Below, piece by piece: positions 1-36,591 of a DNA stretch of 36,591 bases. A model generated the notes under the pieces. It saw only the letters and a list, made by a program, of their open reading frames with translations. It was not told the DNA's origin and did no database searches. Each line of letters opens with the position of its first letter. Positions within the stretch are counted from its first letter, which is position 1. This DNA comes from a virus, in IMG/VR virus record IMGVR_UViG_3300033571_006631, positions 1 through 36,591 of that record; one strand, 5' to 3'. The translations under genes and the position numbers were made by a program.

Positions 1-87
1 ACTACTTTTTACCCCTACGGGGATCATGGTGACGATCCTACACGTTTGTTTTTTTGTCGGGGTAGTCACTTCATTGATCGGCGTTAG
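1..87. repeat. Terminal direct repeat, left copy (circular overlap)
   Basis: The first 87 bases are identical to bases 36505-36591. An ORF is completed only by joining the two ends, so the simplest reading is an assembly overlap of a circular or circularly permuted genome. A true short terminal repeat of packaged DNA is the alternative and cannot be excluded here. Confidence 0.9.
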
Positions 88-148
88 AGTCTACGTATTA
101 GGCGATGACCCGACGATGGCAGTTAAAGCAACGGTGGGGCGTAAATGA
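1..148 (+). CDS. Small membrane protein, C-terminal part (start lies at 36488 across the junction)
   Basis: This is the 3' part of a 53-residue ORF that begins at 36488 and crosses the circle junction. The joined protein starts MKTIKELLFTP and has a single hydrophobic segment around residues 14-40 (TGIMVTILHVCFFVGVV and following), with a short soluble C-terminus ending VGRK. The stop overlaps the next start as ATGA at 145-148, which implies translational coupling to the transglycosylase. One membrane span next to a wall-degrading enzyme makes a holin-like or accessory lysis role possible, but no family is recognised and function is unknown. Confidence 0.7.
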   Translation, partial: LLFTPTGIMVTILHVCFFVGVVTSLIGVRVYVLGDDPTMAVKATVGRK

Positions 149-630
149 GCAGCGATCAGGGTAGCGGCTGGATAATCGCGGCGCTGCTCGTGGCGGCCTG
201 TTATGTCTCTTTGCCAGAGGCTTTGGTTTACCACGGGGGGCGCTTGTTAGGGCGTCCCGTGGTGCCATCAAAGGCTCTTCTAAAAGCGGAAGTCGAGCGC
301 GCCGCCGATGCGTATGGGCTGTCTCGCAGAGTGCTACAGGCTCTTGTCAGAGTCGAGAGCGCTTACAATCCGACAGCAGTTTCAAAAGTCGGAGCGCGTG
401 GGATAGCTCAGATCATGCCGTTTAATGCCAAGCGGTGTGGGCTAGCTGATGCAGATCATTTATGGGATGCGACAGCTAACTTACGCTGCGGGGCAAAGAT
501 TTTGCGCGAAGAACTTGATTTGCATGGCGACTTACACAGAGCATTGACCGTATACAACTGCGGCCGAACAAAATGCGCTGAAGGTCAAAAATACGCAAAA
601 AAAGTGCTGGCGCTGGCGACTGTTTACTGA
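145..630 (+). CDS. Membrane-anchored lytic transglycosylase (SLT domain)
   Basis: The protein has 161 residues. A hydrophobic N-terminal segment at about residues 9-22 (WIIAALLVAACY) acts as a signal or signal-anchor, and a soluble lytic transglycosylase domain spans about 50-155. The catalytic glutamate is probably E71 in RVESAYNP, followed by the family motifs GARGIAQIMP and TVYNCG. Such enzymes cleave the glycan strands of peptidoglycan in the periplasm. It starts in an ATGA overlap with the small membrane protein and follows a lipoprotein and an exported protein encoded at the other end of the window. It may be a signal-anchor endolysin, or a VirB1-like local wall opener; the sequence does not decide between these. 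Confidence 0.85.
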   Translation: MSSDQGSGWIIAALLVAACYVSLPEALVYHGGRLLGRPVVPSKALLKAEVERAADAYGLSRRVLQALVRVESAYNPTAVSKVGARGIAQIMPFNAKRCGLADADHLWDATANLRCGAKILREELDLHGDLHRALTVYNCGRTKCAEGQKYAKKVLALATVY

Positions 631-667
631 TACAAGGGATTTACTGTTTACAACAGAGAGGAGATAT

Positions 668-895
668 ATGAGAGTAATCGAGATAACATATCCGTTATAC
701 AAACTAGAACACAGAAACGGCTTTAGATTTAGCGTACATGCTAAACGAGAAGCTGATGGACGGTTGAGCTATGAGCCAACGAGGGGCTGGGGCGTTCTAG
801 CGCATGAAACACGACAAGACACTGAAAGCCTATTAGAGGATATCGACGACGCGATTTATAATGCTTCGCCTGAAAAATTTAGGGAGGACGAATAA
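668..895 (+). CDS. Hypothetical protein, 75 aa
   Basis: A clear ribosome-binding site (AGAGGAGATAT) lies directly before the ATG. The protein is short, charged and soluble, with an acidic C-terminal third (SLLEDIDDAIYN, then KFREDE). No membrane segment, signal or known motif is visible. The stop codon overlaps the next start (TAATG at 893-897), so it is co-translated with the zinc-ribbon ORF that follows. Family and function are not recognised. Confidence 0.7.
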   Translation: MRVIEITYPLYKLEHRNGFRFSVHAKREADGRLSYEPTRGWGVLAHETRQDTESLLEDIDDAIYNASPEKFREDE

Positions 896-1062
896 TGCGT
901 ATTATCCAGTGTCCAGAATGTAGCTATTTATATGACGTGCATTGCAACAAAGGGTGCCCAGAGTGTGAGCATGAAGTTACCTGCGAAGGTGAGTTAGAAT
1001 TTTATGCGGCAGATTGGGAAGACTTTTACAACCAATGCCAACAATTAAAGGGGAGAATATGA
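895..1062 (+). CDS. Small zinc-ribbon-like protein, 55 aa
   Basis: The start overlaps the previous stop as TAATG, and GGGAGG lies shortly upstream. The product begins MRIIQCPECSYLYDVHC and contains C-x2-C, then a second group C-x3-C-x2-C, a spacing able to bind one zinc ion. The C-terminal half is acidic and aromatic (FYAADWEDFYNQ). The stop overlaps the start of the annealing-protein gene (ATGA at 1059-1062), tying it to the recombination module. Zinc binding is inferred from cysteine spacing only. Confidence 0.65.
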   Translation: MRIIQCPECSYLYDVHCNKGCPECEHEVTCEGELEFYAADWEDFYNQCQQLKGRI

Positions 1063-1811
1063 GCAAAGAACTAACAACTACAAACAATATAGAAATGCTA
1101 AGCACCTTGCGGAGTGCCATAGCACCAGGGCTTACCGATCCTGAGTTTATGCTATTCGCTGAAATGTGCAGGGCAACAGGACTAAACCCAGCAACCAAAG
1201 AGATTTGGGCGATTAAAGCCGGCGGACGCTTGCAATTAATGACAGGTATCAACGGGTTTTTAAAGATCGCCAATAGTCATCCGCAATTTGACGGGATGGA
1301 GGTAGAATTTGAGTGGGAAGAAAAGGGACTCATAGCGGCGACAGCTAAAGTTTACCGCAAGGATAGGCGCTTTCCGTCGATTGCTACCGCTTACATGGCT
1401 GAATACGGCAAGCAAACTCCTATATGGAAGCAGATGCCCAGTATTATGCTTTCAAAGTGCGCGAAAAGCTTGGCCATACGGGAAGCATTTATCAACGAAC
1501 TTGGTGGTTTATATACTCAAGAGGAGATGCCATCAGAGTTTGCGCCGCCAAAAGCCTATGAGCCGCCACCACTAGATCCAGCCATACACGGCGATGTCAT
1601 CGAAGTAAGACCACCGGACGCACCAAAACCGAAAGCAGTAGAGACATTTTATGATGTGTCGTCACTCGATGAAGATCAAAAGATTGCAGCAGAGCGATAT
1701 TTACAAACGTGCGGCGCAAAACTAACGGCTGACAATGTTTGGCGATCTCCTATCAGATTGCAAAAATTAACGCAGTGTATTGTGGAGAAGCCAAGCAATG
1801 AAGAAAAATAA
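1059..1811 (+). CDS. bet: Red-beta/RecT-type single-strand annealing protein
   Basis: The protein has 250 residues from the ATG at 1059, which has AAAGGGGAGA just upstream; the upstream in-frame extension to 1014 lacks such a site. The N-terminal 150 residues match the phage Bet/RecT pattern: LTDPEFMLFAEMCRATGLNP, EIWAIKAGGRLQLMTGINGF, a beta segment GMEVEFEWEEKG, then MLSKCAKSLAIREAF. A proline-rich linker (about 170-205) joins a small C-terminal helical part. These proteins anneal complementary single strands during phage replication and recombination. A partner exonuclease of the Red-alpha or YqaJ type is not evident nearby. Confidence 0.88.
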   Translation: MSKELTTTNNIEMLSTLRSAIAPGLTDPEFMLFAEMCRATGLNPATKEIWAIKAGGRLQLMTGINGFLKIANSHPQFDGMEVEFEWEEKGLIAATAKVYRKDRRFPSIATAYMAEYGKQTPIWKQMPSIMLSKCAKSLAIREAFINELGGLYTQEEMPSEFAPPKAYEPPPLDPAIHGDVIEVRPPDAPKPKAVETFYDVSSLDEDQKIAAERYLQTCGAKLTADNVWRSPIRLQKLTQCIVEKPSNEEK

Positions 1812-1849
1812 CTATGCACTAATGGTGCACAATTTAAAGGCAGTAATAA

Positions 1850-2032
1850 ATGACGACAGAAAAACGACCGGATGCACCAAGAGAAGGAGCGATTCGTTTC
1901 ACCGTAATAACGGAAAAGCGGTTTGTGACCTTTTTAAAAAGCTACGCGCAGAAGAACAACGTGAAAATAACGGATTTAATAGGTGAGTGCTTTGAAGAAT
2001 TCATTCAACGACTTAAATCTCGTAAAAAATGA
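1850..2032 (+). CDS. Small ribbon-helix-helix-like protein, 60 aa
   Basis: The product is basic. A short beta-like segment (AIRFTVITEKR) is followed by two predicted helices (FVTFLKSYAQKN and TDLIGECFEEFIQRL), the order seen in Arc/MetJ ribbon-helix-helix DNA-binding proteins. A weak AAAGG site lies 5' of the ATG. It follows the annealing protein by 38 bases and overlaps the next ORF. A competing frame (1780-1986) has no recognisable fold and is probably a shadow. DNA binding is an inference from the segment order. Confidence 0.5.
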   Translation: MTTEKRPDAPREGAIRFTVITEKRFVTFLKSYAQKNNVKITDLIGECFEEFIQRLKSRKK

Positions 2033-2225
2033 GATCCAAAAAGTGCTAAAGCAATTTGATAAAGTCAGTTTGTCAATGTTTGAAATGGGACAAGCTGATG
2101 GATTGCGTTGGGCGCTGGATATTTTAAAGGTAATAAAAAACCTCCAAGAGCTGCAAAGTGCTCAAGGAGGCGTAGAAATATATGAGGAGGCCAGAATATC
2201 AAAAAACAACAATTTGTCCAGATAA
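1983..2225 (+). CDS. Hypothetical helical protein, 80 aa (GTG start)
   Basis: The reading frame opens with GTG at 1983 inside the end of the preceding ORF. The protein is mostly alpha-helical (LVKNEIQKVLKQFDKV, MFEMGQADGLRWALDILKVI), suggesting a small coiled or bundled protein. The ribosome-binding site is weak (ATAGGT), so translation probably depends on coupling. Start choice is uncertain; TTG at 1992 is an alternative. No family is recognised. Confidence 0.45.
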   Translation: MSALKNSFNDLNLVKNEIQKVLKQFDKVSLSMFEMGQADGLRWALDILKVIKNLQELQSAQGGVEIYEEARISKNNNLSR

Positions 2226-2266
2226 ATACAATACTAAATCAAACGATTAAAAAACTAAGAGGAAAA

Positions 2267-2575
2267 ATGAATAGGCCAGTGCAAAGTTTTAGAGATAGAG
2301 GGCTAGACGTTTCAATTTGGGCAACCAAAAACGGAGGCTATTCCTTTACATTTCGCAAAACATATAAAAACAAACAAACGGGGGAGTATGTAGAAACTAA
2401 GTATTTATACAAAGAGGAGGCAGAGAAGTTAATTGAGATGCTGCAAGAGGCCGTGAAATACGCAAGCAATAGAGCAGAACATGATGTAGAGCATATTGCA
2501 GCTGGCGGATACAACACTGAGAAGAAAGCTGCTGCAAAGCATGAAGAAATAGATGATTTAGACTTGCCCTTTTAA
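2267..2575 (+). CDS. Putative ssDNA-binding / PC4-like phage protein with SSB-like tail
   Basis: The protein has 102 residues with AGAGGA five bases before the ATG. Residues 1-65 alternate beta strands (SFRDRGLDVSIWATKNGGYS, then FTFRKTYKNKQTGE) and end in a helix (KEEAEKLIEMLQEAVKYA), as in small phage proteins with a PC4/YdbC-like fold. The C-terminus is acidic and ends DDLDLPF, closely resembling the partner-binding tail of bacterial SSB (…DDIPF). Its position after the Bet-like gene fits a role on single-stranded DNA. The assignment rests on pattern resemblance, not a confirmed family. Confidence 0.5.
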   Translation: MNRPVQSFRDRGLDVSIWATKNGGYSFTFRKTYKNKQTGEYVETKYLYKEEAEKLIEMLQEAVKYASNRAEHDVEHIAAGGYNTEKKAAAKHEEIDDLDLPF

Positions 2576-2599
2576 AAAGGGTTGAGTACCATTCTAAAC

Positions 2600-3055
2600 A
2601 TGAACAAGCAATGCAAGAAATGTAATCAAACTTTACCAATAGAAAGTTTTTATGCTCATCAAGCAATGAAAGATGGGCGGTTAAATTATTGCATTGCTTG
2701 TGTCAAAGCTAGAATAGCTGAACATCGCCAAAAGAATTTAGACAAAGTTAGAGCTTACGACAGAAAAAGAAGTCGCACTGAAGAAAGAAAGTTAAAGAAT
2801 AAAGAATACCAACAAAGCAAAAAAGAGTTAGTTAAAAAATGGCGGCAAGCGTGGATAGAAAAAAATACGCATAAAAGAAAAGCGCATCTTGCCGTACAAT
2901 GTGCAAAAGCAAGGGGGTTAATTAAACAAAAGCCTTGCGAAATATGCGGCATGCAAAAAAGTGAAGCGCATCATCCAGATTATAGCAAACCTTTAGAAGT
3001 TGTATGGCTATGCTCAAAGCATCATGGTGAATTGCATAGAAGGTACAAAGATTAA
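2600..3055 (+). CDS. Free-standing HNH endonuclease with N-terminal zinc finger
   Basis: The product has 151 residues from ATG 2600; a TTG at 2582 would add six residues. The N-terminus carries a zinc finger (CKKCNQTLPIESFY, later CIACVKAR) followed by a long basic helix rich in Lys/Arg (about 40-95). The C-terminus has a zinc-supported HNH fold: CEICG, the AHHPDY pair of histidines, and WLCSKHHGELH. This arrangement is common in free-standing phage HNH genes that behave as homing endonucleases. It sits between unrelated small ORFs, consistent with insertion. Catalytic residues look intact. It is a different subtype from the terminase-nested HNH. Confidence 0.85.
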   Translation: MNKQCKKCNQTLPIESFYAHQAMKDGRLNYCIACVKARIAEHRQKNLDKVRAYDRKRSRTEERKLKNKEYQQSKKELVKKWRQAWIEKNTHKRKAHLAVQCAKARGLIKQKPCEICGMQKSEAHHPDYSKPLEVVWLCSKHHGELHRRYKD

Positions 3056-3089
3056 GCTGTGGAGTATGTAATCGCTTGAGAGGTAATAG

Positions 3090-3329
3090 ATGAGTAAGAT
3101 TATACAAAACGAACATTTGCAATTTTTTAAAAATTTATCGGAATTATGCAAACAATACAAAGTAAGCATTGCCTGTAATGACACGCTTTACGCTATGGAT
3201 AGCACTGGCTATGTGTCGTTCTCTTTTAGTCATAGCATTATGATTTACAAAACGTCTTATTTTAATGCTGATACCAAGACAGTGACGGTAGACGAAACAA
3301 TAGCAATAGCAGAGGTAACAGATGAGTAA
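3090..3329 (+). CDS. Hypothetical protein, 79 aa
   Basis: A GAGAGG site precedes the ATG by seven bases. An N-terminal helix (HLQFFKNLSELCKQY) is followed by beta-rich sequence (VSFSFSHSIMIYKTS, TKTVTVDETIAIAEV). No membrane segment or known motif is seen. The last codons contain the start and ribosome-binding site of the next small ORF (overlap 3322-3329). Function unknown. Confidence 0.6.
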   Translation: MSKIIQNEHLQFFKNLSELCKQYKVSIACNDTLYAMDSTGYVSFSFSHSIMIYKTSYFNADTKTVTVDETIAIAEVTDE

Positions 3330-3453
3330 GACACCGGAAGAAATGGCGCAACAATACATCAGTACAATAGCAGATACACACTCAGTTAAAGCTGCTTGTG
3401 AGAAGGCGTTTATAGCTGGATATCAACGAAAAGCAATAGAGGAGAAAATATGA
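3322..3453 (+). CDS. KTPEEMA-family small protein, 43 aa
   Basis: It begins MSKTPEEMAQQYIS and continues to EKAFIAGYQRKAIEEKI. GAGGTAACAG lies directly before the ATG. The stop overlaps the next gene's start (ATGA at 3450-3453). The same opening module (KTPEEMA, then a CEIAF-LAGY-like helix) is the N-terminus of the DUF551-like protein at 4386, and a 15-codon stub of it lies at 4074. It therefore looks like one copy of a repeated local module whose role is unknown. Confidence 0.6.
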   Translation: MSKTPEEMAQQYISTIADTHSVKAACEKAFIAGYQRKAIEEKI

Positions 3454-3785
3454 ATGAAATAATTGTAAACGGTGAAACTTATATAAAAGCAACTGCTTCA
3501 ACCACTGAGTATTCGCTTATCAGAACGTATTCGGCTGGAGTGCATTTTGGCAAAGTTACAAAGCGCGATGGCAAAGAAGTTGAATTAGCAGATGCTAGGC
3601 GAATTTGGTATTGGGAGGGTGCTGCGTCATTGTCTCAAATGGCAGTGGATGGCGTTAGCAAACCTGATAAATGCAAATTTAGCGTAACAGTGCCGACAAT
3701 AGTATTGACGGAAGCGATTGAAATTATTTCGTGTACCGAAAAAGCGACTAATTGCATTTTAAAGGTGCCAGAATGGAAAGTGTAA
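3450..3785 (+). CDS. DUF6948-like phage protein, 111 aa
   Basis: The ATG has AGAGGAGAAAAT upstream and overlaps the previous stop. Diagnostic segments are YSLIRTYSAGVHFGKV, KRDGKEVELADARRIWYWEG, AASLSQMAVDGVSKP and the C-terminal EAIEIISCTEKA with a final PEWKV. This pattern recurs in uncharacterised phage proteins that I associate with DUF6948. The protein is soluble, with no signal or membrane span. Its 3' end carries the ribosome-binding site and start of the low-complexity gene. Molecular function is not known. Confidence 0.7.
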   Translation: MNEIIVNGETYIKATASTTEYSLIRTYSAGVHFGKVTKRDGKEVELADARRIWYWEGAASLSQMAVDGVSKPDKCKFSVTVPTIVLTEAIEIISCTEKATNCILKVPEWKV

Positions 3786-4012
3786 ACAACGGCAGCGGCA
3801 GCGGCAACGGCAGCGGCTACGGCGTCGGCAGCAGCAGCGGCAACGGCTGCGGCTACGGCAGCGGCTACGGCAGCGGCAGCTACGGCGGCGACGACGGCAG
3901 CGGCTACGGCCGCGGCTACGGCGACGGCAGCGGCGACGACGGCAGCGGCTACGGCTACGGCCGCGGCGACGGCAGCGGCGACGGCGGTAGCGGCAGCAGC
4001 GGCTACGGATGA
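3773..4012 (+). CDS. Gly/Ser/Tyr/Asp low-complexity protein, 79 aa
   Basis: The ATG at 3773 has AAAGGTG five bases upstream and lies inside the end of the DUF6948-like gene. After MESVNN the protein consists only of Gly, Ser, Tyr, Asp, Asn, Arg, Cys and one Val, in a GSG/GYG/GDG pattern. Nearly every codon ends in C (GGC, AGC, TAC, GAC, AAC), giving a C/G-rich stretch unlike its A/T-rich neighbours. The frame is intact, ends in ATGA with the next ORF, and such arrays expand by slippage. The composition suggests a disordered, possibly phase-separating or linker-like protein; no function is known. Confidence 0.65.
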   Translation: MESVNNGSGSGNGSGYGVGSSSGNGCGYGSGYGSGSYGGDDGSGYGRGYGDGSGDDGSGYGYGRGDGSGDGGSGSSGYG

Positions 4013-4077
4013 AAAACGAAGCTAAGAAGTATTATACGAATCAGCCTAAGTACGATGTAGGGACGGAAGAAAAATGA
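4009..4077 (+). CDS. Minimal ORF, 22 aa, in an ATGA chain
   Basis: The peptide starts MKNEAKKYYTNQPKYD. Both its start (ATGA with the low-complexity gene) and its stop (ATGA at 4074-4077) overlap neighbours, the same coupling geometry used through this block. It is too short to identify. It may be a genuine micropeptide or only a translational relay. Confidence 0.35.
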   Translation: MKNEAKKYYTNQPKYDVGTEEK

Positions 4078-4121
4078 AAACACCTGAAGAGATGGCAGAG
4101 GAGATATGGGATACGATTTGA
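4074..4121 (+). pseudogene. Truncated KTPEEMA module, 15-codon stub
   Basis: The ORF reads MKTPEEMAEEIWDTI and stops. Its bases 4077-4096 (aaaacacctgaagagatggc) are identical to 4395-4414 in the DUF551-like gene. The rest of the domain is missing and the stub runs into the next gene, whose ribosome-binding site (GAGGAGAT) lies within the stub. It looks like a duplicated or stranded 5' end kept because it supplies translation signals. Confidence 0.5.
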
Positions 4122-4396
4122 AGCCAGTGAGATTACGAAACCAATGGGGCGACAACGAGCCTATTTGGCAGCGTTACAATATGCGTGGATGGCATGAACT
4201 TAACCAGTTGATACTAGAATTTAAGTTACGACCTCTTCCTCAAGCTAATGATGGTTATTTGATTACAGAAAAGAAATGTAGGGCAATCGCACGAATACTT
4301 TTTGAGAATCAGGAGAGGCTACAGGCTGAAGGCTTAGGATTTTTAACTGAGCATATTGCATGGTGGAAAAACTGTGGAGGTTGTCGTGTCTATTAA
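4106..4396 (+). CDS. Hypothetical protein, 96 aa
   Basis: GAGGAGAT lies immediately upstream of the ATG, inside the preceding stub. The protein is soluble, rich in Trp and Asn early on (LRNQWGDNEPIWQRYNMRGW) and helical later (EKKCRAIARILFENQERL). It ends in CGGCRVY. It is flanked by two copies of the KTPEEMA coding start, suggesting it was inserted between them. The gene end overlaps the next start by 11 bases. No family recognised. Confidence 0.65.
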   Translation: MGYDLKPVRLRNQWGDNEPIWQRYNMRGWHELNQLILEFKLRPLPQANDGYLITEKKCRAIARILFENQERLQAEGLGFLTEHIAWWKNCGGCRVY

Positions 4397-5039
4397 AACA
4401 CCTGAAGAGATGGCGGAGAAATGGCTAAAGACATTTCCAGAGGGCGGGGACTGTTGCGAAATAGCCTTCCTAGCTGGCTATAAAGCAGCACAGGAACATG
4501 CGCACGCAGCGCTAGAGGAGGCTGAGGCTAGGCACGAGGCTTATGTGCTAGCAGCAGAGGAAAACTTCAAACGATTGGAGGCTAAATTGAATCAAGTTGT
4601 TGATGGCAACAAGATGATGAACGAGTTCGATGCGATGCTTGAGGAAAAAGAATTGGTTAATATAAAGCTAAGAGATGCCTTCTATCGCTCGTTGAACTTT
4701 TTAATATGCAACGAGTCCGTACCAGTGTTTCGTTTGAATGATATTTTATTTTACGTTGGACACTTAGAGGATGTGCTAATGGCTCGCAACTCTTCGGAAA
4801 AACCGGAAGGTTCCAACTCTTCGAAGAATTCGAACGGTTGGATTAGCGTAAGGGAGCGGCTGCCGGAGATTGGGGAGTGGGTGTTAATTAACGGCCCAGA
4901 AGTTTGCCAACGAATTGAACCACCGTCAGCTTCTTGGAAGGCAGAATACGCATGGAACACTGACCATGAAAGTTTTTATTATCCTGAAGACATCACCCAC
5001 TGGATGCCGCTACCTGACATGCCGAAGGAGGAAGAGTGA
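4386..5039 (+). CDS. KTPEEMA / coiled-coil / DUF551 protein, 217 aa
   Basis: The GTG at 4386 is chosen because GGAGG (4376-4380) lies five bases upstream; an upstream frame extension to 4356 has none. Three parts are visible: the N-terminal KTPEEMA module with CEIAFLAGYKAAQE (1-40), a helical, probably coiled-coil middle rich in Glu/Ala (40-100), and a C-terminal DUF551 domain (about 160-215) with GWISVRERLPEIGEWVLING and ITHWMPLPDMP. DUF551 occurs widely in phage early regions without known function. A Ser/Asn-rich linker joins the last two parts. The stop overlaps the next GTG start. Confidence 0.75.
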   Translation: MSIKTPEEMAEKWLKTFPEGGDCCEIAFLAGYKAAQEHAHAALEEAEARHEAYVLAAEENFKRLEAKLNQVVDGNKMMNEFDAMLEEKELVNIKLRDAFYRSLNFLICNESVPVFRLNDILFYVGHLEDVLMARNSSEKPEGSNSSKNSNGWISVRERLPEIGEWVLINGPEVCQRIEPPSASWKAEYAWNTDHESFYYPEDITHWMPLPDMPKEEE

Positions 5040-5641
5040 ACGCAGATATACCGCCTCTCAAAGTTTGGATAGAAAGTAAGAACTTAAACGGTAAAGAAGG
5101 TTTTGAGCATGGTTACGCATTTGCAATACAAAGTTATAAAGGACGAGCATTACAGTTTCACGTCCTGCTAGAGTCAGGCGCTCACTTTCGTCACGTCCCT
5201 TTGCATTGGCTCTGGCATGATGATATTAACGGTGATTGCTCTAAGTATTCCCTAGAGTCCCTTCAGTTATGGGATTGTTTTAGTTACCGCCCAATAGTGA
5301 CTACTTTTGATATGCTTAAAGGGTATCAATGCGATGCAATTCTTAAAGATAAAACTAAAATCTCAGGTACTTATTGGTGCACGATTGATTGGCTGCCTGA
5401 TTCTGATAGTGAGTCTGGATTCTTGCTACATCCCGACCAAAATAAATGCGCCCATTTACTTATGTTGGATAACGGGCAAATCGGATGTTTGCCTACCAAC
5501 AGAGTCATTTTCAAAGACGCCTTCTTTATCGGAGATGTTCCAGATGCTACCTCCCATGGATATAAAACCGTGGGGACAGTCTTCAAAGCAGAATCCTGCA
5601 AAAGATGGTCAGTAGCAAAAACAGAGGAGACTTTTTACTAA
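5036..5641 (+). CDS. Conserved-looking phage protein of unknown function, 201 aa
   Basis: The GTG start overlaps the previous stop (GTGA), with GGAGGAAGA directly upstream. The protein is soluble and mixed alpha/beta. Recognisable blocks are HVLLESGAHFRHVPLHWLWH, LWDCFSYRPIVTTFDMLKG, then GTYWCTIDWLP and the later DQNKCAHLLMLDNGQIGCLP with NRVIFKD. I have the impression of a recurrent phage protein with this block order but cannot name a function. The stop at 5639-5641 abuts the resolvase start. No metal or nucleotide site is obvious. Confidence 0.7.
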   Translation: MNADIPPLKVWIESKNLNGKEGFEHGYAFAIQSYKGRALQFHVLLESGAHFRHVPLHWLWHDDINGDCSKYSLESLQLWDCFSYRPIVTTFDMLKGYQCDAILKDKTKISGTYWCTIDWLPDSDSESGFLLHPDQNKCAHLLMLDNGQIGCLPTNRVIFKDAFFIGDVPDATSHGYKTVGTVFKAESCKRWSVAKTEETFY

Positions 5642-5994
5642 TGGTAAATTCAAGAGCAAAAGGCGCTAGAGCAGAACGCGAATTAGCCAACAAGCTAAAG
5701 GAGCACGGTTTAACCGCACGTCGAGGGCAACAATTTTGTGGCGCGAATGGTGACTCTGATGTAATTTGTAAAGAGTTAGATTCGTATCACATCGAATGTA
5801 AAATGGTTGAGGCTTTAAACATTCATAAAGCCATGGACCAAGCGATTAACGATTGTCAAGACAAAACTCCAATATGTATTCACAGAAAAAACAAGAAGCC
5901 GTGGCTAGTGACGATGTACCTAGAGGATTGGATACAATTAGCCGCCCCAAACCATTCACCGATATTGAACCCGAAGAAGGACCAAACTTCTTAA
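5641..5994 (+). CDS. PDDEXK-type Holliday-junction resolvase-like nuclease
   Basis: The product has 117 residues from ATG 5641, next to the previous stop, with GAGGAG slightly farther upstream. The sequence shows a nuclease core: KGARAERELANKLKEHG, the strand GDSDVICKE supplying the aspartate, and IECKMVEALN giving the E-x-K pair, followed by AMDQAINDCQ and KKPWLVTM. This is the layout of small phage PDDEXK resolvases that cut branched DNA before packaging. It fits with the annealing protein in the same block. An in-frame start at 5605 is possible but less likely. Confidence 0.78.
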   Translation: MVNSRAKGARAERELANKLKEHGLTARRGQQFCGANGDSDVICKELDSYHIECKMVEALNIHKAMDQAINDCQDKTPICIHRKNKKPWLVTMYLEDWIQLAAPNHSPILNPKKDQTS

Positions 5995-6284
5995 GACAGC
6001 CAGAAGCGATATTGTGGCTGGCCGTTATTGACAGAGCTATCTGCGATTACGTTTGCCCAACGCCAGATATTTGCATCAAATACCGTCGCACCTTGGATAG
6101 CTTTTTCTATGATAATGTAAAGCGTCCCTGCAATTTAGCTTTTATTTGTAACTTAATTTTTGATGATGATGCGGCTTTAGAGACTATTCGCAAACGAGTC
6201 ACACGCCTTAAATCAAACAAAGAAGAACTGATGGCTTTGACGCAAAAACGATATGCTTTGCGTCAAATTAACAAGAATGTTTAA
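5874..6284 (+). CDS. Hypothetical helical phage protein, 136 aa
   Basis: The frame opens within the resolvase gene (overlap about 120 bases). The start is uncertain: ATG 5874 is given, while a later GTG near 5900 is equally possible. The recognisable part begins around residue 45 (PEAILWLAVIDRAICDYV), continues YRRTLDSFFYDNVKRPCNLA and ends with basic helices (IRKRVTRLKSNKEELMAL). The middle resembles short phage proteins near resolvases that pair a surface helix with a small DNA-binding-like helix set, but no family can be assigned. It is the last plus-strand gene; its stop touches the stop of the convergent holin gene. Confidence 0.6.
   Translation: MYSQKKQEAVASDDVPRGLDTISRPKPFTDIEPEEGPNFLRQPEAILWLAVIDRAICDYVCPTPDICIKYRRTLDSFFYDNVKRPCNLAFICNLIFDDDAALETIRKRVTRLKSNKEELMALTQKRYALRQINKNV
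6236..6267. other. 11-bp perfect inverted repeat at the convergent gene junction
   Basis: TTTGACGCAAA (6236-6246) and TTTGCGTCAAA (6257-6267) form a perfect hairpin with a 10-base loop. It lies in the last codons of the plus-strand gene, about 18 bases before the point where the two convergent operons meet with no intergenic space. It is not followed by an immediate U-run, so it is not a classic intrinsic terminator. It could still protect or delimit transcript ends. Confidence 0.5.
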
Positions 6285-6467
6285 TTATTTTTTCTTCTTG
6301 TCAATTAGCGACCAGGCTTGAGATGCACCGTACAGTACAGCGCCAGCCACTACAGGTTCAGCAGCCGTTACTAGGTTAGCGGCGTCATGCTCAGATACGC
6401 CAATACTCAGTAACCCACCAGCAACTAACGTGAGCAAGTGTCGGACGATTGAGAGGAGGATTGGCAT
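6285..6467 (-). CDS. Putative holin, Pam3-gp28-like, 60 aa
   Basis: A short protein with a hydrophobic first half (PILLSIVRHLLTLVAGGLLS), a polar middle (EHDAANLVTAAEP), a second hydrophobic stretch (VVAGAVLYGASQAWSLI) and a basic tail DKKKK. The motif 'RHLLTL-GG-L' followed by an Ala-rich helix and a lysine tail is typical of the Pam3-gp28 family of putative phage holins. It would form lesions in the inner membrane that let lysis enzymes act. It overlaps the preceding gene by 43 bases and is the last gene of the minus-strand operon. Confidence 0.75.
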   Translation of the reverse strand: MPILLSIVRHLLTLVAGGLLSIGVSEHDAANLVTAAEPVVAGAVLYGASQAWSLIDKKKK

Positions 6468-7264
6468 AAACGCTCTTTAGCTCTTTTAATAGTTAAGGGA
6501 GGGATATCGCAGCCTCGTCTACGAGGATCAACAAATTGCTTTCCGAGGAGTTGGATACAATTCATCCACGATTCCCAATAGAATTGTAAATCGCAATGCT
6601 TGTACTTAGCAACCCAGGTTTTTACATCAACAACGCGACCGTCAATCCCGTCTAAGTCGACTATACATGGCGCAGATAAAACAGGATTAACTCCATGTCC
6701 TTCACAGGTATATTCAGGGATACATCGTTGTCGATGTGGGTTATCCACCAGCATACACTGAGGAACAGCCCTGCCAACACGCTCAAGTAAGATTTTCCTA
6801 GCCTTAGCATTTAAATCACACTCCAAACATGGACTTACATAGCAGGTAACATCTTTACCCTCTATGCGCCGTTTAAATCGCTCCAGTATCCGATTAAACC
6901 TCTTATTCAACCTACTATCGTCTATATGAACGGCTCGATTAGCAGAAGCCGCTGTATAGCCCCAAAACGCCTCATAACGGCCACAACGCTTGTTACGCAT
7001 ACAAGGACCGTTCATCAGGTGAACCCGTATAATTTTAGGTCCAGAAACCTTTAAAAACCTATCTGCACACTGGCACGATTCGCCAAACGTATGCTCTAGC
7101 CATCCCGTCACTTTAGGGCTTTGCCCCTGCCAGAGAGTTTCTAAAGCCTGGCAATTTACATCTTTGTGACATATTCCAAGCAAGCTATGAGACTGGCTGC
7201 TGCAACTCAGTGCTCGTATCAATACCCAAAGTATCGCTATTAACACCGAAATAAACAGTTTCAT
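6425..7264 (-). CDS. Exported cysteine-rich protein of the lysis cluster, 279 aa
   Basis: An N-terminal hydrophobic segment (LFISVLIAILWVLIRALSC) looks like a signal peptide or anchor. The mature part contains about 19 cysteines, suggesting disulfides in the periplasm. Blocks such as KIIRVHLMNGPCMRNKRCG, AFWGYTAASANRAVHI, CYVSPCLECDLNAKARKI and DLDGIDGRVVDVKTWVAKY alternate strands and helices as in a barrel-like hydrolase, but no catalytic family is recognised. The gene lies between a membrane/coiled-coil protein and the holin, with four-base overlap upstream, so a wall- or envelope-related job is likely. Confidence 0.7.
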   Translation of the reverse strand: MKLFISVLIAILWVLIRALSCSSQSHSLLGICHKDVNCQALETLWQGQSPKVTGWLEHTFGESCQCADRFLKVSGPKIIRVHLMNGPCMRNKRCGRYEAFWGYTAASANRAVHIDDSRLNKRFNRILERFKRRIEGKDVTCYVSPCLECDLNAKARKILLERVGRAVPQCMLVDNPHRQRCIPEYTCEGHGVNPVLSAPCIVDLDGIDGRVVDVKTWVAKYKHCDLQFYWESWMNCIQLLGKQFVDPRRRGCDIPPLTIKRAKERLCQSSSQSSDTCSR

Positions 7265-7503
7265 TTGTCTAGGACTTTATCTAATTTCTTTTCCACTCGG
7301 TCCATTTGCGTCTGGATGTAATTCAACTCGGTTTTTAGTACCTGCATTTCAGCCGTCATGTGATACTTAGCTTGCTCCAGCTCGTGCAAGCTGTTTTTAA
7401 CCGCGCGATAGTCCATGCCCACAATGGATACAATTACCCCGATTAGAGCTTTTATTGCCAAGTCAAACCAATATCTTATTTGTGTAAAATCTTGATCTGT
7501 CAA
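7261..7503 (-). CDS. Membrane plus coiled-coil lysis-region protein, 80 aa (XhlA-like layout)
   Basis: One hydrophobic span (about 14-30, FDLAIKALIGVIVSIVG) is followed by a heptad-type coiled coil (LHELEQAKYHMTAEMQVLKT, then MDRVEKKLDKVLDK). This order resembles XhlA/hemolysin-like or holin-accessory proteins of phage lysis cassettes. Starts and stops overlap by four bases with both neighbours (7500-7503 and 7261-7264), indicating coupled translation with the DUF5675-like and the Cys-rich proteins. Confidence 0.65.
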   Translation of the reverse strand: MTDQDFTQIRYWFDLAIKALIGVIVSIVGMDYRAVKNSLHELEQAKYHMTAEMQVLKTELNYIQTQMDRVEKKLDKVLDK

Positions 7504-7916
7504 TGTACCCTCCCGCCACCATAAGCATCAATAACCAATAGCTCTGCTTCGGGGGTGTTTCCCATTAACTCAAGGAATTTAAGAAACGCCGAGCGACTTG
7601 CCAAAATTGCTGAATCGGACTCAATCGAACCAAATTGCATTCCTAACAAAATACAACCGTTAGTGTCTTTATGAGTGTTCCCAGCATGAAACAAGATGTG
7701 ATCACGCTCTGGTACATTCATAACTTGCCAGGTGCGGCCAAACTTAGGACTTTGGCGCGGCTGTACTTTATAACGGCCAACAGGAATGCAACTAACCATG
7801 CGTTCATTGTCTCGCCAGGCATCCTCTAGCGTTACAAACTCAGGCATGTCGTTAACACACAACACGCCCATGGTTGCACCGTTATACTCCGATACTCTGA
7901 CAAGCCTCAGTTTCAT
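7500..7916 (-). CDS. DUF5675 family protein, probable peptidoglycan-related
   Basis: The protein has 138 residues from the ATG at 7916, which overlaps the previous stop (ATGA); a GTG at 7940 would add eight. It shows the DUF5675 pattern: LRLVRVSEYNGATMGVL, TLEDAWRDNERMVSCIPVGR, and the HAGNTHKDTNGCILLG segment that recalls the His/Cys arrangement of L,D-transpeptidases. Members are found in phage lysis regions. The neighbourhood of holin-like genes supports an envelope role; enzymatic activity is inferred, not shown. Confidence 0.78.
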   Translation of the reverse strand: MKLRLVRVSEYNGATMGVLCVNDMPEFVTLEDAWRDNERMVSCIPVGRYKVQPRQSPKFGRTWQVMNVPERDHILFHAGNTHKDTNGCILLGMQFGSIESDSAILASRSAFLKFLELMGNTPEAELLVIDAYGGGRVH

Positions 7917-8152
7917 GTTGGAGGCACCGGAAATATCCACACCTTAGGATCGGCTCCTTGAGAAGGTAAGTCGCGCAACTGTTGGCGATAAACTGCCCAG
8001 TCCCACTTATTTGCGAGATCAACATCGGAAAGCTGCGTCCAATCGGAAGCAGCAAGTTCACGAGAGCGCCATTCCTTTATGAATTTTACTATTTCATTTG
8101 AAAGAAGCGTTTCAAAACTAACAATGCTGGGAATAGTATCTTGCCAATTCAT
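7913..8152 (-). CDS. Tail-fibre assembly / tail chaperone-like protein, 79 aa
   Basis: The ATG at 8152 is preferred over 8167 because GAGG lies nine bases upstream and it restarts just after the fibre gene stop (TGATATG). The sequence shows KEWRSRELAASDWTQLSDVD, NKWDWAVYRQQLRDLPSQ and a terminal WIFPVPP, the pattern of Phage_tail_APC-type assembly chaperones encoded just after tail fibres. It probably helps fold or attach the fibre and is not a major virion part. Confidence 0.75.
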   Translation of the reverse strand: MNWQDTIPSIVSFETLLSNEIVKFIKEWRSRELAASDWTQLSDVDLANKWDWAVYRQQLRDLPSQGADPKVWIFPVPPT

Positions 8153-8153
8153 A

Positions 8154-9101
8154 TCAAGCAGCCTCATACGTTATAACGCCACGAACATAACAAAGTCCTG
8201 CTGCAACCCAATTTTGAGCACTTAAAATATTGCGCCCGCATCTAAGATTGCTTGCACTAGTAAAATAAAAGGCTCCAATCGTTCCGGGGTTAGCATCGGC
8301 AAAATAGCTTCCTACAAAAAAACAATTAGACGTCGAAATTGCTGCGCTACTATTTACAGGAGGCACGATATTAAGCAACTGTCCTCCTCCTGTTCCAAGA
8401 TTAAATTGTAATCCAAGTTGCCAAGTTACTAATTTATTACTTTTGATATATCGAGATACCTCAACTAGACCTATAGAGGAAATTACGTTCGGAGCCACGC
8501 CGGTAAAATTTGACGTAGTGACAGTATAATCTTGCCAGCCTGATGGATCATTTATGATTCTAAAATATGTTCCATCGTAAATAAGCTCTAATAACGCACC
8601 TGCAACCCATGATCCATTGGTAGGTGAACTGTTTAAATTGTCATTACTAACTATTTGTTTAGCTCCAATGCCATTTACATTTAGCGTATGACCTGTTGGA
8701 GCTGCTCCCGTACTTGCAAGGCCAGTTCCTACAAGCATTCTAAACTTTTGCCCTGCCTTATAAGCAGTAATAGCGGGGCTTGCTGTCACTGTTTGTGCTG
8801 TAGCTGTGCCGCCCGTAGTGCCTAGCCAAATAAAATCCCCATCCTGTACTTGCGCGGCTTGTGGCAAATCAGTTCTGAGTGTAGCAGCGCCAGCATTAGT
8901 ATATTTAAATCCGCCAAGATTAAGGTTGCCAGTGGCGGAATTGCTGCCGTCTTTGTTTAAGCACTGGTTAATGCCCGTAGCAAAGTCATTATCCTGCGTA
9001 TCATGACGACCAGCTTCTATGCCTATGCCAAGGCTGGCATCGCCAACCCAACCACCAGTTGCAGAATTACCCTTTGTGTACGTCCCACCCGACCAGCCCA
9101 T
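8154..9101 (-). CDS. Tail fibre protein, 315 aa
   Basis: AAGGATC lies five bases before the ATG. The N-terminus (MGWSGGTYTKGNSATGGWVG) with GIEAGRHDTQDNDFATGINQ and NKDGSNSATGNLNLGG is characteristic of short phage tail fibres. The middle contains carbohydrate-tail-like repeats (GTYFRIIND) and the C-terminus a compact receptor-facing domain with three Cys. It would bind the host surface. It follows the transglycosylase ejection protein and is followed by the assembly chaperone. Confidence 0.82.
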   Translation of the reverse strand: MGWSGGTYTKGNSATGGWVGDASLGIGIEAGRHDTQDNDFATGINQCLNKDGSNSATGNLNLGGFKYTNAGAATLRTDLPQAAQVQDGDFIWLGTTGGTATAQTVTASPAITAYKAGQKFRMLVGTGLASTGAAPTGHTLNVNGIGAKQIVSNDNLNSSPTNGSWVAGALLELIYDGTYFRIINDPSGWQDYTVTTSNFTGVAPNVISSIGLVEVSRYIKSNKLVTWQLGLQFNLGTGGGQLLNIVPPVNSSAAISTSNCFFVGSYFADANPGTIGAFYFTSASNLRCGRNILSAQNWVAAGLCYVRGVITYEAA

Positions 9102-9110
9102 ATTTGATCC

Positions 9111-11699
9111 TTAAATAATATTTAAAACTCTATCAACATATTCCCTAGTTTCTTTGGGAACCTTTACATACGCCTTAACTAATGCCCACGTCGGTTTCTT
9201 GCCATCTGCTTTTATCTTATCAATAGCTCGTTGCACATTCTCTGGGCCCCAATTATAGGCCGCCAAAGCAAGCTCGCGATTGCCAAAACGATCTAGTTGT
9301 TGTTGCAGATAACGGCTACCGCCTTCTACATTTTCTTGAGGGTCTTTAGCATTAATGCCAAGCTGTTTAGCTGTAACAGGCATAAGCTGCATCAAGCCCC
9401 TAGCACCTTTAGGGCTAACGGCTTCTTGATTGCCACCTGACTCAACTTGCATTACAGCCTTAACAAGGCTAGGTGGCGCATAAGCATCGCCTGTAGGTAT
9501 GCTGATGTTTTGTTTGCCTACTTGGATTGGTTCTGGCGTAGGAGTTGGTTCTGTTGGGGCTTCTGCTAATTTTAGCAAGTCTTCCAACTCTTTTCTTTGC
9601 GCGTCATTCAATCCAGATGGCACTGGCGTTTCAGTAATTGACGGAATTAAAGGAGTTGATACCTCTTCTTGCATTTGAGGGGTAAAGAATCCAGCTCCAC
9701 GAGCTAAAGCGGCAGTTTGTGGCGCTATTGAAGCTAAAGAATCCAAAAACTTTTGCCCGCGCATTGCCGTTTGAGCCGCTGCTTCCTCTCCAAACTTAGC
9801 AGCGTCAGCAACATATTTATATGCTGTTGCTGGGTCTTGTAATGCTTGCGTCAATGCAGTGGCAACTAGCTCAGTGCCTCGTTGAGCTGTTGGCAATCCA
9901 AATCGTAATGCTGCGGCCGATAAAGCCCCTGATATTTTGCCTCCAAGAGTGCTGGTTATTCCAGATCGAGCTACATTTCCAAGTGCTGAAATAGTAACCG
10001 CATCCGCCGGAGAAGATGGTAATACTCGTGACTCTCCGCCTAACGCTCTTATTAAACTTTTTGCTTGAACATCTATATTACTAGGAGAAAGAGCGGGAAC
10101 ATCTGCCGATTTAGCAGCGGTTTGCGTTCTTTTTAGGATATCTTCCCATCCTTGTACTAACGGCCAAATCGGGCTATCAACGTAAATAGCGCGTTTATCT
10201 CTAATCCATTTCAACTTTTCGTCTACAGTTTCTTTATTAGCAAAATCTGCCATTTCAGTTGCTAATTTATTAGGCTCTAATCCGCCTAATACCTTGGCAT
10301 ATTCATCGGAGACGGCGGACTTTTTGCTGACTTCTGCAATAATATCTTCAGGACTTTGCTTACGTAATACTTTGTTCAACGGAGCACGTTGTCCGCTTTC
10401 ATCAAAAAACCAACGCTGTTTATATTCTCGCCATGCTGCTCTTGCCGTTGATAAACTTTCAGTTCCTTCTACTGCATCTATTTGCTTGGCTATTATTTCA
10501 GATAAACTATTAGCAAATGATTCATCTCTTGTGCCATCTTGCGCTCGCCTTCCAACATCAAGGATTGCGCTTCGTAATTCTTGCAACCTTCCTACAGTTG
10601 TTGTAATTGCCTCGCCTTTTTTTAATTTTCCTTTAGGCGCTGTTTCTTCTATTAATTTTTCGTATAAATTCCATAACTCATTATCAGCAGTATTAATGTC
10701 TGATTCTGGAAAAAATCTAATAAATGATTTTTTGGCCTCTTTTGCCAGTCCCTTAACTGGCACAGGGATGGATTTTACCTCTTCAGTAAATAATTCTGAT
10801 GCTGCTTTTCGTTGTCTTTCTTCTGCGCCTTGTAATAATGAGCGAGCAGCCTCTCCCGCGCGTTTGGGATTAGGATCTCCTAAATCAGTTAGTTGTAAAG
10901 CTGATTGGTTGATGTCATCTAGCTTTTGTTTTGCTGTAGCGGCAAATTTTATATTAGCATCGCCAGCAGGTTGCGTTTTAAGCAATCGCTCTGCTTGAGC
11001 TAATTCGTCTATGCCTGTTAATTCTGCGGTTGTAAGATTTTGAGCAGGTAATACTTTTGTTAAAGCCTCTTTTGTTTGAGCTGCTTCAAGCAACTCACCT
11101 GGAGATGCTATTCTTGATATTTCTTTGCCGACAAGTCTTTGCGCTGCTTCTTCAGTTTGCGGCCCTAAATAATCTGCTAAAGATGTAGCAATTTTACTAA
11201 CGCCCTTACCTGCTATTCTACCAACTGGTCCAGCTAATTTTAAAGTCCCTTCAATGCCAGCTCCAAGCGCGGCTTCTTTTGTAGCTTGTTCTACACGCCC
11301 TTCAGATGGCGTTACTCCGGCAAAATAATCAATAGCTTTTTGTATAGGAACGTCAGCAAAAGAGCCTAACGCTCCTCCGAGTATTGATCCAAGAGGTCCA
11401 AATGCGCTCCCGCCAGCTCTACCTATAATTGTTCCAACACGTCCACCTATAATACTACCAGCAATACTTGCAGCTTCTTCTGGAATTATTCGTACATTTT
11501 CCAGTGAAAATTGATTGTTTATTTCTGATGGATATTTATATGTACCAAACATTGTGCCGACTAACGGCTCAGGTGTTGGTGTAAATGATGGAGTAGCCAT
11601 AATTGAAGGAGTAGGGGTTGGCGTAGGTAAAAAGTCCATTCCCGTCGCAACGGCGGATTCTCTTTCTGCTTGCGCCAATAATTCTTCTACAGTTGCCAT
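9111..11699 (-). CDS. Internal virion / DNA-ejection protein with C-terminal transglycosylase domain
   Basis: The protein has 862 residues. Near the N-terminus is a Thr/Pro repeat (FLPTPTPTPS), followed by a Gly-rich hydrophobic stretch (about 75-120, IIGGRVGTIIGRAGGSAFGP) that could insert in a membrane. A long helical body covers 150-680. A soluble lytic transglycosylase domain occupies about 740-862, with VESGGNQ (catalytic Glu near 753), GARGLMQLMP and LAAYNWGP. Podovirus ejection proteins of this build leave the capsid with the DNA and open the cell wall locally. It forms a run with two upstream internal proteins. Confidence 0.85.
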   Translation of the reverse strand: MATVEELLAQAERESAVATGMDFLPTPTPTPSIMATPSFTPTPEPLVGTMFGTYKYPSEINNQFSLENVRIIPEEAASIAGSIIGGRVGTIIGRAGGSAFGPLGSILGGALGSFADVPIQKAIDYFAGVTPSEGRVEQATKEAALGAGIEGTLKLAGPVGRIAGKGVSKIATSLADYLGPQTEEAAQRLVGKEISRIASPGELLEAAQTKEALTKVLPAQNLTTAELTGIDELAQAERLLKTQPAGDANIKFAATAKQKLDDINQSALQLTDLGDPNPKRAGEAARSLLQGAEERQRKAASELFTEEVKSIPVPVKGLAKEAKKSFIRFFPESDINTADNELWNLYEKLIEETAPKGKLKKGEAITTTVGRLQELRSAILDVGRRAQDGTRDESFANSLSEIIAKQIDAVEGTESLSTARAAWREYKQRWFFDESGQRAPLNKVLRKQSPEDIIAEVSKKSAVSDEYAKVLGGLEPNKLATEMADFANKETVDEKLKWIRDKRAIYVDSPIWPLVQGWEDILKRTQTAAKSADVPALSPSNIDVQAKSLIRALGGESRVLPSSPADAVTISALGNVARSGITSTLGGKISGALSAAALRFGLPTAQRGTELVATALTQALQDPATAYKYVADAAKFGEEAAAQTAMRGQKFLDSLASIAPQTAALARGAGFFTPQMQEEVSTPLIPSITETPVPSGLNDAQRKELEDLLKLAEAPTEPTPTPEPIQVGKQNISIPTGDAYAPPSLVKAVMQVESGGNQEAVSPKGARGLMQLMPVTAKQLGINAKDPQENVEGGSRYLQQQLDRFGNRELALAAYNWGPENVQRAIDKIKADGKKPTWALVKAYVKVPKETREYVDRVLNII

Positions 11700-11700
11700 G

Positions 11701-13224
11701 CTACTGACCTAACAATTCTTTTATTTTTGCGGCTATTGCTGTTTTTGTTTCTGGAGTTACCCCAGGCTTACTAAGAGCTGCTTTTAATGCCGCTATTTCA
11801 TCGCCTGTCACATTTACTTGTGATTGCGTTCCTTGCCCTTGAAACACATTAGGTTCTAAACTTACTACCGTATTTTTCTCTGCTGCTTGTCTGTATTGCT
11901 GCACTAATGCGGCAGGGCTTTGTGTTCCAGCAGATAACTTATCAGCAGCTACACGCAAAGTATCGTTAGCTATACGTTCAAGAATGTTAGCAGCCTCTTG
12001 GGGGCCTACAGTGCTATCTCCTAATACAATAGATTCCATACGCTCATCTTCTGCGCCACGAGTTGCCATACCAGATCTAATACGAGTAAGCGTATCAATG
12101 ATGTTATTAACTCTAGATTTAATCTGATCGCCAAAAACGGACACGTTTTTAGCTGCTTTATATTCTGGATATGAAGATAGGTTTCGTAAATCAGCAGCTA
12201 AATCTTTAGCTAAGTTAGCAAACGGGCCCGCATCGGCTGCCGCTTTGTGAATAGCCTCTCCTACCTTTGGAAAATCTTGCTCTATTTGTTTGCGATAAAC
12301 CATACGATCTTCAATCGCTTTGTTATATTCGCGCAGTCGCTTCCTATCTAATTCATCTTTTTGAATTAATAAATCTTCAGCTATTTGTTTATTTACTTCT
12401 GCACGAGCATTTGCCAATGCTAAATCTGGGCTTTCCCCATTGCGAAGATTTTCCATCTTAAGAGCATCAATTTGTTTTTCTCGCTCTACCGCAGCTTCAG
12501 TCCCGACTGTAGCTTTTAATCTAACTAAATTTTCTTCAAAATTTTGTTTAAGTTTATTTTGCTCTGCTTGCCACTCTCTTTGTTTTTGCTTATCCCCTGA
12601 GGTGGCTCCAGTTTGTAATTCTGCTATTTTTAATTTAGTAGAATCTGCTTGTTGTTGTTTAGCTAACCCGCCTGCGTTACGAGCAAGAATTAACGCTAGT
12701 TGGTCTTCAAATGGTAGCGCGGTCCGCCTAGCTGCGGCCTCTTGTCGTATCTTGTTTAATTCAAACTCTCTTTGTTTTTCCCCTTCTGGACTAGCATAAA
12801 ATTCTTGCAATGCTTTCATTTTGCCAGTTTCTAATCCAACTGCGCGATTGATTGCGTTTTGCGTATTTAAATTTTCAGCATTTAAAGCTGTGGATAGTGT
12901 CGAAAGGCGAGACTGATATCCTGGCTCAGATACGCTCTTAATAAAATCAGTGCGCTGTTGAGCGTCGCCAATACCTTGCATTTGATTAGCAAGAGTATTT
13001 AGCTCAAGAGTATTTTGAGCAGCTTCTTTTCTAGCCTGATAGCCAAGCAATGAAGCTATTAACGCACCGCCTAATGTAATGCCTAAATTAGCTCCAGGAC
13101 TAGAGTAAGGATTAGTCAGCGTCGGCAATGCTTGCGCTACGCTTTGTGCACCCATACCCCATCCAGTTTCTAATGGTGTATAATTTAAACCGCTTAATGC
13201 ACCTAGCAAGTCTGTATCAGCCAT
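11701..13224 (-). CDS. Internal virion (ejection) protein, helical, 507 aa
   Basis: After a polar N-terminus, one hydrophobic segment (NLGITLGGALIASLLGYQAR, about 46-65) is followed by a very long helical, Glu/Gln/Lys-rich coiled-coil region (FELNKIRQEAAARR, DKQKQREWQAEQNKLKQNFE). The C-terminal third is also helical and ends with GDEIAALKAALSK. This composition and its place before the transglycosylase protein fit a podovirus core or ejection protein. No enzymatic motif is visible. Confidence 0.68.
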   Translation of the reverse strand: MADTDLLGALSGLNYTPLETGWGMGAQSVAQALPTLTNPYSSPGANLGITLGGALIASLLGYQARKEAAQNTLELNTLANQMQGIGDAQQRTDFIKSVSEPGYQSRLSTLSTALNAENLNTQNAINRAVGLETGKMKALQEFYASPEGEKQREFELNKIRQEAAARRTALPFEDQLALILARNAGGLAKQQQADSTKLKIAELQTGATSGDKQKQREWQAEQNKLKQNFEENLVRLKATVGTEAAVEREKQIDALKMENLRNGESPDLALANARAEVNKQIAEDLLIQKDELDRKRLREYNKAIEDRMVYRKQIEQDFPKVGEAIHKAAADAGPFANLAKDLAADLRNLSSYPEYKAAKNVSVFGDQIKSRVNNIIDTLTRIRSGMATRGAEDERMESIVLGDSTVGPQEAANILERIANDTLRVAADKLSAGTQSPAALVQQYRQAAEKNTVVSLEPNVFQGQGTQSQVNVTGDEIAALKAALSKPGVTPETKTAIAAKIKELLGQ

Positions 13225-13225
13225 A

Positions 13226-14170
13226 CTACCCTCGTGTTAATCCTCGCATAATACCTGCGCCTAATGTTGCCCCAGCCCCTGATGTGGCCGCATTTAATGT
13301 GCTTGGCTGCTTTTGACCTTGCTGCCCATATTGATTCATTACATGTTGAGCCCATAAGGCTTCATTATTATTAGTTCCGCCGCCGCCGCCGCCACCACCC
13401 ATTCTTGCAAGTTTCTCTCTATTTTTGCGCTCAAGTTCAGCTTGTTGCGCTTCAAATCCCATTTGTTGCTGTTGCCCATACAAACTCAAATAAGGACTAG
13501 CCAATTGTGATGGCAACAAAGCCGATCCGGCAGCTTGCTGATAAAACTGATTCTGCGCTCCAAAGGCTTGCGTCATAGCAGCATCTTGTGCGTTTTGACG
13601 CGCTACCTGTTGCTGCTCATATAAATTTTTGTTTAATGCCTTTGATGCTTCTCCTGCTGGATCTAACCCTCGCTCAACAAGACTCTGCTGCAACTGTTGT
13701 TGCTCTCTCCCAAATCTGTCAGCGTTTTGTCGTTCAAAAGCACCATAAATCCGCTCATATTCTTTCTGCAATCCTTGCTGAAATCCTGGCTCATATTGTT
13801 GCTGGAATTTAGTTGGATCAAATTGAGTGGCTTGCTCTAATCCTTGCTGCACTAAGTTAGCGGTGCCTTGATTAATCTGCTGTTGTTGGGTTGGACCAGA
13901 ATACTTGTTAATAGCCGTATCAATGCGCGCAGTATTATATCCAAGTTGTTGACCAAGTTGTTTTACTTTAGCCACTGCCTGTGTATATTCTGGCGACCCT
14001 TGTGGCAAGTTGCCCAAATTGCGCACCGTATCTAGATATGCTTGTCTAGCATCTGGATTAGCAGGAGATGGCTTAGGCTTATTTTGCGTTGGTTTAGGCT
14101 TATTTTGCGTTGGTTTAGGCTTATTTTGCGCAGCCTTAGGATCTTTTGACATTGCTGTTTTTCTAGCCAT
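13226..14170 (-). CDS. Gln-rich internal virion protein, 314 aa
   Basis: The N-terminus holds three tandem QNKPKPT heptads encoded by a 21-bp DNA repeat. The body is strongly Gln/Ala-rich and helical (LQKEYERIYGAFERQNADRF, QQLQQSLVERGLDP). It ends with a polyglycine run (GGGGGGGG, near 255-262) and a Gly/Ala-rich tail (TSGAGATLGAGIMRG). It lies between the nozzle-like protein and the coiled-coil ejection protein, so a virion-internal role is likely. No family is recognised. Confidence 0.62.
   Translation of the reverse strand: MARKTAMSKDPKAAQNKPKPTQNKPKPTQNKPKPSPANPDARQAYLDTVRNLGNLPQGSPEYTQAVAKVKQLGQQLGYNTARIDTAINKYSGPTQQQQINQGTANLVQQGLEQATQFDPTKFQQQYEPGFQQGLQKEYERIYGAFERQNADRFGREQQQLQQSLVERGLDPAGEASKALNKNLYEQQQVARQNAQDAAMTQAFGAQNQFYQQAAGSALLPSQLASPYLSLYGQQQQMGFEAQQAELERKNREKLARMGGGGGGGGTNNNEALWAQHVMNQYGQQGQKQPSTLNAATSGAGATLGAGIMRGLTRG
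14073..14131. repeat. 21-bp tandem repeat encoding QNKPKPT
   Basis: The unit TTAGGCTTATTTTGCGTTGG plus one base recurs almost perfectly in tandem (last copy diverging). It lies in the 5' part of the Gln-rich virion gene and adds seven residues per copy, so length change keeps the frame. Confidence 0.75.
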
Positions 14171-14172
14171 AA

Positions 14173-15705
14173 CTATACCTGCCCACCCATATCGTAACGT
14201 ATTTCAAATCCAAGTATTTGCATAGTTGAGTTTTTTATTGAACCCCCAAAACGAACAGCGGCACAATGCCCCTGCCCTTTTGTAGCGTATCGATCAAAAA
14301 CGTATTCTACTTCTGATGACCAAGGCGATCCCCATGGACTGCCCCAGGGGGTAAATGTTCCCGCTGATGTAGCAACCGCGGTGACAGTTGCTTGCCGTTT
14401 AAAATCGGTATCCAGCCCAAGATTTAGCGTAATACCTCGTTTAACTTTTACTATTGGTCGAATGTCTTTGAATGCTTTGTAATTAGCTCTTGAGCCGTAG
14501 AAACTAAACGCTGTACGCCCATTATAAGCTATAGATTGGCTATCTGTTGCTGTTACAGCGTCAGCTTGCCCTGTTTCCCCCTTCCATACAATGCCCGTTG
14601 TGGAGGCGTAATAGGGCTTCTTATTAAACAAGCATGAAGCAAAGCTATGCTCGTTGTTGTAAAGCTGGAACAACGTCCATCCTTTGGTGTCTATGCTATA
14701 CACCAAAAACTGACAGGCATTATCAGCCGTTGGATAGCTAATATAAACTCGCCTACCCTGACCCCAAAAGAATCCTGACCATTGATGATCAAAGCTAAAC
14801 TGACTAGCTGTTTCTGATATTAAGGGGTTAATTTTAGAGCTGACAATGTTTAATGCCGCTTCTGGGTCGCTGGCAAATAGCCCTGAAATTGGCAAAATAC
14901 CTTGTTCGGTAATAATCCAAACGTCATTGTTGACCCGTACAAAAGCACGATAGCCTAAAGGTCGGCCAACGTAATATCGAGCTACTAAAGCCCAAGTATT
15001 AGGATCGCCAGCATAGTAGCCTGTGTAGAATACTATTTCGCCTAAGCTACTACATGCCCAGAAATAATCTTGGCTTGTCATGCTGGTATTAGTGCTAAAA
15101 CTACCTATACCGACAAGGAAACCACCCTTAGTAAAAACATATTGGAAATCAAAACTAGTAAGCGCCGGAGTTGCAGCCGTTCCTGTTACTTGCAAACCTC
15201 CATACCAAACTTTACAAGTATTCTTCTCAACAAAATATAAACGCTCTTTGTAGGCGGTCACGTTGATAAGATTACTAAGGGTGACGCCCGTGAATGTAAC
15301 ATCACTAACATTGCCAGTTCCGGTATAAACTTTGGCATTGTTTACGCCGTTACAAAGATAAAGATTGTTAGCGTATTGAACCGTTTGAAATTGCCCATCC
15401 GTGACCGTTGTAGAGCCTGTAATATCAGATGATACACCAGCCGAGGTAATGGCATAAATCTTACTATTAGTAGTTGCAACGAGCTGAGTCGTTCCATCTT
15501 TTAAATCGATAGACGCAATAGTATTGATTGGCGTAGCTGTACCAACATTCGCAAATTGCTCATACCCTAGACGAACAGTAGGAGCACTCGCCCCTGGGAA
15601 CACGTTTACGAGCTCCAGAGCATAGGAAGGCTCCATATTGTCTATCGGACTTACTAAGTCCAATCCACCGTAAGGAGGTGGCATGGTAAAGCCTTGGAAA
15701 GCCAT
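14173..15705 (-). CDS. Beta-propeller tail nozzle / stabilisation-like protein, 510 aa
   Basis: The protein is beta-rich throughout. It opens with a Pro/Gly segment (FTMPPPYGGLDLVSPIDNM), typical of phage tail-hub proteins, and then repeats blade-like blocks (FQTVQYANNLYLCNGVN, YKERLYFVEKNTCKVWYG, QDYFWACSSLGEIVFYTG, RAFVRVNNDVWIITEQG). Proteins with this order in short-tailed phages form the six-bladed tail nozzle or plug (P22 gp10 / T7 gp12-like). A Gly/Ser/Pro/Trp repeat (TPWGSPWGSPW) is near 460. Its neighbours, the adaptor and internal proteins, agree. Confidence 0.75.
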   Translation of the reverse strand: MAFQGFTMPPPYGGLDLVSPIDNMEPSYALELVNVFPGASAPTVRLGYEQFANVGTATPINTIASIDLKDGTTQLVATTNSKIYAITSAGVSSDITGSTTVTDGQFQTVQYANNLYLCNGVNNAKVYTGTGNVSDVTFTGVTLSNLINVTAYKERLYFVEKNTCKVWYGGLQVTGTAATPALTSFDFQYVFTKGGFLVGIGSFSTNTSMTSQDYFWACSSLGEIVFYTGYYAGDPNTWALVARYYVGRPLGYRAFVRVNNDVWIITEQGILPISGLFASDPEAALNIVSSKINPLISETASQFSFDHQWSGFFWGQGRRVYISYPTADNACQFLVYSIDTKGWTLFQLYNNEHSFASCLFNKKPYYASTTGIVWKGETGQADAVTATDSQSIAYNGRTAFSFYGSRANYKAFKDIRPIVKVKRGITLNLGLDTDFKRQATVTAVATSAGTFTPWGSPWGSPWSSEVEYVFDRYATKGQGHCAAVRFGGSIKNSTMQILGFEIRYDMGGQV

Positions 15706-16256
15706 TACATCATTTTCCCTTCTGGCATACGGTTATTTACCATTGGCTCTTGTCCTGGTTGATTAGGTGCTTGAGCTGATTGCGCTTGTTGTTTTTGAAA
15801 CCACTGATACATTTCTGACAATGCTTGAGGCGACAGCGATTGCATCATTGGTAGTTGCCGTACAAAAGATGGATTAGGTTCAAATTGCCCATTCATGTTT
15901 ATTGGCGCTGGCTCTCTCCATTGAGGTTGATATTGATTATTGGGAAGCATTGAGGACAATCCTTGACCTATATTTTGCTGATTGTTGTTGCCGCCAAGCA
16001 AATTTGTAAGCTGTTGCTGATTGCCTACCATTTGCTGTTGATTTTGATTAGGAACATTGGCTGCCGTTGGCGCTGACTGTTGCGGCATAGGTCGTCGTCC
16101 TGGTAACTGCTGACCACGAGAGCCTACAAGTTGTTTTTGAGCGTTACGATAAATCCCAGGCGAAACACGTTGCAATTTTGGGACTGCGGCGCTCACACTT
16201 TGACTTTTTGGCTGTGCCATTGGAGGTTCTTTAGCTAACGCGCTTTTTTTAGCCAT
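15705..16256 (-). CDS. Gln/Pro-rich virion-associated protein, 183 aa
   Basis: Low-complexity sequence dominated by Gln, Pro, Asn and Met. A conserved-looking motif near the N-terminus (RVSPGIYRNAQKQLVGSRGQ) precedes a disordered Gln/Asn middle, and a short helix occurs near the end (SEMYQWFQKQQAQSAQ). The start overlaps nothing upstream, and the stop shares a base with the nozzle start. It is likely an internal or scaffold-like virion protein, but no function is recognised. Confidence 0.6.
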   Translation of the reverse strand: MAKKSALAKEPPMAQPKSQSVSAAVPKLQRVSPGIYRNAQKQLVGSRGQQLPGRRPMPQQSAPTAANVPNQNQQQMVGNQQQLTNLLGGNNNQQNIGQGLSSMLPNNQYQPQWREPAPINMNGQFEPNPSFVRQLPMMQSLSPQALSEMYQWFQKQQAQSAQAPNQPGQEPMVNNRMPEGKMM

Positions 16257-16257
16257 A

Positions 16258-17370
16258 TTATTTTTTCCTTAAATTTTGAAGTAAATTTGCTCTTATTGTT
16301 TGGTTTTTTTCTTTTCCTTCTGGCGTCGATACTTGCGGCGTTTTTACAGGTGGAGCAACTTGCTTCCCTTTTGGCATTGCAGGTAATTCTACTCCTGCTT
16401 TTTGTGCAAAAGTTGATTTTCCTAGCATTGCATTGATATTTGCAACAACGTCATCTTGGCTTTTCGCATTAGAAGTTACTGCATTAACAAACATTCCTGT
16501 ATATTGTTCTGGCTTTAATTTGCCATCAGTACCTTGATAAATGTTGCGAATCATTGGGTCGATTTTTTCAACGGCAAATTTTGCTAGTGGATTAGAAAAA
16601 TCTACATCCCATGCATTACGGCTCTTTTTGCCGTCAATGTTTTCGCCTACGTTTTTATATTTAGTTTTGCCATCGAGCCCGATATTGAATTGCGATCCAT
16701 CGGCTAATGTTACGTTGTAGTTATCGTCAGCAACGCCAGTTTCTTTTAGCAAGCCGCGAAAATCATCTCGCAATAATTGAGCGTCTGATTTACCAGTGGT
16801 CGTCATTTGGCCAATGGATCGCTTGCCCATTAAGCGAAGGGCAAGATTTGGCAGACCCCCAGCGCCCCCCGTTCCAACCATTAAGCCAGTATTTATCCAA
16901 TCAGCTCGGTCTCCACGCCCGCGAAGAATATCTTTCATCCCTCCTTCCCAAAGCTGATTTAATCCAATAGCTCCTAATGCCGCAATTCCCCCAATAGTTG
17001 CAGCCCCAGCACCAGCCGCACCAGCGCCAGCAGTAGCACCGGTGGCGCCAGCAGTAGCACCGGTGGCGCCAGCAGTAGCACCGGTGGCGCCAGTAGCACC
17101 GGTGGCGGCTCCACTACTAAAAAGACTCCCAATTTGTGTTCCTAAGTATTGACCACCAATGCTTCCTAAAACAGCGCCGCCAGTTTGTGCAAGCGCGTTT
17201 TTTTGCTCTTGACTGGCTTGATCTTTAGCTTGCTCGTCTGGAGATTTAGGCGCTCCAAACCTTTGCTGTACTAACTGCACCGCTTGAGCTGGTCCCATTC
17301 CTTGAGTCTGAAGCCAAAGGTAATATGCTTTTGGGTCTGTTTGTGCTAAAGGAGGTTCTTGTCCATTCAT
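16258..17370 (-). CDS. Internal virion protein with collagen-like GAT repeats, 370 aa
   Basis: ATG 17370 follows the adaptor stop by one base (TAATATG) and is preferred to a TTG at 17388. The N-terminus (DPKAYYLWLQTQGMGPAQAV) is followed by a Gly-rich hydrophobic segment (GGAVLGSIGGQYLGTQIG), a GAT/GATA triplet repeat (about 90-130, encoded by a 21-bp minisatellite), and a second hydrophobic Gly/Ala stretch. The C-terminal part (about 190-340) is a mixed domain with NYNVTLADGSQFNIG. The membrane-like glycine segments resemble ejection proteins. Function is inferred. Confidence 0.6.
   Translation of the reverse strand: MNGQEPPLAQTDPKAYYLWLQTQGMGPAQAVQLVQQRFGAPKSPDEQAKDQASQEQKNALAQTGGAVLGSIGGQYLGTQIGSLFSSGAATGATGATGATAGATGATAGATGATAGAGAAGAGAATIGGIAALGAIGLNQLWEGGMKDILRGRGDRADWINTGLMVGTGGAGGLPNLALRLMGKRSIGQMTTTGKSDAQLLRDDFRGLLKETGVADDNYNVTLADGSQFNIGLDGKTKYKNVGENIDGKKSRNAWDVDFSNPLAKFAVEKIDPMIRNIYQGTDGKLKPEQYTGMFVNAVTSNAKSQDDVVANINAMLGKSTFAQKAGVELPAMPKGKQVAPPVKTPQVSTPEGKEKNQTIRANLLQNLRKK
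17020..17108. repeat. 21-bp minisatellite coding for GATGATA-type repeats
   Basis: The unit GGTGGCGCCAGCAGTAGCAC plus C is repeated about three times in tandem and then once as a shortened 15-base version. It encodes in-frame Gly-Ala-Thr triplets in the internal virion gene. Whole-codon unit length preserves the frame upon expansion. Confidence 0.8.
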
Positions 17371-17371
17371 A

Positions 17372-18235
17372 TTAAATCCATGTTCCAAATACAGCTACGC
17401 CGCTTCGAGCAAATATGTTAGGCTTGGTTTGACCTCCAGCGTAAATTATTTTCCCGACCTGATCTCTGCTAAACTCTTCATGCAACTGCATATCAAATTT
17501 AGGACGAATGCTATCTAATCCGTGTATTTCAGCAAATCGCTCTAAAACGCCTTGTTCTAATAACTTTTCATTAAAAATACTTACGTCTGTATCAGCAAGG
17601 AAAGCAGCATAAGGACCGCTATAATAGGTCCAAGTAACACCGCCATCAGAAGCAGAACCGCTTGTATGCGTTGGCGCTGTGCTTCCAGTTATGCCTCCAG
17701 CTGTGGTTTGATAATAGTTACCATTATTAAAGCAGTAACTATTTGCAGCAAAAGATGTTGTTGCGGTCCATGTTTTAGGGCGCACACTTCTGTCAGCGAT
17801 ATATTCAAAAATGATAATATTGCCATTATTTGTAGCGCCAGGAGTAGGGCTAATTAACAACTGATCGTTGGAAATGCCTCTAATTTGAAAGCGTTGATAA
17901 ATAGTTGGATTAAGTCCAAAACCTCGAATATCAGCATATTCTTGTTCGCTCATTGGGCCAAGTACGCGCCAACGAGTCGATGAATTCCAAAAGGTTTCGT
18001 AATGATAATTAGAAAAAGCCGCTGGTAGGACGTACGTTGCCTGTCCACCTACCAGCGTTATTGACCCTGAAGCGTAACATTTAGGCCAAGGATATGCTTC
18101 AAAAATGTCACGGTTAATACGGTTTGCAATAGCCAATAATTGCTTGGTAGTAGTTTCGTTTGAAGTCAGTATATTTGATTCAACCGTGTACCCAGCTTCA
18201 TCGGCAACATTAGTAATAACCGTGGCAATCGTCAT
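17372..18235 (-). CDS. Head-tail adaptor protein, 287 aa
   Basis: The N-terminal helical part (TKQLLAIANRINRDIFEAYP) followed by WPKCYASGSITLVGGQATYV is the typical opening of podovirus adaptor proteins that sit under the portal. The middle is beta-rich (QRFQIRGISNDQLLISPTPG). An inserted module ending in THTSGSASDGGVTWTYYSG resembles a small carbohydrate- or chitin-binding-like repeat seen in many phage structural proteins. The C-terminal helix contains LLEQGVLERFAEIHGLD. Gene overlap upstream is four bases. Confidence 0.72.
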   Translation of the reverse strand: MTIATVITNVADEAGYTVESNILTSNETTTKQLLAIANRINRDIFEAYPWPKCYASGSITLVGGQATYVLPAAFSNYHYETFWNSSTRWRVLGPMSEQEYADIRGFGLNPTIYQRFQIRGISNDQLLISPTPGATNNGNIIIFEYIADRSVRPKTWTATTSFAANSYCFNNGNYYQTTAGGITGSTAPTHTSGSASDGGVTWTYYSGPYAAFLADTDVSIFNEKLLEQGVLERFAEIHGLDSIRPKFDMQLHEEFSRDQVGKIIYAGGQTKPNIFARSGVAVFGTWI

Positions 18236-18924
18236 ACTTTTCTTGGTCTACCTCGTTGCTTAGGAGATGCGACAGGCTCATCAACAACGGTAGATATCCC
18301 ATCTTCCAAATCATTAACCGGAAAAGAATGGATCACCTCCTTTCGTTGCAAACGAAGATCAGTGCCTTCGCTTGCTTCAACTCGTTGTAATAGTAATTCT
18401 ACTTTATTTTCCAAATTGCGAGTTCGTTCCTGCTCACGCTCAAGCAACTGCCTGAGTTTAACAACTTCATTTTGGTCGCTTTTAGCGGCGTCAATCCAGT
18501 CTTTTGCTAACTTTACAAACTTAGACAACGGGCCAAGTTTGCGTTTAGTTTCATCGGTTGCTACTGCTAATTGCTCTATGGTTTTAAACCCTAAGTATTG
18601 CAATTCGCGCATAGCCGATCCTGACATCATTGGCCATTCAGCCAACGGAGTGCCTTCGGTTATAGGCTCACTACCAGCCTTAAATCGAGCATATAATTCA
18701 GGATATTCCTGCATGTCTTGAGGCTCAATGCGCCTAACGGTTTCATCCATTCCAGGCCATTGAATTGAAATTGATGGGATCTCATCAAAAATGGGTCTCC
18801 CCTCTTTTAGGCTTTTTTCACGATTTTCGTTATATGCATAAAAGAATTTAACGTTAGCGCCAGAGTATCGCTTTTTTGGCTGCGAGTTCCCCGACATGAT
18901 CGACTGCCAGTCTATCTGTGCCAT
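18232..18924 (-). CDS. Conserved-looking virion-cluster protein with coiled coil and AT-hook-like tail, 230 aa
   Basis: Recognisable blocks are KFFYAYNENREKSLKEGRPI, IQWPGMDETVRRIEPQD, GTPLAEWPMMSGSAMRELQY and the helix KTIEQLAVATDETKRKLG, an order I associate with a recurrent phage family encoded near capsid genes. A coiled coil spans about 150-190 (LRQLLEREQERTRNLENKVE). The C-terminus ends QRGRPRKV, an AT-hook-like core (RGRP) that may touch DNA. It lies between decoration-like proteins and the adaptor. Whether it is structural or a packaging or chaperone factor is open. Confidence 0.65.
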   Translation of the reverse strand: MAQIDWQSIMSGNSQPKKRYSGANVKFFYAYNENREKSLKEGRPIFDEIPSISIQWPGMDETVRRIEPQDMQEYPELYARFKAGSEPITEGTPLAEWPMMSGSAMRELQYLGFKTIEQLAVATDETKRKLGPLSKFVKLAKDWIDAAKSDQNEVVKLRQLLEREQERTRNLENKVELLLQRVEASEGTDLRLQRKEVIHSFPVNDLEDGISTVVDEPVASPKQRGRPRKV

Positions 18925-18939
18925 ATAATCTCCGTAGTA

Positions 18940-18957
18940 TTACGCAAAAGTGCGTAA
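18940..18957. other. Intercistronic hairpin
   Basis: TTACGCA and TGCGTAA pair around an AAAG loop in the 46-base gap between two late genes. No U-run follows in either direction, so termination is not supported; an mRNA-processing or stability role is possible. Confidence 0.4.
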
Positions 18958-18970
18958 ATACCTTATAGCA

Positions 18971-19288
18971 CTAACCTTCAATAACGGTAACTGTGTTAAT
19001 TGAAGCTCCGCTGCCTTGATAAACCGTAATAGGTCCACCAGGGATAAACCCATCCAAAAATATCAATCTGTTGGCGTTACTGGTGCTATCTAAATTAAAA
19101 CACTTATTAGTAGCTGAAGGGTTTACTCCCGTAAGGGTTTGACCCTCTAAGCCTACTCCAATAGCTGCTCCAGAGTGGTTTTGAATCAGAAGGAACTTTC
19201 TGAACGGATTAGCTGCGAGAACTGTCGTGCTTGTAGCCGTTGGAATAGTTGGAGTGGTGGTTGTGGTATTTCCGGTGTAAGCCGTCAT
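18971..19288 (-). CDS. Beta-rich capsid-accessory protein, 105 aa
   Basis: Composition is dominated by Thr, Gly, Asn and Ile with no charged clusters. An N-terminal Thr-rich stretch (TGNTTTTTPTIPTATSTTVL) is followed by strands (RKFLLIQNHSGAAIGVGLEG, NRLIFLDGFIPGGPITVYQG). Such short beta proteins beside the major capsid gene are often decoration or attachment proteins. It lies just downstream of an intrinsic terminator, which may lower its expression relative to the capsid. Confidence 0.6.
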   Translation of the reverse strand: MTAYTGNTTTTTPTIPTATSTTVLAANPFRKFLLIQNHSGAAIGVGLEGQTLTGVNPSATNKCFNLDSTSNANRLIFLDGFIPGGPITVYQGSGASINTVTVIEG

Positions 19289-19297
19289 AAATCACCT

Positions 19298-19324
19298 AAA
19301 AAAATTGGGGGGATTGCTCCCCCC
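19298..19324 (-). terminator. Intrinsic terminator, minus strand
   Basis: On the minus strand, GGGGGGA-GCAA-TCCCCCC forms a seven-base-pair stem with a four-base loop, followed by AATTTTTTT. It lies between two decoration-like genes and would end or attenuate transcription coming from the capsid gene. Confidence 0.8.
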
Positions 19325-19332
19325 TTTATTAG

Positions 19333-19653
19333 CTATACAGCTTTGGTAAACTTAAGGTAATAAAAAGAAACCCCGTTTGATACAACTACGAAGCAGTTAG
19401 TATCAGCATCAGCATCTTTTACAATACCTACAAATCCGGTGCCTACAGTTGCAGGAGCCCCAAACGAAGTGGTGAGCTCTGCTGCCGTAGGAGTAGTGTC
19501 GTTTACATTATTAATTGCCATTCTGGTACGCACCCCACCTGCTGTAGCAACTACAGCATTAGTGCTCGTAACAGTTGTAAAAGTGCCATTAGCGACTTCT
19601 ACAGCTTGTTCAGGTGGCATACCTAAGCCAATTAAATTGATTGTACTTGGCAT
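19333..19653 (-). CDS. Capsid-accessory (decoration-like) protein, 106 aa
   Basis: AGGAG lies seven bases before the ATG. The protein begins MPSTINLIGLGMPPEQAVEV, then becomes Thr/Val/Ala-rich and beta (GTFTTVTSTNAVVATAGGV, FVVVSNGVSFYYLKF). I associate this opening with small phage proteins adjacent to capsid genes. It sits between two intrinsic terminators, suggesting graded expression in the capsid operon. A structural role is likely, but unproven. Confidence 0.62.
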   Translation of the reverse strand: MPSTINLIGLGMPPEQAVEVANGTFTTVTSTNAVVATAGGVRTRMAINNVNDTTPTAAELTTSFGAPATVGTGFVGIVKDADADTNCFVVVSNGVSFYYLKFTKAV

Positions 19654-19664
19654 AAAAATCTCCT

Positions 19665-19691
19665 AAAAGGGAAGGCCACAAAAGCCTTCCC
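19665..19691 (-). terminator. Intrinsic terminator, minus strand
   Basis: GGGAAGGC and GCCTTCCC pair perfectly around a seven-base loop, followed on the minus strand by TTTT. The ribosome-binding site of the next gene (AGGAG) comes immediately afterwards. It would reduce read-through beyond the decoration-like gene next to the capsid gene. Confidence 0.7.
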
Positions 19692-19698
19692 ATTTGTT

Positions 19699-20181
19699 TT
19701 AATTTAGCGTCAAGTAACCAGTCGACTTCAATTCTACGTTTGCAGCGCCAGTGGTTGCCACAGTGCCAGAAACATTTTTAATTGTCGTTGAACCGGCATC
19801 ATCAGCAACACCCGAAGTAGCGGTTGTAAGGAGTGGAGTGTTAACAACATATGATGCTGCAATTTTTCCACGAATTCCTTTACCAACTCCACCGCCAGCA
19901 GGTCCACCAATCCATACCCAAAGGTATTCGTTAGTGGCAGCAGCAACTTGCGCGACTCCAACATGTTGAACGATGGTCGATGCACCAGATGTCTCGCTGC
20001 ATTTAAATGCGTCAGTAATTAATACAAACGCATATTGAGCAACAGCAGCAGACGCCTGAACAAACATGTACTCACCGTCGGTATCACTACCAATATCTCC
20101 CAGTTTTGCTGGAAGAGATTGTAGATCGGTACCAGTCCAAGTACGCTTAGTATTTGTTCCAAAAGATCCAGAACGTGCCAT
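19699..20181 (-). CDS. Head decoration / stabilising protein-like, 160 aa
   Basis: AGGAG lies seven bases before the ATG. The protein opens with a polar segment (RSGSFGTNTKRTWTGTDLQS) followed by beta-rich sequence (GEYMFVQASAAVAQYAFVLI, VGVAQVAAATNEYLWVWIGG, LTTATSGVADDAGSTTIKNV). This strand pattern is common in small decoration proteins encoded directly after the major capsid gene, as here (18 bases downstream). It probably sits on the capsid surface and stabilises it. Confidence 0.68.
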   Translation of the reverse strand: MARSGSFGTNTKRTWTGTDLQSLPAKLGDIGSDTDGEYMFVQASAAVAQYAFVLITDAFKCSETSGASTIVQHVGVAQVAAATNEYLWVWIGGPAGGGVGKGIRGKIAASYVVNTPLLTTATSGVADDAGSTTIKNVSGTVATTGAANVELKSTGYLTLN

Positions 20182-20199
20182 TTTAATCTCCTATTTTAA

Positions 20200-21156
20200 T
20201 TAAGCGTAAATAACAGCTTGGAGCGCAGGAGCAGAGCAACATAGGTTTCCTTCAACGATAATAACCGTGAAGAAAGCATCTTGATCTGCTGGTCGAACCA
20301 TTTCTGGAGCAAGCGGCTTAAAGTCTGCGCCACGAACCATATCGAACGACCAATACTTAGTATTGAGAAGTCGACAAGAATTCGTTTCGAGTACAGCCGA
20401 ATTGTATCCACCATCGAATACAAAATCGCATCCGTCATAGTTAAGCACACGAAATCCAGCTACAGCTTTCTTTGCAGGAAGCTGAATACGCTGAATTGCA
20501 GTTAGAGAACTATGAAGGAACTTCCAAGCAGTGCGATCCATAAGACCCAAATCAGGCATCTCATTTCCACGAGTTACCTGGCTAATAGCATCAGTTATTT
20601 GCTCCTGAACGTTTGAAGCAGAAAGTGTAGCATTTATAGCAAGATTACGGGCCCAAAGGTTTGTACTACGATCAATCGTTCCGTATGTACCAGACGATGG
20701 AGATGTTGATACAGCCTTTTTAATACCGTCAAACTCAAGTCCACCTGAACCAGTTCCATCACCTCGAAGTGAGGCATCAACTGTATTTTTTAACCGCGAA
20801 ATAGCAGCCTTCATCTTGTTTTCAGCAAGATCTAAAAGAACCGCTTCATCACGATTGGCACGACGATCACGACCGCTAATTGCAACAGGCTCATAAACCT
20901 GTTTAATAGCAAATCGAAATGCAGTCATGTCATCGATTGCATCAAGATTGAATGATGAAAATCCGGAGTAGAATCCACCCTGTGCCGCATCATTATACAT
21001 GATCGGTTTACGCAATTCATATCCACCGGAAAATTTACGAATAAGTCCTTGGTCATCAAGTGAGGCTAGAAGCGGATTGTGCCTTAACACTTCATCCGCG
21101 ATAGCATCCGATTGATCAAACAAGGTATTAACTATTGCTTCTTCAAGATTAGGCAT
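20200..21156 (-). CDS. Major capsid protein (HK97-fold type), 318 aa
   Basis: Blocks consistent with a major capsid protein are the N-arm helix (EEAIVNTLFDQSDAIADEVL), GGYELRKPIMYNDAAQGGFY, the E-loop/spine region with FRFAIKQVYEPVAISGRDRR, the A-domain-like LDLAENKMKAAISRLKNTVD and GTYGTIDRSTNLWARNLAIN, and C-terminal LLNTKYWSFDMVRGADFKPL. AAGGATAAC precedes the ATG. The gene follows the scaffold gene and precedes decoration-like genes, the classical order. It assembles the icosahedral shell. Confidence 0.85.
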   Translation of the reverse strand: MPNLEEAIVNTLFDQSDAIADEVLRHNPLLASLDDQGLIRKFSGGYELRKPIMYNDAAQGGFYSGFSSFNLDAIDDMTAFRFAIKQVYEPVAISGRDRRANRDEAVLLDLAENKMKAAISRLKNTVDASLRGDGTGSGGLEFDGIKKAVSTSPSSGTYGTIDRSTNLWARNLAINATLSASNVQEQITDAISQVTRGNEMPDLGLMDRTAWKFLHSSLTAIQRIQLPAKKAVAGFRVLNYDGCDFVFDGGYNSAVLETNSCRLLNTKYWSFDMVRGADFKPLAPEMVRPADQDAFFTVIIVEGNLCCSAPALQAVIYA

Positions 21157-21194
21157 TTTAGTTATCCTTTTAAATTATGGGACAACTTTATTGG

Positions 21195-22229
21195 CTATTC
21201 TCCAGAAAGGCGACGCCGCAGGTTGTCCCGAATGTCTTTCGTTACGATCCTGGGAGTTCCACTACCAGCGGAGCCAGATATTGATTTAGCAGCCTTTTTT
21301 GCCTTTTCAGTGACAACTTGCTGCTGTTGTATTGTCGGCGTTGCCTGTAACTTTTGCATCAGTCCAGAAAACGTCGGATTCCCGTTTACTACATAATTAT
21401 AGGCCGTTTCTAGGATCTCTTCAGCAGAGCTATAACGTCCTGTTGTAGATAAAGCCTGCACGACGGGGGCCATTTCAGCTTCTAATTGCGAAGCTGTTTC
21501 TGGGTCGCGGAACAAAGGCTTCCGGTTCATAAATGATTCTACAGTACGTTGATTCACGTACTCAACAGCCTTTTTTTCTTGATCTTGTTGAATAGCCTTG
21601 TATCGTTCCTCTGCAATCTTTTCTGCCTCTTCTCTTGTCAAATAATTTTGCGGTTGAGATTGCGTTTGATTTTTACCCATCGAATGATCAAACAAATCTT
21701 CGATTGATAGGCCATAAGCATTTAACCATTCTACTGCTGTTTCAACAGGATTGCTTTGCATTGCCTTGTCCCAAGCAATCGAACGGCGAGTTACGTCAGC
21801 TACGCTTATGCCATCTTTGGCATAATCATTTTCATATTGTTTAATAACATTATAAACACTAGCAGTTTGCTCTTTTAATTGATTTAGTTCTTGAGCTTTT
21901 CTATCGTATTGAGTACGAGTTTCATAAGCTCTGCGATTTAAATACGATTGAAGAATATGAGCATTTTCAGCCGTTGGGTTCAAAAACGCTTCCTTTTCCG
22001 CTTTATTCATATCAGATGGAGGGGCAAGCGGTATTTTTTCCGATACTGGAACCACCGTTTGTGCTTCTATCTTCTCTTCGGACTCATTTGCTTGAACAGT
22101 TTCCTGTGCACCATCCTCTTCTTTTTGTTTATTAAATTGCTTGCTTAAAGCATCTCTAATAGATACTTCAGCCATTTCTTTTTCTGCCTTTATTTCGGTG
22201 CTTTCTATTTCTTGATTATTATCTTCCAT
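21195..22229 (-). CDS. Capsid scaffolding protein, 344 aa
   Basis: ATG 22229 with AGGT upstream is chosen over a TTG at 22244. The protein is highly charged and helical: an acidic N-terminus (EDNNQEIESTEIKAEKEMAE), central helices (YETRTQYDRKAQELNQLKEQ), a Gln/Glu-rich stretch, and a basic C-terminal end (KDIRDNLRRRLSGE) as used by scaffolds to bind capsid subunits. Position directly before the capsid gene is decisive. It should direct procapsid assembly and then be lost. Confidence 0.8.
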   Translation of the reverse strand: MEDNNQEIESTEIKAEKEMAEVSIRDALSKQFNKQKEEDGAQETVQANESEEKIEAQTVVPVSEKIPLAPPSDMNKAEKEAFLNPTAENAHILQSYLNRRAYETRTQYDRKAQELNQLKEQTASVYNVIKQYENDYAKDGISVADVTRRSIAWDKAMQSNPVETAVEWLNAYGLSIEDLFDHSMGKNQTQSQPQNYLTREEAEKIAEERYKAIQQDQEKKAVEYVNQRTVESFMNRKPLFRDPETASQLEAEMAPVVQALSTTGRYSSAEEILETAYNYVVNGNPTFSGLMQKLQATPTIQQQQVVTEKAKKAAKSISGSAGSGTPRIVTKDIRDNLRRRLSGE

Positions 22230-22545
22230 TTCTATACCTATCAATCATTGTGCTTTTTAATTTGCTTACAAGTTCGCGTTCAGTCCGACCCGATTCACGA
22301 TCAGATTGATACCCTCGATCATAAGCATCACCTATTTCTATTGCTCCAGCAGCTTTATATACTGCTCGTAACTTACTTTTGCTTGTGTAGATTTCTTTGG
22401 GATTAAGTGGATTCCTAGTTGGCGGCATTTCATCATGAATAAACATGTGCGAAGCATTGGCATGAACTCTAACCAACACTTCCTCAACTGGAACCACTTT
22501 TTCTTGAATAGGACACCACTGAAATAGTTTGTATTTTTGTGCCAT
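22219..22545 (-). CDS. Conserved-looking head-region protein, 108 aa
   Basis: Blocks are QKYKLFQWCPIQEKVVPVEE, FIHDEMPPTRNPLNPKEIYT and SKSKLRAVYKAAGAIEIGDA. The 'DEMP-T--P-----YTSKS-LRAV-KA-G--E-GD' arrangement is one I associate with a recurrent phage protein beside scaffold genes. A basic C-terminus follows. The gene overlaps the scaffold start by 11 bases and its own start touches the preceding stop. Function is unknown; an assembly accessory is plausible. Confidence 0.65.
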   Translation of the reverse strand: MAQKYKLFQWCPIQEKVVPVEEVLVRVHANASHMFIHDEMPPTRNPLNPKEIYTSKSKLRAVYKAAGAIEIGDAYDRGYQSDRESGRTERELVSKLKSTMIDRYRNGR

Positions 22546-22865
22546 TAGTCATCCATTGCAATCATCAACATTAGTAAATGTATTCTATGTTTACGTTCTG
22601 CGCCAAATAGCTCACCAGGTAAAGGAGTGTCTATTAGCTTTTGGCGTAATACTTGCTCTAACCGTAATGGAGATGCGCTTTCTGGGATGACAATATCCTT
22701 CTGTCTAGCTTGTAGTAACTGAGCAGCTATTTGTTCCTCAAGAAGCTCTTCTTCTCTCTTTTTGCGCTTGGCATAAGCACCGCTGCCAAGGATATCAGAA
22801 TTATCAAGCCATCCCCCTGGCAACCCATATAGTAAATGCAAATGGTTTTGAAAGGCACTAATCAC
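22545..22865 (-). CDS. Hypothetical small head-region protein, 106 aa
   Basis: The start overlaps the end of the large beta protein by eight bases. The product has a short aromatic N-terminus (AFQNHLHLLYGLPGGWLDN), a strongly charged central helix (KRKKREEELLEEQIAAQLLQ) and ends in Met/Leu-rich sequence (IHLLMLMIAMDD). No domain is recognised. Its place between virion genes suggests an assembly or minor structural role. Confidence 0.55.
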   Translation of the reverse strand: MISAFQNHLHLLYGLPGGWLDNSDILGSGAYAKRKKREEELLEEQIAAQLLQARQKDIVIPESASPLRLEQVLRQKLIDTPLPGELFGAERKHRIHLLMLMIAMDD

Positions 22866-25800
22866 TATTTAGTCCAGTAATAGGTTGAGCATTTGGGCTA
22901 TTGGTTATGCTACGAGTGCCTAAAACAGTCGTTTCATTTGATTTAGTAACAACTAGCTTATTGGTTGAATCATTAACATAAGTATTGTGCGTACCTTGAG
23001 CCACCATGCCATACATACTTTTTAACGATATAGGATCGCCAAATGTAGATGCTTCAGCATTAGCCGTCGAGCGTCGTAAAAATGTATCAGCAAGATTGTT
23101 GTATGCATCTTGCGTGGTTGAAATGCCATCGGTCAAATATACACGATTTGGATCCATGTGAATTGAACCAGATGTTGTAGCAATAACTGTCATGTCATCG
23201 CTACGATATAAACGGCCTCCGCTAATTAGAACTGGCGTCGCTTGTGTGTTGTCGAGTTTTAAATCTAACTTTGCTACGTCAATTTCATAGTTTACTTCAT
23301 CGGTTGGGTCCACAACGTCGAACCATTGAGCAATTCCATTCTGCGTGGTCTCAACGTATCGTAACCACGCATAAACGCGCTGCACTGTTGTAATCTGATC
23401 TGGGTCTGAGATATCCACCTGAATGTTAGGATAGTCGGCCACAAACTCCGTTACAAGCGACCCATCTACTCCATTCAGTATATAAATAGCATCGTCCTGA
23501 GCGTTAGACGTTGCAGAGAATCCTGTGCTTGTAGCGATAGCAAGCAGCGTTTGAGGGAGTTTGCCTAACTTAGCAACGCGAATACGAATCGTATCTCCTG
23601 CCGATGCTTGCGTTCCGAGATAGTATTCGTATGAATAGGAAGTACCAGAGACTACACCGTTATATAGTTCTGTTGATGTTGTTTGATTGTAGATCTGAAT
23701 ACGAGAGCCAGATAGGAGGTTTGATATTACTCCCGTTCCATCAAAAGGCAGCGGGTAAAGAGTACCCTGATCTGTTGCTGTAGTTGTCGTATCAACACGA
23801 ATAAAGTTGATTGCATTTGTAGTCGATGCTGTATTGACCGTAGCTCGCAGCTTAAACCTAAAACCGTTTGTCGGAGAAAGAGCACCAACTCCTGAGAGAT
23901 TGGCTCCTGTTGCAGCAAGCCAAGTTCCGTTCCACCCGCTACCTGTGTCATATTGGAAATCTAACGTGAAGTTTGCGGAATTTGTTCCAGTAAAAGTCGG
24001 CGTAGTGTTTGCTAGTCCGATATGACCTAAGACAACCCACGGCGTTTCCCATGTAGCAGAATCGCCAATGTTTATCATAATTAGTGTGCCAGCCGAATTG
24101 AATCCGCTTCCAGCTCCTAGTGATTGTGTAAAGTATGCCGAATCGAATGACGTTGGCTTATTAGCACAAAAGACCAGACGACCAGTCGTAGCAGCAGTGA
24201 AGCAATCGTAAAATGATGCTCCGAACGTAACTGACTGTGGAGTCGTGTTATTTAAACTTTTAATTCCACGAAATTTTATGTTTTTACCTAATAATACAAC
24301 TGCATCTGAGTAATCGCTCCAACAATTATCAACAGTTGTGTCTGTAACGTCAGCGTTTACTTGTATCGCCCCTGAATTTCCGCTTCGTGAATTAACGACA
24401 TAAGATCTGCTAATGTATGTTCCACTGCTGGTTGAACCAACTGCGGCAATATTCAATGTAAGATTTTGAAGATCTAAAGGAATAGACTGTGATCCAATAT
24501 TTGTTATTTTTACATTTTTGCATGACGCGTTTACGTTGATCAGGTTGTTGTACGGCTGAACACTAGATATTCCCTGAAAAAATGTAATTGGGCCAGTAAT
24601 CTCAGCGTCTGTGCACGTTCCAATATTTATTCCTGACTCTGGCTGAGTCGCGTCTGTAATCCCGATTAATCTGTCCGCGTAAATAAATCCTGTTACTGTC
24701 ACTTTATCGACATGAGTATTAAGAAAGCACGAGCCTCCGATACAAGTCAGATTTGTAATCGTCATTGTACCGCATCGACTTGTTTGAAATGGGTAAATTA
24801 CTGTAGCATTTCTATTGACGCTTCCTGTCGCTCCAAACATTTCAAGCTGACAATTTGAAACTGTAAATCCGTTACAATTTGACATGTTTAGTGCGTCAGC
24901 ATCTGTAGAGCTTGACTCATGTCTAGCCATTCGACAGCTATCAACGGTTCCTCCATTGACGCACGAGCTAATTACAAATGGTCTAGCATTTAATCCGGAT
25001 AGTCCTCCCAGAGGAAACAAACCAACAGCAACATTATATATGTTAGTGTTTCCTGTGCAGTTAAATAGCGAATTTCCTAGAGTAAAGGCAGAATCCTGAA
25101 CGTCTACATATTTTGGATTACCCCAGTTATTCTGCCAGTTACTAATCTGTTTATAAATATCAACAGCGCCGTTATTTGCCGATTGAATCCTATATCTAGT
25201 AGCAACTGCGGTTCCGTTTAGAGTATTTGCATTCCAGTTAGTAGAGTTTGAGTTGCTACAAATGACGTTTGGAATTCTAACTGCGCACCCTGCCGGTGGA
25301 AGATAACCACAGGCATTTGCACCACTCAGCGCAATCGTAATGACGCCAGTAGTGGCATTGCACCCAAAGTATTTTCCACGCTGGTCAGTAGCGATGAACT
25401 TGGTTGCTGTATTCCATCTAACGCCATCTGCACCGTTCAGCCACCACTCGTAAAATCCTGATCCTGGAGACGTTTCAACCAATATAGCGGGGCAATGATC
25501 CGCTACTGGATATTGAAACGTCTGGTCATTGAGACCGTTTGTCGTCCCAAGAACATAATAATCGCCACGAATCGTAAAGTTTCCAAGTGCAACCGGATTA
25601 ATAGCTAAATTTTCACCGCCGACAACATGAATCCATGACGTGCTGCCTGCCCCTCCAGCAGTAACAGTAGCGCCACCAGGTAAATTAATTATTTCACCAG
25701 CAACGAATGGAACTCCAAATTTATATCGAAGTTTAATAATTCCAGTTGCAGGCATTGCCGCACCGGCTACAGCAGGAGTAAGTGAGCCAGTAGCCCAAAC

Positions 25801-26112
25801 TCTTGTAAGCTCTCCAGCTCCGCCCGAAGTTGTTCCTATTACAGCATTTAAACCAAGAGCTGCTTGTGTTGGCACTAAACCAGTACTTGCAGTAAAAGGT
25901 ACTTCCCAAATTTGCGTACCATCAATATAAATACTACCACCGAGACTAGTGGAAGGATTTATATTGCCCATTACCGCGGCTTGCTGATTCCAGCGTACAT
26001 CTGCATCAATAGTCAAACTACCACTGTTGATGGTTATTGTTTCGCCATTGAGCAATCCAGCGATTGCGGGATCATCGTAGTTTACATCTGTGGTGATGGT
26101 TTGATTGGCCAC
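22858..26112 (-). CDS. Giant beta-rich virion protein (beta-helix/spike-like), 1084 aa
   Basis: The protein is dominated by Thr, Asn, Gly, Ser and short strands. About residues 320-620 resemble a right-handed beta-helix with Asn/Cys ladders (ISSCVNGGTVDSCRMARHES, LNMSNCNGFTVSNCQLEMFG, DVTDTTVDNCWSDYSDAVVL). The C-terminal 250 residues form a different domain (DAIYILNGVDGSLVTEFVAD, YEIDVAKLDLKLDNTQATPV). Such proteins are spikes or appendage components. It is encoded between portal and scaffold genes, away from the tail fibre, which is notable. Exact virion location is unknown. Confidence 0.65.
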   Translation of the reverse strand: MANQTITTDVNYDDPAIAGLLNGETITINSGSLTIDADVRWNQQAAVMGNINPSTSLGGSIYIDGTQIWEVPFTASTGLVPTQAALGLNAVIGTTSGGAGELTRVWATGSLTPAVAGAAMPATGIIKLRYKFGVPFVAGEIINLPGGATVTAGGAGSTSWIHVVGGENLAINPVALGNFTIRGDYYVLGTTNGLNDQTFQYPVADHCPAILVETSPGSGFYEWWLNGADGVRWNTATKFIATDQRGKYFGCNATTGVITIALSGANACGYLPPAGCAVRIPNVICSNSNSTNWNANTLNGTAVATRYRIQSANNGAVDIYKQISNWQNNWGNPKYVDVQDSAFTLGNSLFNCTGNTNIYNVAVGLFPLGGLSGLNARPFVISSCVNGGTVDSCRMARHESSSTDADALNMSNCNGFTVSNCQLEMFGATGSVNRNATVIYPFQTSRCGTMTITNLTCIGGSCFLNTHVDKVTVTGFIYADRLIGITDATQPESGINIGTCTDAEITGPITFFQGISSVQPYNNLINVNASCKNVKITNIGSQSIPLDLQNLTLNIAAVGSTSSGTYISRSYVVNSRSGNSGAIQVNADVTDTTVDNCWSDYSDAVVLLGKNIKFRGIKSLNNTTPQSVTFGASFYDCFTAATTGRLVFCANKPTSFDSAYFTQSLGAGSGFNSAGTLIMINIGDSATWETPWVVLGHIGLANTTPTFTGTNSANFTLDFQYDTGSGWNGTWLAATGANLSGVGALSPTNGFRFKLRATVNTASTTNAINFIRVDTTTTATDQGTLYPLPFDGTGVISNLLSGSRIQIYNQTTSTELYNGVVSGTSYSYEYYLGTQASAGDTIRIRVAKLGKLPQTLLAIATSTGFSATSNAQDDAIYILNGVDGSLVTEFVADYPNIQVDISDPDQITTVQRVYAWLRYVETTQNGIAQWFDVVDPTDEVNYEIDVAKLDLKLDNTQATPVLISGGRLYRSDDMTVIATTSGSIHMDPNRVYLTDGISTTQDAYNNLADTFLRRSTANAEASTFGDPISLKSMYGMVAQGTHNTYVNDSTNKLVVTKSNETTVLGTRSITNSPNAQPITGLNSD

Positions 26113-26115
26113 GGA

Positions 26116-28692
26116 TTAACTCTCCGTCTCGTTTTCTTCGTCTAAATCATCTAATTCAATACTCGGATTACCTAACTCATCCGTTGTAATTTTCCCACGT
26201 CGCTTAGCTCTTTTTGGCATTATGTTGTTAATTACAATAGGATTTGCTTTGCTTTCTTCTTTTGGAGTTGTAGTCAGCGTTTGCATGGCGATTCTAATGC
26301 GCTCTAATTCGTTTTCAGAATTAAGACGTCTTTCTTCCATTAACTTTTCTGATTCGCTCATGCGAATACGCATTTGCTCTAATTCTAGTTTTTGAATTTC
26401 AAGAATTTGAGACATACGATTTGTTTCTTGAGCAATAGCAGCTTTGTTTGCTTCGCCTTGAGCTGTAGATTGAATTTTCATCATATCTACTTGCACTGAA
26501 TTAGATTTAATCTGCAATTCTTGTTGCGCTAGTCCAAGCTCTTGCTGTTTAAGATATTCTTCAAATTGTTGCTTTTGAATTGCTAATTGCGAGTCAAGTT
26601 GGTCGCGTTGCATTTTTAACTGCTGTTCTTGGTATGCAAGTTGGTTTTTTGTAGACTTATCTTGCATTTCCATTTGAGCAGCTTGCAACCTAGCTTGTGA
26701 TTCTACTTGTGCTATTTGCAGCCGACCTTGTACTTCAAGAGTCGTTGGATCCGGCGGCGGCGGTTGTTTAGCCGCTTCTTCCTTCGCCTTAGCAATATCG
26801 CCAATTTGCTGCATAGCTTTTGTAAAAATTCCATCTAACTCTTTGCCTCCCTTCATGCGTTTAATCATGTTTTGAAACAAAGACATGCTAAAATCTAACA
26901 ATGGCGGGTATTGCTCTACTAACCCTCGCATTTGATCAAAAAATGCTCCGGCACGTTCTATTAACATTGCGCCATCTTGCTGTTGCTGTTGCTGATCAAT
27001 AGCAATCATGCTGTCAGATGCGATTTGTATGCGATAGCTACGCTTTTTATTATCTCGCAAAATTTGAATAATTTGCTGCTTCATTTCATCAATTTTTTGC
27101 AGCATGTTTGGTTCTGGCATTGGAGGTGGAGCCATTGGCGCACCTGACTCATCTGGTGATACACCTTCTGGTCCTGGAGCTGGAGGAGGCGGAGGAGGAG
27201 CAATATAAATAGTTGGCTCTATCAAAACATCTGCATCGCCTACTTCTAAAATAGTTTGCTCGTCAAATTGCTCTGCAATAATTGTGCCAAGATTGCTAAT
27301 AGCATCTGAAACAAACTTGCTAAACATGTTTTGACGCACTACTAATCCTAAAGAGGACCATTGATTTTCAAGTCTGTTAGCTGTGGCTGATTTGTATTGT
27401 TCGCTAGTTCCACGAAGCAAATCCGAAACTTTTAATGTTTCGTACAGTTGTTGTAAGCCATTAGTTCGAGCGCCTTGAAGCACATTTAAAGCGTTTACAA
27501 ATGGTTCTACGGGATAAAACTCAACGCCAGCTTGCAACCCGCCACGACCTTTGTAACTTGGCCAGTTAGTAATAGGAGAGCCTTTCAAGTCGCCGCTAAA
27601 CAACTGCTCAACGTTTGGACCCATTGCAGCGTCATAAAGAAAGTTTGTGCGAATAGCTTGAGTAACAGCATGAATACGAGTTGTAAGTCGCTCTACTTCT
27701 AGTATTTGATCTCGAACATGCGTGTAATCTGAAACAGGAATTACTGAATCGGGGTCATTGGATTGTCTTATAACAGAGCAAGGATAAAATTTTTCAAATT
27801 TTGTTGGCGGTTCTGAAGATTCAATAATAGGGTTATCGCCGTTTTTTTGCAGCCAATAAACCTTGCCGGTGGCTTCGCACCAAATCTCGTGTAACTCCGC
27901 TTTACCTTCGTATTTATCGTCTTTTCGTGCTATGTCTTTTTTGCTTACCTCAGGGAATGAATCATAACTTAAATCATCAGCAACTTCTCGGCCAAACAAA
28001 GCTTCTGCTTGCATTCGATCAAGGTAAGCTCGACGCGCTTGCCATTCAATTTCATCTTCTGTGCGAGCATCTGAGCAATCGTAATCGTTGTATTGAACAA
28101 TATCCAGCAATGCTTTTTCACTGGTTTTTTGCTCTATTTCTACGGATGCAATAAAAATGTTTCCTTCTCCAGGCGTCAAAATGTTGACGTCTCCAGTGTA
28201 AGGCTTGCCTGTTCCGTCAATAAATTGACCGCTAGGATCTTTAATAACAGCAATTTCTTGCAATACTTTTTCAAACTTGGCAGCGTACCTTGCCCAAAGC
28301 ACACTTTGACCCGTGAGCAAAAATTGTAGTGCTGCGTTATATCCTATTTTATCAAAGTCAAAATGCAGATCCATTGCATATTGAGTGTTACGCTCAAGAA
28401 TTACACTACCAAGTTCGTATGGAATGCCACCTGACCGTTTCCGCAGATTTACTTCTGCTTTTGGCGTAGAAGAGTAGTAGGCAGGAAGCAAAGTATTAAC
28501 ACAATACCACCAAACATTAAGTCGTCTCTCAGCATCATTTAGAATGCCTACTTGTTTTTGTGCATTATAAACTCTAATTGATTCTTCTGCTTGTTCTACG
28601 AATCTTTTGCGATGTTCTTGAGATTGAGTAATTTGAGCTTTCCACCAACGAGGAGAATACTTTTGAATTAACGGCTTTATTTTTACGCTCAT
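26116..28692 (-). CDS. Portal protein, 858 aa
   Basis: The start overlaps the terminase stop (ATGA) with AAGGAT upstream. The first 480 residues show portal-like blocks: an N-terminal helical clamp (SPRWWKAQITQSQEHRKRFV), AERRLNVWWYCVNTLLPAYY, QFLLTGQSVLWARYAAKF, YNDYDCSDARTEDEIEWQAR and YKSATANRLENQWSSLGLVV. A Pro-rich linker (APPPPPPAPGPEG, about 500) is followed by a long Gln/Glu-rich coiled coil (640-810), like the barrel helices of P22-type portals. The dodecameric ring is the DNA channel and docks the terminase. Confidence 0.82.
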   Translation of the reverse strand: MSVKIKPLIQKYSPRWWKAQITQSQEHRKRFVEQAEESIRVYNAQKQVGILNDAERRLNVWWYCVNTLLPAYYSSTPKAEVNLRKRSGGIPYELGSVILERNTQYAMDLHFDFDKIGYNAALQFLLTGQSVLWARYAAKFEKVLQEIAVIKDPSGQFIDGTGKPYTGDVNILTPGEGNIFIASVEIEQKTSEKALLDIVQYNDYDCSDARTEDEIEWQARRAYLDRMQAEALFGREVADDLSYDSFPEVSKKDIARKDDKYEGKAELHEIWCEATGKVYWLQKNGDNPIIESSEPPTKFEKFYPCSVIRQSNDPDSVIPVSDYTHVRDQILEVERLTTRIHAVTQAIRTNFLYDAAMGPNVEQLFSGDLKGSPITNWPSYKGRGGLQAGVEFYPVEPFVNALNVLQGARTNGLQQLYETLKVSDLLRGTSEQYKSATANRLENQWSSLGLVVRQNMFSKFVSDAISNLGTIIAEQFDEQTILEVGDADVLIEPTIYIAPPPPPPAPGPEGVSPDESGAPMAPPPMPEPNMLQKIDEMKQQIIQILRDNKKRSYRIQIASDSMIAIDQQQQQQDGAMLIERAGAFFDQMRGLVEQYPPLLDFSMSLFQNMIKRMKGGKELDGIFTKAMQQIGDIAKAKEEAAKQPPPPDPTTLEVQGRLQIAQVESQARLQAAQMEMQDKSTKNQLAYQEQQLKMQRDQLDSQLAIQKQQFEEYLKQQELGLAQQELQIKSNSVQVDMMKIQSTAQGEANKAAIAQETNRMSQILEIQKLELEQMRIRMSESEKLMEERRLNSENELERIRIAMQTLTTTPKEESKANPIVINNIMPKRAKRRGKITTDELGNPSIELDDLDEENETES

Positions 28693-30971
28693 ATCCTTGC
28701 TCGTTTTGATTGCGAACGAATTTGATTTATATATGCTTGCAGTTTAATTCGACCCTTATTAAATACTGCTGCTGGTTGTTCCCACTTTGCATCAATCAAA
28801 CGCCCTTTGCAGAGGTATCTTAATGCGTCACAGTTATGAGACACAACCCTATTAGCCAATACAAAGGTACTGGTAGCTGGCACACTTAGGCAATACACAT
28901 CTTGCGGGGCTTCGGTATAAGCGATGGATTTAATCGCCTTCGTCGTGCGCTCATTTTGCAATTCCGATGGCAATACTTTGATTTGTGTTTCATATTGAGT
29001 TTGGTTTGATATTTCTTGCTGCAAAATTGACACGTCATTTGAATATAAGGCATATCCTGCGCCACTTTCTTTGCATGGATAGAGTGCCATTTTCGACCCT
29101 CCCCAGATTTGTGCCATTGTATTGCTGCGGGAACTGCATTCAACACTATATTTTGCGCCGCTGCTTGTCGTCGTTCTGGTGTCATATGATTGCTCAAATG
29201 AACCTTTGCTTCCAGCAATTCTAAATTGCTTATTTGATTGTTTGCTTTGTTCCCATCCTTGTGATGGATGTGCATTCCTTTTGGAATTGCGCCATTGAAG
29301 TATTCCCAAACTTTTCTGTGCAATCGTCTTGAGCCACGAACGCCCTTTTGTTGCGATGAAAAGTAATTTCCGCAACGGTAATACTTTATGTTGTTGAATT
29401 CTTGAACGGTCTCTGAAATAACCTTTACCATAGGTAACGCAACGTATCAGATCGTCGGAGGTTAAGCAATTAGCTTCTTTAAACGTGCCATCAGCAAGCA
29501 TGAATTTATGATCTGGAGTGCATGTTATTTCACTATTATCTTCCAAAATAATTTTCATGACCTCAGCATTTTTGCGGGTAAGAAAGCCGCAAGCCTCATG
29601 ATAATACCCATCATGTGCAAGTACATGAATGCTAAAATCGCCGCATAAATCTTTAATTGGAAGTGGACCAGAATCGGTTAAAATAAGAGTATCGCCGGTA
29701 AGACAGGCATGATCATTGCCAGTAGAATCTGCATCCTCTGGCCGTCGCTTATCTATGGATAAGGATGGTAAAGTTTCTAACAAATATGGGCAAGTAGCAA
29801 AAATGTATAGCAAAGGCGGATTAGCGACTAGCCGTTGTCGAATCTGCGACCATCCTGAAATGCGATCATTATCCGCTGCGCGAAAGCTAGGAAATTTATA
29901 CTTCGCAAACACGGTTGTGAATTGATCAGCAATACTTGGTCCGCCTTCGTGATTAAAAATACTAGGATCGGCAAATGCTAGTGGATTTTCTCCGACGGAT
30001 ACAGATCCGATTCTATTAGCCTGATCAATGTTATCAACTCCTTTTCCCCACATTTCTCTGTAGATAATAATTGCTCCTTGTGGATACGGTACTTCATTGC
30101 CCGAATCGTCTCGGCCTGATGAAACAGCACCCCAAACAGCAGCAAATGGACTCCGATAACCCCAGTCATACCCCATATACCTGTGCCAATGTTTAGGCAT
30201 GTTAAAAGGACTAATAATGTGTTTAGAGCTAAACTCAGGAAAGTAACTGCCTTCATGGATTTCAAAATCTCCTTCTAGCCATGCTCTGACAAGCTCAGGA
30301 GAGCCTACCATGTGCAATCGATTAATATATTCAGGGTCTCTTGCTAATAGAATTTGATTATCATGTACGCGACTAGGAATATAAATATAATCAAAACTTG
30401 CCCCATTCGGTAACATTTTTTTAAGCAGCTTCATTCCTTTAGGAGCTGGCTTAATAAATAATTCTTTTAGCCAACTATGCCCAATACCACCAGGGTTAAA
30501 CGTAAGGATAACCTGACCGCCACCCTTGCCTCGTAGCGCTCCAAATAACTTCCAGATACAGCTTGGGTCAGCATAATTACCCGCCTCCTCGACAGCCGCA
30601 TGGCTTAACGACTGGCCTTGAAATTTTTCAGCATCAGCATCATTGGCTAAGGGTCTAAAACGTAGGCGACCACCACCTAAGAAGGTAAACTGCTTTTTCT
30701 GATCCTGCCAGTGCGCTTTAAGGGGTAGGTAAATTTGCTTAGCACGCTCAATAAGGTCATCAGCTTGAGGAAGTTCTTTACGAAAAAAAACTGCATTAAA
30801 ATCTTTGCCCCATTGTTCTTGCGCTATTGCAAACTTGCCAAGTACCCCGTCGGTCTTACCTCCACCTCGTGCACCACCATAACCAACTAGTGTAATGGGG
30901 CAGTTTACCAGGGCCTCCTGCGGACCCTGTTGAGGCCGCCATACGACATTTACATCAAGATTATTGGTCAT
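28689..30971 (-). CDS. terL: Terminase large subunit interrupted by an intein
   Basis: The ORF has 760 codons; removing the 291-residue intein leaves 469, a normal TerL length. The ATPase has Walker A in VGYGGARGGGKTDGV (about 27-41), Walker B in LSHAAVEEAGNY and the coupling motif VILTFNPGG. The RNase-H-like nuclease shows YMGYDWGYRSPFAAVWG, then PLAFADPS, and finally NDHA^CDALRYL, interrupted at the caret by the intein (residues 423-713). TerL cuts and pumps DNA into the procapsid. Its first bases overlap a zinc-ribbon ORF and its stop overlaps the portal start. Splicing must occur to restore the nuclease motif. Confidence 0.9.
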   Translation of the reverse strand: MTNNLDVNVVWRPQQGPQEALVNCPITLVGYGGARGGGKTDGVLGKFAIAQEQWGKDFNAVFFRKELPQADDLIERAKQIYLPLKAHWQDQKKQFTFLGGGRLRFRPLANDADAEKFQGQSLSHAAVEEAGNYADPSCIWKLFGALRGKGGGQVILTFNPGGIGHSWLKELFIKPAPKGMKLLKKMLPNGASFDYIYIPSRVHDNQILLARDPEYINRLHMVGSPELVRAWLEGDFEIHEGSYFPEFSSKHIISPFNMPKHWHRYMGYDWGYRSPFAAVWGAVSSGRDDSGNEVPYPQGAIIIYREMWGKGVDNIDQANRIGSVSVGENPLAFADPSIFNHEGGPSIADQFTTVFAKYKFPSFRAADNDRISGWSQIRQRLVANPPLLYIFATCPYLLETLPSLSIDKRRPEDADSTGNDHACLTGDTLILTDSGPLPIKDLCGDFSIHVLAHDGYYHEACGFLTRKNAEVMKIILEDNSEITCTPDHKFMLADGTFKEANCLTSDDLIRCVTYGKGYFRDRSRIQQHKVLPLRKLLFIATKGRSWLKTIAQKSLGILQWRNSKRNAHPSQGWEQSKQSNKQFRIAGSKGSFEQSYDTRTTTSSGAKYSVECSSRSNTMAQIWGGSKMALYPCKESGAGYALYSNDVSILQQEISNQTQYETQIKVLPSELQNERTTKAIKSIAYTEAPQDVYCLSVPATSTFVLANRVVSHNCDALRYLCKGRLIDAKWEQPAAVFNKGRIKLQAYINQIRSQSKRARI
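28833..29705 (-). mobile_element. Intein inserted in terL, 291 residues
   Basis: The splice-critical residues are all present: Cys1 in CLTGDTLILTDSGPLPIKDL, block B as EITCTPDHKFML (T-x-x-H), block F as DVYCLSVPATSTFVLANRVV, and the C-terminal SHN before +1 Cys. It therefore should splice itself out. The in-frame region between about residues 92 and 262 is Ser/Thr/Gln/Lys-rich and shows no LAGLIDADG or HNH motif. That same DNA encodes an HNH protein in the +1 frame. The insertion lies in the conserved D-H-x-x-D-A-L-R-Y nuclease motif, a typical choice for inteins. Confidence 0.88.
28886..29431 (-). CDS. HNH homing endonuclease nested in the intein, +1 frame, 181 aa
   Basis: The ORF is complete, on the same strand as terL and fully inside the intein codons (about 92-273). 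The N-terminal part (NNIKYYRCGNYFSSQ, RRLHRKVWEYFNGAIPKG) leads to a full HNH core, MHIHHKDGNKANNQISNLEL followed by LSNH. The C-terminus has a treble-clef-like zinc finger (CQFCSKK and CHRNCKMSARRRR). An in-frame TGA lies 18 bases before the ATG, so the start is fixed. No Shine-Dalgarno is visible upstream. Its last codons overlap intein block F. It probably cuts intein-free terL alleles and so drives homing; this is inferred. Confidence 0.8.
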   Translation of the reverse strand: MVKVISETVQEFNNIKYYRCGNYFSSQQKGVRGSRRLHRKVWEYFNGAIPKGMHIHHKDGNKANNQISNLELLEAKVHLSNHMTPERRQAAAQNIVLNAVPAAIQWHKSGEGRKWHSIHAKKVAQDMPYIQMTCQFCSKKYQTKLNMKHKSKYCHRNCKMSARRRRLNPSLIPKPRKMCIA

Positions 30972-31164
30972 TTACGCCCAAAGTATAAATGCGACTAACA
31001 CTGCATTTTGGGTTTTGGCAAATAAAATAACTTTCTCCTTGCCCTGCAAATAAACTTACATAAGGTCTAGTGCTTTCTTGTTTTAGTGTGGAAATAACCT
31101 CACATTTAGGGCACCGCATTATTTCTGGCTTTTCGTCATCTTTAAAGCTGTGCTCAATTCCCAT
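30961..31164 (-). CDS. Small zinc-ribbon protein upstream of terL, 67 aa
   Basis: The sequence contains MRCPKCEVIS and, 27 residues later, FICQNPKCSVSR, a C-x2-C plus C-x4-C zinc-ribbon layout. It overlaps the terL start by 11 bases and the previous zinc-ribbon ORF by 46. Shine-Dalgarno-like GGAGGAG lies farther upstream than usual. It may be an accessory packaging or regulatory protein; identity unknown. Confidence 0.55.
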   Translation of the reverse strand: MGIEHSFKDDEKPEIMRCPKCEVISTLKQESTRPYVSLFAGQGESYFICQNPKCSVSRIYTLGVNDQ

Positions 31165-31337
31165 ATTTTATCGTGCTCCTCCTTACTAACCTTATGATCA
31201 ATTAACCTGAAAGATTTTTTGCACCACTTAAAACCACAAACTATCCATAAGTTATCTGTAACAATAGCACCATACAAGTTACATTGTGGACATTTATAGT
31301 ATTCAATCTTCTGATTGGGTAAGGTATTTTTGAACAA
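31119..31337 (-). CDS. Small zinc-ribbon protein, 72 aa (start uncertain)
   Basis: The frame runs to 31385, but that would overlap terS by 83 bases; TTG 31337 with AAAGAAG upstream is a plausible start. It contains YYKCPQCNLYG and WIVCGFKWCKKSF, again a two-pair zinc-ribbon layout, and a charged helical C-terminus (SKEEHDKIWELSTALKM). With its neighbour it gives two zinc-ribbon ORFs in tandem between small and large terminase genes, possibly a duplication. No family is recognised. Confidence 0.5.
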   Translation of the reverse strand: MFKNTLPNQKIEYYKCPQCNLYGAIVTDNLWIVCGFKWCKKSFRLIDHKVSKEEHDKIWELSTALKMTKSQK

Positions 31338-31794
31338 ATTCTTCTTTCGACATCGGCTGGGCACTAACCACACTCCTAATCTCACCCGTAATCTCTAGGG
31401 TCTGCTGCTCTGACCAACCTAGTTTAGTCTTTAATAGGTGAAGCAGGATAGGTGTATTTCCATTCATAGCTTCAGCTATAGCCACCGTAGCCAAACCTTT
31501 TTGCATCTGACTCTGCCCCTCCAAAAACTCCTCAGAGTAATACTTATCCAGCAAGTAAGGGGTAATCCTAGCCGCTAATGCCGTAGAACTTTTAGACAGC
31601 CCTAGCCGCCCCATATCCCGTATCTGTAACGCTAACTGCTCATCTTTTTGATGCTCCCTAGTCTGAGGCACCTCCCGCATTATAGGCGGCAACACTTCAG
31701 GTGTTAAGGATTCCTGAACAACTGAACTTTGCGAATTTTTTAAATTTGCCTCAACCTCTGCAATTTCACCCTGTTTTAAATCAGTTTCATCCAT
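31303..31794 (-). CDS. terS: Putative terminase small subunit, 163 aa
   Basis: The first 45 residues are acidic and probably disordered. Residues 50-140 are helical with a helix-turn-helix-like order: LALQIRDMGRLGLSKSSTAL, ARITPYLLDKYYSEEFLEGQ, KGLATVAIAEAMNGNTPILL and LLKTKLGWSEQQTLEITGEI. The 'EAMNGNTPILLHLLKTKLGW' segment is typical of phage small terminase or DNA-packaging proteins that recognise the packaging site and load TerL. Its position as first gene of the late operon supports this. Confidence 0.72.
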   Translation of the reverse strand: MDETDLKQGEIAEVEANLKNSQSSVVQESLTPEVLPPIMREVPQTREHQKDEQLALQIRDMGRLGLSKSSTALAARITPYLLDKYYSEEFLEGQSQMQKGLATVAIAEAMNGNTPILLHLLKTKLGWSEQQTLEITGEIRSVVSAQPMSKEEFVQKYLTQSED

Positions 31795-32195
31795 GTTTTT
31801 TATGCCCTAACTATCCAATACAATTACACTATACAAAATCCCCTCTTGACACTATCCATTTCTTACCCCCCTAATACCCCTATCGGCTCTCTTCTTTACC
31901 CCCAAACCCTATGCTCCGTTTCCAATAAATCTATTATCATCCATTACACCGTAGACTCCCCTAACCCCTCCAAAGGGGAAGCCCCTTACAAAAGCCCTAA
32001 ACTTGCCCCTAATTACAGAACAAAGTTTGAGTCTAATATCGGGAATTTTATATGGGTGATGAGATATAGACTTAACCGGTACCCTCTTCGTTTTCAAATT
32101 GATTTTTATTTTGAAAAGCATAGCTAGGGAATTCAGGTAGTTAGGCGAGTTTTAAAATTGACCGATAAGTCTCGTTATAAGGCAATTCCTGGTAA
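31795..32195. other. 401-bp gene-free stretch upstream of the late operon
   Basis: No convincing gene is seen; the frames present lack ribosome-binding sites and known motifs. The region is C-rich on the plus strand with several CCCC tracts, and a small hairpin CCCCT-CCAA-AGGGG is at about 31964-31977. On the minus strand TATAGT (31828-31833) and GGATAGTTAGG (31806-31816) lie close before terS and could belong to the late promoter. Being next to terS, it is also the natural place for a packaging site. None of these roles is proven by sequence. Confidence 0.45.
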
Positions 32196-32504
32196 CTATG
32201 CGATATCATTGAGTAACTTAAGGAAGTCATCACTACTCATGCCGCTTAACTCATGTAACATAGCTATCTCCAGCGGATAGTACATGACCTTCCACCTCTC
32301 ACGATACTGCCACGCCTTCTGTGTGATACCTACGAGTGCACCTGCTTCTGTCTGTGTTAGCTTTAGCCTACGTCTTAGCTCGTAGTAGATGTTGCCTTTG
32401 GGCTTGCCAATAGTATGCTTAAACCTAGCTCGTAGCTTCTGCGAGTAAATAGACTTTAGACGGTCTGCTTTACTTTCCACTGTATATCTTAATCCCTCAA
32501 GCAT
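32196..32504 (-). CDS. XRE/Cro-like HTH regulator, 102 aa
   Basis: The N-terminal 35 residues are basic. A helix-turn-helix follows: YYELRRRLKLTQTEAGALVG with ITQKAWQYRERWK, then a helical end (PLEIAMLHELSGMSSDDFLK). The pattern of 'L-LTQ-EAG-LVGIT---W--ER' is that of XRE-type phage repressors or Cro proteins. The gene faces away from the plus-strand early genes across a 183-bp control region that holds a palindromic site, so it probably governs the early/late decision. No integrase is found, so lysogeny is not demonstrated. Confidence 0.72.
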   Translation of the reverse strand: MLEGLRYTVESKADRLKSIYSQKLRARFKHTIGKPKGNIYYELRRRLKLTQTEAGALVGITQKAWQYRERWKVMYYPLEIAMLHELSGMSSDDFLKLLNDIA

Positions 32505-32615
32505 CTTAATTAGAGTAACTACTGTTTACCTATCATGCAAGCCCTATCGCTAACCTATTGATATCTCGTAGCCTAAAATAAACCTAAACTTTTTTTACAT
32601 AATACCGAATATTTT

Positions 32616-32646
32616 ACTGTACACAGTGAATCATATAGTGTATAGT
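32616..32646 (+). promoter_or_regulatory. Early promoter with overlapping palindromic operator
   Basis: ACTGTACACAGT (32616-32627) is an inverted repeat, ACTGT and ACAGT around AC. It overlaps a -35-like TGTACA (32618-32623), which is 17 bases from TATAGT (32641-32646). Related ACTGT half-sites lie at 32479 and 32521. The same unit recurs at 35147. A repressor, perhaps the adjacent XRE protein, could block the promoter by binding here. Confidence 0.6.
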
Positions 32647-32655
32647 TAGGTTGTG

Positions 32656-32673
32656 AGTTGGGAATAACCCCAC
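32656..32673 (+). promoter_or_regulatory. Leader hairpin before the first early ORF
   Basis: GTTGGG and CCCCAC pair with one mismatch around AATAA shortly after the predicted transcription start, ahead of GAGGATATATGA. The latter translation-start context is repeated before several early ORFs (32688, 32956, 33720). Confidence 0.35.
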
Positions 32674-32687
32674 GTTAGCGAGGATAT

Positions 32688-32879
32688 ATGAGACTTAAAC
32701 AGATTCAAAAACAATACGCTTTTATTGCCACGATCAACAAAAGCAATTCTAGTTATGGCAACTATGCTGTCAGGCTGAAAATTCCTACAAATCACATAGA
32801 GTTCTTTTTCAGATTATCCGACATGGTGCGCTTCCTTGATTCTCACGTGAGAGATTTACGTTCTGGTAATTGCCTATAA
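32688..32879 (+). CDS. Hypothetical early protein, 63 aa
   Basis: The ATG follows GCGAGGATAT, a start context shared with neighbouring early genes. The protein is basic, with a beta-like centre (YAFIATINKSNSSYGNYAVR) and a C-terminal helix (RLSDMVRFLDSHVRDLR). It is the first gene after the putative early promoter, a usual place for host-takeover or regulatory proteins. No family recognised. Confidence 0.65.
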   Translation: MRLKQIQKQYAFIATINKSNSSYGNYAVRLKIPTNHIEFFFRLSDMVRFLDSHVRDLRSGNCL

Positions 32880-32886
32880 CAAATAA

Positions 32887-32940
32887 TTAGTGTGATTACA
32901 GGCTATCCTACGGGGTAGCTGATAATCGCAATAGTGCGAG
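32887..32940 (+). ncRNA. Two-hairpin leader RNA element, copy 1
   Basis: The 54-nt element begins TTAGTGTGATTACAG. Hairpin 1 has an eight-pair stem (32901-32908 with 32913-32920, including G-U pairs) closed by the loop UACG. Hairpin 2 is TCGCA-ATAG-TGCGA at 32926-32939. It ends 15 bases before the next start. Copy 2 at 33653 has the same length, flanks and second hairpin. Its first stem differs by compensatory changes. It is probably a cis-acting structured RNA. Confidence 0.7.
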
Positions 32941-32955
32941 ATACAGTGAGGATAT

Positions 32956-33291
32956 ATGAGCACAACTATTACAATTACACACACAATTTTAGATGGCCAT
33001 TTGGGCGAAAATTGGCAGGATGTCACAGAGGTTGCCGATGTGTTTGCAGATTATATCCGCAATATTTGGGAGGAGGATTTAACGGAATTTTCTGAGCACG
33101 GGTATAATGTTCAGATTGACATATCGGTACAGTACAACACTAGCGGCTATGGCGGATCGACGTTGATCAGTATTGACGATGACGGAGCTGTATCTGAACG
33201 TGAAATTGAGAACTCACTAACGCCCATGACTATCATATGGGATCAATTTTGTGCATCTGAACAAGCTGCTGAATTGGCTAACATGCAATAA
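32956..33291 (+). CDS. Hypothetical acidic early protein, 111 aa
   Basis: GTGAGGATAT lies before the ATG, directly after leader copy 1. The protein is acidic: beta-like N-terminus (TTITITHTILDGHLGENW), helices (VFADYIRNIWEEDLTEFSEH), a strand pair (YNVQIDISVQYNTSGYGG) and a helical C-terminus (IWDQFCASEQAAELANM). The charge could suit DNA mimicry or regulator inhibition, but nothing specific supports this. No family recognised. Confidence 0.68.
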   Translation: MSTTITITHTILDGHLGENWQDVTEVADVFADYIRNIWEEDLTEFSEHGYNVQIDISVQYNTSGYGGSTLISIDDDGAVSEREIENSLTPMTIIWDQFCASEQAAELANMQ

Positions 33292-33302
33292 AGGATAATC
33301 CA

Positions 33303-33392
33303 ATGAAACTAACCATTTACGATCATATTTTATGCATTAGCGCGATATTGGCTAGTGCTATGACTACGGTTTTATATTTTGCGACGAAATAG
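33303..33392 (+). CDS. Single-span membrane peptide, 29 aa
   Basis: AAAGGATAATCC precedes the ATG. The peptide (MKLTIYDHILCISAILASAM and a short tail) is almost entirely one hydrophobic helix with a short C-terminal TK. It is similar in size to other tiny phage membrane peptides. The following gene begins four bases after its stop. Function unknown. Confidence 0.5.
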   Translation: MKLTIYDHILCISAILASAMTTVLYFATK

Positions 33393-33396
33393 GTAT

Positions 33397-33651
33397 ATGA
33401 GCACACGAATTCAACAAAATATCGAATTGTATAGAAATATGGGCGGTAAATTAGTCATAGCAGTGTGGGTTACTAATAGACGGGTACGAGACACTGTAGC
33501 TAGTGACGGCACCGCATATACAATGGATTACGGCATTGAATCAGTTACTGATAAAATTGTGTTTAGCAAGCCTGTAAGAGCGAATAGTCCTATTGTAACG
33601 GATGCAATCGACATGCTTAAAAGTCAGTATCCGGATGCCGTAGTAAACTAG
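33397..33651 (+). CDS. Hypothetical early protein, 84 aa
   Basis: ATG 33397 is preferred to an upstream TTG because TAGGTAT precedes it and the previous stop lies next to it. The protein is basic at first (STRIQQNIELYRNMGGKLVI), then beta-like (YTMDYGIESVTDKIVF), and ends with a helix (IVTDAIDMLKSQYPDAV). No motif or family is recognised. Leader copy 2 begins two bases after its stop. Confidence 0.6.
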   Translation: MSTRIQQNIELYRNMGGKLVIAVWVTNRRVRDTVASDGTAYTMDYGIESVTDKIVFSKPVRANSPIVTDAIDMLKSQYPDAVVN

Positions 33652-33652
33652 C

Positions 33653-33706
33653 TTAGTGTGATTACAGTGGGCTCTCCGGAGTCCACGATAATCGCAATAG
33701 TGCGAG
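33653..33706 (+). ncRNA. Two-hairpin leader RNA element, copy 2
   Basis: It starts with the same TTAGTGTGATTACAG as copy 1. Hairpin 1 pairs GTGGGCTC (33667-33674) with GAGTCCAC (33679-33686) around UCCG. Hairpin 2 and its flank (GATAATCGCAATAGTGCGAG, 33687-33706) are identical to copy 1. Six of the eight stem positions differ from copy 1 yet pairing is kept, and both loops belong to the UNCG type. This covariation supports a selected RNA structure. Confidence 0.7.
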
Positions 33707-33719
33707 TAACGGAGGATAT

Positions 33720-33845
33720 ATGAACATCTTAGGCATACAACTAAACAATCTTTACGACTGTATTACCCTCGGCTTGTTTATCGGCGGGGTAGCATCCTTG
33801 GTTTATCATAGCCTTGAGCGAGTAACTGAACATTTTAGCAATTAG
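33720..33845 (+). CDS. Small membrane protein, 41 aa
   Basis: GGAGGATAT precedes the ATG, 13 bases after leader copy 2. The protein begins MNILGIQLNNLYDC and contains one hydrophobic segment (ITLGLFIGGVASLVYH), then a short polar end (LERVTEHFSN). It would sit in the inner membrane as a single span. Its leader and start context are shared with the 32956 gene. Function unknown. Confidence 0.55.
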   Translation: MNILGIQLNNLYDCITLGLFIGGVASLVYHSLERVTEHFSN

Positions 33846-33860
33846 TGAGGATATAGGTAT

Positions 33861-34028
33861 ATGAAACATCACACAATAGAGTTTCAGCGTATGATGGAAT
33901 CTAACGGTTACGAGTTCTGCCGATTCGGCAAGGATGGAATCTCTGTTTATTATTTCACGCCAACTAATCAACTCATGCGGATGGACGATACTGACTGTAT
34001 AACTTTCTATCTTTTTATGAAGGATTGA
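33861..34028 (+). CDS. Hypothetical early protein, 55 aa
   Basis: GAGGATATAGGTAT lies upstream of the ATG. The product starts MKHHTIEFQRMMESNGYEF and continues with alternating polar and aromatic residues (KDGISVYYFTPTNQLMRMDD), a small alpha-beta pattern. It is the last ORF of this plus-strand group before the hairpin-rich spacer. The opposite-strand ORF covering it (33741-34034) has no support. No family recognised. Confidence 0.55.
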   Translation: MKHHTIEFQRMMESNGYEFCRFGKDGISVYYFTPTNQLMRMDDTDCITFYLFMKD

Positions 34029-34041
34029 GACCATGGCATTC

Positions 34042-34166
34042 GAGGCGAAGCTTGCCTCTGACCTAGCTAATAGTTAGCCTCTACAACCCTCTAGGTTGAG
34101 TTCTTCACCTTGACCTAGGGGTAACCCTACCCCAGCCTATTATCGGCCGTCTAATAGGCTATTAGA
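34042..34166. other. Hairpin-rich spacer between convergent genes
   Basis: Five or more stem-loops are packed here: GAGGC/GCCTC (34042-34058), GCTAA-TAG-TTAGC (34066-34078), a 13-bp stem with one bulge joining 34087-34100 to 34109-34121, TAGGG-GTAA-CCCTA (34116-34129) which competes with it, and CCTATTA/TAATAGG (34136-34158), itself alternative to TCTAATAG/CTATTAGA (34150-34166). No strong U-runs follow. It separates plus- and minus-strand transcripts and may be a bidirectional terminator or a structured RNA. Confidence 0.55.
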
Positions 34167-34171
34167 GGCCT

Positions 34172-34378
34172 TTAATCGGGTATGTATCCCCTAAACGAAT
34201 CCTGAAACTGATTACTCCCCTCTTGTCGCATAGTTTCCTGGTAGGGTCGAGCTTGAGCTCCGGTAACGCGGTGCCACGTTGCTGATTCCTCATCCCACCG
34301 CCACCAGGCACTATTGCGCCATTCCCACCCCGCGGCCAACCATTCGGCAGCGGTCGCGTACTGACTAGGATACCTCAC
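34172..34378 (-). CDS. Hypothetical Trp/Ala-rich protein, 68 aa
   Basis: GTG 34378 is favoured because GAGG lies six bases upstream and it overlaps the initiator gene's stop by 14 bases; a TTG at 34393 would add five residues. The centre is rich in Trp and Ala (AAEWLAAGWEWRNSAWWRWD) and the end polar (NQFQDSFRGYIPD). It is co-transcribed with the replication initiator. No family recognised. Confidence 0.55.
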   Translation of the reverse strand: MRYPSQYATAAEWLAAGWEWRNSAWWRWDEESATWHRVTGAQARPYQETMRQEGSNQFQDSFRGYIPD

Positions 34379-35021
34379 GGCTAGCCTCGGCAAACTGTTT
34401 TAGGATCTGTAATCCGACATGGGTATCGGGATCGCAAAGTTTTTTTTGCAGTGGATTGCCAAATGCTGCAACCTGCGCCATTAGGTCGGTTTTGGTGTGA
34501 TCGGGTAGACTAGCCCACCAGTCGCGGTTGGCTTGCCCAGCTTTTTTTTCCTGTTCCATGGTTTCTTCTCCTAGTTGTTTATTTAAATTTAATGCTTGAT
34601 CCTTTGGTAATTTTTTTTTGGTATCTTTTAATGGTAATACTTTTAATGGTAGGGGGCCAATTTGGCACCGATCACTAGTGCCAATTTGGCACCGGTCAGT
34701 GGACAATTTGGCACTATTCGCGACATTTTTGGCACCATTCATTGGTGCCAATTTGGCACCGGTTGTGTTAAGATATCGACCTCTTCCTTTGGTCGTTTCT
34801 CTTAGCATGTTAAGAGCAATAAGGCGTTTAATAAATCGTTTGGTGCTACGCTCTGAAAGTCTTAGTTCTGAGGCTATGTGCGGAATACTAGCAAAACAGG
34901 GGCGCTTGTTTCTTTCAAAGCGCTGCACATATTGGTAAACGAGAGCTTCCAGGTGAGATAATCCCTGATCAACTAGGCGAAAATCTACTATACCTAGGCG
35001 GTGTTTTTTGCTATCTTGCAT
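34365..35021 (-). CDS. Winged-helix replication initiator-like protein, 218 aa
   Basis: The N-terminal 85 residues form a winged helix as in phage O-type or RepA-like initiators: LSHLEALVYQYVQRFERNKR, FASIPHIASELRLSERSTKR and FIKRLIALNMLRETTKGRGR. The middle (87-122) is encoded by the iteron repeats and so contains repeated peptides (GAKLAP, DRCQIG). The C-terminal third is helical (WWASLPDHTKTDLMAQVAAF) and could recruit host replication proteins. Iterons within the gene parallel the lambda O/ori arrangement. No phage helicase or polymerase is present, so host replication enzymes would be needed. Confidence 0.75.
   Translation of the reverse strand: MQDSKKHRLGIVDFRLVDQGLSHLEALVYQYVQRFERNKRPCFASIPHIASELRLSERSTKRFIKRLIALNMLRETTKGRGRYLNTTGAKLAPMNGAKNVANSAKLSTDRCQIGTSDRCQIGPLPLKVLPLKDTKKKLPKDQALNLNKQLGEETMEQEKKAGQANRDWWASLPDHTKTDLMAQVAAFGNPLQKKLCDPDTHVGLQILKQFAEASREVS
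34625..34762. other. Putative replication origin: iterons plus A/T-rich flank
   Basis: The repeated core CCAATTTGGCAC occurs at 34655-34670, 34678-34696 and 34744-34762, with variants at 34701-34716 (ACAATTTGGCAC) and about 34724-34737 (TTTTTGGCACC). The full form GGTGCCAATTTGGCACC is an inverted repeat. Next to it are two direct copies of CTTTTAATGGTA (34625-34636, 34640-34651) and an A/T-rich stretch from about 34570. Placement within the initiator gene resembles lambda ori. Origin function is inferred. Confidence 0.75.
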
Positions 35022-35037
35022 TTTATATTCCTAATAG

Positions 35038-35076
35038 AAACGCCTTATTACTTTGACGGGTATAGGGCGTTTTTTT
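35038..35076 (+). terminator. Possible intrinsic terminator, plus strand
   Basis: AAACGCC (35038-35044) pairs with GGCGTTT (35066-35072), and the T-run continues to 35076. The 21-base loop makes it weak. In the plus direction it could stop antisense transcripts crossing the initiator gene before they reach the next early promoter. Confidence 0.4.
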
Positions 35077-35146
35077 ATTGTTTCAGATAGTTATACCCCT
35101 CTAAAACTATTCTCTCAAGTTTTTTTTAAATAATCCGAAACTATTA

Positions 35147-35176
35147 CTGTACACAGAGAATCATATCTGGTATGGT
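35147..35176 (+). promoter_or_regulatory. Second early promoter with operator-like CTGTACACAG
   Basis: CTGTACACAG (35147-35156) covers a -35-like TGTACA (35148-35153), 17 bases from TATGGT (35171-35176). The segment TACTGTACACAG[T/A]GAATCATAT is shared with the 32616 promoter, including the spacing. Transcription would begin near 35183, downstream of the ATG at 35172, so the ATG at 35217 is used. Confidence 0.6.
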
Positions 35177-35216
35177 TCAAGCATGGGCAATCAAGCCCGA
35201 TAGGAAAAGGAAATAT

Positions 35217-35648
35217 ATGAGAGAGCAAGTATTGCAAGCACTAGAAAAGCATATCAACCAACGTAGCGGTATCGAGTGGCGCGACTATTACAGCTCATGG
35301 TCTGATACTGAGGGTCGCAAGGCGTTCAGCTTAGAGCGTTACGAGATAGCCAAAGACGGCAAAGACGCTAGGACTTTATTATTAGCAGTAGCCACCAGAG
35401 ATATTAGCGCAGATGCCGTTCTGTCTGCCTGTAGGTGTGGCCGTCTTAGTTATAATCCAGATAAAGGTGCGTTTGATTACTGCACCGGTCAATACTTCCC
35501 AACCGAATACAGGGCCGCAGCTTGTCGTGTATTGGCAACCGCTTTGTGGGACTACCTAAGAGACCAGGGCTACACAACACGCGAACAGATACAAAAGTGG
35601 GCGCGTGCTGAACTTGGTCGTGGTATCTGCAATCGTTGGTTTAACTAA
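35217..35648 (+). CDS. Conserved-looking phage early protein, 143 aa
   Basis: AGGAAAAGGAAATAT precedes the ATG at 35217; the upstream in-frame ATG at 35172 lies on the promoter. Blocks include KHINQRSGIEWRDYYSSWSD, DARTLLLAVATRDISADAVL, GAFDYCTGQYFPTEYRAAAC and QIQKWARAELGRGICNRWFN. The 'Y-TGQYFPTEYR-AAC-VLA--LWDY' and 'LGRGI--R-FN' segments recur, as I recall, in phage early proteins of unknown role. First gene of the second early transcript. Confidence 0.7.
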   Translation: MREQVLQALEKHINQRSGIEWRDYYSSWSDTEGRKAFSLERYEIAKDGKDARTLLLAVATRDISADAVLSACRCGRLSYNPDKGAFDYCTGQYFPTEYRAAACRVLATALWDYLRDQGYTTREQIQKWARAELGRGICNRWFN

Positions 35649-35649
35649 T

Positions 35650-35949
35650 ATGACAATAGAAGAAAAAGTACAGGCGTTTATAGACTTAAATACAGTCGGA
35701 GATAATCAGCCGGAAGCGGTCTGGCTATGCTTTAAAGACTATAAAGAACTGAGGCTTGGGTTGCTTGCTTTCTATAAAAAAGTAGGCAAGCCACCTATGA
35801 CTTGGGATCAGAAATGGTTACATAAAGGCTATCATGGCATTGGGTTTTTGGGTGCCAACTGCTACTTGAAAGAGGATGCGGAGCCCTTGCCTGACACTAT
35901 AGAAAACTTGAAACAATGGAAAAACACACCACCAAACGAGGAAATATAA
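35650..35949 (+). CDS. Hypothetical early protein, 99 aa
   Basis: ATG 35650 follows the previous stop by one base; no strong ribosome-binding site is seen, so coupling is likely. The protein is soluble, with helices (IEEKVQAFIDLNTVGDNQPE, YKELRLGLLAFYKKVGKPP) and a Gly/Trp segment (WDQKWLHKGYHGIGFLGANC). The C-terminus (NLKQWKNTPPNEEI) overlaps nothing. No family recognised. Confidence 0.6.
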   Translation: MTIEEKVQAFIDLNTVGDNQPEAVWLCFKDYKELRLGLLAFYKKVGKPPMTWDQKWLHKGYHGIGFLGANCYLKEDAEPLPDTIENLKQWKNTPPNEEI

Positions 35950-35951
35950 TC

Positions 35952-36266
35952 ATGAAAAAAATACTTTTTACCTTAGCATTTATGCCCCTAACCGCATCGG
36001 CTTGTGATGCAGTGTGTGAGGCTCAACTAAGAGCTATAGGAGCGTGGCCAACACCTGTTCCGGCTTATGGGTTGCCGGTTCAGCCGGTTTTGCCCGTTCC
36101 CCAGGATGATGGACCTTGGGGCAAGGGTTACAGCATCGTGACCACTACACGGCCACGGCGCAGCCTATACGATAGAGATCTAACCGGAAGCGAGACCGTT
36201 CAAAGGATTGTTCCCAATGACGCATTGGGGCAACCGATCAGAGGTTTTGATCTTGGGTTAGAGTAG
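35952..36266 (+). CDS. Exported protein with signal peptide, 104 aa
   Basis: GAGGAAATATAATC precedes the ATG. A signal peptide (MKKILFTLAFMPLTASA) is probably cut before CDAVCEAQL, leaving a small mature protein with two early cysteines, a proline-rich linker (WPTPVPAYGLPVQPVLPVPQ) and a polar end. It is followed by a lipoprotein, a small membrane protein and a transglycosylase, a set that suggests an envelope function such as lysis or wall passage. No family recognised. Confidence 0.65.
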   Translation: MKKILFTLAFMPLTASACDAVCEAQLRAIGAWPTPVPAYGLPVQPVLPVPQDDGPWGKGYSIVTTTRPRRSLYDRDLTGSETVQRIVPNDALGQPIRGFDLGLE

Positions 36267-36296
36267 TAAATAAACGTGTAAAATATAGAGGAATAT

Positions 36297-36476
36297 ATGA
36301 GAACAATACTTTTAGGATTATTACTTGCAGTGTCCGGTTGTACTGGAATGGAGGTTGGGGGCAAGTTGTGGGTAAGTCGGGTTGATGAACGGCAAGAATC
36401 GCAGCGAACCCATAACGTACCGCTCAAATGCTACCTATGGGCCAACTGTGAACAACCTGTTGAAAACCTAAAATAA
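36297..36476 (+). CDS. Small lipoprotein, 59 aa
   Basis: AGAGGAATAT precedes the ATG. The N-terminus RTILLGLLLAVSGC carries a lipobox (VSGC), so the cysteine at 15 should be lipidated and the mature 45-residue protein tethered to the envelope. The mature part (TGMEVGGKLWVSRVDERQES) ends with two further cysteines (KCYLWANCEQ). It could act like an outer-membrane spanin or a VirB7-like anchor; size and lipobox fit both, and neither is established. Confidence 0.68.
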   Translation: MRTILLGLLLAVSGCTGMEVGGKLWVSRVDERQESQRTHNVPLKCYLWANCEQPVENLK

Positions 36477-36487
36477 GGGGGGACTAT

Positions 36488-36591
36488 ATGAAAACGATTA
36501 AAGAACTACTTTTTACCCCTACGGGGATCATGGTGACGATCCTACACGTTTGTTTTTTTGTCGGGGTAGTCACTTCATTGATCGGCGTTAG
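36488..36591 (+). CDS. Small membrane protein, N-terminal part (continues at position 1)
   Basis: The ATG at 36488 follows AGGGGGGACTAT. The frame runs off the window end and continues at base 2 to the stop at 146-148, giving 53 residues. One hydrophobic span covers about residues 14-40. It couples to the transglycosylase by an ATGA overlap. It may be a holin-like protein; not proven. Confidence 0.7.
   Translation, partial: MKTIKELLFTPTGIMVTILHVCFFVGVVTSLIGV
36505..36591. repeat. Terminal direct repeat, right copy (circular overlap)
   Basis: Identical to bases 1-87. Together with the ORF spanning the junction this indicates a circular or circularly permuted genome of about 36,504 bp. Confidence 0.9.

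Follow-up and report, generated by a model that had tools for sequence, protein, structure and literature searches.

The DNA analysed here (the window) is a viral stretch of 36,591 nucleotides, record IMGVR_UViG_3300033571_006631 of IMG/VR. Its minus strand carries the gene of the large terminase subunit, terL, as a single open frame of 760 codons, with the portal gene (26116-28692) downstream. The terL frame matches the Pfam model Intein_splicing (PF14890, E 9.2e-16), and inside it, on the same strand and in the +1 frame relative to the intein frame, lies a 181-codon open reading frame with its own ATG and TAA that matches Pfam HNH_3 (E 2.7e-17). These coordinates and Pfam matches confirmed what an earlier note had read from the letters alone, namely a complete HNH gene shifted by one base within an open terL/intein frame. 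Elsewhere on the minus strand of the window, an 862-aa protein with a C-terminal transglycosylase/lytic tail domain (9111-11699) and a 510-aa amidase-family protein (14173-15705) were recognised with PHROGs. The features of the locus are as follows.

28689-30971, minus strand: terL gene with intein, 760 aa; terminase N-terminal domain
29706-30971, minus strand: N-extein, terL aa 1-422; joined to the C-extein without a gap in intein-less relatives, e.g., L036
28833-29705, minus strand: intein, 291 aa; Cys1, block B T63-x-x-H66, His290-Asn291 and +1 Cys; matches Intein_splicing, TIGR01445 and TIGR01443
29430-29705, minus strand: N-terminal splicing half (Hint N), intein aa 1-92; pLDDT 82-91 over aa 1-90, Foldseek matches to mini-inteins
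28953-29429, minus strand: intein-frame linker over the HNH gene, intein aa 93-251; open, unconserved, apparently neutral, predicted disordered (pLDDT mostly below 50), missing from the mini-intein L041
28833-28952, minus strand: C-terminal splicing half (Hint C), intein aa 252-291; supported by NCBIfam intein models and pLDDT
28689-28832, minus strand: C-extein and terL stop
28886-29431, minus strand: homing endonuclease gene of the HNH_3 type, 181 codons, at +1 to the intein frame; supported by the HNH_3 match, predicted fold and relatives
29429-29431, minus strand: HNH start codon ATG; an ATG stands near the start in 24/24 family members, without an upstream Shine-Dalgarno sequence
29204-29326, minus strand: HNH catalytic core, HNH aa 36-76; HNH_3 match, invariant H56, H57 and N65
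28958-29032, minus strand: C-terminal Cys4 motif (C134, C137, C154, C158), invariant in alignments
28886-28952, minus strand: stretch that looks truly dual-coding, the HNH end over Hint C; constraint in both frames

The intein, residues 423-713 of the precursor, meets the criteria of a class 1 Hint intein in its residues (Cys1 in block A, Thr-x-x-His in block B, here T-P-D-H, and a His-Asn end followed by the +1 Cys in block G), in its profile matches (PF14890, TIGR01445, TIGR01443) and in its insertion at a precise site with intein-free alleles among close relatives. The HNH region is flanked by matches to the NCBIfam models of the intein N- and C-terminus. Among relatives, the block B Thr and His and the terminal Asn are invariant and the +1 Cys nearly so; Intein_splicing was matched by 47 of 50 terL ORFs of this intein type, TIGR01445 by 35 and TIGR01443 by 36. 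In the AlphaFold2 model residues 1-90 and 252-291 were confident, while most of 93-251, which is exactly the HNH overlap, stayed below pLDDT 50, and the Foldseek matches of the predicted structure were mini-inteins. Protein splicing of the 291-aa intein is inferred from its conserved splicing residues, as no splicing data exist. A natural 136-aa mini-intein (L041, 2388-2800) occupies the same terL site, with flanks nearly identical to those of L039; the HNH region is cleanly deleted and both Hint halves are kept, so the linker appears dispensable. This mini-intein is a possible compact splicing tool. An RNA intron, such as a group I intron with an HNH ORF, was rejected because no Rfam match was obtained at E values up to 1.

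The HNH protein meets the criterion of an HNH homing endonuclease through its HNH_3 profile and conserved catalytic residues. Its predicted fold has a mean pLDDT of 91, and its best solved relative is I-HmuI (sequence E 3e-4, Foldseek E 9e-3). H56, H57 and N65 are invariant among relatives, and so are the four cysteines, consistent with the zinc finger that had been suspected. Cleavage by this protein is inferred, in the absence of cleavage data. In one relative (L095:3732-4242) a His-to-Asp change in the catalytic motif (HIDH) was seen; this HNH gene is perhaps decaying, and both frames are still open.

Layouts among the relatives of the HNH gene

The earlier note had suggested searching for homologues with the same out-of-frame HNH. 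As a first scan used the HNH protein alone as query, there was no selection for an open second frame. It returned 14 further full-length or near-full-length relatives (68-84% identical) and one cut by a contig end, and in every one of them the terL-intein frame was open across the HNH region. A profile scan then enlarged the set. Of the 87 distinct HNH loci collected by HNH similarity (including the window), 66 have the HNH gene out of frame while the intein frame stays open across it, 13 have it between the halves of a split intein, and 8 are free-standing genes; two truncated contigs among the 87 were placed by hand. The out-of-frame loci divide equally between the window's phase (dual2, 33) and the other off phase (dual1, 33), and none of the 87 HNH genes was in frame. 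Many of these loci are close kin and not independent events, so that kinship inflates the counts; as the deep branches of the HNH tree are poorly resolved, we do not claim directions of gain or loss.

In terL, an HNH_3 gene separates the halves of a split intein in L026, L137, L140, L143, L145, L147, L175, L178 and L007, and also in L144, L149, L151 and L177. The layout is not confined to terL: P0002, used as query against bacterial genomes, matched a single relative, a portal-gene intein with an out-of-frame HNH gene on an Asaia astilbis contig (L033:3745-6048, the same contig as L188). One terL (L131:803-4228) holds two inteins, an in-frame LAGLIDADG-like one at the P-loop, whose motifs were recognised by eye, and one of the out-of-frame HNH type at the window's site.

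A pair of sequencing or assembly frameshifts, or recent decay, might have displaced a once in-frame HNH domain, and in-frame HNH_3 inteins do exist, as in the dCTP deaminase intein of cyanophage CL131 (PMC6293099). We consider this origin hardly credible, given that the HNH gene begins and ends with codons of its own, that its codon choice is adapted to hold both frames open, and that it is out of frame in all relatives, which come from many assemblies and include several isolate genomes. The same layout in isolate or complete genomes (Tetrasphaera phage TJE1, Acinetobacter phage Highwayman, Rhodobacteraceae phage LS06) excludes an artefact of one assembly. No frameshift was found at the borders in any relative, and no homologue among them had the HNH fused into the intein frame by indels, a finding that would have refuted the overlapping-gene reading; on these comparative data from all relatives a sequencing frameshift was rejected. 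Decay of the HNH frame with the intein retained would also have counted against it, and was seen in L041, the mini-intein without an HNH, and in L029, whose HNH is damaged. Decay thus fails as a general explanation; both cases are rare losses, expected of homing elements.

Codon choice in the two frames

When the synonymous codons of the window's HNH gene were permuted (20,000 shuffles), the intein frame acquired 10.2 stops on average and never fewer than 2, against 0 observed, and the remaining third frame over the HNH contains 12 stops. That so long an open second frame would be very unlikely by chance, as had been estimated from stop frequency, was therefore borne out. An intein-frame stop arises when AA, AG or GA follows an HNH codon whose last base is T. 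Considering HNH codons that end in C or T, T was used at 0/17 positions where a stop would arise versus 42/59 elsewhere (p = 6e-8).

The same held across the relatives. Synonymous codon shuffles predicted 279 intein-frame stops over the HNH genes of dual2 and 76 over those of dual1, and none was observed in either. Observed and expected stops agreed in the control off frame (297/262 for dual2, 596/599 for dual1) and in free-standing HNH genes (37/38 and 133/126), and roughly agreed in split relatives (70/77 and 129/148). The zero is partly built into the definition of the dual classes; what is informative is how large the deficit is, that the controls agree, and that the window family was retrieved by HNH similarity. 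Individually, 12 of the 33 dual1 cases were not significant. Two split relatives, L140 and L149, were mildly depleted of stops in one off frame, which may be left over from a formerly contiguous form.

A two-frame dN/dS comparison, also suggested at the outset, gave a matching picture. In close pairs of the family, HNH-synonymous changes were about 3.5 times over-represented relative to nonsynonymous ones (nonsynonymous/synonymous ratio about 0.3), while in the intein-frame linker the two rates were equal. Judged by these substitutions, the HNH protein is under purifying selection, and the linker is, as far as such pairs can tell, neutral and merely held stop-free. Full-length true dual coding was rejected on the neutrality of the linker. 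Constraint in both frames was found over the last 34 HNH codons, and only the last 22-34 or so look truly dual-coding. There the HNH stop (TAA or TAG) arises inside an intein Leu codon, CTA or TTA in 24/24 family members, together with the next base. The idea that both proteins evolve under dual coding thus applies to the short overlap at the C-terminal end of the HNH, some 34 codons, and not to the rest of the intein frame, which is only kept open.

How the HNH protein is translated was approached through its start. No Shine-Dalgarno sequence precedes the ATG in the window family; such sequences were found before the HNH start in several other lineages, where they are good, and in most split ones. 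Translation from the gene's own ATG is inferred, without translation data: the ATG is present in all 24 family members but, unlike in several other lineages, lacks a Shine-Dalgarno sequence, so independent initiation is not demonstrated. This lack, and the position of the HNH frame at +1 to the intein frame, would also suit programmed +1 frameshifting out of the intein frame, which would produce an HNH fused behind TerL-N and Hint-N. We regard such frameshifting as quite unlikely in view of the invariably present ATG, the Shine-Dalgarno sequences of other lineages, and the other phase, which would require a different shift.

Empty sites and the proposed route of homing

The intein is present in 24 of the 80 nearest terL contigs, and the other 56 are empty at the corresponding residues; such closely related terL genes with empty sites are consistent with homing. 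In one empty allele (L036) the N-extein is 95% identical to that of the window. Identity between the two is 92-100% within about 700 bases of the site and, beyond this on the upstream side, 73-88% in most stretches, a pattern that fits recent transfer without proving it. The +1 residue is Cys in all carriers and Val, Met or Ala in many empty alleles (L049, L058, L060-L067, L084-L090 and similar). Since Val, Met and Ala are unusable for class 1 intein splicing, such alleles possibly resist invasion.

The HNH protein might alternatively serve as a cofactor in packaging, as terminase-associated HNH proteins do in tailed phages, and its overlap with the intein would then be incidental. It does sit in terL, and its free-standing relatives adjoin terminase genes; yet the intein, and hence this HNH, is missing from the 56 empty contigs, a relative lies in the Asaia portal-gene intein, and the best solved match is a homing endonuclease. 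We judge this role to be highly improbable, and the empty sites disfavour packaging as the only function.

We conclude that the locus is very probably a mobile intein in a phage large-terminase gene, whose homing endonuclease is encoded by a separate, overlapping gene. The earlier note had proposed an overlapping homing gene, and the proposal is supported by homologues whose HNH is likewise out of frame, by selection on the HNH reading frame, by the avoidance of intein-frame stops, by borders free of frameshifts in every relative and by the empty sites of close relatives. Translation of the terL frame would pass through the roughly 160 linker codons, and the Hint domain formed by both intein ends would excise itself and join the exteins, as its conserved splicing residues suggest. 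The HNH protein would be made from its own ATG on the same mRNA. From the empty sites and the patchy distribution it may be inferred that the enzyme nicks or cuts intein-free terL alleles of co-infecting phages, and that repair then copies the intein with its HNH gene into the cut site.

The embedding out of frame may have a simple reason. Because the HNH gene has its own stop, only the two off frames permit read-through of the host protein; an in-frame copy would truncate terL, and contiguous inteins would for this inferred reason keep the gene out of frame. Selection would then purge every synonymous codon that gives an intein-frame stop, an avoidance that is seen in the codons and whose reason is inferred. 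Split-intein relatives need no continuous frame, and general codon avoidance is absent there. Whether out-of-frame embedding is the main route of this free-standing HNH clade into inteins, with full-length genes-in-genes that evolved repeatedly in both phases, are kept by codon choice, and let the endonuclease be made and regulated apart from splicing, we consider evenly balanced.

Comparison with known systems

Canonical inteins (CL131, LAGLIDADG) share with the window intein the Hint domain and the place of the endonuclease between the Hint halves. Both activities are on one polypeptide in canonical inteins, whereas the window's endonuclease is a second protein in another frame; with the HNH in frame in 0 of the 87 loci, the criterion of a canonical in-frame endonuclease intein is not met. 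In fractured genes, as Dassa et al. reportedly described them in 2009, a homing endonuclease gene stands on its own between the two parts of a split intein, and the enzymes are said to belong to a nuclease family other than HNH_3. As in fractured genes, one site combines the splicing halves with an endonuclease gene distinct from them, and the split loci found here have that layout with HNH_3; unlike them, the window intein is contiguous, in one continuous frame, and its endonuclease gene overlaps it, so that the fractured-gene criterion is met only in some relatives. I-HmuI is encoded in a group I intron. The window's HNH resembles I-HmuI (PDB 1u3e) and free-standing phage HNH_3 endonucleases in its HNH core, sequence and fold, but, unlike for I-HmuI, no Rfam intron was found at its locus.

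The closest precedents qualify the novelty of the single case, for which the earlier note knew no described example. A 2015 paper on brucellaphages states in one sentence that a putative intein HNH gene lies "out of frame" in terL (PMC4422536); according to its authors this is the same gene and the same type of layout, reported as an annotation without tests of selection, phase or distribution. Out-of-frame HNH genes were also described in phage DNA methylases in 2025 (the ShiLan domain and the Pacc40 gp60 insert; PMC11855218, Genes). As in the window, the HNH gene is out of frame in a phage gene whose own frame stays open; unlike in the window, the host is a DNA methylase and no intein or intron splicing domain was found around the HNH, a criterion that the window's clear Hint halves do not meet. 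The same paper cites a preprint on "Actinobacteriophage inteins ... non-canonical architecture" (10.1101/2025.01.02.630785); a prior description there, or in the brucellaphage sequence, is possible. The individual case therefore has precedent. What is new is the widespread class with codon-level evidence: its breadth, both phases, the lack of in-frame members in the HNH clade and the codon-level evidence are undescribed as far as the literature could be searched.

Annotation pipelines that call one ORF per locus miss such genes, and several deposited genomes label the place of the HNH simply as "terminase large subunit". With this set of loci one can test the ways in which homing genes invade inteins, the translation of internal genes and the relation between split and contiguous inteins. 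Inteins are taught as a single polypeptide with the endonuclease domain nested in the splicing domain. In the window type one stretch of DNA would encode the two functions as separate proteins, an arrangement that codon choice maintains in dozens of phage lineages, with both possible frames in use.

Follow-up and report, generated by a model that had tools for sequence, protein, structure and literature searches.

A family of hairpin RNAs between early phage genes, with a possible role in mRNA processing

The window analysed here is a virus record of 36,591 bases. An 87-nt direct repeat at both ends identifies it as a complete circular-mapping phage genome, and its large terminase and portal protein match phage families. 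A probable early promoter is inferred to drive a rightward operon that holds two copies of a structured element (Table 1). Copy 1 follows the ORF 32688-32879 stop codon and precedes the ribosome-binding site (RBS) of ORF 32956-33291; copy 2 likewise occupies the junction of the ORF 33397-33651 stop codon with the RBS of an ORF that starts at 33720. An earlier sequence-only reading of the window had placed two 54-nt copies at 32887-32940 and 33653-33706, and the sequence features that it listed are present. Both copies have identical flanks (GTGTGATTACAG and GATAATCGCAATAGTGCGAG) and are followed on the 3´ side by GAGGATATATGA. In the upper stem, the arms GGCTATCC and GTGGGCTC are unlike at 6/8 positions with pairing retained, and the tetraloops are UACG in copy 1 and UCCG in copy 2. 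When ≤3 mismatches are allowed, GATAATCGCAATAGTGCGAG has 2 matches compared with 0 expected. The conserved unit extends 3 nt farther to the 5´ side than these 54 nt and includes a basal CUA/UAG pairing.

Table 1. Coordinates of the element copies and associated features in the window.
Feature	Position	Strand	Evidence
Element copy 1, whole conserved unit	32884-32940	+	covariance model R1, 78.3 bits, E 1.1e-18; fold z -4.8
Copy 1 strand a (UGUGAUUA), 5´ side of lower stem	32891-32898	+	minimum free energy fold; pair counts
Copy 1 internal loop and upper hairpin	32899-32922	+	fold, pair counts, descriptor hits
Copy 1 strand b (UAAUCGCA)	32923-32930	+	pairs with a (long hairpin), or its UCGCA part with a´ (short hairpin)
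Copy 1 strand a´ (UGCGA), 3´ side of short hairpin	32935-32939	+	GCGA invariant, 21/21 aligned copies
Element copy 2	33650-33706	+	covariance model R1, 77.3 bits, E 2e-18; fold z -5.7
Copy 2 strand a	33657-33664	+	minimum free energy fold
Copy 2 CA/GA internal loop, upper stem GUGGGCUC/GAGUCCAC, UCCG loop	33665-33688	+	fold; pair counts
Copy 2 strand b	33689-33696	+	fold; alternative pairing
Copy 2 strand a´	33701-33705	+	alignment of copies
Probable early promoter, palindrome ACTGTACACAGT	32616-32646	+	repeat, promoter-like site, same arrangement in relatives
Leader hairpin of the operon's first gene	32656-32673	+	~15 nt before ATG
Leader hairpin GGGCAAUCAAGCCC after second CTGTACACAG promoter	35185-35198	+	comparison

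The minimum free energy structure of both copies is a single long hairpin. Strand a pairs with strand b to form the lower stem, above which a 2x2 CA/GA internal loop leads to an 8-bp upper stem that is usually closed by a UNCG loop. In copy 1, the internal loop comprises CA at 32899-32900 and GA at 32921-32922; the upper stem pairs 32901-32908 with 32913-32920, and the UACG loop occupies 32909-32912. The base of the helix is lengthened past a G·A mismatch by the short CUA/UAG extension. The folding energies are -23.1 kcal/mol for copy 1 and -24.6 kcal/mol for copy 2 (z -4.8 and -5.7), and 0/200 shuffles folded as well. The reverse strand of both copies folds much less well, and therefore the element is an RNA of the coding strand. 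The sequence-only reading had described two consecutive hairpins. Its second hairpin, UCGCA-AUAG-UGCGA, shares strand b with the lower stem and excludes that stem because both use the same strand. When the 5´ arm is blocked, the resulting two-hairpin state is ~7–10 kcal/mol worse than the long hairpin, and therefore the long hairpin should dominate the intact RNA. The second hairpin is retained as a conserved competing pairing, whereas the two-hairpin ground state gives way to one extended hairpin. The isolated 3´ fragment is computed to fold into the hairpin formed by strands b and a´. No U run was seen after either hairpin in the two copies, and the RBS is largely unpaired in both folds. An intrinsic terminator or attenuator was rejected on these two grounds and because the element is not among the terminator-like sites.

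Pattern scans of viral contigs located the element in ~20 IMG/VR contigs. The first scan returned mostly chance matches, and its unrelated loci were reused as an outside control. A covariance model (R1) was built from 21 unique copies; it recovers both window copies, ~30 further close copies and additional diverged copies at low E-values. The covariance-model search that the sequence-only reading had proposed, in the expectation of further copies in related phages, thus returned many of them. Beyond the close copies, ~14 diverged lower-stem types were found. In the alignment, 97.5% of the pair cells are standard pairs, compared with 32–50% when the strands are slid, and changes on both sides of a pair number 39 against a shuffle mean of 11.8. 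The covariation is mostly in the upper stem, which is exchanged between genomes as a block. Upper stems are shared in 0/15 pairs of copies within one genome and in 34/580 pairs between genomes. UNCG closes 18/28 four-base loops, over 14 distinct stems. The lower stem also varies under pairing, with 2–6 standard pair types at each of positions 2–7, which are paired in 12–14 of 14 types. The most conserved part of the element is 5´-ACA...GAU-3´ around the internal loop. The loop is CA/GA in 32/51 descriptor hits, and the adjoining lower-stem pair is A-U in 14/14 types; several types keep the architecture with other internal loops (AC/TA, ATG/AC, TCC/TC). The R1 score depends on the strand (for example, 82.7 bits forward versus 26.1 bits reverse), and only the coding strand accommodates G-U pairs. 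The many copies and the compensatory changes bear out the view that this is a structured, conserved cis RNA.

No match to the element was found in Rfam (at gathering score or E<1), in GenBank phages or in cellular genomes. The nearest large terminase belongs to Pseudanabaena phage Pam5 (40%), in which an R1 search gave no hit, and the small-terminase-like protein has no match in GenBank phages. The element is a new phage RNA family, and its function is a prediction. In two relatives, L122 (1193-1249) and L123 (77-132), the upper hairpin is swapped whole (AGACACUC.. versus GGGCAUCC..) within the same flanks, and the downstream proteins are 97% identical despite the different upper hairpins. This suggests an exchange of hairpin tips between copies. 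A tie between upper-stem type and downstream gene was considered and rejected, since orthologues carry different stems.

Strand b can pair in two ways, and both folds (a:b and b:a´) are conserved. In close copies, GCGA of a´ is invariant (21/21 aligned) though it is unpaired in the long hairpin. Across lower-stem types of unrelated sequence, b is complementary to both a and a´ in 14/15 types; L187/L188 is the only type that lacks a´. In L098, a/b is GUGUUUA/UAAACAC and b/a´ is ACACU/AGUGU. The corresponding pairs are GCGAUUA/UAAUCGU and UCGUU/AACGA in L128, CGAUCAA/UUGAUCG and GAUCGG/CCGAUC in L197, and UAGUCUA/UAGACUG and CUGGC/GCUAG in L211. The same double complementarity occurs in L180, L183, L185, L184/L130/L045, L125 and L198/L207. 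Compared with shuffled tails, re-pairing of b with a´ gives a combined Fisher p of ~2e-9 over 15 lower-stem types, a statistic that uses mononucleotide shuffles, treats the types as independent and includes one type (L125) picked by eye from the fold list. The composite pattern, in which a stem, an internal loop and a second stem precede an RBS and ORF and the 3´ strand can re-pair, occurs at 45.5/Mb in these phages versus 2.2/Mb in the outside control of 108 unrelated viral loci. The b:a´ pairing is conserved yet uncompetitive in the intact RNA, which implies some event that would remove or mask strand a.

The copies are placed between co-directional ORFs, with a stop codon upstream and an RBS and ATG downstream. 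In 44/47 copies, the distance between strand a and the end of the upstream stop codon is -4 to +11 nt; several copies supply this stop themselves, through the CUAG of the element. The distance from the end of a´ to the next ATG is 14–18 nt (median 15). An operon contains 1–3 copies, at internal gene junctions and not directly after promoters. The downstream genes belong to many unrelated small-gene families, and therefore the element is not gene-specific; five window ORFs tested against PHROGs gave no match. ORF 33397-33651 is homologous to the L098 ORF after 5111 (- strand), with near-identical N-termini. The element lies upstream of the L098 homologue but is absent before the window ORF, which indicates that an individual gene can acquire or lose its element.

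The first genes after CTGTACACAG-type promoters are without the element and have a simple leader hairpin (UGGGAAUAAUCCCA or GGCAAUUAAGCC types), the end of which lies 11–18 nt ahead of the ATG (median 16). In the window, the leader hairpin of the operon's first gene is no copy of the element, yet it occupies the same position relative to the ATG. Since leader hairpins and a´ lie at a like distance from the ATG, processed and primary messages would begin alike. The palindrome ACTGTACACAG(T) occurs at 32616-32627 and 35146-35157 of the window and precedes most early operons in many relatives. It is probably the operator of an HTH-like protein encoded divergently (32196-32504, - strand). A common arrangement comprises the operator, CATCATA, a -10-like box, a leader hairpin and an RBS.

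These features are best accommodated by a modular mRNA-processing site between early genes of a polycistronic phage transcript, a reading to which we give a probability of about one half and in which the cleavage is what we infer. Among the three roles suggested by the sequence-only reading (antitermination, processing and protein binding), processing fits best. Pairing of a with b, together with the upper stem, provides a helix of ~22 positions with the 2x2 CA/GA loop, a fold shown by covariation. The host RNase III, or a similar double-strand nuclease, would cut on the 3´ side of the helix, at the internal loop or immediately below it. The upper hairpin, which is stable and often UNCG-capped, would then stay as the 3´ end of the upstream message. 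Strand b, freed from a, would pair with a´ through the conserved alternative. The 5´ end created by the cut would thereby carry a short hairpin, ~15 nt ahead of the downstream start codon and at the same spot as the leader hairpins of primary transcripts. The predicted outcome is a set of single-gene messages with a hairpin at each end and an open RBS. Cleavage at the internal loop would explain the caps at the 3´ and 5´ ends, the matching leader hairpins and the occurrence of copies in front of unrelated genes. E. coli RNase III needs no more than a 12-bp stem with a tetraloop to cut once (PMC8708148), and the stem of the element is long enough (8 + 8 bp, basal pairs and the 2x2 loop). The upstream message is stabilised when one cut leaves its 3´ end folded (PMC6993053). 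The fuller version, for which we put the chance somewhat short of even, is a handover RNA: strand b would pair upstream to build the nuclease site and, after cutting, downstream to build a protective 5´ hairpin. The element would then act as a movable insulator that yields single-gene messages hairpin-capped at both ends, with its pairing logic conserved and its sequence freely replaced.

Ten RNase III sites are counted in phage T7 (PMC9135205). The T7 early sites R0.3, R0.5, R1, R1.1 and R1.3 also lie between genes of an early polycistronic message, as hairpins interrupted by an internal loop, and they share with the element a stable upper stem and a closely following gene. By eye, some upper stems of the element are like those of R0.3 (GGGUAUC..GGUGCCC) and R1 (UUACAGGUCAUC..GGGUGGCC). 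Cleavage of R1.1 at nt 5887 protects the mRNAs (PMC8708148). In the T7 record, this nucleotide sits just 5´ of GAUUGACC; the cut thus falls just before GAU, and in the element GAU likewise comes after the upper stem. The 3´ product of R1.1 can refold, as proposed for the element, whereas the other T7 early sites checked do not. Strand a´ is conserved in nearly every element type, whereas most T7 early sites are without a handover hairpin. The internal loop of R1.1 is 4/5 asymmetric (PMC6121014), compared with the mostly symmetrical 2x2 CA/GA loop of the element; the 4/5 loop is specific to R1.1 and not common to all RNase III sites. Alignment of the element to the T7 sites gave best local scores within the shuffled-T7 range. 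The best E of model R2 on T7 was 0.52, not at the early sites; the top match of model R1 in the T7 early region is site R1, but with E 1.1. Homology to the T7 sites was dropped because the scores are within the shuffled range and R2 misses the sites. The analogy was kept: on this comparison, the element and the T7 sites resemble each other in architecture alone.

T4-type PeSL mobile regulatory cassettes comprise stem-loops at the boundaries of small accessory phage genes and are shared among genomes, and by definition such a cassette has an early promoter beside the stem-loop. The element likewise forms gene-boundary stem-loops of small accessory genes that are shared among genomes. Unlike PeSL cassettes, it is without an internal promoter-like site (no sigma-70-like site was found on the + strand within either window element) and has a dedicated alternative pairing. 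RiboJ-type synthetic ribozyme insulators (PMC6993053) would act similarly if the processing model is right, with an upstream cut after which the remaining hairpin exposes the RBS; no ribozyme core was recognised in the element, and no homology is claimed. The well-supported family is unusual in its three-strand logic, which is conserved: b is complementary to a and a´ independently of sequence. If the model holds, the element would be a new variant among the hairpins at which phages process mRNA. It would show how phages make each gene of a cassette region independently stable and translatable, and would offer a natural counterpart to engineered insulators. The model predicts the cut position, the refolded 5´ end and the behaviour of triple-compensatory mutants.

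Masking of strand a could also arise from translation. In a translation-coupled switch without cleavage, a terminating ribosome would cover a and allow b:a´ to form, an untranslated upstream gene would leave the long hairpin, and the two states would set re-initiation, decay or nuclease access. The triple pairing of a, b and a´ fits this scheme too, and the stop codon at -4 to +11 nt from a (44/47 copies) would seat the terminating ribosome on a, although compact genomes would be expected to show such close packing anyway. The Shine-Dalgarno sequence and the start codon stay uncovered in both states, which leaves the switch with no clear output, and the leader hairpins at the same spot in primary messages are left unexplained. 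We consider this switch unlikely. A second alternative arises from a feature that counts against the processing-site model, namely that the internal loop is symmetrical and conserved, with CA/GA in most types. RNase III has no strong sequence consensus (PMC8708148), and conservation of the loop could thus be the mark of a protein that binds it specifically. Such a protein, from phage or host, would read the CA/GA loop and regulate the translation or stability of several early genes as an RNA-operator regulon. The conserved 5´-ACA...GAU-3´ region, CA/GA in 32/51 hits and the A-U pair in 14/14 types agree with this scheme. However, several types use other loops while keeping the architecture, a binding site alone needs no conserved b:a´ alternative, and no candidate protein was found. 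We regard such an operator as improbable.

The lead of the sequence-only reading, an RNA like HK022 put that acts on RNA polymerase as an antiterminator, fares much worse. HK022 putL and putR lie downstream of the early promoters PL and PR; put RNA binds the zinc-binding domain of RNAP beta´ and suppresses termination. Like the element, these are cis RNAs of early phage transcripts, of similar size, for which a two-hairpin drawing is possible. The put RNA measures ~70 nt and has a V shape made of two stems (PMC9378689). The element differs in its one-hairpin ground state and in its location at internal gene junctions, with 1–3 copies per operon and not right after promoters, and no excess of terminators was found downstream of the copies. 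In HK022, models R1 and R2 gave no strong hit; their best E is 0.027–0.076, at a 39.68-kb position distant from both gene O and the early control region, and put is unannotated in that record. We consider put-like antitermination very improbable. Equally remote is a reading in which the RNA fold is incidental and the unit is a DNA-level repeat, serving recombination, cruciform formation or replication, or a mobile cassette between genes. This would suit the sequence-similar units at many gene boundaries and the swap of upper hairpins with flanks and downstream gene unchanged (L122 versus L123) but not the strand-specific fold and score, the restriction of G-U pairs to the coding strand or the fixed place between stop codon and RBS.

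Several other features of the window were observed. The large terminase ORF (28689-30971, - strand, 760 aa) carries an intein, as judged from a Pfam Intein_splicing match over residues 465-713, between terminase parts. Repeats of GGTGCCAATTTGGCACC at 34661-34763, inside a replication-initiation-like gene, look like origin iterons; the relatives L184, L212, L196 and L215 have different iterons (GATCCCATT.., TGTTCAAAATGAACA) among the descriptor hits. A long glycine-rich coding repeat of GGC NNC units lies at 3765-4007 (+ strand), and ORF 5036-5641 (+ strand) matches the PHROGs family "ferredoxin", which belongs to the category of host takeover/auxiliary genes.
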